Of a stretch of DNA of 64,000 nucleotides, positions 1 through 64,000 are shown piece after piece (the stretch's first letter is position 1; each line of letters begins with the position of its first letter). Source of the stretch: Mytilisepta virgata. Its lineage: Eukaryota > Mollusca > Bivalvia > Mytilida > Mytilidae. The notes under the pieces are model-generated. The model was not told the origin of the DNA. It worked only from the letters and a program-made list of their open reading frames with translations, and ran no database searches. Made by a program: the position numbers and the translations under genes. The stretch covers positions 1 through 64,000 of the forward strand of contig JAPWFG010000025.1 of the NCBI GenBank assembly GCA_028015205.1, given 5' to 3'.

Positions 1-944
1 CTCTTTGTAAACAAAATAAAAAATTTAAAATCTTGCATTTGAGTGAAAATCTATTACTAGTAAGGGAAATTCACAGGGGCAGATCCCGGAATTGTGTGGG
101 GCATGTATATAAACAGGGGGTGTGGGGGTGGGGGGGGGGGGGGGGGGGGGGTCTTGGGACTAGTACTGCATGGCATTTGATTTTTTACATGCTTATTTCA
201 TTTCAATTTATATTCTTCTACTTTCCCATTACAAACCTTTTTAAAATTAAAAATAGAGGCTAAAATCGACGTCAGTAAAAAACGTGTAGGTAATGTATCG
301 ATTACACAGCTCACCTTTTTCTGCGACAAAGTTCATGTGGGGCTTTTTAGTAATTCAGAATAATGAGGGGTGACAGGGCCATTTTCAGGACGTCGGGATT
401 GGGTGGTTGTAAGCTCGGTAATTAGGGATTTCGACGTGAATTCATGATCGATTAGACCTTTTTTGTGGGAAACTGAATTAGATCAGACAACTTCCCACCC
501 ACTAATTGATGTGGAAAACAAATTAAGGTCACAGCCAGTATCTGAGGCATTTTGCCATTTTGGTACGAAACTTTTAAACTGATACATATCATGTGACATT
601 TATAACGAGAAAAAAAAATTTGTTAGAATGGTTAGTGGAGAACTAGATCCAATCATATTTTAAATTAAATTTCCCCATTTAACGGAGCGCTTGGTTTGAA
701 CCTTGATAGACAAGGTCAGCCCCAAGAGATTCTGAAAGTCTTAATTGTTTATTTCCGATGATTTTTAAAAATTATTTTAATGCCAATTAAAGTAAAAGAA
801 ATGGTTAAAAATGTATGAACCTCCTGTTTATTTGCGTAATTGCATGGTCGAATATAATGGGTCATCAAACGCTTGACCTTAATTTTTATTGCGTTTTATC
901 AATTTTTAATTGTGTAATTATGCAAATATGCAACTATGCAACTT
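1..944. other. AT-rich stretch without recognisable gene
   Basis: I see no coding region with convincing composition here. The only landmark is an uninterrupted run of 22 G at 130-151, in a G/T-rich context starting near 116. Short open frames overlapping the G-run are low-complexity artefacts. Confidence 0.6.
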
Positions 945-1766
945 ATCTGGAGCTCTGCCTACACTGTCAACCAAGATGTCCACCACAGCCGAACATATTT
1001 CAACATTGGACCCTATGGGAAAATTCAATAAAAAAATCTTGACTGAAACTACTGAGCCAATTGGAACTGGACTTGACAGCTATGGTCCTTAGATGGTCCT
1101 CTGCTAGAATTAGAAATATGTCGAATGACCTAGAATGTCAACCAAGATGGCCGCCACAGACGAACTTAGTTTTACATGAGACCCTTTTGAAAAATTCATT
1201 AAAAAATCGTCTTGTCTGAAACTACTTGGCCAATTGGAACCAAACTTAACAGAAATTGTTCATAGGTGCCAAAAAGGTGGTCTTCTTTCAGAATTGTGTC
1301 CATTGACCTGAAATGTCAACAAAGATGACTGCAACAGCTGAACTTTTTGTTACTTAGTTTAACATAGGACCCAATGGGAAAATTCATTAAATAATCTTCT
1401 TGTCTGAAAGAACTGAGCCAATTAGAACTTGGCAGCAATGGTCCTTAGATTGTACTCTTTCGGAATTGTGTCGGATGACCTGGACTGTCAACCAAGATGG
1501 CCGTCCCAGCCGAACATAGTTTAACATTGGACCCTATGAAAAATTCATTAAAAATCTTCTTGTCTGAAACTGCTGAGAGGTTGGAACCAAACTTAGCAGC
1601 AAAATATGCTTCTTAGATGGTCCTTTTGCAGAATTGTGTCCTTTGACAAAAACTATCAATCAAGATGGCCACCACAGCCAAATTTTAACCCTTTGGGAAC
1701 TGGTCGTTATATGTAATATGCAATGCACTATCAGGTGAGCGATACAGGCTCTTGGGAGCCTCTGCT
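945..1766 (+). repeat. AGCTCAC-family element, 3' part with internal array
   Basis: About four and a half diverged units of roughly 165 bp are visible. Each carries the recurring phrases 'ccaagatggccgcc', 'gaccctatgggaaa' and 'agcaatggtccttag'. The 3' end shows the family signature: CAGGTGAGC at 1732-1740, complementary to the family's 5' arm, then a small hairpin GGCTC/GGAGCC at 1747-1760. The 5' hairpin is missing, so this copy is truncated at its 5' end. It is related to the copies at 15192, 18414, 52035, 62561 and 63287. Confidence 0.75.
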
Positions 1767-1780
1767 TTAATTTGGATTTA

Positions 1781-2035
1781 TTATAAACTCTCGAAAGGCT
1801 CGTTTATTATTATTTCCAAATTAAATAACTCGAGTTGATAGTAATTATAAACGATATCTAAATTCTCACTAATTGTGAAACCTATATATTTATTTTCAGT
1901 AGTGGTATTGACCGTGTTAACAATCATCTTACTTGAAGCTGATGGATCAGACATTAATGGAAAGGTAATGTTATTAATATCTACTGTTTCAATATGTAAT
2001 TCCATTCGTTTACACAAATATATGTATTTATTCAT
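1781..2035 (-). other. Unidentified 84-codon open frame
   Basis: An ATG-initiated open frame of 84 codons with varied composition (acidic and Asn/Ile-rich) ends in a stop at its low-coordinate end. It lies between the 3' end of an AGCTCAC repeat and the left TIR at 2186. I recognise no family. In DNA this AT-rich, chance is a real alternative; it is recorded only because its composition is less monotonous than that of most neighbouring frames. Confidence 0.15.
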
Positions 2036-2185
2036 TTTAAAGTTGTTTTACAAAAATTGTAATAATAGTGTTCTTTGATACCAGTTTTGAAGATAATTTA
2101 GAATAAAGTCAAAACAGAAACAAAATTAACATTGTTTTATGCTCATTGAAAATTGTGTTTGTGACAAGCCTAGAGATTATTATAA

Positions 2186-2210
2186 GGGCAGTTTCAAAAA
2201 AAATGGTACC
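2186..2210 (+). repeat. Left terminal inverted repeat
   Basis: 25 bp, perfectly complementary to 10074-10098. It begins GGGCAGTTTC, continues with eight A, and ends TGGTACC. Confidence 0.85.
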
Positions 2211-3654
2211 AAAACTTTAAAAAAAAGTCAAAATTAAAGCTGTTTTAATTCCATTTTTATTTATCACATTTCATTGCATATATGTTCTAGTTACTAAATC
2301 CAGCTGGAATAGGCAAAAAATTGAAACATATTTTTTTTAGATCATTTTGTTGAATGCCCATGAACACAAAAATCATTAGAACACACATATATTACATAGT
2401 TGTCATTCTCCAATTTATACTCACAAATTATATGATTTTTTATTCCCAAATGATAACAGAAACATGAATCTTCATAATTTTGCCTTGGAAATGATTTAAA
2501 AATGTACTTCTTTTGAAATAAATAATTTTTGAGCATTTTCTAAGACTTAATTTCTCATCTTGGCTTCTATAAGTTTTTATACTGCTAAAAAATTGAAATC
2601 CAGATAAGTAAAAATGCATTTTTTAAAAAAAAGTATGAATCGGGAGCGTATAACTGCAAAAATTTTGTCAATCAGTCAAATAGTAATAGAATAATTCATA
2701 TTTAAAATATAGTCTTATTTTAGCAACATTTGTTGCACTCCTGACACAAATATTACACTACACTAAAGTAGGGAATTAGCAACTATAGATTGTTCTATTT
2801 GCAATATGCAATTATTTGAAAGTAGAAATAGCATTTTTCTTCGATTTTAATTTCATAGATAATAATTTTTTTTACAAAATCTGTGTGTTTTATTCAGTTT
2901 TTCTGACATTTTCTCTAATTTTGGTATATACTAAATCATTTGTAAGCATAAAAAATTGTTGCAGAATAAAGAAAGATCATTTATTTTCATTGTGAAGATT
3001 TGGGGAACTGGACTCAAGAAGTTTCAGACCCTTATAAAGCTTTTTTCTAAATAAAACTGATGAATAAAAAGGTTCTAATTTTATCTGTTGCACTCCTGAC
3101 ACTTAAATTTCATTGTAAAAAAACAATGAGAATTAAACTATTGTTAAATACAACTGAAATGCATTATCATATAGTAGTAATATGAGTATTATGCTTCATA
3201 ATTAAGCCAATAAATATATTATTTTGAATAAAATGTGAAAATATTTAAATGATTTGTATCATTTTTTCTAATTCATTACTACACAAAGAAGATAATTATC
3301 ACATAGAATAAGTCTCAAAAGCATATAATCATGCTTAGTTAACAGATACAATATATTGGAAACTCTTTGATTTGATTTTTTGACTCATTGAAACATTTCA
3401 AACTTAAAATTGCTGATTAAGAAAGACAACTATATTTATTGATATTTGTTGCACTCCTGACACTTGAGTATTCATTGTTAAAAACGTAAAACAATAGACT
3501 ATTTAAAAAAACAAGTAAAATGGATAATCATATATTAGAATTTGAGTATAATGCTTCATAATTAAGCCAATAAATATATGATTTTGAATAAAATGGGAAA
3601 AAAATAAGAGATTTGCATCATTTTTCTAATTCAGTACTGCATAAACAAGATAAT

Positions 3655-3687
<33 letters not shown>

Positions 3688-3895
3688 TCTTTATTTCAAG
3701 AGGGTAGCACAGTTAGTTACAAACTAATCTTCCCTGAGGCCCTCATACAAAATAATAAACATAGTACAAAAGTTAAAAACATAATATAAACATGTAATGA
3801 GAACATCCATTTTGACACATTTAATTGTACAAAATATAAAGAATATAATTACATATCATTGGAATACATACTTATATCAAACTGAACACAGACCC

Positions 3896-6800
3896 TCACT
3901 GAGAATTTTTCAAAAATGTTTTCAAATTATATTTAAAGGAATTGGTATTTGATATTATGCGTAAATTTGATGGCAATTGATTCCATAAAGTAGAGCCAGA
4001 ATATGCAAAAGATTTCTTAAATAATTCAGTTTTTGGCCATGGTACAATAAGGTTGCCTTTCGCTGAGTTTCTTGAAGTGTACTGGTTGCGTACAAACAAG
4101 TGTTCAAATTTTTCATTAAGATACATAGGGGCGTCTCCCTTTAAACTCTTATGGACAAGGAGGTAAGTATGATATTTAATCCTTGAATCAATTGTCATCC
4201 AACCAAGTTCCTTAAATAATGGTGCTGATGGAGTAAAAGGATCAACGTTAAGAATTAATCTTAATACCCTTTTTTGAAGTTTTAGGACTCTTGTTATGCC
4301 ATCATTATTGCAACCTCCCCAAATTATACAGCAATAATCAATAATGGGCAGTATATAGCCATTATAAAAAGCTTTCCTAGCATCCAAGTTTAAAAACTTC
4401 TGTATTCTAGACAATAAGTATATTCTGGACGATAAGATGGAGCAAATATGATCAACTTGATTTTTCCAGGTTAGATTTGTGTCAATTTTTACACCAAGTA
4501 ATTTTTCGCAAGACGAGGTTTGCAAAACTTGAGAGTTTATTTCTAGCGCAAGTGAATCAGTTTGTTGGGATACTCGCTGATGTGTTCCAGTAATCATACA
4601 TTTTGTTTTATTGATGTTTATAAACATATTATTAGTTTTGCACCACTCTTCAACTTTTAATAAGTCTTCCTGAATTTTTGGTTGTATTTCTTGTATATTT
4701 TTACCTGACTTATGAAGCGTGGTATCGTCTGCATATAATTCTGTCATACAATTTTCCAAAAATAAAGGGAGGTCATTTATATAGATAACAAAAAGTAGGG
4801 GTCCCAGAATAGAACCTTGAGGAACACCAAAATTTACCTTTCTTTTTTCAGAAAATATATTACCAATGTTAACCTGCTGTGTTCTTTCAGACAGATATGA
4901 TTTGAAAAAAATTAACTGTTTTACTACAAAATCCATAGATCTCTAGTTTTTTACATAGAATTTCATGATCCACAACATCAAAAGCTTTCTTGAAGTCTAA
5001 AAGTACAACCAAATTGATATTTCCATTGTTCATTTCATGTAACCATTTGTCTACAATGTTAATGAGAGCAGTTTGACATGAATGCTTCGGCCTAAATCCT
5101 GACTGTGCAGGATGTAAAAGATTGAATTTTGATAAGTATGCATGCATATGGTTTGAAACATGTTTTTCTAAAATCTTGGACAAAGTTGGTAAAACTGATA
5201 TAGGTCTATAGTTTGTTGCAAGGTCTCGTTCTCCTGCTTTGAATATAGGAGTAACTTTGGCATTTTTCAATTGATCTGGGTAAACTCCAGTATCAATTAT
5301 TCTATTAAAGATATAAGTCAGAGGAAATGCAATATGTGTTGCACACAATTTTAGTATTTTTGGTCCTACATTATCACAACCTGTTGATTTATGGATATCT
5401 AATTCTAGTAATTCCCTAAAGATGTCATGTGCTTTTACTGCTGGAATTTCAAAAGGTACATGTCTTACATTCTTGGTTTGATTTTTTACAAAATCTTTTA
5501 TCTTTGCATGATTAATAGGGGTGGAATTACATTGACCTTCTTGTCTTAGCTTAAATGCACAAGATGAAAAAAAGTCATTAAAAGCATTAGCGATATCTGT
5601 TTTATCAGTGATAACATTGTTGTTATCTGATGATAATTCATAGGGGGTATCATGATTCTTAGGATTTAGACTATGGATACATTTCCAAAGATTCCTAGTG
5701 TCTTTTGAGTCCTTTACCATATCATTATAATACTTCTTTTTACAAGATTCAATTATAGAGGTGGTACGATTTCTCCAGAATTTGTACTCGCTCCACATGC
5801 CAAGTGTATGGTATTTATCTCTCATTTTAGCAGCATATTTTATTTCATCACTGTACCAATCAGGCTGTCTTTCCCTTTTAACTCTCTTTGAAACAATGGG
5901 AGCATGTTTATCCAAAACTTTACATAAGAGGTCATAAAATTTCTGTAGACAAATAGAAGGGTCACTGTCAAACTCTATTGAATAAAAGGGGGTTTTGTCT
6001 AGATCAGTTAAAAAATCATTTTCACAAAAATGTTTGAAGTTTCGATATGTGATGGTGGAATGGGTCTTCTTTTTTTCCAAAATTTTCTCCATTCTTAATA
6101 TACATACAGGGTAGTGATCACTGATAGAGTAATGAGGCACATGACATTGTTGAATCTTATCCTTATTAGTAACATAAACATGGTCTATCAGGGTTTTAGA
6201 ATCTTTGGTAACCCTTGTTGGTTCTGTTACCATTTGATTTAGTGTAAAGGTGTTAATTAAATTTAGCCACTTTTGAGGGGGTTGATTCGGAGGCAAAAAA
6301 TTCATATTAAAATCGCCCAAGAGTATAATGTCATCATTAACAGCAATAGCATTATGTAATTCTTTTTCAAAATCATCAATCCATTGGATGAGTGAGTCTG
6401 GAGGTCTATAGACAAAACATAATAAAAATGATTTTTTGTGATTAGGCTTAATTTCCAGCCATAAAGTTTCAAGACCACTAATTTCTAAATTTTGTTTCCT
6501 TGTATATCTGAGTTTTTCAGATATATAGATAATTTGTCCCCCACCACCATGGGAAGTTCTATCCTTCCTTTCAAATTTAAAGCTTGGTATTTTTAACTGA
6601 TTATCAGGAATGTCTTTTATCAAAAAGGTTTCACATAATCCCAATACATCTGGTTTATAATCAGAACAAATTACAGAAAGTTTTATGTCTTCAAACTTGC
6701 TTCCTAATCTATTGACATTATGCGATGCAATCTTAATTCCCTTTGATTTGTCAAAGCCATATGGCATAAATCCACTTGACATATCTTTAAAACATATACA

Positions 6801-7160
6801 ATATAAACAAGATAAAAGGCATACAGTGAAAACTGAGAAGACAAACATATTCTTATCAACTGATACATTGGCCTCAGGGAGATGATGAATAGAAACTACA
6901 AGAGACTGATCATTATTAATTACATTAGAAATGTCATGGTGATTTTCACATGTGGTTATATTAACATCAGATAAATTGGATTCATTAGATGCAACATTAG
7001 TGTCAAATTCTTTAACATTAGACTTTTTATGATTTCCTGTATTTCTTTTAAGCCCCAAATTCTTTTGTTTGAAAAAGAAATTACCAACATTTTGGTCATC
7101 AATTTTAACACATTTACAAATATTATAATTGCATTCTGCACACAATGATAACAAAGACAA
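3896..7160 (-). pseudogene. LINE ORF2: endonuclease-reverse transcriptase, one frameshift
   Basis: Two overlapping frames, 7160-4887 (757 codons) and 4936-3896 (346 codons), together make one polyprotein. The first holds an apurinic-type endonuclease from about residue 141 (ASHNVNRL, GLCETFL, LLGDFNMNF, ISDHYPV) and the start of the reverse transcriptase (ending soon after LLDFKKAFDVVDHE, motif A). The second carries motif B (GVPQGSILGP), the catalytic YADD and the C-terminal region. The break lies in a run of seven T (minus strand) near 4911-4917; one base too many explains it. The product nicks target DNA and reverse-transcribes the element RNA. Unusually, residues 1-140 precede the endonuclease and include a Cys cluster (CAECNYNICKC) and a hydrophobic stretch at 105-124. 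Either the copy is dead or the extra T is an assembly error. Confidence 0.9.
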
Positions 7161-7199
7161 ATATCTATTTTGTGTGGCTATTTCTTCTTTGCCAAAAAC

Positions 7200-8747
7200 C
7201 TATTTTTGTAAACATAAATTAGCTTTGTGGCCAAAAAGTCCACATTTATAACATTGTAACTTGTTTTCATATCTACAATATGAAGTTGAATGATTGCCTT
7301 CCCCACAATTGCTACACACTACACTTTGTCTCTTTAGGATACCAATAATATTGTTAATGTTATGCAGGTACTTTGATGTACCCTTCTTTCCGAGATGGAT
7401 CCCATCCTTTGAAAAGTACATTGGGTACGGATAGTCAACACATTCTGCGAATGACCCCAATTGGTCAATGAAAATAATGTTGTAGAAGTGGCAGAGGTTT
7501 TCAAGCTCTTTGTTTGCATCGACAACGGACACATCGGACCTTGGTAGAAGACCTGATACAATTATATTTGTGTCATTATTTCCAAACGCTCTCACTGCAA
7601 ATAGAAGACTTTCATAATCCTCTATAAATTGTTGCGTATTTTGGTGATGTGCTATGTCATTTCCACCAACTTGAAGAATAATATTCTTGTATGGCCTAAT
7701 GTCATCTTTCATAATGTGGTCAGTGATGCGATTTATGTGGGCACCTCTAAGAGTTATAACGTCAGTGTTTCGTAGGCCTCGAGTTTGTATACCTTTGAGA
7801 ATTGAAGATCCAATTATTAAATTTCTTTCCTGATGTTCAACTTTATGAATCTTTGACTTTGGCTTAGGTTCAGGTGTGGTAGGCTTTGTTTGTACCTCAC
7901 GGATGCCTTCAGTAGTTTGTACAGTTTCTTCTTTCTGCAGGACTTTTGATTTTCTAGGTGCAGGAATGGGTGTGGTTTGAGTTCCAGTCTCGCATGTTAC
8001 ATGTAAATGTTGACTTTTCTCAGTTTGACATTCAGCATTAGTCAAAGTTATTTCAGTTTGAGTAGCCACATCAAATGAGATTTTCCTTTTATTCTCCTTA
8101 TCTATGATTTCCTCGAGATGTTTGTTTTTAATTGTTAATGATTTAACAAGTTGTATCAACTCATCCCTTCCGAGGTCTTTATATTCTGATTGGGCACATT
8201 TGATTTCAGTTTCAGTGTTTGTAGATGGAATAAGACTAATTGTCTTACCTTCAATTTCATTGTTTAAGTCCGATAGGTTTCCTAATTCATTGTCACTTGA
8301 ATCACTGAAGAAATTCTGTATATTTATTGGTGTGGATGATCTTGGTTGCGCTGAAATGATTTCACCTTCAAGCTCTTTACATTTAATCACAAATGCATCC
8401 AGCCAAGCATATATTTTCTTCCCTTGAATATTCAAAGTTCCATTACTTTCATAAAGTGTCACTGTCACATTATTTTCAATGTCTTTGTAAATAAATCCAT
8501 GCTGAAAGTCACTCTTAACTAAACTTAATTCATTTTCCAAGATGTTCTTAATCTTATCTACCATAGGAATTGCAACATGTACTGTAATGCTAAGTTTCTT
8601 TGGTGACACATCCAAAAATTCAGGAATTGAGTCAACTGATAAATTTGACATAGAAACATTTTCTGATTCAGTTTCTGTTACTGTTGAATTATTAAATGAA
8701 TTAAATAAAGATTTCACTGTTGTTAAAGAATTTGCTATCAAAGACAT
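7200..8747 (-). CDS. LINE ORF1: SGNH esterase domain plus two CCHC zinc knuckles
   Basis: A 515-residue protein. Residues about 308-475 form an SGNH/GDSL-type hydrolase: IIGSSIL supplies the nucleophile Ser (block I), VGGND the Gly-Asn block, and DGIHL the catalytic Asp-x-x-His. Two perfect CX2CX4HX4C zinc knuckles follow (about 478-491 and 499-512). ORF1 proteins of CR1/L2-type LINEs bind RNA and form the ribonucleoprotein; the esterase's role is not settled. The N-terminal 300 residues are polar and Ser/Thr/Glu-rich, with five Q-T motifs (ATQTE, ECQTE, GTQTT, TVQTT, EVQTK). No RRM is evident. The frame is intact from ATG to stop, and ORF2 begins 39 bp downstream. Confidence 0.9.
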   Translation of the reverse strand: MSLIANSLTTVKSLFNSFNNSTVTETESENVSMSNLSVDSIPEFLDVSPKKLSITVHVAIPMVDKIKNILENELSLVKSDFQHGFIYKDIENNVTVTLYESNGTLNIQGKKIYAWLDAFVIKCKELEGEIISAQPRSSTPINIQNFFSDSSDNELGNLSDLNNEIEGKTISLIPSTNTETEIKCAQSEYKDLGRDELIQLVKSLTIKNKHLEEIIDKENKRKISFDVATQTEITLTNAECQTEKSQHLHVTCETGTQTTPIPAPRKSKVLQKEETVQTTEGIREVQTKPTTPEPKPKSKIHKVEHQERNLIIGSSILKGIQTRGLRNTDVITLRGAHINRITDHIMKDDIRPYKNIILQVGGNDIAHHQNTQQFIEDYESLLFAVRAFGNNDTNIIVSGLLPRSDVSVVDANKELENLCHFYNIIFIDQLGSFAECVDYPYPMYFSKDGIHLGKKGTSKYLHNINNIIGILKRQSVVCSNCGEGNHSTSYCRYENKLQCYKCGLFGHKANLCLQK

Positions 8748-10073
8748 TTTGGCTTAATTAATCCATTATCAGGGAGCAAGAGAAAACACATCCATTCACT
8801 TCAACATCTGATAAAAATTTTATCAAATAAAATAAGTCTCAAAAGCATATAATCATGCTTAATTAACAGATACAATATAATAGAAACACTTAGATTTGAT
8901 TTTTAGACTCATTGAAACATTTCAAACTTAAAATTGCTGATTTAGAAAGACAACAAAATTTATTGATATTTGTTGCACTCCTGACACCCGAGTATTTGTT
9001 GTTCAAAAACATAAAAAAAAAAAACTATCATAAAATACAACTGAATACATTATCATATAACAGTGATATGAGTATTATGCTTCATAATTAAGCCAATAAA
9101 TATATCATTTTGAATAAAATGTGAAAATATTTGAATGATTTGTATCATTTTTCTAATTCATCACTACATAAACAAGAGAATTGTCACATAAAATAAGTCT
9201 CAAAAGCACATAACCATGCTTAATTAACAGATACAGTATATTATAAACATCATATTCAGCATTTTTGTCAATTTAAAAACATACTATTACTTGTAACTTC
9301 CTGTTACGTAACTAATTAAAAAAAAATGATGAGTTGTTGCACTCCTGACATCAACTTTGAATTGAAAATTTTCTCTTGCTTATGTAAGCGACAAACATTT
9401 AACAAACAAATTCTGAACAAGAAATACAACTAAGTGTCAGATGTCTATAGTTTCTTTGTAAAATCAGAAATCTCTGACTTCAGAAACTGTAGTTTAAGAC
9501 CATGTTGCACTCCTGACAATTCACAGTGCCTATATATATGTGGCAACCATTGTATAATCATTACTTCCTGGATTCATTTGGGGTATTTTTTATGAAGGTA
9601 ATGTATTGAAGGTTAGTTTGAGTTAGTATTTGCTGTTAGAAAATATAGAAACAATCAAGTATTAATTTTTTAGTCAAAATCCTTGATTTTTTTTGTTGCA
9701 CTCCTGACAGGCACCATTTATATTTCAACTAAAAAATCTACACGAAACCATCATTGCAATATTCAGTCATATGCATCTAAACAAGGCCAATATATGCAAG
9801 ATATCGAAAAAATAACATTTAAAAGTGCATCTTATGAATTGAAATTTCGATGGCCTTTTAAAAATTCATGATTTTTAAAAGTGTCACAAAAAAGCGTTGC
9901 ACTCCTGACAATTTCGGCATCTATTTTTTAAATAACTTTTTTATTTTTAGAGATATTCACAAGATATTTTGCACAATTAAACTTCATACCTTTACACATA
10001 TTTTGAAACATAAACAATTAAAACATATTCAAAAGGCTTTGTTGTAGGGCACTGAAAGTGCAGCCACCCTGCC

Positions 10074-10098
10074 GGTACCATTTTTTTTGAAACTGCCC
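10074..10098 (-). repeat. Right terminal inverted repeat
   Basis: Perfect reverse complement of 2186-2210, followed directly by ATAA, which also precedes the left repeat. Confidence 0.85.
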
Positions 10099-10765
10099 AT
10101 AAGTATTATGGCATATTCATTTTATCTATACCATTCCATATTTTGTGAATATACATGTATCTATTTTATCATTTCTGTCTGTGTTCTTGTGGGGATATTA
10201 TTGCAGTTGGTAAGGATTAGACTTACTAGCACAATTTTACATTAAAGAATATTTAGTAATTGCAGACATAAAACAGGTCCCAAGAGTATAAAAACTAAGA
10301 AAATAATCGCTTCACAGTATATTTAATAGAAACATTGTTGGCATAAATTATTGGCATAAAGAATTCTGTATCTTGTATTTTGGTCATTATCAAATAATTA
10401 CTACTATTTCAGTTCCACTGTTTTGTTGAATAAAAAGTCATGATGTCTTTTTGATTGATTTTTTTCTGTGTGTACTATCCAAGAAAATAAATCCAGAATA
10501 TGAACTTCATAATACCACTTTCCAAAATAATTCAGCAGATTTCTTGTATCTGATTGTACCATGATGTCCATGGTGTTTCCAACTTTAGTTTGAATATTTG
10601 AATATTATCAAAAAATTATTTTAAAAATTCCAGAAAGTCATATGTCATTCACTAAAATGCAAAATGTACTTGCATGAACAGTCACTTTCTTATTGACAGG
10701 TCGCGAGATATCCCTATTGTTTGATTTATATTAAACTAACATCAATCATATTTTTTAAAAATACC
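10099..10765. other. No gene seen
   Basis: AT-rich sequence to the right of the TIR element. I see no repeat structure or coding frame worth recording. Confidence 0.5.
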
Positions 10766-11480
10766 AGTTTAAGTGCTTACCGATTTTGAACCTGTGGCAA
10801 ATCTACTTCTTGTTTGACGATGTGGCTATACATCTTTCACCATATTGCCTATGGGCATTTTTGTTCCCAAAATACTTAGCAACTACAGGCCACAACTAAT
10901 CAAAAGTTTGTGTGAAGCATGACCATGATAAGTTATAAAGTTCTTACTGATTTTGTACCTGTGACATATCTATTTCCTGTTTGACAATGCGGCCATACAT
11001 TCTTCATCATATGGCCTATGGAAATTTTTGGTCGCAAAGATCTCAGCATCTAAAGACCCCAAATAGTTCAATTTACAATGTGTGAAGTATGACCATAATG
11101 AATTGTAAAGTGAGTATCTATTTTGTACCTGTGGCAAATGTACTTCAAATTCCTGTTTAACGATGTCCGACTATTTCACTATGTTGACTATGGAAATTTT
11201 TGGTCACCAAATTCACAGCAACTGCAGGCCACAACTGAATAAATTAAAAATTGGTTTGAAGCACGACCATTATAAATTGTAAAGTGCTTACTAATTTTAT
11301 ACGTGTGTCACATCTACATCCTGTGTAACGATGCTGCCCTACATTTTTCATCAAACAGCCTTTGGAAATTTTTGGTTGCAAAATTCTCAGCATGAACATC
11401 TTGAGTTAATTGTACAATGAAAACCGATTTTATACCTGTGGTATTGGTAACATCTACTTCATGTTAAACTTCTTTTTATT
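10766..11480 (+). repeat. Diverged tandem array, about 175-bp unit
   Basis: Four to five units start near 10770, 10945, 11113, 11288 and 11424. Each has the order 'gtgcttaccgattttgaacctgtg', 'cctgtttgacgatg', 'atggaaatttttggt' and 'gaagcatgaccat'. Units differ at many positions, so the array is old. No terminal structures are visible. Confidence 0.75.
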
Positions 11481-13718
11481 CATTCGTATTTTTTATTCAT
11501 AAATTGTTGTAGATATTTCGTTTTCTGTTGAGAAAGTGACATGTTCTAACTTTTTGAAAGCATTAAAAAACTTAAAACAAAAATATATTTAAGGATTCTC
11601 TTATATATGGTGAGTATTTAGTTTTATTGTCAAAAACGGTGCGAATAATCCAGAATAAAAATGGAACCATCAAATCTAATATGATATATGGCAACTTCTC
11701 ATTTTTATTGTAGTATATAGAAGATTCAGGTATGTACAATTTATGTAACATTTTAGTTGTCCAACTACAGGTGTTTATACTAATTATTCCCTCAAATTTA
11801 TTTATTTTTTTGGGAGGGAGGGGGGGGGGAGTTGAAATCTATGAAATGCACCGATCTTATGTATAGATGCATTAAGGAATATTCCATGAGATTAAAATCA
11901 CTAATTTTTTCAATATTCACAATCAATATTCCCTTATTTTACCCCCTTATGAAGGCTGAATTTGCGCTATTTACATCATGCTATTGTGAACGTCACTGGA
12001 CAATTGGCTGTAAAAAGACAACTTGGTACCGAAAATTTATGTGAATTTTCAACTCAAATAATTCAAGCCCTTTCCATATGCGATTCTCTCCTTCAGTAAA
12101 CAGTTAATGGAATGATCGAAGTGAGCGAATAGAACGGCTGGATTATTCAGGTTAGTGAATTTCTCGTGGCAATGAAAGGGTTAACGACATCTGATTTCCC
12201 GATTTTCGTGTCCATTTCACTGATATTTGCATCATATATGACGTCACCACAGACAAATTTGACGTTGAAGATTATGTGCAAGTTACATGTACGTCTCCGA
12301 AAGTATGATAAAAGTACAGAATAATAGTGAGGTCTGGAGTATTTCATGTAGAATTCAGTTGCCGAAGTATATGAGACACACAGTAGTCTGGGATTAGTAT
12401 TTAGTTATTATGTTGCTAGTACTGATTTGTTCAATTATCAAAGTTCAAACATTATTCCAGTATAAAATCCTTGACAGGAACGGAGATATTTGCATAGTTT
12501 CATATAAATTCGATCCGACATTTGATTAAGTTGATGAAAAAGCCACTGGAAATGAAGAAAATGCTGATTTAATATATGCAATAATTTCATAAATACTTAC
12601 TTAAAATGTTCTACTCGTCCCCCCCCCTTCCCCGCCCATGAGACATATATAATGCATGATGAAAATATGAAAAAATTAAACGAGTGGAAAATTTTGGCCT
12701 AACCTAGGCCTACCCCCTTAAGCCCGACCTAAGGCTTTATTGAGACTGGAGACAATCGTTACAATGTAATAAACTATATTTGTTGATCTTTTTTGTTGGG
12801 ATAAATGCAGATGGACGGGACATTTAGTTAGATATATTCAATTTCAATTACTTACACAAACATTTTCATTCACATACATACATCAAGGCCCAACAAACTG
12901 GGCGAAGTGGGCGAAAAGTCGCCTTTTAAAAGATGAAATCACCCTAAGGATACCCCAAAAGCGAAATTGAAGTTGCCCTATCATTTCTGAGTCTCAGTTT
13001 TTGTTTTTGATTTTTGTCAAATTGTCATAGAGTAAAGGAAAATCTTGTGATGAAATGGTCAAAAACTTTGTTTTGTAACAACATTGGTCATTCTATAAAG
13101 CTTGAAGTGAAAATGACTCATCAATCTGTCATTTTATTAGCAAGAAGTTGCAAAATTGGAAATATTTCCTACTATCGGCGGCATTTATCGCAGACGGAGA
13201 TTATTCACCTTTTAAATTTGATTTGCCTCCCTTTGTCTAATTACTTCACAGTTAGGTGTTAACTGACAACATGCAATATTTTAACAGTAAAGAATGTATT
13301 TGATAGTGATAATTGTAAAGTAAACAAAATAAAACAGATAAAGGAATGAAAAGATTTACCATATGGGCATAAAGATGTCTTAGGCTAACTGGAATACAGA
13401 AAATGCTCAATTATAAATAAAGAATAATTTTTTAAAAAAGATAAAAGAAAAAATAGAAAGAAATAAAGACGGAAAAATAACTCTTCAGAAATTTTTAGCT
13501 AAACATCTCAGAAATTTTTAGGTACATGTACCTTTCAATAGACAAACAAATCCATGTCACGTTCATCTTGCACCTAACCAAAACTCATTTGTTTAACATT
13601 TTTTTAATAATTCTATCATAAGGTCTTAAAATTCACATTTATTTGTAGGGAAAAATGGAAAATAAGACAAAATTTTTAATCGAAACAGAACCTGCAACCC
13701 CCCTCCAATACAGTTCCT
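11481..13718. other. Gene-poor stretch with short landmarks
   Basis: No convincing coding sequence. Landmarks are a G-rich run at 11812-11830, a C-rich run near 12619-12636, and a full cAMP-response-type palindrome TGACGTCA at 12239-12246. The open frames here are short and compositionally unremarkable. With nothing annotated nearby, the palindrome cannot be tied to a promoter. Confidence 0.45.
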
Positions 13719-14453
13719 ATGTAGCATTAAATAGTGTCCGCCATTTTAAACTGTCCGCCTGACAAAATTAAATATGTAATAATGTCCGGCAGACATTTTA
13801 AGGCTATGAAATACTGTCCAGAACCATGTTTAACCATATTATTGTGTCCTTAGCTGTTGAAATATGTCCATTTTTATGGACACAATTTCGCAGTCTACAT
13901 TTGGTTAGACCTGTCCTCCGGACACAATTAAATATGTAAAATTGTCCAGACAGGATTTAAAGATTGAAAATTAAAAAGATAAAATGATAAATATATGTAT
14001 TAAATGAACAACATTTAATGTCACACAAATGAAACAATTAGTTATTTTATTGTTGAATAAATATACCATATTAATAAATCAAAATTATGAAAAATACACT
14101 GAATCTGCATAGAAAAATTTTGTATGAATCAATGGTAATATTCGTAAATATTATTCTATCTCCATCTGGTTTTACGTTGACGCTTTGTAGATGGAGTGTT
14201 GGCAACATTTTCTTCCAAAACAGTAATTTCAGATTCTTGATCTTGTGGGTCAAGAAACATATCTATTATAGACGTTTCAAAAAGATCAAATGACGCAGAG
14301 TTGTCCGTTGGACTTGCATAATTAGATTGTGCAGACGGAGGATATGCGTCTTCACCCTCATCATGAGCTAAATCATAAATTAAATGTTACATGTATGAAA
14401 AATTGTCCTTGTTGTGGACAGTATTTCACGGCGGACACTATTTAATGCTACAT
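13719..14453. mobile_element. 735-bp TIR element with iterated GTCC motifs
   Basis: A perfect 24-bp inverted pair bounds it: 13719-13742 (ATGTAGCATTAAATAG followed by TGTCCGCC) and 14430-14453. Inside both ends, TGTCC or its complement GGACA is iterated many times, for example in a short hairpin around 13876-13893 (TGTCCA...TGGACA). Similar motifs continue to 14770, including the palindrome TGTCCGGCCGGACA at 14726-14739, so the true element may be larger. No clear target duplication was found. The body holds a minus-strand coding exon (14156-14367). Confidence 0.65.
14156..14367 (-). CDS. Terminal coding exon of unknown protein inside the GTCC element
   Basis: Read on the minus strand, an acceptor-like TTTAG ends at 14368. 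It is followed by an open frame of 69 codons from 14365 to a TAG at 14158-14156. It lacks its own ATG, as expected for a last exon. The peptide is acidic (starting HDEGEDAYPPS, then FDLFETSIIDMFLD), ends with the basic cluster KRQRKTRWR, and looks like the C-terminus of a nuclear protein. Composition is balanced and unlike the random AT-rich frames nearby. No upstream exon was identified and I recognise no family. By position inside a TIR element it may be the remnant of a transposon-encoded gene. Confidence 0.45.
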
Positions 14454-14920
14454 GTAAAATATTAAACCATGATAAAGTGTCCAAAGATAATTCTAGGTCT
14501 TAAAAGGGTTTTTTCAGAGGTAAGATTTTAATAAGAAAGTAAAGAATATACTTATATAGATCAAATTGAGTTTTGTAAACATCAAATTAGTTAAGATGGC
14601 CCGATGGCACTGAGTATGAAAACCTGGTTACATTTTTCATACATGTAACATTTTATAATGTCCTATTTCAGGACAGTATTTCATAGCATCGGACATCATT
14701 TAATAACAAACTTTCTATGTAATATTGTCCGGCCGGACATTTTTACACAGGACACAATTATGTCTTACACCTATTTCATCTCATTTTTTTTTAGTTCGTA
14801 CACTTAAGGCAAAATTAAAATTATGATAATTTTTTGCCTCTATCATATAATTCAAACCACAGTATGACATGGAATAAAGTAAAAACTTAACTAAGGGTTT
14901 AAAATGCATATATACATGTA

Positions 14921-15105
14921 TATGTGACGGCACGAAAAGATTGCAGCGATTCCTGACTTCTCTCATAAGACTCCCTGTGAGGTTCTCACTTCTCTCTGTT
15001 TGGTTGCACATCCAGTATATGTGACGGCACGAAAAGATTGCAGCGATTCTTGACTTCTCTCTTAAGTCTCCCTGTGAGGTTCTCACTTCTCTCTGTTTGG
15101 TTGCA
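14921..15105. repeat. 88-bp direct duplication
   Basis: 14921-15008 and 15018-15105 are nearly identical copies (beginning TATGTGACGGCACGAAAAG, ending GTTTGGTTGCA) separated by 9 bp. They lie within a 125-codon minus-strand frame, where they give two near-identical peptide blocks. I regard that frame as incidental. Confidence 0.85.
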
Positions 15106-15126
15106 AGGGAGAAGTTACTTCTCCCT
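15106..15126. repeat. Perfect 10-bp-stem palindrome
   Basis: AGGGAGAAGT, one T, then ACTTCTCCCT directly after the second duplicate copy. It could form a tight hairpin or be a dimeric binding site; nothing else supports either role. Confidence 0.7.
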
Positions 15127-15191
15127 AAAATTTTGAAGTGTGGTGAGCCCTGATACATGTGTAAATTAACCCTTTGAAAATTTCTATTTTT

Positions 15192-16608
15192 AGCTTACCT
15201 GGCCTAAAAGGCCATGTTAGCTATTGCCATCACATGGCGTCCGGCATCCAGCGTCCCTCTAAGGCGTCATCCATCGACATAAACTTTCCTTTAAAGATCT
15301 TCTTCTCTGAAACCAAGGGGCCAATTGGAACAAATACTGGCAGCAATGGTCCTTAAGTGGTCCTGTTTCAGAATTGTATACGATGACCTGGACAAAGATG
15401 GCCGCCAGAGCTAACATATGGGAAATTTACTTAAAGAACCACTGGGCCAATTGGAACAAAACTCGTTAGCAATGGTCCTTAGTTACTGCTCTTTCAGAAT
15501 TATATCCAATAACATGGCCAGTCATCCAAGATGGCTGCTAGGGCTGAACATAGTTTAACATAGGACCCTATAGGGTTTGATTAAAGATCTTCTTTTCTCA
15601 CATTTCTATGTGATTGGGACAGTTATATTCCGTGTGAGACAGCGATGTGAGTTTCATGCATCTCACATCACATGACCTACCTTGACGTAACAATGCAAAA
15701 AAACGTCACGTCACAATGCTAGATCATCAGAAAACACACAACTTCGCACAAATAGTACGACAACGTCGAAATTAACATCGCTTCAATTTGAAAATACCTG
15801 AAGTACAACCTAAAAGATATGTTTTTAAAGTTTTGTGCCTTAATTTGGTACAAAACCTAAACCCATACGATCTTTTCAAAAGTGTTTCTGATGATCCCAT
15901 CCTCCATTCAAAGCAGCCGCTAGAGCCAAACATTGTTAAACATAGTACCCTAGGTGAAATTTACTTAAAGATCTTCTTGTTTAAAACCACTGTGCCATTT
16001 GGAACAAAAAAGCAGCAGTGGTCTTCAGTTGGTCCTTTTTAGCTCACTTGACCAAAGGCCATGTGAGATTTTGTTACCCTTTGTTGATTCAAAATCGCCG
16101 CTTGGGCTAGAAATAGAACATAGGGCCGTCTGTCAACAGTTCACAAAAAGATCTTCTCTGAAACCACTGAGCCAATTGAAGCCAAACTTGGTTTGATGCA
16201 TATATAGGGTGTTTAGATTAAAGTTTATGATTTTTGTGTCTGTGGTTCACCTAAAATGGTCGCTTTGGCTAAAAATAAAACATAGGGGTATGAACATGTT
16301 TTTTACTTAAATATCATGATCTATCACCAAAACAGAAAAAAACCGTTACCTAAAAATGATCAGAATGTTCAGGTTAGTGATACAGGCTTCTGGGAGCCTC
16401 TGGTTGCAGAATTATATTCCATGACCCCACCCATCATCCAAGATGGCCACCAAAGCCTAACATAATTTAACATAGGACCTAATGGGAAAAATCAATGAAA
16501 TTCTTCTTGTTGGCAACCAGTGAGCCGATTGGCTTGACAGCAATGTTCCAGACTGCCTGTCAGGGTGAACATAATGTCCAGGTGAGTGATACGGGCTCCT
16601 GGGAGCCT
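15192..16608 (+). repeat. AGCTCAC-family elements, two or more joined copies
   Basis: The first copy opens with the family hairpin (15192-15222: AGCTTAC and TGGCCT arms around AAA). It contains diverged roughly 150-bp units ('agcaatggtccttag', 'tgccatttggaac'). A second 5' hairpin-like start is at about 16041 (AGCTCACTTGACC/GGCCATGTGAG). Two 3' ends follow, each a complementary arm and a terminal hairpin: 16370 with GGCTTCTGGGAGCC at 16385-16398, and CAGGTGAGT at 16579 with GGCTCCTGGGAGCC at 16594-16607, then CTAG. An unrelated CRE-like-rich segment lies at about 15600-15830. Confidence 0.75.
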
Positions 16609-16710
16609 CTAGCTAAATTTTAACATTGGATTTGAAAATACGGAGTGAAAACGCTTTAAATCATCTGGAGTTTTGCAAATATTATGTGCTACTCTAATTT
16701 TTTCTTAACA

Positions 16711-17598
16711 CAGGGGTTTATCTGGGTATTTTGGGAAAAAGGACCCTGGCCACTTTTGGGAATTTTTTTACGCGATTTATATAGAAATTGGGAAAACTAC
16801 AAATATACCAGAAGTCAGTTTTAGTATGTATCATACTACAATTCATTAGAAATTATATTTTTTTGTGAAAATAAAGAAAAACTACAATACATGATTGTCA
16901 TTTATAATTTTATTTTTCTGTCCTTTTTGTTTTTAATTTATCACTAAAAGCAGCTTTACTGTCAGTACTACCCAACACAGTCATGACTTTACTACTACTA
17001 TGTTTCATTGTTGGTATTTCATAATTTGGTTTACAGATTTCAGTTTGAGTTTGGACTTTACAAGCTTGGTCCTCAGGTTGTATCAGTAGCGAATCGGTAT
17101 TGGTTTGATTTTGATCATCATGTGAAATTAAATTGTCATTGGAAGAAACATCAACAACATCGGTAACATTTTCAATTGATTCAGTCTCAGATAACGCTTC
17201 CTCTGACTCATTACATGCAGTTGCGGCATCGTCAGTTACAGCTCTTGGTTTGAAAAAAGTTAAGATTTTACGGGATTTGTTGCCGTCGGTGTTTTTCAAT
17301 TTCTCCACATAGTATTTACTATTGTGAGATGACATGTTTACAATAAGGAAAGAAGTTAAAAAATATTTTATTTTATTATCAAAATACCGGGCTTCTTAAA
17401 GCGCACATGTGATAAGGATTTCCCGCTTTTTTTACCTTTAAAGTGAAGAGCGTAGGTTTTGGAAAGGCTAAATTGCGGATTGAAATCTGGACTTTTCAAA
17501 TATGAAATTTTGACTACGTTTGGGAATTTTTACACCTGAAATTGGGAAAAATATAGGGGTTTTGCCATTGGGAATGGGTCCGAATACCGGACTCTGTG
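16711..17598. mobile_element. Decayed hAT-like DNA transposon remnant
   Basis: Both ends are similar in inverted orientation: CAGGGG...GGGTATTT...GGACCC at 16711-16745 and, reversed, CAGAGTCCGGTATTCGGACCC from 17596 inward (17576-17596). Inside each end the words TTGGGAAAA and TTTGGGAATTTTT recur. Ends starting CAG fit the hAT superfamily, but no 8-bp target duplication survives (TCTTAACA against TGGAATGC). The single open frame resembles an N-terminal piece of a longer protein, so this is probably an internally deleted copy. Confidence 0.45.
16910..17335 (-). CDS. Acidic 141-residue protein, probable truncated transposon ORF
   Basis: The frame runs from an ATG at 17335 to a stop at 16910. 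The N-terminus (SRKILTFFKPRA) resembles the short 'LSFFKP'-type segment at the start of many hAT/zinc-finger-MYM-like transposon proteins. The rest is Ser/Asp/Glu/Thr-rich and looks disordered, with a TQT motif (KVQTQTEI). No catalytic domain is present. It lies between the hAT-like ends, so the likely reading is a protein truncated by internal deletion of the element. A host low-complexity gene cannot be excluded. Confidence 0.4.
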   Translation of the reverse strand: MSSHNSKYYVEKLKNTDGNKSRKILTFFKPRAVTDDAATACNESEEALSETESIENVTDVVDVSSNDNLISHDDQNQTNTDSLLIQPEDQACKVQTQTEICKPNYEIPTMKHSSSKVMTVLGSTDSKAAFSDKLKTKRTEK

Positions 17599-17679
17599 GA
17601 ATGCTAGAAAAATCCATGTAACACTTGGGTAAAAAAGAACCTAAAAAATTCTTACACTAGATATGTTTAAATTATATTT

Positions 17680-18114
17680 ATATCCCCGCAAACAAAGGTT
17701 GGGGAGGTATATAGGAATCAGCCTGTCCGTCTGTCTGTCTGTCTGTGTCCAGAATTTTTTTGTACCTGCAGTTTCTCAAACATGCCTTATCAGAGGTTAA
17801 TGAAACTTTGCATACTGTTAGATCCTAGTACGCATGCAAAGTATGTCCTGGTCCAATACTTTTTTCCATAATTTTATACCCTTTTGGACTTAAAAATTTT
17901 GTCTATCCCCCAATTTTTTTTGTACCCCCAGTTTCTCAAACATGCCTTATCAGAGGTTAATTTTTTTTCCCATAATATTATACCCTGTTGTTCCCTCAGT
18001 TATACCCAGTTGGACTTAGAAATTGTGAGACAATTCACCATGATAAGGATGCCCTAGTCCATTAAATTAACAGCAGCAGGGGATATAGTTAGTGAGGTCC
18101 CCTCACAGTTCTAG
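17680..18114 (+). mobile_element. ATATCCCC hairpin-headed element (rolling-circle-like)
   Basis: The 5' end forms a hairpin (ATATCCCCGCAA ... GTTGGGGAGGTATA, 17680-17712), followed by a (CTGT)n microsatellite near 17730 and two diverged internal units ('ccagtttctcaaacatgcc'). Near the 3' end GGGGATAT (18079-18086) complements the 5' arm. It is followed by the hairpin GTGAGG/CCTCAC (18092-18106) and CTAG (18111-18114) next to T. Subterminal inverted repeat plus 3' hairpin is the Helentron/HINE layout; that class assignment is inference. Confidence 0.6.
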
Positions 18115-18115
18115 T

Positions 18116-18412
18116 TTAATTAATATTAAACATGTTTCAGTCTTTTTTCTGCAAATTTTAAAATGAAATCTTCTACATTTTGGCCATAGTGCAAAGGAGC
18201 TTTGAAGGTCGGATTGCGGAATAACGAGATATTTCATTAATTTGTGCATATGAAGTGTTGAGTATTATAGAATAAAGGGATATTCTATTATTTTGTACAC
18301 ATATAGTGCTTAGCTATGTAAGAGATGCAAGCTGTGAAACTCTGGTTTGGTATAAAAGCCATGTGAGTCTGGTGAGAGAAATAACAATTTACGTTTTAGT
18401 TGGTTAACTTTT
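18116..18412. other. No gene seen
   Basis: AT-rich spacer between two repeat elements; nothing recognisable. Confidence 0.4.
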
Positions 18413-18602
18413 TAGCTCACCTGAGCTATTGCCATCACTTGGCGTCCGTCGTCGTTGTAAACTTTCCTTTAACGATCTTCTCCTCTAAAACCACTGGGCC
18501 AGTTGGGAACAAAACTTGGCAGCAATGGTCCTTAGGTTGTCCTCTTTCAGAAATATATCCGATGACCAGGCCCGTCATCCAGGATGGCCACCAGAGCCAG
18601 AC

Positions 18603-19808
18603 ATGCATGTACTTTTGTGAGCCAAAATTTGTTCCTGTGATAAAAGTTCCAGTGGAACAAATATCACATGAAATATATTCCGGGAGAACTTTTTTCACAG
18701 ACAATTTCTATTTAATTTGTTCCATCTCTATAAAATAAGTTCCACACTTTACCTGGTGAAATAAGTTCTGGGTTTATGAAATTTGTTCCTTACATTGTGA
18801 AATAAGTTCCTATTCTATGAAATTTGTTCCTTACCTGGTGAAATAAGTTCTTAGTCTGTGAAATATGTTCCACTGGTTATACAACTTATCTTTAATAATT
18901 AGCATTGTCATTAGTGTGTTTAAAGTTATCATTCAAGTACATTATAAAACAAGCACTACATTGATAATATATAATAATAAAAAGTGTAAACATCCAATAT
19001 GGATCCTTTGGAGAAAATAGGAAAATATTTAATTACATTCTTGAAAAAAAATATCCAAATGCAACAAATGATGCAGAAAAAGGAAGAATTCGAAAAATCA
19101 TGCACACAGAAAAATTTCATAGTTTAAGATGAACATTTGTATTATATTGAGAAGGACAAAACTACAGGTCAGTTAATTTCAGCCTATTTCATGTTAACCG
19201 ATGACATGTCATCAGAGGAATCTTTGAACACATACTTTAATATGTCATCTTTGTCTAATACGTCTGTTGTCAACACATCTGTTGATCATGACAGGATAGA
19301 TGTTCTAGAATCTGGCCATCTTGATACCTCAACTCCTGTCCTACGCAAATCCAAATGAGCCAAAATGTCAACTAAATGCCAATCTTTTATATATGAATAT
19401 TACGATTAAACATATTTGTTACTTTGTATCAGAATTTGTAGAAAAATTAAATAGTCACGGTGTTTAAATTATTTGTCACCGTTGTTAATCTTAGTTGTGC
19501 GTTTGTTTTTTAATCATATTATCTACTTACAACAGATATGCTGACTTATTTTTAATATTTCAAAAAATTTTTTAACTTTTATAACGGGAATTATTTGATT
19601 TTTTGTAAACAATTTATATCGGAACAAAACTCATGGAGCTGTGATATTTGTTCCGGAACTTATTTCACATTTGGTTAAAAAATTAGTTCCGGAACAAATT
19701 TTACAGGGCCGGAACTTATTTTCTATGATATAAGTTCTGGTGGAACATATTTTCTATGAAATAAGTTCCGGCGGAACAAATGTCACGCCGGAACAAATTT
19801 TTTGTTAC
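18603..19808. mobile_element. 1.2-kb element with iterated GTTCC motifs in inverted orientation
   Basis: Its borders follow from the interrupted host repeat. The left block (about 18625-18872) repeats GTGAAATAAGTTCC and GAAATTTGTTCC; the right block (about 19618-19798) repeats the complement, GGAACTTATTTCAC and GGAACAAATTTTAC. The ends are imperfectly complementary (GTGAGCCAAAATTTGTTCC against GTGTAACAAAAAATTTGTTCC). The centre carries a broken coding region (18999-19358). The layout suggests a DNA element whose binding motifs are iterated at both ends; the superfamily is unknown. Confidence 0.65.
18999..19358 (+). pseudogene. Broken open frame in the GTTCC element
   Basis: An ATG at 18999 opens a frame that shifts at the run of eight A near 19044. 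It continues in another frame (KYPNATNDAEKGRIRKIM, then HTEKFHSLR) and shifts again near 19130 into the frame running to 19358 (DEHLYYIEKDKTTGQL, MLTDDMSSEES, ending in a stop). Sense-like composition carried across at least two frame changes indicates a decayed gene. The 'FHSLRDEHLYY' region recalls the N-terminal region of integrase-type transposon proteins, but that is a weak resemblance and I assign no function. Confidence 0.4.
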
Positions 19809-21127
19809 ACTTTAACATAGGACACTATGGGAAATTTAATTTAAGATGTTCTTGTCTGAAACCACTTGGCTTATTGGAACAAAAGTTAGCAGCAATGGTC
19901 CTTAGGTGGTCCTTTTTCAAAATTTTATCCGATGATCCCACTGTCATCCAAGATTGATGCCAGAGCAGAACATAGTTTAACCTAAGACCCTATGGGAAAT
20001 TTACCTAAAGATAATCTTGTCTGAAACCACTTGGCCAATTGGAACAAAACTAATAGCAGCAATGGTTCTTAGGTGGTCCTGTATCAGAATTATATCCGAT
20101 GACCCTGCCTGTCATCCAAGATGGCCGCAAGAGCCGAATATAGTTTAACATAGGACCCTATTGGGAATATAATTTAAGATCTTCTTGCCTGAAACCACTT
20201 AGCCAATTGGAACATAAGTTAGCAGCAATGGTCCTTAGGTGGTCCTCTTTCAGAAATTTGTCTTATGACCTCGTCCACCATCCAAGATGGCTGCCAGAGT
20301 CGAACATAGTTATGGAGAATTTAATTAAAGATCTTCTTGTCTGAAACCACTTGGCCAATTGGAACAAAACTTAGCAGCAATGGTCCTTAGGTGGTCCTGT
20401 TTCATAATTGTATCCAATGACCTCGTCCACCATCCAAGATGGCTGCCAAAGCCGAACATAGGACCCTATTGAAAATTTACTTAAAGAACTTGTTTGAAAC
20501 CACGGGGCCAATTGGAATAAAACTTAGGAGCAATGGTCCCTCTTTTAGAAATGTGTCTGATGACCCTTTCCTACATCCAAGATGGCCACCAGAGCCAAAC
20601 ATAGTTGAACATAGGACCCTATGGGGAATTTACTGAAAGATCTTATCTGAAACCGCTTGGCCAAATATAACAACAACTGACAGCAATGGTCCGTAAGTGG
20701 CCCTCTTTCAAAATTGTTTATAATGATCCTGCCCACCATTCAAAATGGCCTCCAGAACCGGACATGGTCAAACATAGTACCCTATGGGAGATTTACTTAA
20801 AGATCTTCTTGTTTAAAACCACTGTGCCATTTAGAACAAAAGTTACCAGCAATGGTCCTTTGTTGGACGTCCTGACTTTCAGAATTATATCAAATGGCCC
20901 CAAGATGGCCACCAAAGCCGAACATAGTTTAACATAGGACCTAATGGGAAAAAACAGTGAAATTCTTCTTGTTGGAAACCAGTGAGCCAGTTGGCTTGAC
21001 AGAAATGTTCCAGGCTGCCAGCTGCAGTCAAGATGGACAAAGTCCAGGTGAGCGATACAGGCTCCTGGGGGCCTCTAGTTTTGCCTTGTGATTACATGTA
21101 TATTTATTCAAGTTTGTTTTCATTAAG

Positions 21128-21381
21128 ATTCAGATGAAAGAACAATCCTAAAAAGAAATAAAAGAAGTTATACTCCTAAATGCTTGTGTCCCATTGGACA
21201 AAGTTCCGGCACTGGTGGAAACCAAGGCTTTGGTACTAGTGGTACAGGTTCTAGTGGTACAGGTTATAGTGGTACAGGTTCTAGTGGTACAGGTTATAGT
21301 GGTACAGGTTCTAGTGGTACAGGTTATAGTGGTACAGGTTCTAGTGGTACAGGTTATAGTGGTACAGTTTCGATTAATCAG
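21128..21381 (+). CDS. Candidate exon with Gly/Ser/Thr/Tyr repeats
   Basis: A TTTTCATTAAG acceptor precedes 21128 and a CAG/GTAGGA donor follows 21381. The frame is open throughout, beginning within codon 1 (two leading bases) and ending in phase 0. The peptide starts SDERTILKRNKRSYTPKCLC, with a furin-like RNKR site, then Gly/Ser-rich sequence. A 30-bp minisatellite (21238-21365) encodes about four copies of GSSGTGYSGT. Such Gly/Ser/Tyr repeats occur in secreted adhesive, byssal or shell-matrix proteins, but I cannot name a family. No partner exon was found. A non-coding minisatellite is the alternative; against it, one frame stays open through both flanks to plausible splice sites. Confidence 0.45.
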
Positions 21382-22855
21382 GTAGGATTTAGAATGTTCC
21401 TTTAAGTAAAATTCACATTGTACATGAACCCTGCATCTTTAAATGTGGTCGTATTGCATAAAAAATTAGCCAAATGTATAATTGTTGGAAAGTATTCATT
21501 GCATTTAAACCCGAGAAATTCTATATTATTAAAAGCTTTTTGGTGTGCCCCAACACAGATAGTTGGCTTGTGATCGATCCCATTGTAAATTTTACTGATT
21601 TGAGTTTGGTAATACTCTGATATCAAATATATATATCAGATATGCTTTCCAACTGCAAATCTGGATCTGGCTATGAACAATAAACAGGCTGGGGACAACC
21701 CCCGATTGGCATGTTGTATGTAAATTGAGATATAATTATTTCGCTAATTCTGTGTGCATTATACATCTCATCGACCCGTTTGACAAGTTCTGATATCACC
21801 ACACATTGGATAATAAATGCTCATGAAATTTTCCGCCAAAAAACGTTTGGACTTTTCGGACTTTAACGTTCTCATTAGAGAAAAAGATTATAAAACTCTT
21901 GATGCGTTAGTAATGAAATTTATCCACTCTTGATAATTACATTTTCATTTTTTAAACTTCGACAAATCTCACAGTTTAAAAACGAAAATTGAATTATCTT
22001 GATAAATTTCATAATCAGCTTGTCACCGTTGTAGATTCTATATATCCTAATTTGGTAATAAAGGCGATAATAGGTCCTTATTCATAAATGTTTTACCCAC
22101 GCACGAAATTAACTGGTAAATAAAAAAACACACTCATATTTTTAAAAATGAGACCTCAGGCATTGTAATCGATGACTCTGCTAAATAATTGGTTTAACTC
22201 TTTAGCATTTGCCCAGTTTTTGACAAAAATCATGAACAATTCGGGTTGCACAATTGACCACACCGAAAAAAAATATTTTCAAAGATAAAACGATTTATTA
22301 TATACATTGTAAAAGTATAATACACTAGCTTTAATTTTTCAAATTCATTACTTGATTGCCTTGATTACCGTTGCTATGGTTACACATCAAACTTCACTTA
22401 AAACTTTAATTTTAACTGTTTTTTAGCCAAAATCAAAATATACTGAGGGTTCTTTTTTGTTCAGAAGTAGAAATAGGGTCTGTTTATGGTAAAATATTTT
22501 TAATAACAACCCGAACTGCATAAAACAATTGAGCAGTTTTGGAAATTATGTGAGAAAGTTAGGTTATTTATGTTGCTAGGCAACCGTGAGAATTTGCCAA
22601 TAAATGCTGATTCCATATAGTTTTCTAAAATTTTTATATAATAACATGAAATTCCACCCTTAAATTAATTATTTATTTACCTTAACTAATTCCTATATAA
22701 TATATAATAACATGAAATTCCACCCTTAAATTAATTATTTATTTACCTTAACTAATTCCTAAGAAGAACAAATCAACTGACAATCAAATTATATACACCA
22801 GAGGGGATGGTAAACATTTACAGTTCTCTAATATAGATAATCATCACATTCGTTC
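21382..22855. other. Gene-poor stretch with one tandem duplication
   Basis: No credible coding sequence. A 64-bp-period duplication lies at 22639-22694 and 22703-22758 ('ataacatgaaattccacc ... actaattcct'), the copies being essentially identical and therefore recent. Confidence 0.6.
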
Positions 22856-22864
22856 CCTTTTTGT

Positions 22865-23250
22865 CGAGCCTGCGACCTTTGTCGCGGAAGCGAGACATAG
22901 CGATCCTACATTTCGTCGGCTGTGGCATCAATATTTACATTCACTCTGTGGTGAAAGTTTTTAAAACATTAATAACTTTTTTAAATTATCCTGGATTTTT
23001 ACCAAACTTGGACAGAAGCTTGTTCATGATCAAAAGATAGAATCAAGAGGAAAATTTGTAATAATTTTTTTCCCCATTTTTTCCATATTTTACTTATAAA
23101 TGGACTTCGTTTTTCTTCCAGTTAACATTACATACAGTCTGCAGTTGAAGTATTTAAAACATTAATTACTTTCTTAAACCATCCTGGATTTCTACAAAAC
23201 TTGGACAGAGGCTTCTTCATGATCAAGAAATAACATGTGGAGAACAATTA
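22865..23250 (+). repeat. Hairpin-headed dispersed repeat (TGTCGAGCC type)
   Basis: It opens after a T run with TGTCGAGCCTGCGAC, CTTT, GTCGCGGAAGCGAGACA (22861-22896), a stem containing GCGAC/GTCGC. Two diverged units follow, near 22945 and 23120 ('aaaacattaataacttt', 'atcctggatttttaccaaac', 'ttcatgatcaa'). I recognise the head as a common mussel repeat type from memory. Confidence 0.6.
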
Positions 23251-23939
23251 TGTACATTCCACTATTACACTGAAAACATAGACAACAGCGAAATCAGTCG
23301 AGAAACTATTATTTGTGAATATTTCTTTCTTGGCAATCATAGATGTAGCTTTCTAGCAAAGTTTGTGTTGAGATTTTGACTATAATCTTTATAGTCTATT
23401 TGATTTGATGTACAAAATCAGCATCAGTATATTTCATTTGCATAAAAATTTAGATAGACCAAAATGCTGAAATACTATTTTCATTATTTTCAATAACTTT
23501 TGGCATGGGAATCTTTCAAACCAATATTTGATATTTCATAGAAAAGATGACAACTAGAGAGACATATTGTTGTGTCCAGTTTTTTAATGAGTATTTGGGT
23601 GCAGGTTTGAATGTGTTTTGCCTTCTTGTTGCATATAAATTCTTTGTAGAATAATGAATCCTGTCTCTCTTAGAATTTTTTCTTTGCTCCAAGATTTATG
23701 GTTATGAAGAAACTAATAAGCAAAGGAAGTTGTTGACTTCGTATTTTGAAACTAAATAGACTAGATAAACTGCACTGTAATGTTTTAAATTAAAACAAAT
23801 ACTAGTTATAATACATAAGTTGAGCACTTTTTATTTTGAAAGTATTTTGAAAACAGTTCAATGCTTTCAAACCTTCCATATGTGGTTGTATATTATGATG
23901 TACACATTGAAAATTGCCCATATTTGTGTTTTTATCCTT

Positions 23940-25860
23940 GCTTTCTTACCGTTACTTTTGGTTTCCTTAGTGCATAACGCCATGGTATTTCATCACATCT
24001 ATTTCTTACAAAACTTTGAGGTCTCTTTTAAAGTTTTAAGAAACATTTATAATGTAGAATGGAAAAAAGAAAATCTTGGAAAATGTATGTATTTCTTTCA
24101 TAGATCCCTTAAAATACCCGTTACATTTGGTTTCCTATTTGTCACGGTATTTTAAAGTTTAAAAATTGACTGTGTTAAAAAAGTTTCCAAAACAGTGATT
24201 AGGATTATTGAACTATTGCCTATGTTTTAAACAATGAGACAAAGATATTCATATTTGAGCTTTTTCTTTTTCATTTTTTTTTCATTAGAGTCCAACTAAA
24301 CCGTTATGCGTTACATGTCACACAAAAAGAAAAAGTTATTTCAAGAAGTATATAAATATGAATAATAAAAAACTCCCACCACATGGAAGTCCCATCAACA
24401 GTTAAACATCCTTGTTATGGCACTTTGTGAATTTGAAGTTGCTTTGTAGGTAATAACGTAATTTTTGTTTCCTAAACCAAGAAAAAGATCATCTTAAGGA
24501 GTTTTTGTCATGTTAAGGAACTAGATAGCCTGTTTAAGCTTAAACAATTTAAGTGATAGTTATTTTTGTCTGTACACTACAAAAATACAAGTGATTGAAA
24601 TTCAAATTTTGGTCCCTTACATTTTTTACAGCAGTTTCAAATGCTTTGTTTGTTATATTACACTTGGTTTCCAAATAACGCTAACCAGATTTTTTTTTCT
24701 AAATATTGGAGAAATGCATTGCTATCAGGAGGTGCAAAAGCACAATACAAGAACCCAAAATGGCCATCTGAATTTGGTGAAATATAATTAAATTTTGAAA
24801 TCTGAGAAATCATTCATGGTTTCTTTTGTAACACCATCTTTTTGTCCCTTAATTTGCTATAAATTACAAAAGTTCAAAGAAAACAAAGCGTTTTTTCTTG
24901 TTGCTCAATAGTTGAGAAAATGATCTATGGTCCAACAACTTGCAAGTAATCACACATAATACGTAAATAATAGATCATACTTGTTTAGTTTCTTTTGGTT
25001 TCCTGTCACAACTTTTTTTCAAGTATCGTTTATGTGATGAACCATATGTTAATCTTTGTTGTTTTAAATATGTGAGAGAGATATTACTCAAAGAGCCAAA
25101 AAAAAAATGGAGAAAAGGGCTTGTATATACCAATTTTTTTTATATTTTTAATTAGGAAACAACAGACATTGTTTCTTCAGTTACGATGTCTTTTTAAATA
25201 TCAATATTTGCAGTCCAGAAATTGAGCAGGGAAAAATCTGAAAATTCTCCCTATCAACTGCATCATGTAGTTTGCAATTTATCTTGCATTTGCCATAAAT
25301 ACATGCCATTTTTACAAAAAAAAAGAGATATTTTAAAAGCTCTATTTCTTTTTGTTTCCTGTCACCCTTATAAATAAAAATAGAATGTTTGGCTTTATTG
25401 ATCCTTCATCTGATAATAAAAAAAATGTCTCATCAATAAGTTCATTTTGACCATCTATTAGAGTATACAAAACATGATAGAATGCAAATAATATTGGTTC
25501 TTTTGAGGAGAAATATCTTGACATCTTTCATTGTGGTTTCTTTTGGTTTCCTGTCGAAAATTGAAAGTATAAATTCAGCATTTACAAATGCATCATGCAT
25601 GCATAAAAACTTATGAAAAAGACAAAATCGGTCTTGGATAATGCTATTATAAACACAAAATTACACAATTTTCTAATTTTCATTTCGGTATCTCATGGTA
25701 TCTTGTCACGAAAAAGGTGTTGAGCAAACAGGGTTTAAAGAAAATCTTTTGTCTATCTGATTCTCTTATAAAATGTTGTTTTATACATATTCCAAAGATC
25801 AAAAATTCAAATTCAAGTGATTAAAAATTTGGAAACCAAAGAAACCAAAGGTTCAAATAG
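23940..25860 (+). repeat. Highly diverged array of about 174-bp period with conserved TTTGGTTTCCTGTCAC core
   Basis: Versions of TTTGGTTTCCTGTCAC occur near 23955, 24122, 24305 (weak), 24470, 24665, 24820, 25002, 25175 (weak), 25350, 25540 and 25690, and once in reverse near 25830-25850. Spacings cluster at 150-192 bp. Between cores I see little alignable sequence. This reads as an old satellite or element interior in which a short box is preserved. Long hydrophobic open frames here (such as 23820-24155) are AT-bias artefacts. Confidence 0.55.
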
Positions 25861-25909
25861 CAGATTATGGTCCATATGTAACATGTATGTCAATTCAATT
25901 AAAGGAAAG

Positions 25910-27044
25910 TGTGACCAAGGTTCATTTGCATGAGAGAAAGGGGAATAATTTCTTCATGCAGAACCTCAGTAACAGGGGGTCAGTCTGTTGCCAGACTTAA
26001 AGAAATGGCAAGCATAGTTATAAAGCAGATAAGAAAGTGAAATTTCAACAATTTAATATTAACAATTTTTTAAATGAGCCAAAAATAAATATAAAATAAA
26101 ATCCGAAAATGCACTATTATTTAAATTAATTACAAGTGTCCAAACATTCCTGAATTTTAAACCGTCACTAATCTTAAGCTTTAAATCACAATATTCATCA
26201 AGTCCAAAAAGTCGCTACAATGATTTCTAGAATTCCAGTTGTGTGAATGTCCAAATTAGTTCTGTAATTTTGAGTGGTGGAAGCTGGTCAGTCGCTGTAG
26301 TCCATTTGGATAGTTGAATATGGAGACACTAGTACTGACTTTAGATCCGGATTGAATACTGGCGGACACTTATCTGGTCCTGGTTAGCCAACTCGCTCCT
26401 TCTCTGTGCAGACTGTGGTTTCCACTCCAAATTCATGTTTCCTCTTGACTTGTACTGCCAAACTAACACTGTATGCCTAAAGTTGTTGTAGTGTCTGTCT
26501 TTAAAATTTGATGTGAAAATTAGTAGGTCTTCTTGGTCTTTGGATTGGTGAATAGTGAGTCACTGCCTTCATTGTTTGGTCAAGTGTTGTCCACTCCTAT
26601 TCAGGTCCCCTCTGACGTAGTCAACTTCCTAATTAACACAGGTTGCCAAAATCACCCCTATCTCTGCATGTCTTGTACTGTCTCTGTCTCTGTCTCTGTC
26701 TCCCTGTACCAAACATGGTCGCGTATTTATACTAAAGTCTAAAAATAACTCAAAATGACAAGTACACCTAATTAGATCAGTAAAATTAATTTGAGTATAA
26801 TTTTCATAAATGTGTCAAATGATTAAGGTTAATTAAGAAATTTGAAGGTGTCAATTTAATTAAAGCAATTTTGATTACTACCTGAAGTAATTAGTGACAG
26901 TGCAAAACTGATATGACAATTAACCCAGATTAATTAATTTGTGAAAACTAAGTGGTAATTTAATTTCTACAAAAATGCTGAAAAAGACTTATTTTAGAAA
27001 ACTAAAAATGATTAAAACCTGAAACAAAAATTGCCCCTATGACA
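25910..27044 (-). repeat. 3' LTR, uninterrupted copy
   Basis: 1,135 bp with TATAAATA (minus strand) at 26731-26724 as the likely core promoter. A short (TCTGTC)n tract lies at about 26675-26702. It differs from the other LTR by only a few substitutions and one 6-bp unit of that tract. The site TCA at 26165-26167 is the unoccupied target of the DNA element present in the other LTR. Confidence 0.85.
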
Positions 27045-28680
27045 TATTCCCCCCTGCTCGAATATGTTTGTCCTCAAACATGAAATCATAAATAAAGCAT
27101 TATGAATTACAGACATAATCAAAGTAGAGTAAATCTACATAAAATGAGAATTGATACTACCTATAAAATAAAGCACTGCAAAAAAGGATATCAGAACAAA
27201 ATAAAATACCATTACAAAGAAAAATTCAAATTGGAGGTAGTCACAGAAAATCCAAATATTAAATCTGCTTAAAATGACAATACTACCTATACTGAAAAGC
27301 AATACAAATTAGTAACATAATGAACTTTTGAAGCTCTTGCATAAGTTGATCAGGCTTATACACGTGCTGTCAGAGGATGAAGTTGAGTGATCAGCTCAAT
27401 TTCACCCACAGATTTAAAAAAAAGGCAAAATATAAAAACACATCAAGAGAAAAAAAATAGAAGAATTTAAAACATGTAACATGTATTCAAAATCACATCA
27501 ATCAAAAGTCATACAATAAATTATTTATAATTAGAAGATTATAATATGGCTAAAAAAAAAATTAATTCATATTATGAACAAAATTAAGAATGCAAAATAA
27601 CAGTCACAATAGCATTAATATTAGTACCAAAGTAAATTTACCACTATTAACATCAATGTTGAAAATCATGAGAGAAAAAACTAAAGGTACAAACAAATAT
27701 TAAACTGGTAAATCCCAATATATGTCACGTATCTACATTCACCATTTAAATTACAAAGATACACATCATATTAACATTCCTATTATAAACAAAATCACTG
27801 GAACACAGAAGGAAAAATGCAAAGTTCACAAATATCACTAAAAGTTCATGTTAAACATAATATCTTAAATTTATGGAACAAAAAACAAATGTGCACAAAA
27901 TTTTTGATTGATGCATCAAAATATTCTCAAAGTAGCTACCACTGAATTCACATCGCATTAATTAACTTGTGTAAATATTTTAACAAACCTTTGTTACCAC
28001 TGATACAATTTTCATTTAGTATTAGCACTCACTAAAGACCCTCAAACTAATTTGAATATTCAAAACTACATTGTAATATGAAGACTTAGTGTAACAATAA
28101 AATACAAGCACTATATGGAAGGACTATACTATCCTGTTGACCTTTCTGTTCATACTATACCACAAAATGAGCTGCTTTGCTTCATTGGCTTGTTATCTGG
28201 TACTGTCTTCTCTTTTTGTGTTCACTGGGAGCCATTTGATTCTTTACATTTGCAGCCTTTGATTCTGAAACAAAAGTGTATGCAGTTACAATTTGCAGAC
28301 AGAAATTATCTAATATGAAGAAAACAAAATCTATCTTTGATCACAAAAAACTTGCATGTTTACCTAACTTTCATGTTTCAATTTAAAATCAAACTTGTTT
28401 GCAAAGTTTCATGCAAAATCAAGCTATGCGTGTTAACACATTTAAAAATGAAGAATAGTGTACTTAACTTAAGAGAGTCTTTAGTCCATTGTTGATTATG
28501 GGTAGTCTCTTCTGCTGCAAATCCGTAGCTCTGGTAGCCATGTCAAAAGCTTTATAATTATATAATTTTTTTAAAAAGAATTTAGAATTCTAATTCTGCT
28601 AAATAACCACACTATGCCATTTGACTGAAATTTACGGAAATTTTAGAATTTCTTTTGCCCAAAGGATTCTCCACCATATC
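27045..28680 (-). other. Non-coding interior of the LTR element
   Basis: 1,636 bp, strongly A/T-rich. The polypurine tract is at 27045-27058 and the candidate primer-binding site at about 28664-28676. I find no protease, reverse transcriptase, integrase or gag motif in any frame. The tRNA partner cannot be named from the short primer-site match. Confidence 0.65.
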
Positions 28681-28938
28681 TGTGACCAAGGTTCATTTGC
28701 ATGAGAGAAAGGGGAATAATTTCTTCATGCAGAACCTCAGTAACAGGGGGTCAGTCTGTTGCCAGACTTAAAGAAATGGCAAGCATAGTTATAAAGCAGA
28801 TAAGAAAGTGAAATTTCAACAATTTAATATTAACAATTTTTTAAATGAGCCAAAAATAAATATAAAATAAAATCCGAAAATGCACTATTATTTAAATTAA
28901 TTACAAGTGTCCAAATATTCCTGAATTTTAAACCGTCA

Positions 28939-30758
28939 GGCCAAAATTAAAATTAAGTTTGTTTCCCCACGCCCCGACCGACTGAGAAAATAGCCGCCGA
29001 CTCAAAATTTTTTTTGAGTTCTGAGTTCAATTTTTTTTAACCCTAGTACTGCAGGACGTCGATATAGTGATTGGCAAAACAACTTTATTGTACTGCCGGT
29101 CGTCGATATATTGAGCACTTCCGGTAGTTCCGTTCAGTGCAGGTCGTCACTATATCGACTTTCTATATTAGGTAGACTTTTCGAGTTCTAGCCAATGAAA
29201 TCAAGCAGATATATTTATATTTAGTTGATATGACGTCAGAAAAAGGATTTCCCTATATAAAACAGTTTTTATTGGTCATCCTATTCTAAAATTATTTTGA
29301 TGACGTTTTTAGAGAAGTTTTACCCTGAAAAATCGAGATTTTGTAAAAGAAATGTTTCTTGAGGATGATTCTGAAGAAGAATATTTAGATTTTGATGAAG
29401 ATGATTCAGAAAATGATGAACAAATCGCGCCGTTTCAGGATACATGGATATGTGTAAACCTTGATACACGTGTTCTTGCCTTCGACGCTGAGAAGAAATT
29501 ATTTTATTAAAATTTTGATTTGGGAGAAAATCCGGAGATTATTGATTTTTTTCGTTAATTATTGGTGAAATTTCATTAATAAATTAATTGAAGAAACAAA
29601 TTGCTACGCTGAAACCTTTCCAGTCTGAGCAAGGACAACAAAAATCAATGCCACACTCGTAGAAATTATGCATGTTTACTTTGTATACCTGCATGACATG
29701 CATGGATTCATAAATTAAAATTATAAAAAGAATAATGGATAAAAAAGTTTTCTTACTGCTAATTACTGAGAAAAAGAATAATACAAAAACAACATTTTCA
29801 GATATTTCAATAAAATATTCGGACGGAAGGGTGAAAAACGTTGTCTCGAACAGACTTTACAGCTTCAAATCAAGCAGCTTGTTACCTCCCTCCTGACCAC
29901 CGCTTCCCATTGAATCCTTTAAATTTTGCAGCTCCTTTTTTATAGACGTGATGGTCGCCGGATCCCCATTTTATGGGCCGACAACGTATGTGAAAAATTT
30001 AAAAACTGCAAAGAATTTGGCCAGCCCCCCTTATCCTAAAGGAACATATTCTTTGCAGAGAAAACACACGTCGGACATTTGTTTCATTTCTATTAATTTG
30101 TTTCCAATCTAGTCATTTGTTTTATTCAAAATTTATTAAAATCTGTCCAATGTATTGATAAATAAGTGTCAAGGCTATTCCAGCAAAGAATCTACCCCTC
30201 ATTACTCGGGACTAAAAAATCACTTGGTATCTATTAAGACTAATGCGTATTTAGTTTAGTTTGCTATCGTTTAGCTCAAATAAAAGTTCATTCTAATAAT
30301 TTTATTAATATTGATGATTTCCTCAATGTCAGAAGCAAAATACAGAGTCCTGTGCTGTCAGAGGGTAAATTATTTGATGGAACATTCTTCAGGTTAAACA
30401 ACTACAGTACATGCATATATATTTAAAACAGTTTGCTACTAGTATGCACTGAGAGGGAAAACGTCACCACCATGAACAATTATGAGATACAAACTCAAAT
30501 AAAATCAGATGAAATTTATGCCAAGTTGACACCTGACACTGAGAGCTACAAACATTTAGACATTCTAACACTTACATTAAAGTTGCTACAAATGGTTATA
30601 TGTGCCAGACATACACATGATCGATTTGTTTTGCTCTGTTGGGTATTAAAAAAAAATTATCAAGATATAAAAAAAAAAAAAAAAACACCTACCTACCTAC
30701 CCACTTACAACAATGTGGGTAGGGGTGTGGGGAAACATACATTTTTTTAATAGTGGCC
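28939..30758. mobile_element. 1,820-bp TIR element, possibly Harbinger-like, TCA target duplication
   Basis: It is flanked by TCA at 28936-28938 and 30759-30761, and the intact sister LTR has a single TCA, so the ends are exact. The ends are imperfect inverted repeats of about 40 bp: GGCCAAAATTAAAATT ... GTTTCCCCACGCCCC on the left, and the complement of GGCCACTATTAAAA ... GTTTCCCCACACCCC on the right. A 3-bp duplication and ends of this kind suit PIF/Harbinger, but other 3-bp superfamilies remain possible. It contains one short acidic open frame and no transposase. Confidence 0.75.
29352..29510 (+). CDS. Short acidic open frame (52 aa) in the TIR element
   Basis: An ATG-to-TAA frame of 52 codons. 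The first half is strongly acidic (EDDSEEEYLDFDEDDSE) and the rest is mixed (PFQDTWICVNLDTRV). It could be the N-terminal stub of a deleted transposase or regulator, since acidic N-termini are common there. No conserved domain is visible. Confidence 0.3.
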   Translation: MFLEDDSEEEYLDFDEDDSENDEQIAPFQDTWICVNLDTRVLAFDAEKKLFY

Positions 30759-31644
30759 TCACTAATCTTAAGCTTTAAATCACAATATTCATCAAGTCCA
30801 AAAAGTCGCTACAATGATTTCTAGAATTCCAGTTGTGTGAATGTCCAAATTAGTTCTGTAATTTTGAGTGGTGGAAGCTGGTCAGTCGCTGTAGTCCATT
30901 TGGATAGTTGAATATGGAGACACTAGTACTGACTTTAGATCCGGATTGAATACTGGCGGACACTTGTCTGGTCCTGGTTAGCCAACTCGCTCCTTCTCTG
31001 TGCAGACTGTGGTTTCCACTCCAAATTCATGTTTCCTCTTGACTTGTACTGCCAAACTAACACTGTATGCCTAAAGTTGTTGTAGTGTCTGTCTTTAAAA
31101 TTTGATGTGAAAATTAGTAGGTCTTCTTGGTCTTTGGATTGGTGAATAGTGAGTCACTGCCTTCATTGTTTGGTCAAGTGTTGTCCACTCCTATTCAGGT
31201 CCCCTCTGACGTAGTCAACTTCCTAATTAACACAGGTTGCCAAAATCACCCCTATCTCTGCATGTCTTGTACTGTCTCTGTCTCTGTCTCTGTCTCTGTC
31301 TCCCTGTACCAAACATGGTCGCGTATTTATACTAAAGTCTAAAAATAACTCAAAATGACAAGTACACCTAATTAGATCAGTAAAATTAATTTGAGTATAA
31401 TTTTCATAAATGTGTCAAATGATTAAGGTTAATTAAGAAATTTGAAGGTGTCAATTTAATTAAAGCAATTTTGATTACTACCTGAAGTAATTAGTGACAG
31501 TGCAAAACTGATATGACAATTAACCCAGATTAATTAATTTGTGAAAACTAAGTGGTAATTTAATTTCTACAAAAATGCTGAAAAAGACTTATTTTAGAAA
31601 ACTAAAAATGATTAAAACCTGAAAAAAAAATTGCCCCTATGACA

Positions 31645-32160
31645 AAAGCCTTGTTAAGTTTGGAAAGGTTTGCTGAAATTTCATACAACTTACTTAGATC
31701 TACATAACATTCTGAAAAACAAAAAAGTATTTTTTAAATTCAAATCTGAATGACCAAGACTGGTTCTTAATATGACTTCACTGAAGCAGTATGAACATGC
31801 ACATACATATATACTGTTGAATGTGAATTTTTAAAAGACATAATCTTTTGCCTGTATTACAAATGTACATTTAATCTATGTAAACATTGCAATGTAGTAC
31901 ATGCATATAAAATAAGTGTCTGTTAATAATATACGGACTGATTTTATAAATGTGCAGAATAAATGTTATTATTTTGAAAATTTGAGAATAATGAAGCGTA
32001 AATTTCACTCTATGTTATGGCTGATTTAAAAACAACTTACATTTTGTATCACAAATTATTACTGCTACATGTATACAGAAAACTCTTAAATAATACCTGA
32101 AAAAGGCACATGCATTTATAAGTTTTAATTTAATATGTATAGAACGTATAGAATTACCAA
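31645..32160. other. No gene seen
   Basis: AT-rich flank of the LTR element without coding signal or clear repeat. Confidence 0.4.
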
Positions 32161-32163
32161 CCA

Positions 32164-32275
32164 TTTTTATACGACCGCAAAATTTTTGCGGTCGTATATT
32201 GGTATGACGTTGGCGTTTATGACCACAAATTTGACCGGTACGAACGTTAAAGGGTTAATCCTGATTCTCCCACTT
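32164..32275 (+). repeat. Short ACGACCGC-family fragment
   Basis: It carries the family's 5' hairpin (ATACGACCGCAAA, ATT, TTTGCGGTCGTAT; 32169-32197) and a few tens of bases of family sequence ('attggtatgacgttggcg', 'tttatgaccacaaa'). It is a heavily deleted copy of the elements at 34515 and 41364. Confidence 0.75.
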
Positions 32276-32726
32276 TTAATTACCTCAAATAATAAATTGT
32301 TACATAAACAAAAACTTCAAAGGAATCTGTGACAATGCAATATTATATATATAGTCTGTTCTATTTTAATTACTAAAATTACATTAAATACTTGTGTGCT
32401 ATAGACAATAATATTTTGTAAATACCTATACGATGGGATTTCTGTTCTTCAACAAAATCAGAGTTTTGTGAAGTTGTGTTGTTCATGTTATTTTTTCAGT
32501 TAAGTTGATAATAACTTTTTAACATGTTTTTGTACATGTATTATATTTAAAGATTAAGAAAATTATTAAGAAAATATTTTCTTTATTTTTATTAACACTT
32601 TGGGTCAATATATGAAAATAAATGCAAGACAATGAGCTCCTATAATCAAACTACCCTTTCCTGACTTGTTCTGTATGAAATCTAGTTGTTGAACTTGCAT
32701 ATTTTACATACTTGTGGGAGGGGGGG

Positions 32727-33235
32727 ATGTGGCCGAGTGGTCTAGGTAGAATAGAGAATGGAAACAGATGGGGAACGACGTGTCAAACAGATAGCAACTC
32801 GACCAAAGAGCAGAAAACAGCCTAACAATGGGTCTTCAATGCAGCAAGAAAATCCTGCACCCGGAGGCGAGCTTCAACTGATCCCTAAACAGTAATTCAT
32901 ACTAGTTCATCGAAACGGACGTCACACTAAACTCTGAAACATACAAATGAACCAAAATTTAAAAAAACACACAAGACTAACAAAGGCTAGAGGTTCCTGA
33001 CTTGGGACAGGTGCAAAAATGTGGCGGGGTTAAACAAGTTTTGTGAGATCTCAACCCTCCCCCTATACTTCTAGTCAATGTGGAATAAACAAACACACAG
33101 CGATATGCACACAAACTGAGATTTACTCAGATCAAAATAAGTAGTTCGTCATGACTACTAATGATGACTAACCTGTCAACAATGAGGTTGTGAGTTTGAA
33201 TATCACCTATGGCGGGGTGGGTTTGACTTTGAAGG
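32727..33235 (+). repeat. tRNA-headed SINE split by another repeat
   Basis: The 5' part has an A-box-like TGGCCGAGTGG (32730-32740). The B-box-like GAGTTTGAATATC (about 33191-33203) lies 450 bp away instead of about 50 bp. The intervening 32750-33155 is a dispersed repeat fragment ('tgtggcggggttaaac', 'caaccctcccccta') I recognise from mussel DNA. So a tRNA-derived SINE was split by a later insertion. It is not a functional tRNA gene. Confidence 0.55.
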
Positions 33236-33289
33236 ATTGCCAAATTTCCTGTACGAACTAGTCCAGTGTAACAATCCTGTATGAATTTC

Positions 33290-33625
33290 AGATTATTTTC
33301 CTACCAGAAATTTGAAAACCAATAGAAAATAACAATATCAAATTTACATAGTCCAACAGGACTTAGCAGGAATCCTCCTGGAATATAGCCCGAAAAATGC
33401 AAATTAGCAGGAATTTGTAGAAGGATTTTTTTTTTAAAAATCCTTCCAAGAATATTAAAAAAATCCTACCAGATATTTAAAATAATTCTACCAGGAATTT
33501 TCTAAATTCCTGCCAATAATATTGACAAAAATTCTTCCAGGAATTTAAAATCCTGCTAAAAATAACAAATTCTACCAGGAATATTTTTTTCAGAAATCCT
33601 ACTAGGAATCTTAAAAAAAACAAGG
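33290..33625. repeat. Cluster of degenerate TCCTGC(T/C)AGGAATTT motifs
   Basis: Variants such as 'cctaccagaaattt', 'cctaccaggaat', 'ctgccaataatatt' and 'cctgctaaaaat' recur about ten times in 330 bp, partly as inverted pairs (TAGAAGGATTTTT/AAAAATCCTTCC near 33418-33448). Related phrases recur at 60735-60770. It is a fifth iterated-motif repeat in the window, immediately left of the Harbinger end. Confidence 0.5.
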
Positions 33626-33828
33626 ATAATGAACAATAGTATACTGTTAACTTTTTTGTATGCAGATGCAAAGAAAAAATATTACATGATGAATAATTTG
33701 TATTTAAACAATTCTCTGTAACAAAATACACACACAGACCAATGTATATAAATTCGAAAAATTGAATTTATAAGTATGCATTTACATAATTGTTTATAAT
33801 ATATTAAGTTTTTTTTTCTGTAATAATT

Positions 33829-33841
33829 GAGAGGTTTAGCA
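33829..33841 (+). repeat. Left Harbinger end (13-bp inverted repeat)
   Basis: GAGAGGTTTAGCA, complementary to 51145-51157. It is followed by TGTACGTGTGTGTGTAC, a CRE-like ATTACGTCAT (33900-33909) and, at 33971-33975, a strong donor-like AAG/GTAAG that may end a non-coding first exon. Confidence 0.5.
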
Positions 33842-34514
33842 TCAGGACTTGTACGTGTGTGTGTACTTGTGGCTAGGGAAACCACCCAATTTCCTGCGTA
33901 TTACGTCATCGATTTTGCCTGGCGGTAAAACGTACAAGTTGGGGACAACTTGTAAAGCGGCGGCTACACGAAGGTAAGAACTTGTGGATTATTTTTCTTA
34001 AAACACAGATATTCGTGAATAAAATTGAATATGTACAGGAGCAAGAGAATGTACCCGAAGTATTAAATGTATTTTGAGCCATTAAAACGTTTCTATGACA
34101 TCAGGATGGAACGTGAATGTGGAACGTATTTGACGGAAAATGGCGGCATATTGAAGGTTTTTCAATTATCCAAAAATTACATTATAATAACCTCTAAAAT
34201 TATTTTATTGTTACCCTATAGTGAACATGTTCGGCGACAAATAGTTCTGCAGTTTAGACTCATTTCAAGAAGCAAATTAACTGATTTTAAGTTTGTTAAC
34301 AAAAAAGGGGGGGGGGGGGGGGGGGGGGGGGAGGTGAGCAGGTGCGTGAACTAATAATGCTGTCAAATTGTGTCTTTTACGATTGAATGAGAGTCATGCA
34401 AATTCATAAGAATCTTGAAATACTTGCAGATCTAAACTATTAAGGAGAAGACCCGCTTTTGGTGCTTTAAATAAATATTATTTCAGTGAAAAAGGGGGGT
34501 GCTCAACTATTTTT

Positions 34515-37010
34515 ATACGACCGCAAAATTTTTGCGGTCGTATATTGGTATGACGTTGGCGTCGTCAGCGTCGTCGTCCGAAGACATTTGGTTTTCGCAC
34601 TATAACTTTAGTATAAGTTAATAGAAATCTATGAAATTTAAACACAAGGTTTATGACCACAAAAGGAAGGTTGGGATTGATTTTGGGAGTTTTGGTCCCA
34701 ACAGTTTAAGAATCAGGGGCCAAAAAAGGGCCCAATAAGCATTTTTCTTGGTTTTCGCACAATAACTCTAGTATAAGTAAATAGAAATCTATGAAATTTT
34801 AACGCAAGGTTTATGACCACAAAAGGAAGGTTGGGATTGTTTTTGGGAGTTTTGGTCCCAACAGTTTAGGAATTAGGGGCTAAAAAAGGGCCCAAATAAG
34901 CATTTTTCTTGGTTTTTGCACAATAACTTTAGTATAAGTAAATAGAAATCTATGAAATTTAAACACAAGGTTTATGATCACAAAAGGAAGGTTGGGATTG
35001 ATTTTTGGAGTTTTGGTCCCAACAGTTTAGGAATTAGGGGCCAAAAGGGTCCAAAATTAAACTTTGTTTGATTTCATTGAAAATTTAACTATTGGGGTTC
35101 TTTGATATGCCGAATCTAACCGTGCATTTAGATTCTTAATTTTTGGTCCCGTTTTCAAATTGGTCTACATTAAGGTCCAAAGGGTCCAAAATTAAACTTA
35201 GTTTGATTTTAACAAAAATTGAATTCTTGGGGTTCTTTGATATGCTGAATCTAAACATGTACTTATTTTTTTTTATTATGGGCCCAGTTTTCAAGTTGGT
35301 CCAAAATTAAACTTTGTTTGATTTCATCGAAAATTGAACTATTGGGGTTCTTTGATATGCCGAATCTAAACGTGCATTTAGATTCTTAATTTTTGGTCCC
35401 GTTTTCAAATTGGTCTACATTAAGGTCCAAAGGGTCCAAAATTAAACTTAGTTTGATTTTAACAAAAATTGAATTCTTGAGGTTCTTTGATATGCTGAAT
35501 CTAAACATGTACTTAGTTTTTTTATTATGGGCCCAGTTTTGAAGTTGGTCCAAATCGGGGTCCAAAATTAAACTTTGTTTGATTTCATCGAAAATTGAAC
35601 TATTGGGGTTCTTTGATATGCCGAATCTAACTGTGCATTTAGATTCTTAATTTTTGGTCCCGTTTTCAAATTGGTCTACATTAAGGTCCAAAGGGTCCAA
35701 AATTAAACTTAGTTTGATTTAAACAAACATTGAATTCTTGGGGTTTCATTGATATGCTGAATCTAAACATGTACTTAGTTTTTTTATTATGGGCCCAGTT
35801 TTCAAGTTGGTCCAAATCGGGGTCCAAAATTAAAGCTAAAAAGGGGGTAAATTATTTTTTTTTGGGGGGGGGGGGGCAATTCTCCACAGCATATTGTATT
35901 GCACAAGAAGAAAAAAATTGAATATAAATTCAAATCATATGACCAATTCTAAGTTCTTTATTTCAGTTATTCTGTGTCAGAAACCTAATATGTGTCAAAT
36001 ATTTGAAGAAATTTTCAATTGCACAGTATTGTGCAATAGCAAGAAATTGATATGTGTGCCCTGTTATCAAAACTTTATTATTAACAAATTCCATTGGAAA
36101 TTTGCCAAAAACTCTAATGAATTTCATTGTAATTTGCCAATATAAAATGTGCTGATGAAGCTTTTTTGTTTATCTTATCTAAACTGCTTTTAAATTATGT
36201 ATATTTAAAATTTGCCATCCATGACTATGATGTCATTTTCTATTTTAATATGTTATGGTGTATTTAAATGGGTTGTTATGGTTGCAAAGTATAAAGAAAT
36301 GGGGGGGGGGGGGGGGGGGGGGGGTTGAAAACAAAATTTTGGGGGGTGGGGTAAATGAGAAATTGGGGAGGGGGTAATTTTTTTCTCATTTCATATTTCA
36401 TAAATTAAAAAGAAAATTTCAAATTTTTTTTAGCAAAAAAAGGGGGGGGGGGGGGTCCAATAAATTTTATTGTTTTTTGTTTTTTTTTTTGGGAGGGGGG
36501 AGGGTCAATGTGCAACTTCATAGTGTATTAGCTAAAAAAGGGGTAAATTTTTTTTTTTTTTTTGGGGGGGGGGGCAATTCTCCACAGCATATTGTATTGC
36601 ACAAGAAGCAAAAAATTGAATATAAATTCAAATCATATGACCAATTCGAAGTTCTTTGATTTCAGTTATTCTGTGTCAGAAACCTATTATGTGTCAAATA
36701 TTTCAAGAAATTTTCAATTGCACAGTATTGCGCAATAGCAAGAAATTGATATGTGTGCCCAATTTTAAATTTTAAATTGGTTATTTCTGATTTATATATA
36801 AAAACAAATAATACTGATATGGTTTGAATAGGTAAATTAAAAATTTTTAAGTTCTTAGACAACATTCATTCTGTGTCAGAAACTATGCTGTGTCAAATAT
36901 TTATTCACAATCCAAATTCAGTATTGTATCAAGCTTGAATGTTGTGTTCATAATTGCCCCAACTATTCAGGGTTCGACATCTGCGGTCGTATCTAGCTGC
37001 GCCCAGGGAG
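34515..37010 (+). mobile_element. ACGACCGC hairpin-headed element in the Harbinger intron
   Basis: The 5' hairpin is 34515-34543 (perfect 13-bp arms ATACGACCGCAAA/TTTGCGGTCGTAT). A first internal array of about 161 bp follows (34588, 34749, 34910; 'cacaaggtttatgaccacaa'), then a second of about 235 bp (35050-35830; 'gttctttgatatgc'), then G-run segments. The 3' end has GCGGTCGTAT (36983-36992), complementary to the 5' arm, followed by GCTGCGCCCAGGGAGC. It ends 42 bp before the Myb-like exon. Confidence 0.75.
36300..36325 (+). repeat. Long G-homopolymer tract
   Basis: More than 20 consecutive G in the sequence between 'aaatg' and 'ttgaaaac'. Comparable runs occur at about 34308-34331, 35866-35876, 36439-36455, 45005-45020, 46481-46498, 46535-46548 and 47074-47083, all on the plus strand and within copies of the same repeat interior. 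Confidence 0.8.
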
Positions 37011-37340
37011 CATTTTATTATAACTGTTGAAATGTGTTTGTCCCTTTTTAGAAATATTGCAAATATGTCAGATTCCAGCCAAAAGATGACCTGGTACTGC
37101 TGAGAGAGGTCCTGGCTAAAAATCCATTTCAGAACAAGTCTGCCTGGAACGAGATAGCATTATCCGTAGCAGATACCAGATCTAATCTGCAGGTTGATGC
37201 AAGACGCATCCGGGAGAGAACACACTTGCTGATAGATCAGCATAAAAAAAGCAATGCTGACTCTTTGAAGAGGTATTTATGCTTTTAAGTTTATAACCAT
37301 TTTATGATTTCTTTAAGGTAGAAAGTTTTTAACCCTTTTT

Positions 37341-38250
37341 AGCTCACCTCACGAAAGTGAGGGGGGCTTATGTGATACCCCCGGCGTCGGCATCCGCACC
37401 CACTTACAGAAGAATGGTTAAGATCCATACTCGCTTCTTGACAAATGCCACATCAATCATATTGGTATGGTAGGTGCACCTAATGATGCTAAGCACAATG
37501 CATGCTTCGGATGCTGGCTCTGACCTATATTTTCCGCATGAATGAACACTTACAGAAGAATGGTTAAGATCCATACACACTTACTGACAAATGCTACATC
37601 AATCATATTGGTGTGGTAGGTGCACCTAGTGATGCTAAGCACAATGCATGCTTCGGATGCTGGCTCTGACCTATATTTTCCGCATGAATGACCACTTACA
37701 GAAGAATGGTTAAGATCCATACACACTTAATGACAAGTGCTACATCAATCATATTGGTGTGGTAGGTGCACCTCGTGATGCTAAGCACAATGCATGCTTC
37801 GGATGCTGGCTCTGACCTATATTTTCCGCATGAATGACCACTTACAGAAGAATGGTTAAAGTCCATTCCTGGTTACTGACACATGCCACATCAATCATAT
37901 TGCCATAGTTGGTGCACCTACGGATGCTAAGCACAATGCATGCTTCGGATGCTGGCTGTGACCTACTTTTTCCGGATGGATGACCACTTACAGAAGAATG
38001 GTTAAAGTCCATTCCTGGTTACTGACACATGCCACATCAATCATATTGCCATGGTTGGTGCACCTACAGATGCTATGCACGATGCATGCTTGGATGCTGG
38101 CTGTGACCTACTTTTTCCGGATGGATGACCACTTACAGAAGAATGGTTTAAGTCCATTCCCGCTTACTGACACAAGCCACATCAATCATATTTTGTCTGT
38201 TTTCATTAGTTTTAATCTATTTTGAATCTTGAAATAAGACATATATTGTG
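37341..38250 (+). repeat. AGCTCACCTCAC hairpin plus 146-bp tandem array
   Basis: It opens with AGCTCACCTCAC, GAAA, GTGAGGGGGGCT (37341-37368). Then five to six units of 142-150 bp follow, starting near 37396, 37547, 37689, 37838, 37983 and 38128. Each has 'cacttacagaagaatggtt', 'gccacatcaatcatatt' and 'gcttcggatgctggct'. Older units of the same array reappear at about 39000-39460 beyond an interrupting repeat. Confidence 0.8.
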
Positions 38251-39480
38251 TTTAACTTAATCACATTAAAAAGAATATTTTGCATATTTTTACACCCTCG
38301 CTTGTAAGAGGGGAATTACCTTGTCCTTCTGACTGTCCATCCATTAAAAACTTTACTAACAGATTTCTTGGCTTTTACTGAAGAGATTGATTTCAACTTT
38401 GGTATACAGCTTATGCATGAAAAATTGTACAGTGATTTATCTTTCCAGGTCAGTGGTTTCATCTTCTTCCTTTTTTTTTCTGAGCCAATATAGTCCCACT
38501 GTTTTAAGATTTGAAAAATTTTCGTACTCAGCTTTTACTGAAGGGATTGACTTCAAATTTGGTACACAGCTTTAGTATGATGAGTTATACCATGCCTCAC
38601 CTTTCCATATCAGTTGGTTGTCTCCTTGTTTTTTTTTATAATGGTCAAACGATAGCAGCAACTGTGGCAGTTTTATCAAGCAATGTTTTATATGCATCTC
38701 CAGATCCCAAGCACAACAGGTTCAAGATTAATGAATCTTTACATCAGTACTATACCGTTAAGTTTCAATGTTCATCTTTTGACCCTAACCTTTGATGTTT
38801 CAACCTCTAACACACAAAAAAATATGGCCCACCTAGCAAAACCTTTTCTTTTTATTGTGCTGCACTTTGTTCTATTTTAAGTTACCAATATTTTACTAAT
38901 GAAAAAAAGTTATTCCATACTGGATAAAAAAGGTGAGTTAATCGACAGCTTAGGATGCTGCCTGTCAATAAATTTTTCCTCATGGATGAAACTTTTTAAA
39001 TGTTTTATTCCATTCCCGCTTATGTAACATTAGTACCACATGGACCATATTAGCATGGTAGGTGTACCTAAGAAAGCTTAAAACACAAAGCAGGCTTAGA
39101 ATGCGGGCTGTGACTTCCTTTTTCTGGATGGATGACCACTTACAGACCTAAGAATGGTTAAAGTCCATTCCTGCTTACTGACAAGTGCCACATCAACCAT
39201 ATTGGTATGGTAAGTGCACCTAGTGATGCTTAGCACAATGCATGCTTTGGATGCTGGCTGTGTCCTATATTTTTTGCATGGATGACCACTTACAGAAGAA
39301 TGGTTAAAGTGCATTCCTGCTAACAGGCAAGTACCACATCAACCAAAGCATCCAGAGATGCTTTGTAAGATGCATGGTTCAGATGCTGGCTGTGACCTTC
39401 TTTTTCTGCATGGATGAGCACTTAAAATTTTGAAAAGTTCAAGTCAATTACGGCTTAGTGATAATAATGCGTTACGAGGT
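38250..39480 (+). repeat. Interrupting CCCTCGCTTG repeat and remaining array units
   Basis: A T run precedes a small hairpin, CCCTC/GAGGG (38295-38313), followed by two related units ('ttttactgaagagattgattt' near 38377; 'ttttactgaagggattgactt' near 38532). From about 38930 the diverged 146-bp units of the neighbouring array continue ('gatgaccacttacagac', 'cacatcaaccatattgg'). No coding sequence. Confidence 0.55.
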
Positions 39481-39664
39481 GAGCTTTGTAATCGATAGAT
39501 TACCTATGTTTTCTCATCACCTCTGTCTAGGCCCCTTCCGCCTGACTGCTGCTTCCCTCTCCTTATTCCTCAGAAATCACTAATCTAAAGCACTTTTTTA
39601 GTCCAAACAAGTCTGTTTAAAAATGTATAGCATATGCAGCCATACGACCATTTGTGTGTAGTTT

Positions 39665-41150
39665 TTTTGGCCGGGTTGCACAGAGTGCAAATCCGGGTAA
39701 TAGTATGGTGAATGTCGGGTGGGCGGCGGGGGCGGGCGGGCTGTCGGGGAAAATGGGTACCTATTTTGTGAAATCAACTCCTCCTACAGTTTTTCACCCA
39801 CATCCTTGAAACTTCATAGAATGTTTCTATATATATTGAAGATGTGCACCTCACTTTATGGAATTATTTCAGGAATTATTTCCCATTTTTCCAAACCTTG
39901 GAACTTAGTCGTTTTTTATTGACATCTTCAATATGAGGGTACCTATTTTGTGAAATCAACTCCTCCTACAGTTTTTCACCCACATCCTTGAAACTTCATA
40001 GAATGTTTCTATATATATTGAAGATGTGCACCTCACTTTATGGAGTTATTTCAGGAATTATTTCCCATTTTTCCAAACTTTGGAACTTAGTTGTTTTTTT
40101 ATTGACATCTTCAATAGAGGGTACCTATTTTGTGAAATCAACTCCTCCTACAGTTTTTCACCCACATCCTTGAAACTTCATAGAATGTTACTATATATAT
40201 TGAAGATGTGCACCTCACTTTATGGAATTATTTCAGGAATTATTTCCCATTTTTCCAAACTTTGGAACTTAGTCGTTTTTTATTGACATCTTCAATAGAG
40301 GGTACCTATTTTGTGAAATCAACTCCTCCTACAGTTTTTCCCCCACATCCTTGAAACTTCATAGAATGTTTCTATATATATTGAAGAGGTGCACCATTAT
40401 TTCAGGAATTATTTCCCATTTTTCCAAGCATTGGAACTTAGTCGTTTTTTATTGACATCTTCAATAGAGGGTACCTATTTTGTGAAATCAACTCCTCCTA
40501 CAGTTTTTCACCCACATCCTTGAAACTTCATAGAATGTTACTATATATATTGAAGATGTGCACCTCACTTTATGGAATTATTTCAGGAATTATTTCCCAT
40601 TTTTCCAAACTTTGGAACTTAGTCGTTTTTTATTGACATCTTCAATAGAGGGTACCTATTTTGTGAAATCAACTCCTCCTACAGTTTTTCCCCCACATCC
40701 TTGAAACTTCATAGAATGTTTCTATATATATTGAAGAGGTGCACCATTATTTCAGGAATTATTTCCCATTTTTTCAAGCATTGGAACTTAGTCGTTTTTT
40801 ATTGACATCTTCAATAGAGGGTACCTATTTTGTGAAATCAACTCCTCCTACAGTTTTTCACCCACATGCTTGAAACTTCATAGAATGTTTCGATATATAT
40901 TGAAGATGTGCACCTCACTTTATGGAATTATTTCAAGAATTATTTCCCATTTTTCCAAACTTTGGAACTTAGTCGTTTTTTATTGACATCTTCAATAGAG
41001 GGTACCTATTTTGCGAAATCAACTCTTCCTACAGTTTTTCACCCACATCATTGAAACTTCACAGAATCTTTTAATACATATTGAAGATGTGCACCCCACT
41101 TTATGGAATTATTTCAGGAATTATTTCCCATTTTTCCAAACAAGTGTTTA
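39665..41150 (+). repeat. 181-bp tandem array, eight units, hairpin-headed
   Basis: The head after a T run is CCGGGTTGCAC, AGA, GTGCAAATCCGG (39671-39696). Units start near 39756, 39938, 40120, 40301, 40469, 40651, 40819 and 41001, usually 181-182 bp apart. Two units are 168 bp because they share a 13-bp deletion ('tcactttatggaa'). That deletion recurs alternately, so a two-unit block was copied. Units are about 95% alike or better. Open frames here are array artefacts. Confidence 0.85.
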
Positions 41151-42556
41151 TCAACATGTAATCAAATCTAATATTGCTTACTTCACCTATTTCTAATTAA
41201 ATTGATGGCTGCCTCTGTGCTCGTACACCAACAAACAATGTGTCTGATTTTGTCTATATAAATATTCATGACTGCCAATGTGCAATATGATCTTGTAATC
41301 ACCTTTGTCACCACTACAATAAACACCCAGCAACCCGGCCATTTGTGTCTTTGACCCATTTTTATACGACCGCAAAATTTTTGTGGTCGTATATTGGTAT
41401 GACGTTGGCGTCGTCGGCGTCCGTCGTTGGCGTCGTCGTCCGAAGACATTTGGTTTTCGCACGATAACTTGAGTATAAGTTAATAGAAATCTATGAAATT
41501 TAAACACAAGGTTTATGACCACAAAAGGAAGGTTGGGATTGATTTTGGGAGTTTTAGACCCAACAGTTTAAGAATTAGGGGCCAAAAAAAGGGCCCAATA
41601 AGCATTTTTCTTGGTTTTCGCACAATAACTCTAGTATAAGTAAGCAGAAATCTATGAAATTTTAACACAAGGTTTATGACCACAAAATGAAGGTTGGGAT
41701 TTTTTTTGGGAGTTTTGGTCCCAACAGTTTAGGAATTAGGGGCTAAAAAAGGGCCCAAATAAGCATTTTTCTTGGTTTTTGCACAATAACTTTAGTAAAA
41801 GTAAATAGAAATTTATGAAATTTAAACACAAGGTTTATGACCACAAAAGGAAGTTTGGGATTGATTTTTGGAGTTTTGGTCCCAACAGTTTTAGGAATTA
41901 GGGGCCAAAAGGGTCCAAAATTAAACTTTGTTTGATTTCATCGAAAATTGAACTATTGGGGTTCTTTGATATGCCGAATCTAAACGTGCATTTAGATTCT
42001 TAATTTTTTGTCCCGTTTTCAAATTGGTTTACATTTATGTCCAAATGGTCCAAAATTAAACTTAGTTTGATTTTAACAAAAAATGAATTCTTGGGGTTCT
42101 TTGATATGCTGAATCTAAAAATGTACTTAGTTTTTTTATTATGGGCCCAGTTTTCAAGTTTGTACAAACCGGGGTCCAAAATTAAAGCTAAAAAAGGGGT
42201 AAATTTTTTTTTTTTTGGGGGTGGGGGCAATTCTCCACAGCATATTTTATTGCACAAGAATCAAAAAATTGAATATAAATTCAAATCATATTACCAATTC
42301 TAAGTTCTTTATTTCAGTTATTCTGTGTCAGAAACCTATTATGTGTCAAATATTTCAAGAAAGTTTCAATTGCACAGTATTGTGCAATAGCAAGAAATTG
42401 ATATGTGTGCCCTGTTATCAAAACTTTATTAGTAACAAATTCCATTGTATATTTGCCAATAACTATAGTTTAATGAACTTCATTGGAAATTTGCAAATAT
42501 AAAATGTGCTGATGAAGCTTTTTTGTTTATCTCATCTAAACTGCTTTTAAATTATT

Positions 42557-44908
42557 ATGTCTCCCAAACTAAGTTTGGAGACATGTTGTTTTTGCTCAGT
42601 TCTTATTATTCTTATTATTATTATTATTATTATTATTTTTTTTTTTTTTCTTATTATTATTATTATTATTTTTCTTCTTTCCGGGCACGTTTTTTCGAAC
42701 ACTTGTGTGCACCGTTTCTCATAAACCAATAGACGGAATCGCTTGATATGAAACGACTTGCTAGGCCCATATTCCTAGATGCGCCTCCCAAAAAAAAATT
42801 TTCAATCTGTGAGAGGGAACATATATTTTGGGGGTCTCAAAAGGGGGTGGGGTTTTGCAAAATTTTACTATAGAAGTCTATGGGAAAAGTGATATAACTT
42901 GATCATTTGTGATCTTAACTTGGAAATAGTACCTGTTACCTTGGATATTTAAGTTTTTATACCCCGCCACACGAAGTGGCGAGGTATTATGTTATACCCT
43001 CCATTTCAATGTCTTAGGGGGGGTCGAAGTGGCGAGGTATTATGTTATACCCTCCATTTCGTTGTCTTAGGGGGGGTCGAAGTGGCGAGGTATTATGTTA
43101 TACCCTCCATTTCGTTGTCTTAGGGGGGGTCATGCCCCACCCCCTCAAATAACAAAATACTTATTATTCTGAAAACCATTGAGATCCCCACCCTATAACC
43201 ATATATATTATTACTCCTTATGATAAGATGAATCATTTGGTACCAGAGGGGTCTGAGGGGGGGGGGGGGGGTCATGCCCCACCCCCTTAAATGACAAAAT
43301 ACTTATTATTCTGAAAACCATTGAGATCCCCACCCTATAACCATATATATTATTACTCCTTATGATAAGATGAATCATTTGGTACCATAGGGGTCTGAGG
43401 GGGGAGGGGGGGTCATGCCCCACCCCCTTAAATGACAAAATACTTATTATTCTGAAAACCATTGAGATCCCCACCCTATAACCATATATATTATTACTCC
43501 TTATGATAAGACGAATCATTTGGTACCATAGGGGTCTGAGGGGGGGAGGGGGGGGGGGTCATGCCCCACCCCCTTAAATGACAAAATACTTATTATTCTG
43601 AAAACCATTGAGATCCCCACCCTATAACCATATATATTATTACTCCTTATGATAAGATGAATCATTTGGTACCAGAGGGGTCTGAGGGGGGGGGGGTCAT
43701 GCCCCACCCCCTTAAATGACAAAATACTTATTATTCTGAAAACCATTGAGATCCCCACCCTATAACCATATATATTATTACTCCTTATAAGACGAATCAT
43801 TTGGTACCTTAGGGGGTCTGAGGGGGGTCATGCCCCACCCCCTTAAATGATAAAGTACTTAATATTTTGAAAACCATTGTGATCCCCACCCTATAACCAT
43901 ATATATTATTACTCCTTATGATAAGACAAATCATTTGGTACCATAGGGGGGTCTGAGGGGGGTCATGCCCCACCCCCTCAAATGATAAAATACTAAATAT
44001 TCTGAAAACCATTGAGATTCCCACCCAATAACCATATATATTATTACTCCTTATGATAAGACGAATCATTTGGTACCATAGGGGGTCTGAGGGGGGGTCA
44101 TGCCCCACCCCCTCAAATGATAAAATACTAAATAGACGGAAGTTTTTATACCCCACCACACGAAGTGGCGAGGTATTATGTTATACCCTCCATTTCGTTG
44201 TCTTAGGGGGGGTCATGCCCCACCCCCTTAAATGACAAAATACTTATTATTCTGAAAACCATTGAGATCCCCACCCTATAACCATATATATTATTACTCC
44301 TTATGATAAGACGAATCATTTGGTACCATAGGGGTCTGAGGGGGGGCGTCATGCCCCACCCCCTTAAATGACAAAATACTTATTATTCTGAAAACCATTG
44401 AGATCCCCACCCTATAACCATATATATTATTACTCCTTATGATAAGACGAATCATTTGGTACCATAGGGGGTCTGAGGGGGGTCATGCCCCACCCCGTTA
44501 AATGATAAAATACTTAATATTTTGAAAACCATTGTGATCTCCACCCTATAACCATATATATTATTACTCCTTATGATAAGACGAATCATTTGGTACCATA
44601 GGGGGGTCTGTATATTTTTTATTTATATATGTTGGGTGGAAAGGCATGGCTAAAGGGGAGGTGGAGGCCATTGCACCTTCAATAATAAAATATTTTGATA
44701 AAACATCTGTTAATCATATTAATACCGATTACAACATATAAAACTGCAGATATTGAATACCATATATCAAACATTTTGCATATACTCAATCTCTTTGTAC
44801 ACTTGCCCAGTATTTCAAACACTAGGAATTCCAAAAATACCCTGAAAGAGAAAGAGCTTCGTTTGGGAGACATTCGAATTTGCATCCAGTTTCAATTATA
44901 CCTTGTTT
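42557..44908 (+). mobile_element. ATGTCTCCCAAAC hairpin-headed element, nested
   Basis: The 5' hairpin is ATGTCTCCCAAACT/AGTTTGGAGACAT (42557-42584, one bulged C). GTTTGGGAGACAT at 44861-44873, near the 3' end, complements the 5' arm. The insertion point is defined because the host phrase 'ctgcttttaaattat ... atatttaaaatt' is uninterrupted in the sister copy. It contains a (TTA)n microsatellite (about 42602-42672) and the nested 140-bp array. Confidence 0.7.
42957..44615 (+). repeat. About ten units of a 132-147-bp tandem array, ATACCCCGCCAC-headed
   Basis: The head is ATACCCCGCCAC, ACGAA, GTGGCGAGGTAT (42959-42987), repeated at about 44149-44177. Units begin with 'gtcatgccccaccccc' near 43130, 43272, 43413, 43559, 43697, 43829, 43966, 44098 (partial), 44213, 44350 and 44484. 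They differ mainly in the length of a G-run at the unit junction. Minus-strand frames with repeating peptide blocks are by-products. Confidence 0.8.
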
Positions 44909-47900
44909 ATATTTAAAATTTATCATTCATGACTATGATGTCATTTTCTATTTTAATTTGTTATGGTGTATTTAAATGGGCTGTTATGGTTGCAAAGTAT
45001 AAAGGGGGGGGGGGGGGGGGTGTAAATAAGTAGAAATCTACGATATTTTAAGACGTTTATGACCAGAAAAGGAAGGTTGGGATTTTTTTTTTAGAGTTTT
45101 GGTCCCTACAGTTTAGGAATTAGGGGCTAAAAAAGGGCTGAAATAAGCATTTTTCTTTGTTTTTTCTCAATAACTGTAGTATAACTAAATAGAAATATAT
45201 GAAATATAAACACAAGGTTTATGAACACAAAAGGAAGGTTGGGATTGATTTTTGGAGTTTTGGTCCCAACAGCTTAGGAATTAGGGGCCAAAAGGGTCCA
45301 AAATTAAACTTTGTTTGATATCATCGAAAATAGAACTATTGGGGTTCTTTGATATGCCGAATCTAACCGTGTATTTAGATTCTTAATTTTTGGTCCCGAT
45401 TCAAATTGGTCGACATTATGGTCCAAAGGGTCCAAAAATAAACTTAGTTTGATTTTAACAAAAATTAAATTTTTGGGGGTCTTTGATATGCCGAATCTAA
45501 ACATGTACTTAGTTTTTTTATTATGGGACCAGTTTTCAAGTTTGTCCAAATCAGGGTCCAAAATTAAACTTTGTTTTGTCCATGACTATGATGTCATTTT
45601 CTATTTTAATACGTTTATGGTGTATTTAAATGGGCTGTTATGGTTGCAAAGTATAAATTAATGGGGGGGGAGGGTAATTTGGAACAAAATTTAGGTGCGT
45701 GGGGTAAATGAGAAATTTGGGAGGGGGCAATTTTTTTCTCATTTCATATTTCATAAATTAAAAATAAAATTTCAAATTTTGTTTAGCAAAAATAGGGTTT
45801 GGGGTTACAATAAACTTTATTGGTGTATGGGGTTTTTTTTTGGGAGGGGGGTAAATGTGAACCTTCATAGTGTATTGCACAAAAGCTAAAAAAAGGGTAA
45901 ATTAATATTTTTCTGGGGGGAGGGCAGTTCTCCACAGCATATTGTATTGCTTAAGAAGCAAAAAATTGAATATAAATTCAAATCATATGACCAATAATAA
46001 GTTCTTTTATTTCAGTTATTCTGTGTCAGAAACCTATTATGTGTCAAATATTTCAAGAAATCTTCAATTGCACAGTATTGCGCAATAGCAAGAAATTGAT
46101 ATGTGTGCCCTGTTATCAAAACTTTATTATTAACAAATTCCATTGTAAATTTGCCAATAACTCTAGTTTAATGAACCTCGTTGGAAATTTGCCAATTTAA
46201 AATGTGCAGATGAAGCTTTTTTGTTTATCTCATCTAAACTGCTTTTAATTTATGTATATTTAAAATTTTACATCCATGACTATGATGTCATTTTCTATTT
46301 TAATACGTTATGGTGTATTTAGTTGGGCTGTTATGGTTGCAAAGTATAAAGAAAGGGGGGGGATTAGAAAACAAAATTTTGGGGGGGGGATCAAATGAGA
46401 AATTGAGGAGGGGGTAATTTTTTTATCATTTCATATTTCATAAATTAAAAAGATTATTTCAATTTTTTTTTAGAAAAAAAAGGGGGGGGGGGGGGGGTTT
46501 CAATAAATTTTATTGTTTTTTTGTTTTTTTTTTTTGGGGGGGGGGGGGTCAATGTGCAACTTCATAGTGTATTGCACAAAAGCTGGTATCAAAACTTTTT
46601 TATTAACAAATTCCATTGGAAATTTGCCAATAACTTTAGTTTAATGAACTTCATTGGAAATTTGCCAATATAAAATGTGCTGATGAAGCTTTTTTGTTTA
46701 TCTCATCTAAACTGCTTTTAAATTATGTATATTTAAAATTTGCCATCCATGACTATGATGTCATTTTCTATTTTAATACGTTATGGTGTATTTAAATGGG
46801 CTGTTATGGTTGCAAAGTATAAAGAAATAGGGGGGGGGGGATTTGAAAACAAAATTTAGGGAGGGTAAATGAGAAATTGGGGAGGGGGCAATTTTTTTCT
46901 CATTTCATATTTCATAAAGTAAAAAAGAAAATTTCAAATTTTTTTTAGCAAAAAAAGGGGGGTTACAATAAATTTTATTGGATTTTTGGGGTTTTTTTGG
47001 AGGGGGGGGGCAATGTGCAACTTCATAGTGTATTGCACAAAAGCTAAAAAAGGGGTAAATTAATTTTTTTTTGGGGGGGGGGGCAATTCTCCACAGCATA
47101 TTGTATTGCACAAGAAGCAAAAAATTGAATATAAATTCAAATCATATGACCAATTCTAAGTTCTTTGATTTCAGTTATTCTGTGTCAGAAACCTATTATG
47201 TGTCAAATATTTCAAGAAATTTTCAATTGCACAGTATTGCGCAATAGCAAGAAATTGATATGTGTGCCCTGTTATCAAATTGGTCCACATTGAGGTTTAA
47301 AGGGTCCAAAATTGAAATTTATTTGATTTCATCAAAAATTGAATCATCAAAAATTGAAATTTTAAATTTTAAATTGATTATTTCTGATTTATATATAAAA
47401 ACAAATAATACTGATATGGTTTGAATAGGTAAATTAAAAAATTTTAAGTTCTTAGACAACATTCATTCTGTGTCAGAAACCTATGCTGTGTCAAATATTT
47501 ATTCACAATCCAAATTCAGTATTGTATCAAGCTTGAATGTTGTGTTCATAATTGCCCAAACTATTCAGGGTTCGACATCTGCGGTCGTATCTAGCTGCGC
47601 CCAGCGGAGCAATTTTATTTTGAAATACTTATAAATCTGATATATATATATATATATTGGAAATATCATGAATTCGAAAAAAAAACATTTCTTTTTTACA
47701 AAATTTGCATTTGACGTCAGTGTTCTTGTTAATTTCATTACAACTTTATATTATTATTCCAGTTCAGGGATTGATGAAGAGTATGGAGAGAAAGAAACTC
47801 TACTGGATGAAATTCTTTCATTGGTGGAGGATGAGGAAAAACAGAAAGAAAAACAGAAAGAGAAAAAGGAAACAAGAAAATTGGGGAAAAGACATTAGAA

Positions 47901-48029
47901 AAAGAGCAATGGAAAACTTAACTCCTAAGAAAGGTACATACTTCTTATCTTATAACATGACCTATTTGTGTAGTGTTTAAATAATAGTTACTATATCTCT
48001 TTTACAGGTTGCTTTTATTTATTGGGAAA

Positions 48030-48480
48030 GGGAGGGGTAAGTAACTGCATGCATTTCGTCAATTCAGGGACAAATGGCATAGCGCGTAGGTGTGTAACAG
48101 CATATTTCATTTCGGGGCCTTTTATAGCTTGCTATTTGTGATGGGCTTTGCTCTTTGTTGAAGGCCTTACGGTGGCCTATAGTTGTTAATTTTTATGTCA
48201 TTTTGGTCACTTGTGGAGAGATGTCTCATTTGCAATCATACATCTTCCTCATTATATATATAGCATGTGATATACAGTGATGACACAGTCAACAAGTAAA
48301 CATATAGTTTAGGACGGCCCATTAGTCTCGAACGTTAAGGAACAATCACCACTGGCGGTATAGGCTAGCTGTAGCTGGTTTGTTCCAAACTTTGTTATCT
48401 GCTCTTTGGTAGGGTTGTTGTTTCTTTCACATATTCTCCATTACCATTCTAAATTTTATTAACATCATAAAAATGATCCA
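48030..48480. repeat. Dispersed repeat fragments between Myb-like exons
   Basis: It contains 'gttgaaggccttacggtggcctatagttg' followed by 'gtggagagatgtctcatt', and further on 'tttggtagggttgttgtttctttcacatattctcc', phrases I recognise as common mussel repeats. A second copy of the first phrase lies at 49374-49510. No coding role. Confidence 0.5.
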
Positions 48481-48839
48481 AAATTTAATGTCTCGTCTGT
48501 CTCCAATGATACTCGTGGACCAACAATTTGAAAGCCCAAAACCTAACAACAAATTATGTCTATATTTCAGGTGATGATGATTCTAACGATGCCACCCCAT
48601 CAAAGAGAAACAGTTCCGGAAATATAGTTTGATATTTGAAAGAAAAAAATGATACCAAGATGATATATAAAAGGCAAGAACTTGACGTTAGAAAACAGCA
48701 AATTTAATTGGAGGAGGAAAAATTCAAACTAGAGAAACAAGAAAGGATTCAGAAATTGGAAAATGACAAACAAGAAAAAACACTTATGTTTGAGCTGCTA
48801 AAAAATGTTTAGGTGACAGACATTAAAAGAGAAGCCATA

Positions 48840-50000
48840 TTTCAAATCAACAAATATAATAAATAAAAATATATTAACACAACTTATTATGAAAAACTGT
48901 ATCTTATAATATTTGTTGTTTTACCCACGGTTGTAAATGTTAAAAGGGAGATAATCAAATTTACTGGTAAGATAGTGCAATGATATATGTTAATAGTGTC
49001 TTAATGTGGTTTACTGTGTAGCCATGACTGGTATGCACAAAGAAGAAATCACTCTAGCAATTTTAATTTGAGAAAAGGGTGGGGCCGGAGGTTTCCTGAA
49101 ATATTTTAATCACAGTTCTAGTTTGGATAGTGGTATTACCGGTACATGTTGCTTACTTATAAGATGCTAAGCCAAGAGATACCTATCTACATTCTTTCCG
49201 AATTGTAATATGTGTATTACTGTGAATACATCGAGCTATGCGAGTATGTCAAAAGAGAAGTAGACAACCGAAATGATATTAAAACGAGGTCAATCAATTC
49301 TCAAAAAGAAAAACCTTGCAACAAGACACACAAGGACTCATTAGTATTCTCGTTGGAATTGTTTTACAGTGTCATTTCGAGGCCTTTTACAGCTGACTAT
49401 GCGGTAGGGGCTTTGCTCATTGTTGAAGGCCGAACAGTGACCTATAGTTGTTAATTTTTTCTGTCATTTTGGTCTTCTTGTGGAGAGTTGTCTCATTGGC
49501 AATCGTACCACATCTTTTTTTTATATTCAATACGTATTAAACTAAAAACAAATGGAAATCACGGACCATGAAAAACAGGAATGATATTTGTTGTTCTGTA
49601 AGGGTTATCAGGTTCTGCTTCTTGCTAAAGTAAGACCCCCCTCCGCATTTCTCACATAATGTGTCACTAACCTAAAGGTGTTGTCAGAAACAAAACTTGG
49701 TCAACACAAAAGTCATGATCAGACAAGGTAGAATTAAATATGGCTGAACTCATTTGATGGACAGTTGCCTAATTTACACCTAAAACATCTTATTTTTAAG
49801 AGTGTGTAAAACAAATTTGCCGCAAAAGCAAACTATATGTCATCTCTAGGAATATACAAAGAACACAAAAGGCAACAACAAGTATATGATAATTGTTTGG
49901 TTTTTTTTAAAACTATTTAACATTTTTAAGACAAACTTAACATTTAATTTTTATCAGCTCTTCAATGAAACGTCAGAATGATTTAAAAGCAATAACGATA
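48840..50000. other. Spacer between convergent Harbinger genes
   Basis: It holds the second copy of the 'aaggccgaacagtgacctatag' repeat (49374-49510) and unrecognised AT-rich sequence. The 80-codon open frame at 49212-49454 runs into that repeat and is rejected as a gene. Confidence 0.5.
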
Positions 50001-50033
50001 ATTATTTGCCATCTGGAAACATTGGGAAAATTG

Positions 50034-50993
50034 TCAACCCAATAGGTATTCCTCTAAAGTTGCTGGTGATACATCGAAAAATATCCCGGTTTCACTGCCA
50101 TAAAGACAGGTATGGCAATTTGTCAGTAGAACTGCTACTTTGTAATACTTTCCCACGGGTTGCAGATATAACTTTAGATTTTTCTTGTAGTCTAGAAATG
50201 CAAATAGTGACAAAACTTTTCCAAAAGCCCACTCCACACAAATGCGTACTGCTGACATTCTTTTGTTGAAAATCATTTGATTCCTGGAGATAACTCCGCC
50301 TCTAAATGGTGCAATTATATATCCATCAGTCACGGGATATGCCGGGTCACCATAGATGCAAAATATTCGCCCCTCTGAAGTTGTCATATGGACCCTCATT
50401 TGTGTTAAAATATCACTTTCACGTAACATTCTTGCGTCATGTTGACGTCTGCATATTGGTCTAACAGTACCGTCGATAAAACCCCAGCAGCTATCTAAAG
50501 GCCCGTCACGATCGAAAACCGCACCTGCAAAACGTTCTAAACACTCTTGTGAGAGCCAACTCATGTTGAAGTCTGAAAGAAGATGGCAATGATTGTCATG
50601 TATGTAATCGAGAACTTCATTGATGATGAGAGAAAGTTCTGTTTTTGATCTGCCAAATATATATTCTAGATCTTCAAGGCGACTAAGGTAGGCAAGTCGT
50701 CGTAATACCATGCAGAGTCCATCAATACCCCTTGCCGTGGTGCGATTACTACATACAACTTTCTCTGGTATACGCAGGGCGCGACGAAGAATTTCAATAT
50801 CATCTTTATCAAATCTAAAAAAAGATCGACACTGTTCATTTGTAAGTTTTTCAACTTCTATACTTGGAAAATTGCCCTTTTCCTCTTTACATAATGACAA
50901 AAGCAGTAATTCATCGGAGTCTTCTAAAGCTGCTAACACTTTCAAGTTTTCCGCCTGAGTTATCAAACATAAAACAAAGACATTTATTGGCAA
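50034..50993 (-). CDS. PIF/Harbinger DDE transposase with shortened catalytic core
   Basis: 319 residues. The N-terminal half contains helix-turn-helix-like segments (DKDDIEILRRALRIP; EYIFGRSKTELSLIINEVL). The catalytic triad is recognisable: Asp174 in GFIDGT, Asp216 in YGDPAYP and Glu254 in VEWAFG. RRQHDARML follows GFIDGTVRPICR directly. In related transposases I recall roughly 35-40 residues between these blocks, so the core appears internally deleted in frame. The open frame is otherwise intact. An acceptor-like CTCAG just inside the start (about 50950) suggests the first residues may be intron-derived and that a 5' exon lies upstream. Such enzymes cut and paste Harbinger DNA, together with the Myb-like partner. 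This copy is probably inactive. Confidence 0.85.
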   Translation of the reverse strand: MPINVFVLCLITQAENLKVLAALEDSDELLLLSLCKEEKGNFPSIEVEKLTNEQCRSFFRFDKDDIEILRRALRIPEKVVCSNRTTARGIDGLCMVLRRLAYLSRLEDLEYIFGRSKTELSLIINEVLDYIHDNHCHLLSDFNMSWLSQECLERFAGAVFDRDGPLDSCWGFIDGTVRPICRRQHDARMLRESDILTQMRVHMTTSEGRIFCIYGDPAYPVTDGYIIAPFRGGVISRNQMIFNKRMSAVRICVEWAFGKVLSLFAFLDYKKNLKLYLQPVGKYYKVAVLLTNCHTCLYGSETGIFFDVSPATLEEYLLG

Positions 50994-51144
50994 CTATTCT
51001 TTGCTTTCAACCAATGAGATAATATTTTGCATTACGTCTTTTACACGTACACGTACGACTTTGCTAAACACAACGTGGCATAATAAAAACGTACGAGTAC
51101 GTGTACTTCTATTCTACACGTACGCGTTCACGCACACGGACGGT

Positions 51145-51157
51145 TGCTAAACCTCTC
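51145..51157 (-). repeat. Right Harbinger end (13-bp inverted repeat)
   Basis: TGCTAAACCTCTC. On its inner side lie several ACGTAC/GTACGTGT words (51047-51125), matching in kind those inside the left end and located just upstream of the transposase start. Confidence 0.5.
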
Positions 51158-52030
51158 TAATGTCAATCATAACAATAGCTTCCCAATAGAAGACTTGGTG
51201 TTGATAAAAGTGTTCATCATCCATTTTACTTGGTTGGTGTCTCACACAGCATTTGTTTTTTAATTTTTTTTTCTGGAATAAGCAATGGCCTCTGTTACAC
51301 CGTCATTCATTTCTGATTCAGTGGCTAGCTTTAATTGGTGTTTCTTACAATAGCCCTCAGAATATGCTGAAAATTGAAAACATATAAAAGGATATTTGAA
51401 GAAACAAAAAAAACGCTCTTATACAATACACAGATTCTTAATATAAAAAAATACTTTATAGACGAACTATTTCCCTGCATCCTTAGCATTAGTTTGTAAT
51501 GGAACATATTAAAAATTGTATTTTGTAAAATTGAGTTCAGTAGTCGGAGTATTTAGAGATTGTTCAAGAATTAAAATGTACCTTAATTTTGTAAGAGTTA
51601 AATATATCAAGTTTTAAAGTGCTTTATTTTTCAGAATGGTGCATGCCAAGATACATGTACCTCTTCAGTGTGAAATAAAAAATCTATTAAGTTGCCTGTA
51701 ACAATGATACAAAAGAAACCCCAAAAAGTCCATATAGCCTGCTCATGCTGCTTGAGTACAATGATTATACCAAAATTTTTTTGTTGTAACAAAGTTATGA
51801 GTTGATTGATTAACAGAATAAAGTTTAAACTGTGACTTTTTAACTCCATTATTGAATATTCTAAAAATGTTCAAGCACTGTTTAAAATATAAACCTTTGC
51901 TGGTCTGAATTTTGCTTCAGTCTAGAGGTGGTCTGGTATCCCCTTGTTTGGCTGGTTTAATGCCCTGTCCTCTGGAGTTGGCCATTGCTTCCGTTGAAAA
52001 TAGTAGTGGCATTAGTTTCCCTGGGTTCTT
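51158..52030. other. No gene seen
   Basis: Sequence right of the Harbinger end; no coding frame with convincing composition and no clear repeat structure. Confidence 0.4.
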
Positions 52031-52034
52031 TTTT

Positions 52035-52425
52035 AGCTCACCTGACCCAAAGGGTCAAGTGAGCTATTCTCATCACTTGGCGTCCGTCGTCCGTCGTCCA
52101 TCGTCCGTGGTCTCTCATCCGTCGTCGTCCATTAACTTTTACAAAAATATCCTCTGAAACTACTGGGCCAAATTGAACCAAACTTGGCCACAAGCATCAT
52201 TAGGGTAACTAGTTTAAACATTATGTCCGATGACCCTGCCTGCCAACCCACATGGCCGACATGGCTAAAAATAGAATATAGGGGTAAACTGAAGTTTTTG
52301 TCTTATATCTCAAAAACTAAAGCAATTAGAGCAAAACTGAAATTGGGTAAAAATGTTCATCAGGTCAAGATCTACTTGCTATGAAATTTTTAGACGAATC
52401 GGTCAACCCTTTGTTGGGTAGTAGT
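52035..52425 (+). repeat. AGCTCAC-family element, left part, interrupted by the palindrome
   Basis: The hairpin 52035-52065 (AGCTCAC, TGACCC, AAA, GGGTCA, GTGAGCT) is followed by family body sequence up to 'aaccctttgttgggtagt'. The body resumes at 59376 ('ggttattgcccctgaatt'). The interruption defines the borders of the palindromic element. Confidence 0.75.
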
Positions 52426-52507
52426 AGGGGTTAGGATCTTTTATCTCCCCCAAAAACCCAGGGCGTCAGGGCACACCCAAATATGGTCATGCCCTGCCCC
52501 CCCTTTT

Positions 52508-52713
52508 CCATATATGGACATACGCCCTCCCCCTTTTCTATATATGGACATCCGCCTCACCACCGTCGTGAGTCATCAGATCATCGCGCAGTCCTAATTT
52601 GGTCAACAGATCCCAATGAGTCATCAAGACATCGATTGGCATACGTGAGTCATCGCGCAGTCCTTATTCGGCCAACAGATTCCAATGAGTCATCAAAACA
52701 CGGATATGAGTCA
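52508..52713 (+). promoter_or_regulatory. CCATATATGG box and five TGAGTCA heptamers upstream of the PC4-type gene
   Basis: CCATATATGG (52508-52517) matches the CC(A/T)6GG consensus of serum-response-factor sites, with a second CTATATATGG at 52539-52548. TGAGTCA, the AP-1/bZIP consensus, occurs at 52569, 52617, 52646, 52686 and 52707, within a roughly 75-bp unit present twice. The ATG is at 52795. The same sites are mirrored in the right arm. Function is inferred from consensus matches only. Confidence 0.5.
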
Positions 52714-52794
52714 CCGCATGTTTACACATGCCGATATTATTCGAAAGAGTGTTGACCTTATTTGGAGGTAATACAATTGATCTGAAAAGAACCA

Positions 52795-53376
52795 ATGAAA
52801 AACGCGAAACATCATTGTAAAGTAACGCGCATCGATGCCCGATACTTCATTTACCCACTATCCGAGATGGAGAACGCACGTTGCAATATCGAGCTGGGAA
52901 ACAATAGATTCGTTCAAGCCAAAGAGTGGAAAGATCAAATTAGAATTGACATTAGAGAGTGGGGGCATACAGATGGAAAATTAGTGCCTACCAAAAAGGG
53001 AATTAGCTTACCCCTTCAGAGGTGGAAAATGTTGGTCGACAGCTTGGAGTTTCTAGATCTAGCCCTGTCGGAAAGAAGAGACTACATGACACACCTGGGA
53101 AGAAACGTGTATGCCGCAACTCAAGCAAATAATGACAATATTAATATCCGTCAGTACTGGTTACCACCCCACAACACCGAAGTCGCCCCCACGAAAAAAG
53201 GAATAACTTTACGCAAGGAAGAATACGCTAAGTTGAAAAACATTGTCGTTGAGATTGGAGGTGTCGTCCCGGAATTAAGTACCGTCGTCCCGTGTTCATA
53301 CAGTTCCGATCATCAGAACCAGCTGGGATTCTTAAGATGTCCAGAGTGTAACCCCGACTCCTTTACAGAATGGTGA
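52795..53376 (+). CDS. Tandem PC4/Sub1-domain protein, intact left-arm copy
   Basis: 193 residues. Residues about 34-90 (LGNNRFVQAKEWKDQIRIDI, REWGHTDGKLVPTKKGISL) and 101-161 (NINIRQYWLPPH, APTKKGITLRKEEYAKLK) each match the PC4/Sub1 fold. The signature I/V-DIR-Y/W ... P-x-K-KGI-S/T-L is seen twice. The C-terminus has a CPEC pair. PC4 proteins bind single-stranded DNA and act in transcription and replication. Cellular PC4 has one domain and dimerises; here two domains in one chain could form an intramolecular dimer. No signal peptide or membrane segment. One uninterrupted exon; start chosen as the first ATG, well upstream of domain 1. The mirrored copy is at 58425-59007. Host, viral or transposon origin is open. 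Confidence 0.8.
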   Translation: MKNAKHHCKVTRIDARYFIYPLSEMENARCNIELGNNRFVQAKEWKDQIRIDIREWGHTDGKLVPTKKGISLPLQRWKMLVDSLEFLDLALSERRDYMTHLGRNVYAATQANNDNINIRQYWLPPHNTEVAPTKKGITLRKEEYAKLKNIVVEIGGVVPELSTVVPCSYSSDHQNQLGFLRCPECNPDSFTEW

Positions 53377-54642
53377 AATATATAAACAATCTTTAAAAGA
53401 CTGGTTAATCCAATGTCTAGAATTGAATATACTGTATAGAATTGAATATACTATAATAAAATGTAGAAAACTTTGTTATCTCTTTTTTTCATGTTTGTGT
53501 TTAAGATGTAAAAGTAATTTTAGAGAAATTATCATGAAGTGATTTTTTTAATAGAGGAGTACCGTAAAACCTGTTGAACCGAACTGTTTGTCATGTTATC
53601 AAAATCACCACAAAGTTTGTCTATTCAAGGCTCACCAGAGGTGCTTTACCAAAAGACTACACTATATGAATTTAAAGAGCATAGAACAATAAAATCAATT
53701 AATGCAGAACCAAATTAAACAATTGTTTTACCCCGGTCCATTGATCTTTAACCTCAAATTACCCCTACTAGACTGAGCATGCTGATAACGAACGTCGACT
53801 CCTAGGTCATGACCTATCTCATATTACAAACACACTAAAACCAATCAAATATTGATTAAACCGATGCAACAAAATTGGTTTATTCCCCGATTATATCCTA
53901 TTATGTGATTTATATTCTTACTTATAACAGTCCGTTATCATATAAAACAAAACCGTTGCCGTCGGTAGGGTTAGCAGACACTGCCTGTTGCAACAAAGGA
54001 AACTTTTGTTTTTATCTCAGTACAGCTTATCTTTCACCTTAAATTACCCCTACAAGAGCATGCTGACCTATCTCAAGCCAGATGTCATACTAGCGAACAA
54101 ACCAAACAAATATTGATTTCAAAACCGATCATTTAGTGTTAATACAGAGTTTGTCAATTCACTCACGACAAACAAAACCACATTAAATGCTCTTGCATAG
54201 TTGCAACACACCCATCTATGAAAAAGGCAATTGAGGAAACAATGCTTTACTAAACAATTCTTAAAATATATAACTAACGGGAGATCTACATTTTATCGAA
54301 ATCGTTAGTTTCGTCTATTATAAACTCGTCAGAAGCGCTCTTCCCAAATAGTTTAAAATAAATAAAATACTTGCATGAGGTTTATCAACAGATGAGTCAT
54401 ACAATGTTACACCACGTCATCATACATAAGATGGTTAAATCATTTGTCTTGGGTATGAGTCATATACGTAATGCTTACACCATGAGCCATCACGCATGTT
54501 ATGACTAAATAAGGTAATTAGTCTTCGGTATGAGTCATACAATGCTGACGTGACTCATTCTTATCAAATGCACATGCATTATCAAATATGGTAAACACAC
54601 TTCTGACTGAATGTGCATGACCAAATACGGAAATGTCAAGTT

Positions 54643-54691
<49 letters not shown>

Positions 54692-54717
54692 AAGCTCGTA
54701 TTATATAACGACCAATA

Positions 54718-54878
54718 AGAATAAGTGTTTTTTCACGATGGATTTTCAATGCATGGAAGATCGAGGAGCACCACCACCACCACCACCACCACCACCACCA
54801 CCACATGGTGGCATTGTGGTGGTGGTAGTGGTGCTCCTCTTCCATGCATTGAAACTCCATCGTGAAAAAACACTTATT
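54718..54878. repeat. Apex hairpin with (CAC)n/(GTG)n core
   Basis: AATAAGTGTTTTTTCACGATGGA ... on the left pairs with TCCATCGTGAAAAAACACTTATT on the right. The stem continues through ATGCATGGAAGA and GGAGCACCACCACC against GGTGGTGGTAGTGGTGCTCC. The stem is about 60-70 bp with few mismatches. Poly-Pro and poly-Trp frames on the two strands are by-products of the CAC/GTG repeats. Confidence 0.85.
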
Positions 54879-57111
54879 AGGTCTTTCCACTTTCCGTGGA
54901 AAGACCTTTTGCTTTTGTTCTGATTATTTTTTTTTTTTTTTTTTTTTTTTTTCTTCTGCCGTCTAGGATGTTTTTTTGTTACTTGACATATCGAAAGGAT
55001 TTTTGGCCCATGATATCGTACAGTGATTGCGATTTCACCATTGACCCTGTGTAACCGAACACTTTTTTTTATAGGAGTTATCTCCCCGCGTCCTCCTTTT
55101 CTTGTTATCTTTATTTCTCTGTAACCGTAAAAGATATCGACCTAAAATCTTTTGCAATGTCTTCAGTGTATCTGTGCGCAACTTTGTTCCATTTGGTTGG
55201 AAAGGATCTGACGACATTTCATAGGAGTTATTTCCCTTCAAACGACTTTCACTTTTGGTGTATCATACAAATTGTTCTTTAGAGTTGAGATATCAACATG
55301 AAACTTTGTATTTAGGGTCCATGACCCCTAACAAGTAAAATGAGGTCAAGGTCAAAGGGCAAGGTCAAGTTCTAAATTTTGACTTTTGCTTGTTATCGCT
55401 TCTCCTCTGAAACGGTAAAAGATAGCTGATAAAATGTAATGGAGAAAATGTTAAGGACGTTGAGACCGAGCTTTGTTACATTTGCATAAAAGTTGTATGA
55501 CGTCATTTGATAGGCGTAATTGCCGTTAGAACGTTTAAATTTTCGGTTTATCGTTTAATTCTCAACAATGGTACATGATAAAGGCATGGGGTCTTTTGGT
55601 CTGACATCAAGGATTGATAACCTTCAAATTGGCATCAAGGTCAAAGGTCAAGGTCAAGTTCTAAATTTTGACTTTTGCTTGTTATTGCTTCTTCTCTGAA
55701 ACGGTAAAAGATAGCTGATCAAATGTAATGGAGAAAATGTTGACGACGTTGAGACCTAGCTTTGTTACATTTGCATAAAAGTTGTATGACGTCATTTTAT
55801 AGGCGTAATTGCCCCTAAAACGTTTAATTTTTCGGTTTTTCGTTTAATTCTCAACAATGGTACATGATAAAGGCATGGGGTCTTTTGTTTTGACATCAAG
55901 GATTGATAACCTTCAAATTGGCATCAAGGTCAAAGGTCAAGGTCAAGTTCTAAATTTTGACTTTTGCTTGTTATCGCTTCTCATCTGAAACGGTAAAAGA
56001 TAGCTGATAAAATGTAATGGAGAAAATGTTCAGGACGTTGAGACCTAGCTTTGTTACATTGAGAAAAAGTTGTATGACGTCATTTTATAGGCGTAATTGC
56101 CCCTAGAACGTTTAAATTTTTGTTTTTCGTTTATTTCTCAACAATGGTACATGATAAAGGCATGGGGTCTTTTGTTTTAACATCAGGGATTGATAACCTT
56201 CAAATTGGCATCAAGGTCAAAGGTCAAGGTCAAGTTCTATTATTTGACATTTGCTTGTTATCACTACTCCTCTGAAATGGTTGTGGATAGCCAAGGAAAT
56301 GTAATGGTGGAAATGTTTAGGACATTGATGCGCAACTTTGTTACATTTGAGTTCAAGTTGTATGACGTCATCTTTTGAGAGTAATTGCGCCTAGAACGTT
56401 CAAACTTAAGGTTTTTCGTTTATAACTTGACAATGGTACATAATAATGGCATGGGGTCTTCTAAAATGACCTCAATGACCAATGACCTTGAAAAAGGTCA
56501 CAAGGTCAAAGGTCAAGGTCATGACCTATATTACGTATTTTGCATTTTTTTCACACTTTATAAGGTTTTTTTCAGATTTTTAAAGCAATTAAAGCTATTG
56601 AAAGCGTGAAATTCAGGCACTACTTTTGCTGACGTCATTTCTGGCAACGTCATTATTTCTGTAGACGTTTTTAGACGTTTTGGATATATTGGAATGTTAA
56701 TTAATGTGACAATGTTACAACCCATGAAAACGTCTAGAATTGTCAATTTGTAAGGTTACATTAATGCCGTTTTTGATGTTTATAGTGCAAAACAGTATAA
56801 TTCATCACAAACATTTAGTTAACCAGAAATAAACATTTTTCTTAGTTGTTCAAACTAGCAGTCCATATATTTTTTTTAAAAAATTGTGAAATTACCTATC
56901 GTATCAAACCAGAAGTGATATTTGTAATACGGGAAGTAGCATAATACCTCCCTTATTTCAGTACATAGAACCATATATCTTTGAAATCACTGAAAGTTTA
57001 GCTATGCTCTTAAACCAACAATTACATTTTAAACCTCATTTTTTTTATCAACAAATCTGCAATTGAGGTGGAAAGACCTTCAATTGTTTTCTGAACAATT
57101 GGTTTTTAATT
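54879..57111 (+). mobile_element. AGGTCTTTCCAC hairpin-headed element inserted beside the apex
   Basis: The 5' hairpin is AGGTCTTTCCAC, TTTCC, GTGGAAAGACCT (54879-54907). Near the 3' end GTGGAAAGACCT (57068-57079) complements the arm again, followed by a perfect hairpin CAATTGTT, TTCTG, AACAATTG (57081-57101). CTTATT flanks both sides (54873-54878 and 57112-57117) and may be a target duplication. The interior is a tandem array (about 55060-56530) and AT-rich sequence. This is the cleanest example of the shared architecture. Confidence 0.8.
55060..56530 (+). repeat. About 290-bp tandem array with CRE and DR1-like sites in most monomers
   Basis: Four to five units are visible. TGACGTCA occurs at 55498-55505, 55787-55794, 56075-56082 and 56363-56370. 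AGGTCAAAGGTCA occurs at 55638-55650, 55927-55939, 56214-56226 and 56503-56515, with one mismatch at 55349-55361. Other shared phrases are 'cttgttatcgcttctcc', 'aacggtaaaagatagctg' and 'caacaatggtacatgat'. Units are similar but clearly diverged. Confidence 0.85.
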
Positions 57112-57118
57112 CTTATTG

Positions 57119-57154
<36 letters not shown>

Positions 57155-58424
57155 AAGTTGACATTTCCGTATTTGGTCATGCACATTCAGTCAGAAGTGT
57201 GTTTACCATATTTGATAATGCATGTGCATTCGATAAGAATGAGTCACGTCAGCATTGTATGACTCATACCGAAGACTAATTACCTTATTTAGTCATAACA
57301 TGCGTGATGGCTCATGGTGTAAGCATTACGTATATGACTCATACCCAAGACAAATGATTTAACCATCTTATGTATGATGACGTGGTGTAACATTGTATGA
57401 CTCATCTGTTGATAAACCTCATGCAAGTATTTTATTTATTTTAAACTATTTGGGAAGAGCGCTTCTGACGAGTTTATAATAGACGAAACTAACGATTTCG
57501 ATAAAATGTAGATCTCCCGTTAGTTATATATTTTAAGAATTGTTTAGTAAAGCATTGTTTCCTCAATTGCCTTTTTCATAGATGGGTGTGTTGCAACTAT
57601 GCAAGAGCATTTAATGTGGTTTTGTTTGTCGTGAGTGAATTGACAAACTCTGTATTAACACTAAATGATCGGTTTTGAAATCAATATTTGTTTGGTTTGT
57701 TCGCTAGTATGACATCTGGCTTGAGATAGGTCAGCATGCTCTTGTAGGAGTAATTTAAGGTGAAAGATAAGCTGTACTGAGATAAAAACAAAAGTTTCCT
57801 TTGTTGCAACAGGCAGTGTCTGCTAACCCTACCGACGGCAACGGTTTTGTTTTATATGATAACGGACTGTTATTAGTAAGAATATAAATCACATAATAGG
57901 ATATTATCGGGGAATAAATTAACCAATTTTGTTGCATCGGTTTAATCAATATTTGATTGGTTTTAGTGTGTTTGTAATATGAGATAGGTCATGACCTAGG
58001 AGTCGACATTCGTTATCAGCATGCTCAGTCTAGTAGGGGTAATTTGAGGTTAAAGATCAATGGACCGGGGTAAAACAATTGTTTAATTTGGTTCTGCATT
58101 AATTGATTTTATTGTTCTATGCTCTTTAAATTCATATAGTGCAGTCTTTTGGTAAAGCACCTCTGGTGAGCCTTGAATAGACAAACTTTGTGGTGATTTT
58201 GATAACATGACAAACAGTTCGGTTCAACAGGTTTTACGGTACTCCTCTATTAAAAAAATCACTTCATGATAATTTCTCTAAAATTACTTTTACATCTTAA
58301 ACACAAACATGAAAAAAAGAGATAACAAAGTTTTCTACATTTTATTATAGTATATTCAATTCTATACAGTATATTCAATTCTAGACATTGGATTAACCAG
58401 TCTTTTAAAGATTGTTTATATATT

Positions 58425-59007
58425 TCACCATTCTGTAAAGGAGTCGGGGTTACACTCTGGACATCTTAAGAATCCCAGCTGGTTCTGATGATCGGAACTG
58501 TATGAACACGGGACGACGGTACTTAATTCCGGGACGACATCTCCAATCTCAACGACAATGTTTTTCAACTTAGCGTATTCTTCCTTGCGTAAAGTTATTC
58601 CTTTTTTCGTGGGGGCGACTTCGGTGTTGTGGGGTGGTAACCAGTACTGACGGATATTAATATTGTCATTATTTGCTTGAGTTGCGGCATACACGTTTCT
58701 TCCCAGGTGTGTCATGTAGTCTCTTCTTTCCGACAGGGCTAGATCTAGAAACTCCCAAGCTGTCGACCAACATTTTCCACCTCTGAAGGGGTAAGCTAAT
58801 TCCCTTTTTGGTAGGCACTAATTTTCCATCTGTATGCCCCCACTCTCTAATGTCAATTCTAATTTGATCTTTCCACTCTTTGGCTTGAACGAATCTATTG
58901 TTTCCCAGCTCGATATTGCAACGTGCGTTCTCCATCTCGGATAGTGGGTAAATGAAGTATCGGGCATCGATGCGCGTTACTTTACAATGATGTTTCGCGT
59001 TTTTCAT
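58425..59007 (-). pseudogene. Tandem PC4-domain gene, right-arm copy with one frameshift
   Basis: Mirror image of the left-arm gene. Domain 1 reads from the ATG at 59007, but an extra base in the CCC at 58754-58756 (plus strand) shifts the frame just after domain 1 and gives a short unrelated tail ending at 58669. The second domain remains open in another frame (from 58715 down to 58425). One residue in the second domain also differs (Gly to Asp, EIGG/EIGD). Only one arm therefore keeps the full gene. An assembly error in a palindrome is a realistic alternative. Confidence 0.8.
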
Positions 59008-59375
59008 TGGTTCTTTTCAGATCAATTGTATTACCTCCAAATAAGGTCAACACTCTTTCGAATAATATCGGCATGTGTAAACATGCGGTGACTCATATAC
59101 GTGTTTTGATGACTCATTGGAATCTGTTGGCCGAATAAGGACTGCGCGATGACTCACGTATGCCAATCGATGTCTTGATGACTCATTGGGATCTGTTGAC
59201 CAAATTAGGACTGCGCGATGATCTGATGACTCACGTCGGTGGTGAGGCGGATGTCCATATATAGAAAAGGGGGAGGGGCGTATGTCCATATATGGAAAAG
59301 GGGGCGGGGCATGACCATATTTGGGTGTGCCCTGACGCCCTGGGTTTTTGGGGGGGATAAAAGATCCTAACCCCT

Positions 59376-60120
59376 GGTTATTGCCCCTGAATTGTTAATT
59401 TTAAGGAAATATTGCAGTTTTAGGTTATTATCTTGAATATTATTATAGATCAAGACAAATTGCAAAAATGTTCAACAAAGTAAGATCTACAAATAAGTCA
59501 ACATGACCAAAATCATTGATTGACCCCTTATAGGAGTTTTTGCCCTTTAAAGACGGCATCCAGCGTAAACTTCCATTTAAAGATCTTTTCCTCTCAAACC
59601 ACTGAGCCAATTGAAACCAAACTTTTTTGGAATGGTCCTTTTGTGGCCCCCTTCCAAAATTATGTCTGGCATCCCCGACGTCCAACCGACATGACTGCTG
59701 TTACTAAAAATAGAAAAAAAAGGGGGGGTAATTTTCAAAAATCTTATATGAAACTACACGGCCAGTTGGAACCAAAGTTGGCCGTAATGGTTCTTAGGAG
59801 GTTCTCTTTCAGAAAAATGTCCAATGACCCGGTCTGTTAACCAAGATGGCCGCCACATCCGAACTTTGTTTAACTTAGGGCCCTATGGGAAAATTCATTG
59901 AAAAATGTTCTTGTCTTAAACCACTTGACCAATTGGAACCAGACTTGGCAGCAATGGTCCTCTTACAGAGGTGTGTCCGATGACCTGGACTGTAAACCAA
60001 GATGGCAGCCACAACTGAACTTAGTTTAACATAGGGCCCTATAGGAAAATTCATTGAAAAATCTTTTTGTCTGAAACCAGTTGACATATTGGAGCAGGAA
60101 TTGGCAGAATTGGTCCTTGG
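59376..60120 (+). repeat. AGCTCAC-family element, right part
   Basis: It continues the copy broken at 52425: 'ttattgcccctgaattgttaattttaag', then three to four internal units ('accaagatggcagccaca', 'agcaatggtcctc', 'ccctataggaaaattcattg'). The 3' signature hairpin is not recognisable, so this end is degraded near 60120. Confidence 0.65.
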
Positions 60121-61813
60121 TTATTTTGTGGGATAATAATTACCTTTTCAAACAGTCTTCATCAAAATAATAGCTTCATATTATTAATAATCCATTGTTT
60201 ACAGCTTCATCCTGTTGTTGTAATTGTGCTCGAACTCGAATTTGAACCGCTTGATATTGCGCATGTGCGGATTTGTTATTTCCTGTCGAATAGCCCACGA
60301 AAATTTAAAAGCCAAATTCACGACGAAATTGACAACCTCGGAATCGTTTAATAGTAATACACATATTTTGTAATTATTAGTATGAAGACAAGTCATATTT
60401 AATTTTCAAAAGATCGACTGTTGTCCTAATTTAAGGGGCTGTCAGATGTGGGCACAGGAATTCAGGCTTGAAACTATAAGGATTTAAATTAAGTCCCCTT
60501 TTTTCTGCAAAATTCTTTAATTCTTTTACGATTGACGATTATTAAAGGCTATATAATCCGCTGTAAAAAGATTGGGGTAAAGTGCTGAAATTAAGTGGTG
60601 TTTTCAGAATAAACCCCCCCCCCCCCTCCCACCCCCGGCCAATTATATATATTATATCTGCAACATTGATTCATCTGCATGTTCATTTAATATCAACATT
60701 GTATCTATCAGCAGGAAAATCAATATGCCTAAAAGATTCCTGTTAATTCCAGCTACATTCCTGGAGGAATCCTGCTATAATTATTGTACGGGTATTCTAC
60801 CGAAAATCTGTGGTTTTCTTCGGATACGCTGGCTTCCTCCACCAATAAAAAACTGGCCGCCGCGACATAGCCACGTGTGCTGACAATGGCGTGAAACCCC
60901 AACTAAACAAACTTAAAAATCAAATCCATACTTTGGTAAAACGGTGTGTTAGTGAGAAAATGCCTATTTAAATTGTTGGTAAAATGTGGGAATTCAAATT
61001 CAGTAAATTTCGGCTTGGGGAAACCCAAAATGTTAATCTTTTAATGAATTATTAAGATTCAGAGCTTGTGTGTATATCAATATCCATATTTCAGAGAGGC
61101 AATTCCATTATGTTATAATTGAGTCCATGAAAGTTACAGGTATATTTGAGCTTTTGTGTGCTTCAAATTAGCTTTTAAACTGCACAGAACCTACTATCTG
61201 GACACCTCAGTTCATAAAATGATTTTTAGGATTTTGAAAGTCTAAGCGTTAGAATTAACTCAGACCTATCATAAATTTGCATTATTTTTCTTATTTTACA
61301 TATTTTTAATGCACTCTGTGCATATTTCATGAATCACACGTTGTAATACTTAATTTTATTCAAATTCTGAAAAATCCATTTTACAAACTCAGAGGTGTCC
61401 AGACAGTAAATGCAGAAGTCAAAAATAACTTGTTCATAATGTGAAGTAAATAATTTATTTCATGAAGTAATTTTTCACACTCATATAAATTTAGAAACTA
61501 AGATGCTTATTTGTAATTTCAAGTAGTTATAAATATGACACAAAAAGTTAAAATCCATCTCTAAAATAGCAAAATTGTCATTTAATTTAAAGTTATTAAA
61601 CAGTTGAAGACTTATAACTATGTAGAAGTACAGGTGAATTACATGTAATCTTTATCAGAAATAAACTATCAGTACAATCACAACATTCCCTAATAAGTAT
61701 ATTTATATAATAGTCCAGTCAATCTAGCATAAATTTGACCCTAACCTTAAAGTAATTGCAAAAGAAGATTTTTAAGTTTTAATCTTTAGAATTATACCCC
61801 AAATATACACAGA
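60121..61813. other. Gene-poor stretch with small repeat fragments
   Basis: A C-rich run lies at about 60607-60636. A fragment at about 60700-60785 resembles the TCCTGC-AGGAAT cluster near 33300-33620. It is followed by 'tggcttcctccaccaataaaa' and 'ctggccgccgcgacatagcc' (to about 60905), a phrase I recognise as widespread in mollusc DNA. From 60910 to 61813 I see AT-rich sequence and no coding frame. Confidence 0.5.
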
Positions 61814-62560
61814 AAAAAGTCCAACAAAATCTAACTTGAGGAAGACTAAAAAATCACGATTTTAAAATGCATATGGAGATTTGCATTGAAAATGGGAGAT
61901 AACTCTGCAAAAAAGGTAGAAATATCAATAAAAATTTATACAAATTATTAACTTTGCCGCTTCTGTTCAGCAGAATGTATTGATTTTTGATATTGTAGCC
62001 GTCTTTAGAGTATAACAAAAAAACTCTAAAGGTGTTTTCATATCTTTTATCAAGCTACAACCTAGATTTCATAATTCATTAGTTGACCAATTATTAAATT
62101 TTTCAACATGTCAAGGTAAGGAATCTCAAATTTAATAAAAATGATTAAGTATATATTCTTCTTTTTGTGGTTTAAAGTTTCTTTAAACAAGGTAGATGCT
62201 GAACAAATATAATTTGCAGATATAAACAATACAAAATTTTCACATTATTTTTTCAAAATGGTCACAAAGCTTCAAATTTGCAATTTCTTTAATGACAAAT
62301 GTGCCAAAAAAAAAAAAAATACCCATAACACTTCGGTTTTGTACATTTCATGAGCAGAAGATTATATAATATAGTCAAATACGAACTTATAACCCCATCA
62401 AAGTATCATACTTTACATGAATTTTAAGAAAATCAACCAAAAACTGACAAAAAAAGACTCATTTTTGCAGAGTTATCTCCCCTTTCCAATGTTAATTTCC
62501 ATAGGAAATTAAAAATGCTGATTTTGAGTTTTCCTCAAGTTAGACTTTATGGGACTTTTT
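61814..62560. mobile_element. 747-bp MITE with about 100-bp terminal inverted repeats
   Basis: The left end 61814-61913 and right end about 62461-62560 are inverted and about 75-80% alike. Shared blocks are AAAAAGTCC, TCTAACTTGAGGAA and GGGAGATAACTCTGCAAAAA. There is no coding content. Its right end directly abuts the AGCTCAC hairpin at 62561, so one element is inserted against the other's end. Confidence 0.65.
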
Positions 62561-63286
62561 AGCTCACGTGGCCTAAAAGGCCATGTGAGCTTTTCTCATC
62601 ACTTGGCGTCCGTCGTCGTCTGTCGTCGTCTGTCGTCATTAACAATTTTTCAAACATCTTCTCCTCTGAAACTACTGAATGGATTTGGATAAAACTTAGC
62701 ATGATTGTTCCTTAGGGTATCCTGCACAAAGTTTATGCTTTGATTTTTGATCTGTCGAAAAACATGGCCACTGTTACTAAAAATACAACATAGGGGTCAA
62801 ACAACAGTTTTTTGCAAATATCTCAAAAATCATTAGGTTACGGCAAATTCTGGCAGGTTGAAAGTGTTCATCATGATGAAAGCTACCTGTGTGCTGATTT
62901 TCGTAAAAATCTGTCAACTGATGTTAGAGTTATTGCCTTTTTTTGACATTTTTGGCTTTTTTTTAAGTTATTATTTCAAAAATCTTCTTCTCTGAAACTA
63001 CTTTTCAAAATCAAATGAAACTTGGTAAGATTGTTCCTTAGGGTATCCTGCAAAAAGTTTATGCTTTAATTTTGATCCGTCGAAAAACATGGCCACTGTT
63101 ACTAAAAATAAAACATAGGGGTCAAACAACAGTTTTTCGCAAGTATCTCAAAAATCATTAGGTTACTGCAAATTCTGGCAGGTTGAAAGTGTTCAGCATG
63201 ATGAGAGCTACCTGTGTGCGGATTTTCGTGAAAATCTGTCAACTGATATTAGAGTTATTGCCCTTTTTGACATTTTTGGCTTTTTT
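62561..63286 (+). repeat. AGCTCAC-family element with two 310-bp units
   Basis: The hairpin is 62561-62591 (AGCTCAC, G, TGGCCT, AAA, AGGCCA, T, GTGAGCT). Two units of about 313 bp start near 62650 and 62963 ('tccttagggtatcctgcaa', 'cgaaaaacatggccactg', 'aatcattaggtta'). It runs into the next copy. Confidence 0.8.
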
Positions 63287-64000
63287 AGCTCACCAGACCC
63301 GAAGGGTCATGTGAGCTATTGCCATCACTTGGCGTCCGTCGTCCGTCCGTCGTCCGTCCGTAAACTTTTTCAAACGTTAACTCCTCTGACACCATAAGAC
63401 CAATTGCAACCAAACTTCCTACAGTTGTTTATTGGTATATGTGCTACAAAACTATCGTTTGGATTTTTGATTCGTAAAAAAACATGGCCGCCATGGCTAA
63501 AAATAGAACATAGGGGTAAATTGCAGTTTTTTGCAAATAACTCAAAAACCATAACAGATATCAAAATTCTGGCATAGGGTAAAAGTGTTCAGCACCTCAA
63601 GATCTACCTGCCCTGAAATTTTGAAGAAGATCCAACGACCCATGTAGGAGTTATTGCCCTTTTTCTGCATTTTTTCCAAATTTTGCACTTATTAAGCTCA
63701 ATATCTTGGATACTATAAAGGAAAGTTGAAAAATTTAAATTTCATATTGTTAGGCACACAAAGATCTACAAAATTTGTAACAGGATCGAAGTTGTAGGTT
63801 CGTTCCTTTTAGGAGTTATTCCCCTTAGATCGTCAAAATTGACCATTTTTGCAGTCTTTATTCATTGTAATTAAATCGTTAACTACTCTTACACCATAAG
63901 TTTAATTGCAACCAAACTTAGTGTAGTTGTTCCTTGGCATGAGTGCTACTAAACTATCGTTTGGATTTTTGATTTGTAAAAAAACATGGCTGCCATGGCT
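63287..64000 (+). repeat. AGCTCAC-family element, runs off the window
   Basis: The hairpin is 63287-63317 (AGCTCAC, AGACCC, GAA, GGGTCA, GTGAGCT). The body has units near 63360 and 63880 ('cgtttggatttttgatt', 'aaaaaacatggc'). The 3' end is outside the window. Confidence 0.75.

Follow-up and report, generated by a model that had tools for sequence, protein, structure and literature searches.

A palindromic element in the genome of Mytilisepta virgata, probably a non-autonomous derivative of a Polinton

The window, a stretch of 64,000 nucleotides from the bivalve Mytilisepta virgata, contains a palindromic element that is quite probably a non-autonomous derivative of a Polinton/Maverick of the adintovirus type, likely to have originated by snap-back and likely to be mobilized in trans. 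Judged by alignment, its arms are two mirror-joined copies of the PC4-bearing right end of a Polinton. The first-pass annotation had offered an integrated linear replicon, or the terminal repeats of a larger element, as alternatives to a self-sufficient palindrome; these came close: in the structure, a single end of a larger, integrated element is present twice. The features are as follows, in window coordinates.

52414–52419, no strand: left TSD copy, 6 bp, TTGGGT (the uninterrupted host repeat in locus L013 reads ..TTGTTGGGTTATTGCC..)
52420–54799, plus strand: left arm, corresponding to the Polinton right end from the TIR (AGTAGTAGGGG) to the apex, placed by alignment to the full-length element on contig C1 and by the TIR start
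52581–52705, plus strand: two direct repeats of 56 nt with 69-bp spacing, in the subterminal region
52795–53376, plus strand: intact double-PC4 gene, 193 aa, product predicted to bind ssDNA, with a C-terminal Cys/His motif (Pfam, AF2, Foldseek)
54720–54878, no strand: native apex hairpin, inverted arms of 41 bp flanking (ACC)n/(GGT)n, from inverted-repeat detection
54881–57081, no strand: unrelated insertion nested in the right arm next to the apex; its ends read AGGTCTTTCCAC/GTGGAAAGACCT and it includes four tandem units of ~289 bp (boundaries approximate)
57082–59375, minus strand: right arm, the Polinton right end once more, in inverted orientation, placed by alignment to the C1 element and the left arm
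58425–59007, minus strand: right-arm double-PC4 gene, frameshifted and split over two ORFs (one indel column)
59376–59378, no strand: GGT, remnant of the right TSD copy, recognized from the uninterrupted repeat in L013

The inverted arms were detected at 52426–54689 and 57122–59375 and are 99.11% identical, with 12 mismatches over 2254 aligned bases, so that their near-identity, already remarked upon in the first-pass annotation, is borne out. Identity to the full-length C1 element at its right end is 95.3% for the left arm (2243 columns) and 95.6% for the right arm (2236 columns). The element interrupts a dispersed host repeat, an uninterrupted copy of which lies at L013 3770–3820 and provides the empty site that it had been suggested to look for. 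The sharp outer ends earlier placed inside this repeat are sound with one adjustment: the left end lies six bases further out, at 52420, and takes in AGTAGT. The right end has no ACTACT counterpart to this AGTAGT, and the right flank lacks three bases of the TSD relative to the uninterrupted repeat.

The palindrome had been drawn around a 2.4-kb centre. Its symmetry stands, but the apex lies at 54720–54878, and sequence comparison indicates that most of the centre entered later, as an unrelated insertion. The inserted segment at 54881–57081 matched none of the 13 Polinton and palindrome loci compared with it and bears no likeness to the rest of the window. Homology to the C1 element ends 14 bases into the zinc-finger ORF, and is followed by CATGGAAGAGGAGCACC(ACC)n. 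A similar junction motif, CAATGCATGGAAGAGGAGCACC, occurs in other copies (a 28-base pattern search was among the methods used). At two loci (L034 and L035) the same apex tail is present and a second, inverted arm is missing. Rearrangements mirrored in both arms were found at four of the six apexes mapped (L014, L016, L017 and L022).

The coding content of the element consists of the PC4 genes and ORFs of 80–90 aa, none of transposase size, one of which has no Pfam match. Polymerase, integrase and capsid genes are absent from positions 51000–61000, where ORFs other than PC4 are shorter than 110 aa, and a tRNA scan of the window detected none. The element is a non-autonomous derivative and no autonomous member of the Polinton/Maverick class.

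The parent type is represented by a 17.8-kb element at C1:3228360–3246182 (L029 and L030), with the TIR AGTAGTAGGGG and the TSD GCCACC (6/6 positions); an element at C4:2.06 likewise has a 6/6 TSD. Copies associated with an integrase had been proposed as a search target, and the C1 element is one, with an rve integrase (E 1.7e-12). A chromodomain-like segment (E 2.1e-5, narrowly missing the curated cut-off) occupies the next open frame after the integrase; an integrase with a C-terminal chromodomain is among the features given in the class definition in PMC11071296. The C1 element also encodes a packaging ATPase of the Pox_A32 type (PF04665, E 1.3e-5, above the curated cut-off), a CARD ORF (E 7e-13), a merely possible adenovirus-type protease (PF00770, E 0.03, below the cut-off) and a capsid protein. 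The latter is predicted to adopt a double jelly-roll (AF2 pLDDT 89.4), with Sputnik (E 2e-15) and mavirus (E 1e-14) as top Foldseek matches, and its sequence had no match among PDB sequences.

The polymerase of the C1 element is assigned indirectly, to candidate ORFs. Its pieces have no Pfam match of their own, and one piece compared with PDB sequences gave nothing convincing. Among 120 listed homologues, one carries PF03175, two are named DNA-directed DNA polymerase, and ten carry PF08719 (NADAR). The PF03175 match in the first of these (P0256; E 7.9e-6, just under the cut-off) covers residues 71–225, which overlap the 48% match to the C1 piece. A polymerase piece on C13 matches PF03175 with E 1.4e-10; it showed no similarity to, or alignment with, the C1 piece.

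In the C1 and C14 elements the PC4 gene lies just inside the right TIR. The 193-codon gene earlier reported for each arm is intact on the left only, the right copy being frameshifted by a single indel; the two PC4/Sub1-type domains are confirmed, with PF02229 matched twice in the left protein (E 5e-27). Across 21 sequences C167, C182 and C185 are invariant, and H173 is nearly so. Structure modelling, recommended in the first-pass annotation, yielded an AF2 model with Foldseek matches to PC4, MoSub1 and the adintovirus protein MOSUB, single PC4 domains being matched with a TM by target of up to 0.93. In a fold search of BFVD, the MOSUB of a lancelet adintovirus ranked first (E 4.9e-8; TM 0.58/0.56 over 165 columns), and a second MOSUB ranked only 19th (E 0.02). 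Relatives were also looked for in IMG/VR (eight pattern matches, none confirmed) and in a collection of annotated phages (none). The window protein shares the PC4 domain with the ssDNA-binding proteins PC4/Sub1 and MoSub1 (1pcf, 6ycs, 4agh), but differs from them in having two domains per chain and a C-terminal Cys/His motif. It is probably the single-strand-DNA-binding protein (SSB) of the parent Polinton; protein-primed replicons that encode SSBs of their own are described in PMC8276246.

The suggested search of the assembly returned at least 155 matches to the double-PC4 protein, and not a single-copy host gene; the protein also has a named viral fold relative in MOSUB. The palindrome, though real, is no self-contained novelty. 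When 150 of the at least 155 matches were joined at a limit of 14 kb, which leaves the C13 pair ungrouped, 93 loci resulted among the matches listed, including 24 convergent pairs and one divergent pair. Of the 24 convergent loci, 15 were read, namely the one in the window and 14 more. Of the clade's 11 capsid loci, 8 have a PC4 match no more than 20 kb away; the check took in 16 of 100 capsid matches, comprising all 11 with ≥63% identity plus five others.

TSDs were scored in 15 further convergent or mirror-image elements, a set that includes the palindrome on C3 and leaves out C13, and agree at 6/6 positions in 12 and at 5/6 in 3. The palindrome is therefore the unit that inserts, and its description as mobile is upheld. 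The left, capsid-bearing end of a Polinton is also found in palindromic form, at C3:30963563–30982528 (TSD 6/6), with an apex of six alternating blocks. Further, the arms of L019–L021 correspond to the right end of a second Polinton subfamily (95–98% identity); here 1.4–3.2 kb of unlike sequence separates the arm segments, and there is no tight hairpin. Arm identities are lower in L018 (80.2%) and L023 (95.1%), which is read as an effect of internal differences and of the alignment. A mirror-image Polinton on C13 has no recognizable TIR or TSD at its ends. The locus L026 is convergent, yet mirror-image only in part.

Arms resemble each other more closely than they resemble those of other palindromes. 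For example, the two arms of an element differ at 2–22 of 1767 columns, as against 32–71 for the nearest other palindrome, in a comparison that leaves out L018–L021, L023 and the large palindromes. The within-element difference was the smaller in all six elements, with a small margin in L015 (22 within and 32 between). The window copy differs from the full-length C1 element at 25 of the 1767 columns and from its nearest palindrome at 71, and palindromes do not group together in a tree of PC4; this pattern requires either that palindromes and full-length elements recombined or that palindromes arose more than once. Despite being nearer to C1, the window copy has the apex motif of the palindromes.

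The genome thus holds many short palindromic derivatives of Polinton ends, likely formed by fold-back of a copied strand. Under the snap-back reading, replication of the parent would be protein-primed and strand-displacing, and a displaced strand that folds back on itself would yield a palindrome. The palindrome would form, and be copied, as an extrachromosomal linear molecule, whose single displaced strand could become a hairpin; the arms would stay alike because mismatches in the hairpin are corrected. Chromosomal gene conversion could also account for their likeness. The polymerase and integrase of the parent Polinton would then move the palindrome in trans.

In the role of the PC4 gene this reading departs from the original proposal, in which the palindrome, as a novel strategy, would equip itself with a protein to handle the hairpin it forms. 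A double-PC4 protein that protects or melts this hairpin, with the gene required in cis, would agree with the presence of the gene, whole or partial, in both arms of every right-end palindrome examined, and with a pN/pS below 1 across 14 copies (0.36; 0.22–0.66), among seven palindromes (0.42; 0.23–0.82) and among three palindromes of group A (0.31; 0.16–0.64), in a test that omitted L023 for its truncated gene and used L008 for the tree only. Against this, the same gene belongs to full-length Polintons, and no PC4 lies within 20 kb of the capsid genes of the C3 palindrome among the matches listed, that palindrome having been read at its ends and apex. In addition, the four close copies of group B give a pN/pS of 2.79 (0.93–inf), with no sign of purifying selection on very few synonymous changes, L017 has only broken PC4 copies, and L022 has equal numbers of indel columns in the PC4 of both arms. 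The novel strategy is accordingly not sustained, and a requirement in cis is quite unlikely; the gene may be kept in palindromes mainly because it adjoins the terminal sequences.

Recombination of two chromosomal insertions into an inverted duplication, later mobilized as a unit, would suit a window copy whose nearest relative is a full-length element, and the internal-deletion derivative L036 could take part in such a pairing. Yet palindromes recur from both ends and in two subfamilies, with hairpin apexes of multiple reversals and exact TSDs; template switching by a strand-displacing polymerase therefore fits better, and a chromosomal origin is unlikely. Long inverted arms also recall Foldback and Galileo, so that the element might be a DNA transposon of the foldback type, from a different superfamily, which simply captured Polinton sequence. 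This is very improbable, given that both ends are Polinton TIRs, the 6-bp TSDs have the form of those of the full-length element, and no ORF in the element is of transposase size. Finally, palindromes are a known class of artefact in amplified long reads, which can arise from chimaeric fold-back reads, but an assembly error is the least credible account here: the flanks differ on each side, the TSDs match, the nested insertion and the frameshift occur in one window arm only, and the empty site exists.

Snap-back in protein-primed strand-displacement replication remains the preferred origin, and one step beyond it can be proposed tentatively, with slightly less than even confidence. The palindromes may be hairpin-replicating satellites of Polintons in animals, regenerated when any single displaced strand folds, with arms that serve as templates for each other in each cycle and so scarcely diverge, recombining with their full-length helpers and integrated by the helper integrase. 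Should this hold, they would be snap-back fossils of a linear, protein-primed, strand-displacing replication with an SSB of the PC4 type. Polinton replication is not known to have been observed directly, and palindromes of snap-back origin would offer a rare view of it. Palindrome families with exact integrase-type TSDs, built from one or the other end and seen in two subfamilies, are a genomic footprint to be expected of replication by protein-primed strand displacement followed by integration. The question becomes testable, as hairpin or palindromic linear molecules are predicted in cells, with the double-PC4 protein bound to the displaced strand. The same reading would explain long, near-perfect palindromes that otherwise resemble assembly errors or unexplained repeats.

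With Polintons and adintoviruses the window element shares TIRs, a 6-bp TSD and a MOSUB-like PC4 protein, and the C1 parent has most of the gene set, including an integrase followed by a chromodomain-like segment. Unlike these elements, which encode PolB, an integrase and a double jelly-roll capsid, the window element lacks all three genes and consists of two copies of one end; literature searches at title and abstract level found no Polinton of this form. Palindromic derivatives of protein-primed replicons are known elsewhere, as in the symmetric defective genomes of adenovirus and the “hairpin plasmid” of Kluyveromyces, which derives from a protein-primed plasmid and was reportedly described by Kikuchi et al. 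in 1985. In both, as here, one terminus of a linear DNA with terminal repeats is inversely duplicated. Foldback and Galileo transposons are also palindromic, with very long inverted arms like those of the window element, but belong to another superfamily with other ends and TSDs. What sets the window-type palindromes apart from the adenovirus and Kluyveromyces forms is that they are chromosomal, carry TSDs and occur in repeated families.

The palindrome in the window consists of two inverted copies of a Polinton right end. Its near-identical inverted arms, with outer limits at 52426 and 59375, were described in the first-pass annotation and were recovered here with a length of about 2.25 kb and 99.11% identity (12 mismatches in 2254 aligned bases, centre excluded), with AGTAGT at 52420 as the true start of the left end. 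Insertion inside an interrupted repeat was likewise upheld, as the repeat that surrounds the element also occurs uninterrupted, as TTGTTGGGTTATTGCC, at a locus on contig C13 of the same genome (L013). The window junctions read TTGTTGGGT followed by AGTAGT on the left and CCCCT followed by GGTTATTGCC on the right; given the L013 repeat, the target duplication was probably TTGGGT, and nine bases appear to have since been lost from the right end. A 193-codon double-PC4 gene had been proposed for each arm. The left copy is indeed intact, with two PC4 domains, and the right copy is frameshifted. Two features occupy the middle of the palindrome:

54720-54878: native apex, a 41-bp hairpin stem flanking (ACC)n/(GGT)n
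about 54881 to 57081: putative insertion at the centre, with AGGTCTTTCCAC-type ends and tandem units of about 289 bp

In a comparison with 13 loci holding Polintons or palindromes, the stretch from about 54881 to 57081 had no match; it was probably inserted into the right arm at a later time. Elsewhere in the window, a DDE_Tnp_4 transposase ORF (50034-50993, minus strand, 319 aa, E 1.6e-11) lies 1.4 kb left of the palindrome, and ORFs of a non-LTR retrotransposon (3896-8753, minus strand) include endonuclease/phosphatase and reverse transcriptase domains at 4887-7199.

A search with the outer-end sequence revealed, on contig C1, two paired ends that bound a 17.8-kb element, which was read as two separate pieces (L029 and L030). 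Its terminal inverted repeats (TIRs) begin AGTAGTAGGGG, and its target duplication is GCCACC. From the left, it encodes a CARD ORF, an integrase core with a chromodomain-like segment in the abutting open frame, a capsid protein, a protease-like ORF, an A32-type ATPase, a putative polymerase in opposite-strand open frames, a C2H2 zinc-finger ORF, and a double-PC4 gene adjoining the right TIR. The capsid model (pLDDT 89) has the Sputnik and mavirus major capsid proteins as top matches. The putative polymerase pieces have no Pfam match; one homologue matches DNA_pol_B_2 over the same residues (E 7.9e-6, just under the cut-off), and 2 of 120 homologues among the matches listed are named DNA-directed DNA polymerase, which points indirectly to a polymerase. 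Taken as a whole, these features identify a Polinton/Maverick, or adintovirus-type, element. Of the 120 listed homologues, 10 have a NADAR domain (PF08719, checked in one of them), which apparently shares a single protein with the polymerase-like part. The CARD domain (L029:420-800, E 7e-13) is a separate ORF; it and the CARD-like stretch of a C13 Polinton described below might disrupt signalling in host cell death or immunity.

The window arms match positions 1-2183 of the C1 right end at 95.3-95.6% identity, in line with the earlier alternative of terminal sequences from a larger element. In four other palindromes (L014, L016, L017 and L022), homology extends to position 2302, 14 bases inside the zinc-finger ORF; from there CATGGAAGAGGAGCACC(ACC)n follows, and the sequence then reverses. 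This apex motif occurs at eight loci, window included (≤2 mismatches). Two of the loci carrying this tail, on C6 and C36 (L034 and L035), lack an inverted second arm and continue into a different interior common to both, so the tail by itself is not enough for a palindrome.

The double-PC4 protein has at least 155 matches in the 1.03-Gb genome. When matches within 14 kb were joined, the 150 listed formed 93 loci, 24 convergent (plus then minus) and one divergent. Fourteen of the other 23 convergent loci, together with a mirror-image element on C3, gave 15 elements outside the window; the six bases flanking one end match those flanking the other perfectly in 12 elements and with one base different in three, and the duplicated sequence varies between elements. 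The palindrome as a whole is thereby marked as what was inserted. A derivative that retains PC4 and the two ends but has an internal deletion (L036) has a duplication matching at 6/6 bases. A different arrangement from the palindromes is the tandem array at C54:166141-174376, where three PC4-plus-end copies of equal score, all facing one way, are spaced about 3.9 kb apart.

Palindromes are also formed from other ends and subfamilies. The C3 element (30963563-30982528), read at its ends and apex only, is a palindrome of the Polinton's other end. Both of its sides carry a capsid gene, and among the matches listed no PC4 lies within 20 kb of these genes. Its arms are 99.9% identical over the outer 739 bp and 100% over the inner 1755 bp, and its apex has six alternating blocks, with reversals within L029 9419-9687, inside the putative polymerase region. 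PC4 matches lie within 20 kb of 8 of the 11 capsid loci with ≥63% identity, and for each of the eight at least one such match is on the opposite strand, at a distance of 10.7-13.9 kb; the C3 arms are two of the remaining three. With at least 100 Polinton-type capsid matches, of which 89 of the 100 scored share 32-37% identity with the C1 type, the genome is rich in Polintons. A second subfamily right end (L038) has a TIR, PC4, a zinc finger and then an ORF resembling the C1 polymerase region. It matches the arms of L019-L021 at 95-98% identity, with 1.4-3.2 kb of other sequence separating the arm segments. Arms reach at least 6.9 kb at 99.99% (L027/L028) and at least 7.5 kb at 99.84% (L009/L010) in larger palindromes; each arm of those read holds a conserved 152-aa ORF (L009:7893-8348) with no Pfam match. 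In another clade, a Polinton with a capsid gene is present as an inverted duplication of 18.7 kb at C13:8536925-8555674 (L011-L013), with arms about 98-99% identical and no recognisable TIR or target duplication. One protein of this Polinton (L011:3419-4540) joins double PC4 to a CARD-like stretch whose score is just under the cut-off (E 7.7e-5).

Arms within an element differ at 2-22 of 1767 gap-free columns, compared with 32-71 for the nearest other palindrome, the within-element value being smaller in 6/6. At four of six apexes mapped (L014, L016, L017, L022), the two arms carry mirrored apex-proximal rearrangements, of which L016 and L022 have one in common. A simple single origin is disfavoured by the window arms, which differ from the C1 element at 25/1767 columns versus 71 from the nearest palindrome, and by the scatter of palindromes across the PC4 tree. 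Exchange between palindromes and full-length elements could produce both patterns.

The proposed PC4-like fold was supported by an AF2 model with two PC4-like halves (pLDDT 81). PDB matches include human PC4 and MoSub1, and among viral proteins a lancelet adintovirus "MOSUB" ranks first. Among 74 database relatives, all six with a named source organism are from Mytilus species (49-69% identity); capsid relatives carry names from mussels, oysters and clams. Both results make a bivalve source for the genome likely. Since viruses with protein-primed replication are described in PMC8276246 as encoding their own SSBs, the protein likely serves the parent Polinton as an SSB that binds its displaced strand. 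For the gene, pN/pS is 0.36 (0.22-0.66) in 14 copies, 0.42 (0.23-0.82) in seven palindromes and 2.79 (0.93-inf) among four close palindromes, and these values suggest that it may be a passenger in some palindromes. Differences between arms are few (pS 0.0025, pN 0.0028). In bay scallop, a thermal-response study (PMC9223095) describes two single-exon 212-aa PC4 genes; like the double-PC4 genes of Polintons, they lack introns, and their lengths are comparable.

A snap-back mechanism, in part conjectural, would account for these end products through a putative intermediate. Protein-primed replication would displace a single strand, whose 3′ end could fold back on its own strand to yield a molecule that has one terminus in duplicate, at either end, and therefore two working TIRs. 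The palindromic strand can fold fully on itself. Mismatch correction would limit divergence between the arms, while additional apex switches would create mirrored and alternating blocks. A full-length element's integrase would then insert the palindrome with a 6-bp duplication.

The string "palindrom" is absent from the text of a giant-transposon review (PMC6431247) and from that of a survey of transposons in bivalves (PMC10294476). Among the papers listed in capped literature searches, with most subscription journals outside their coverage, titles and abstracts showed no palindromic Polintons, which hints weakly at novelty. Precedents for palindromic derivatives come from adenovirus, with its symmetric defective genomes, and reportedly from the Kluyveromyces hairpin plasmid.
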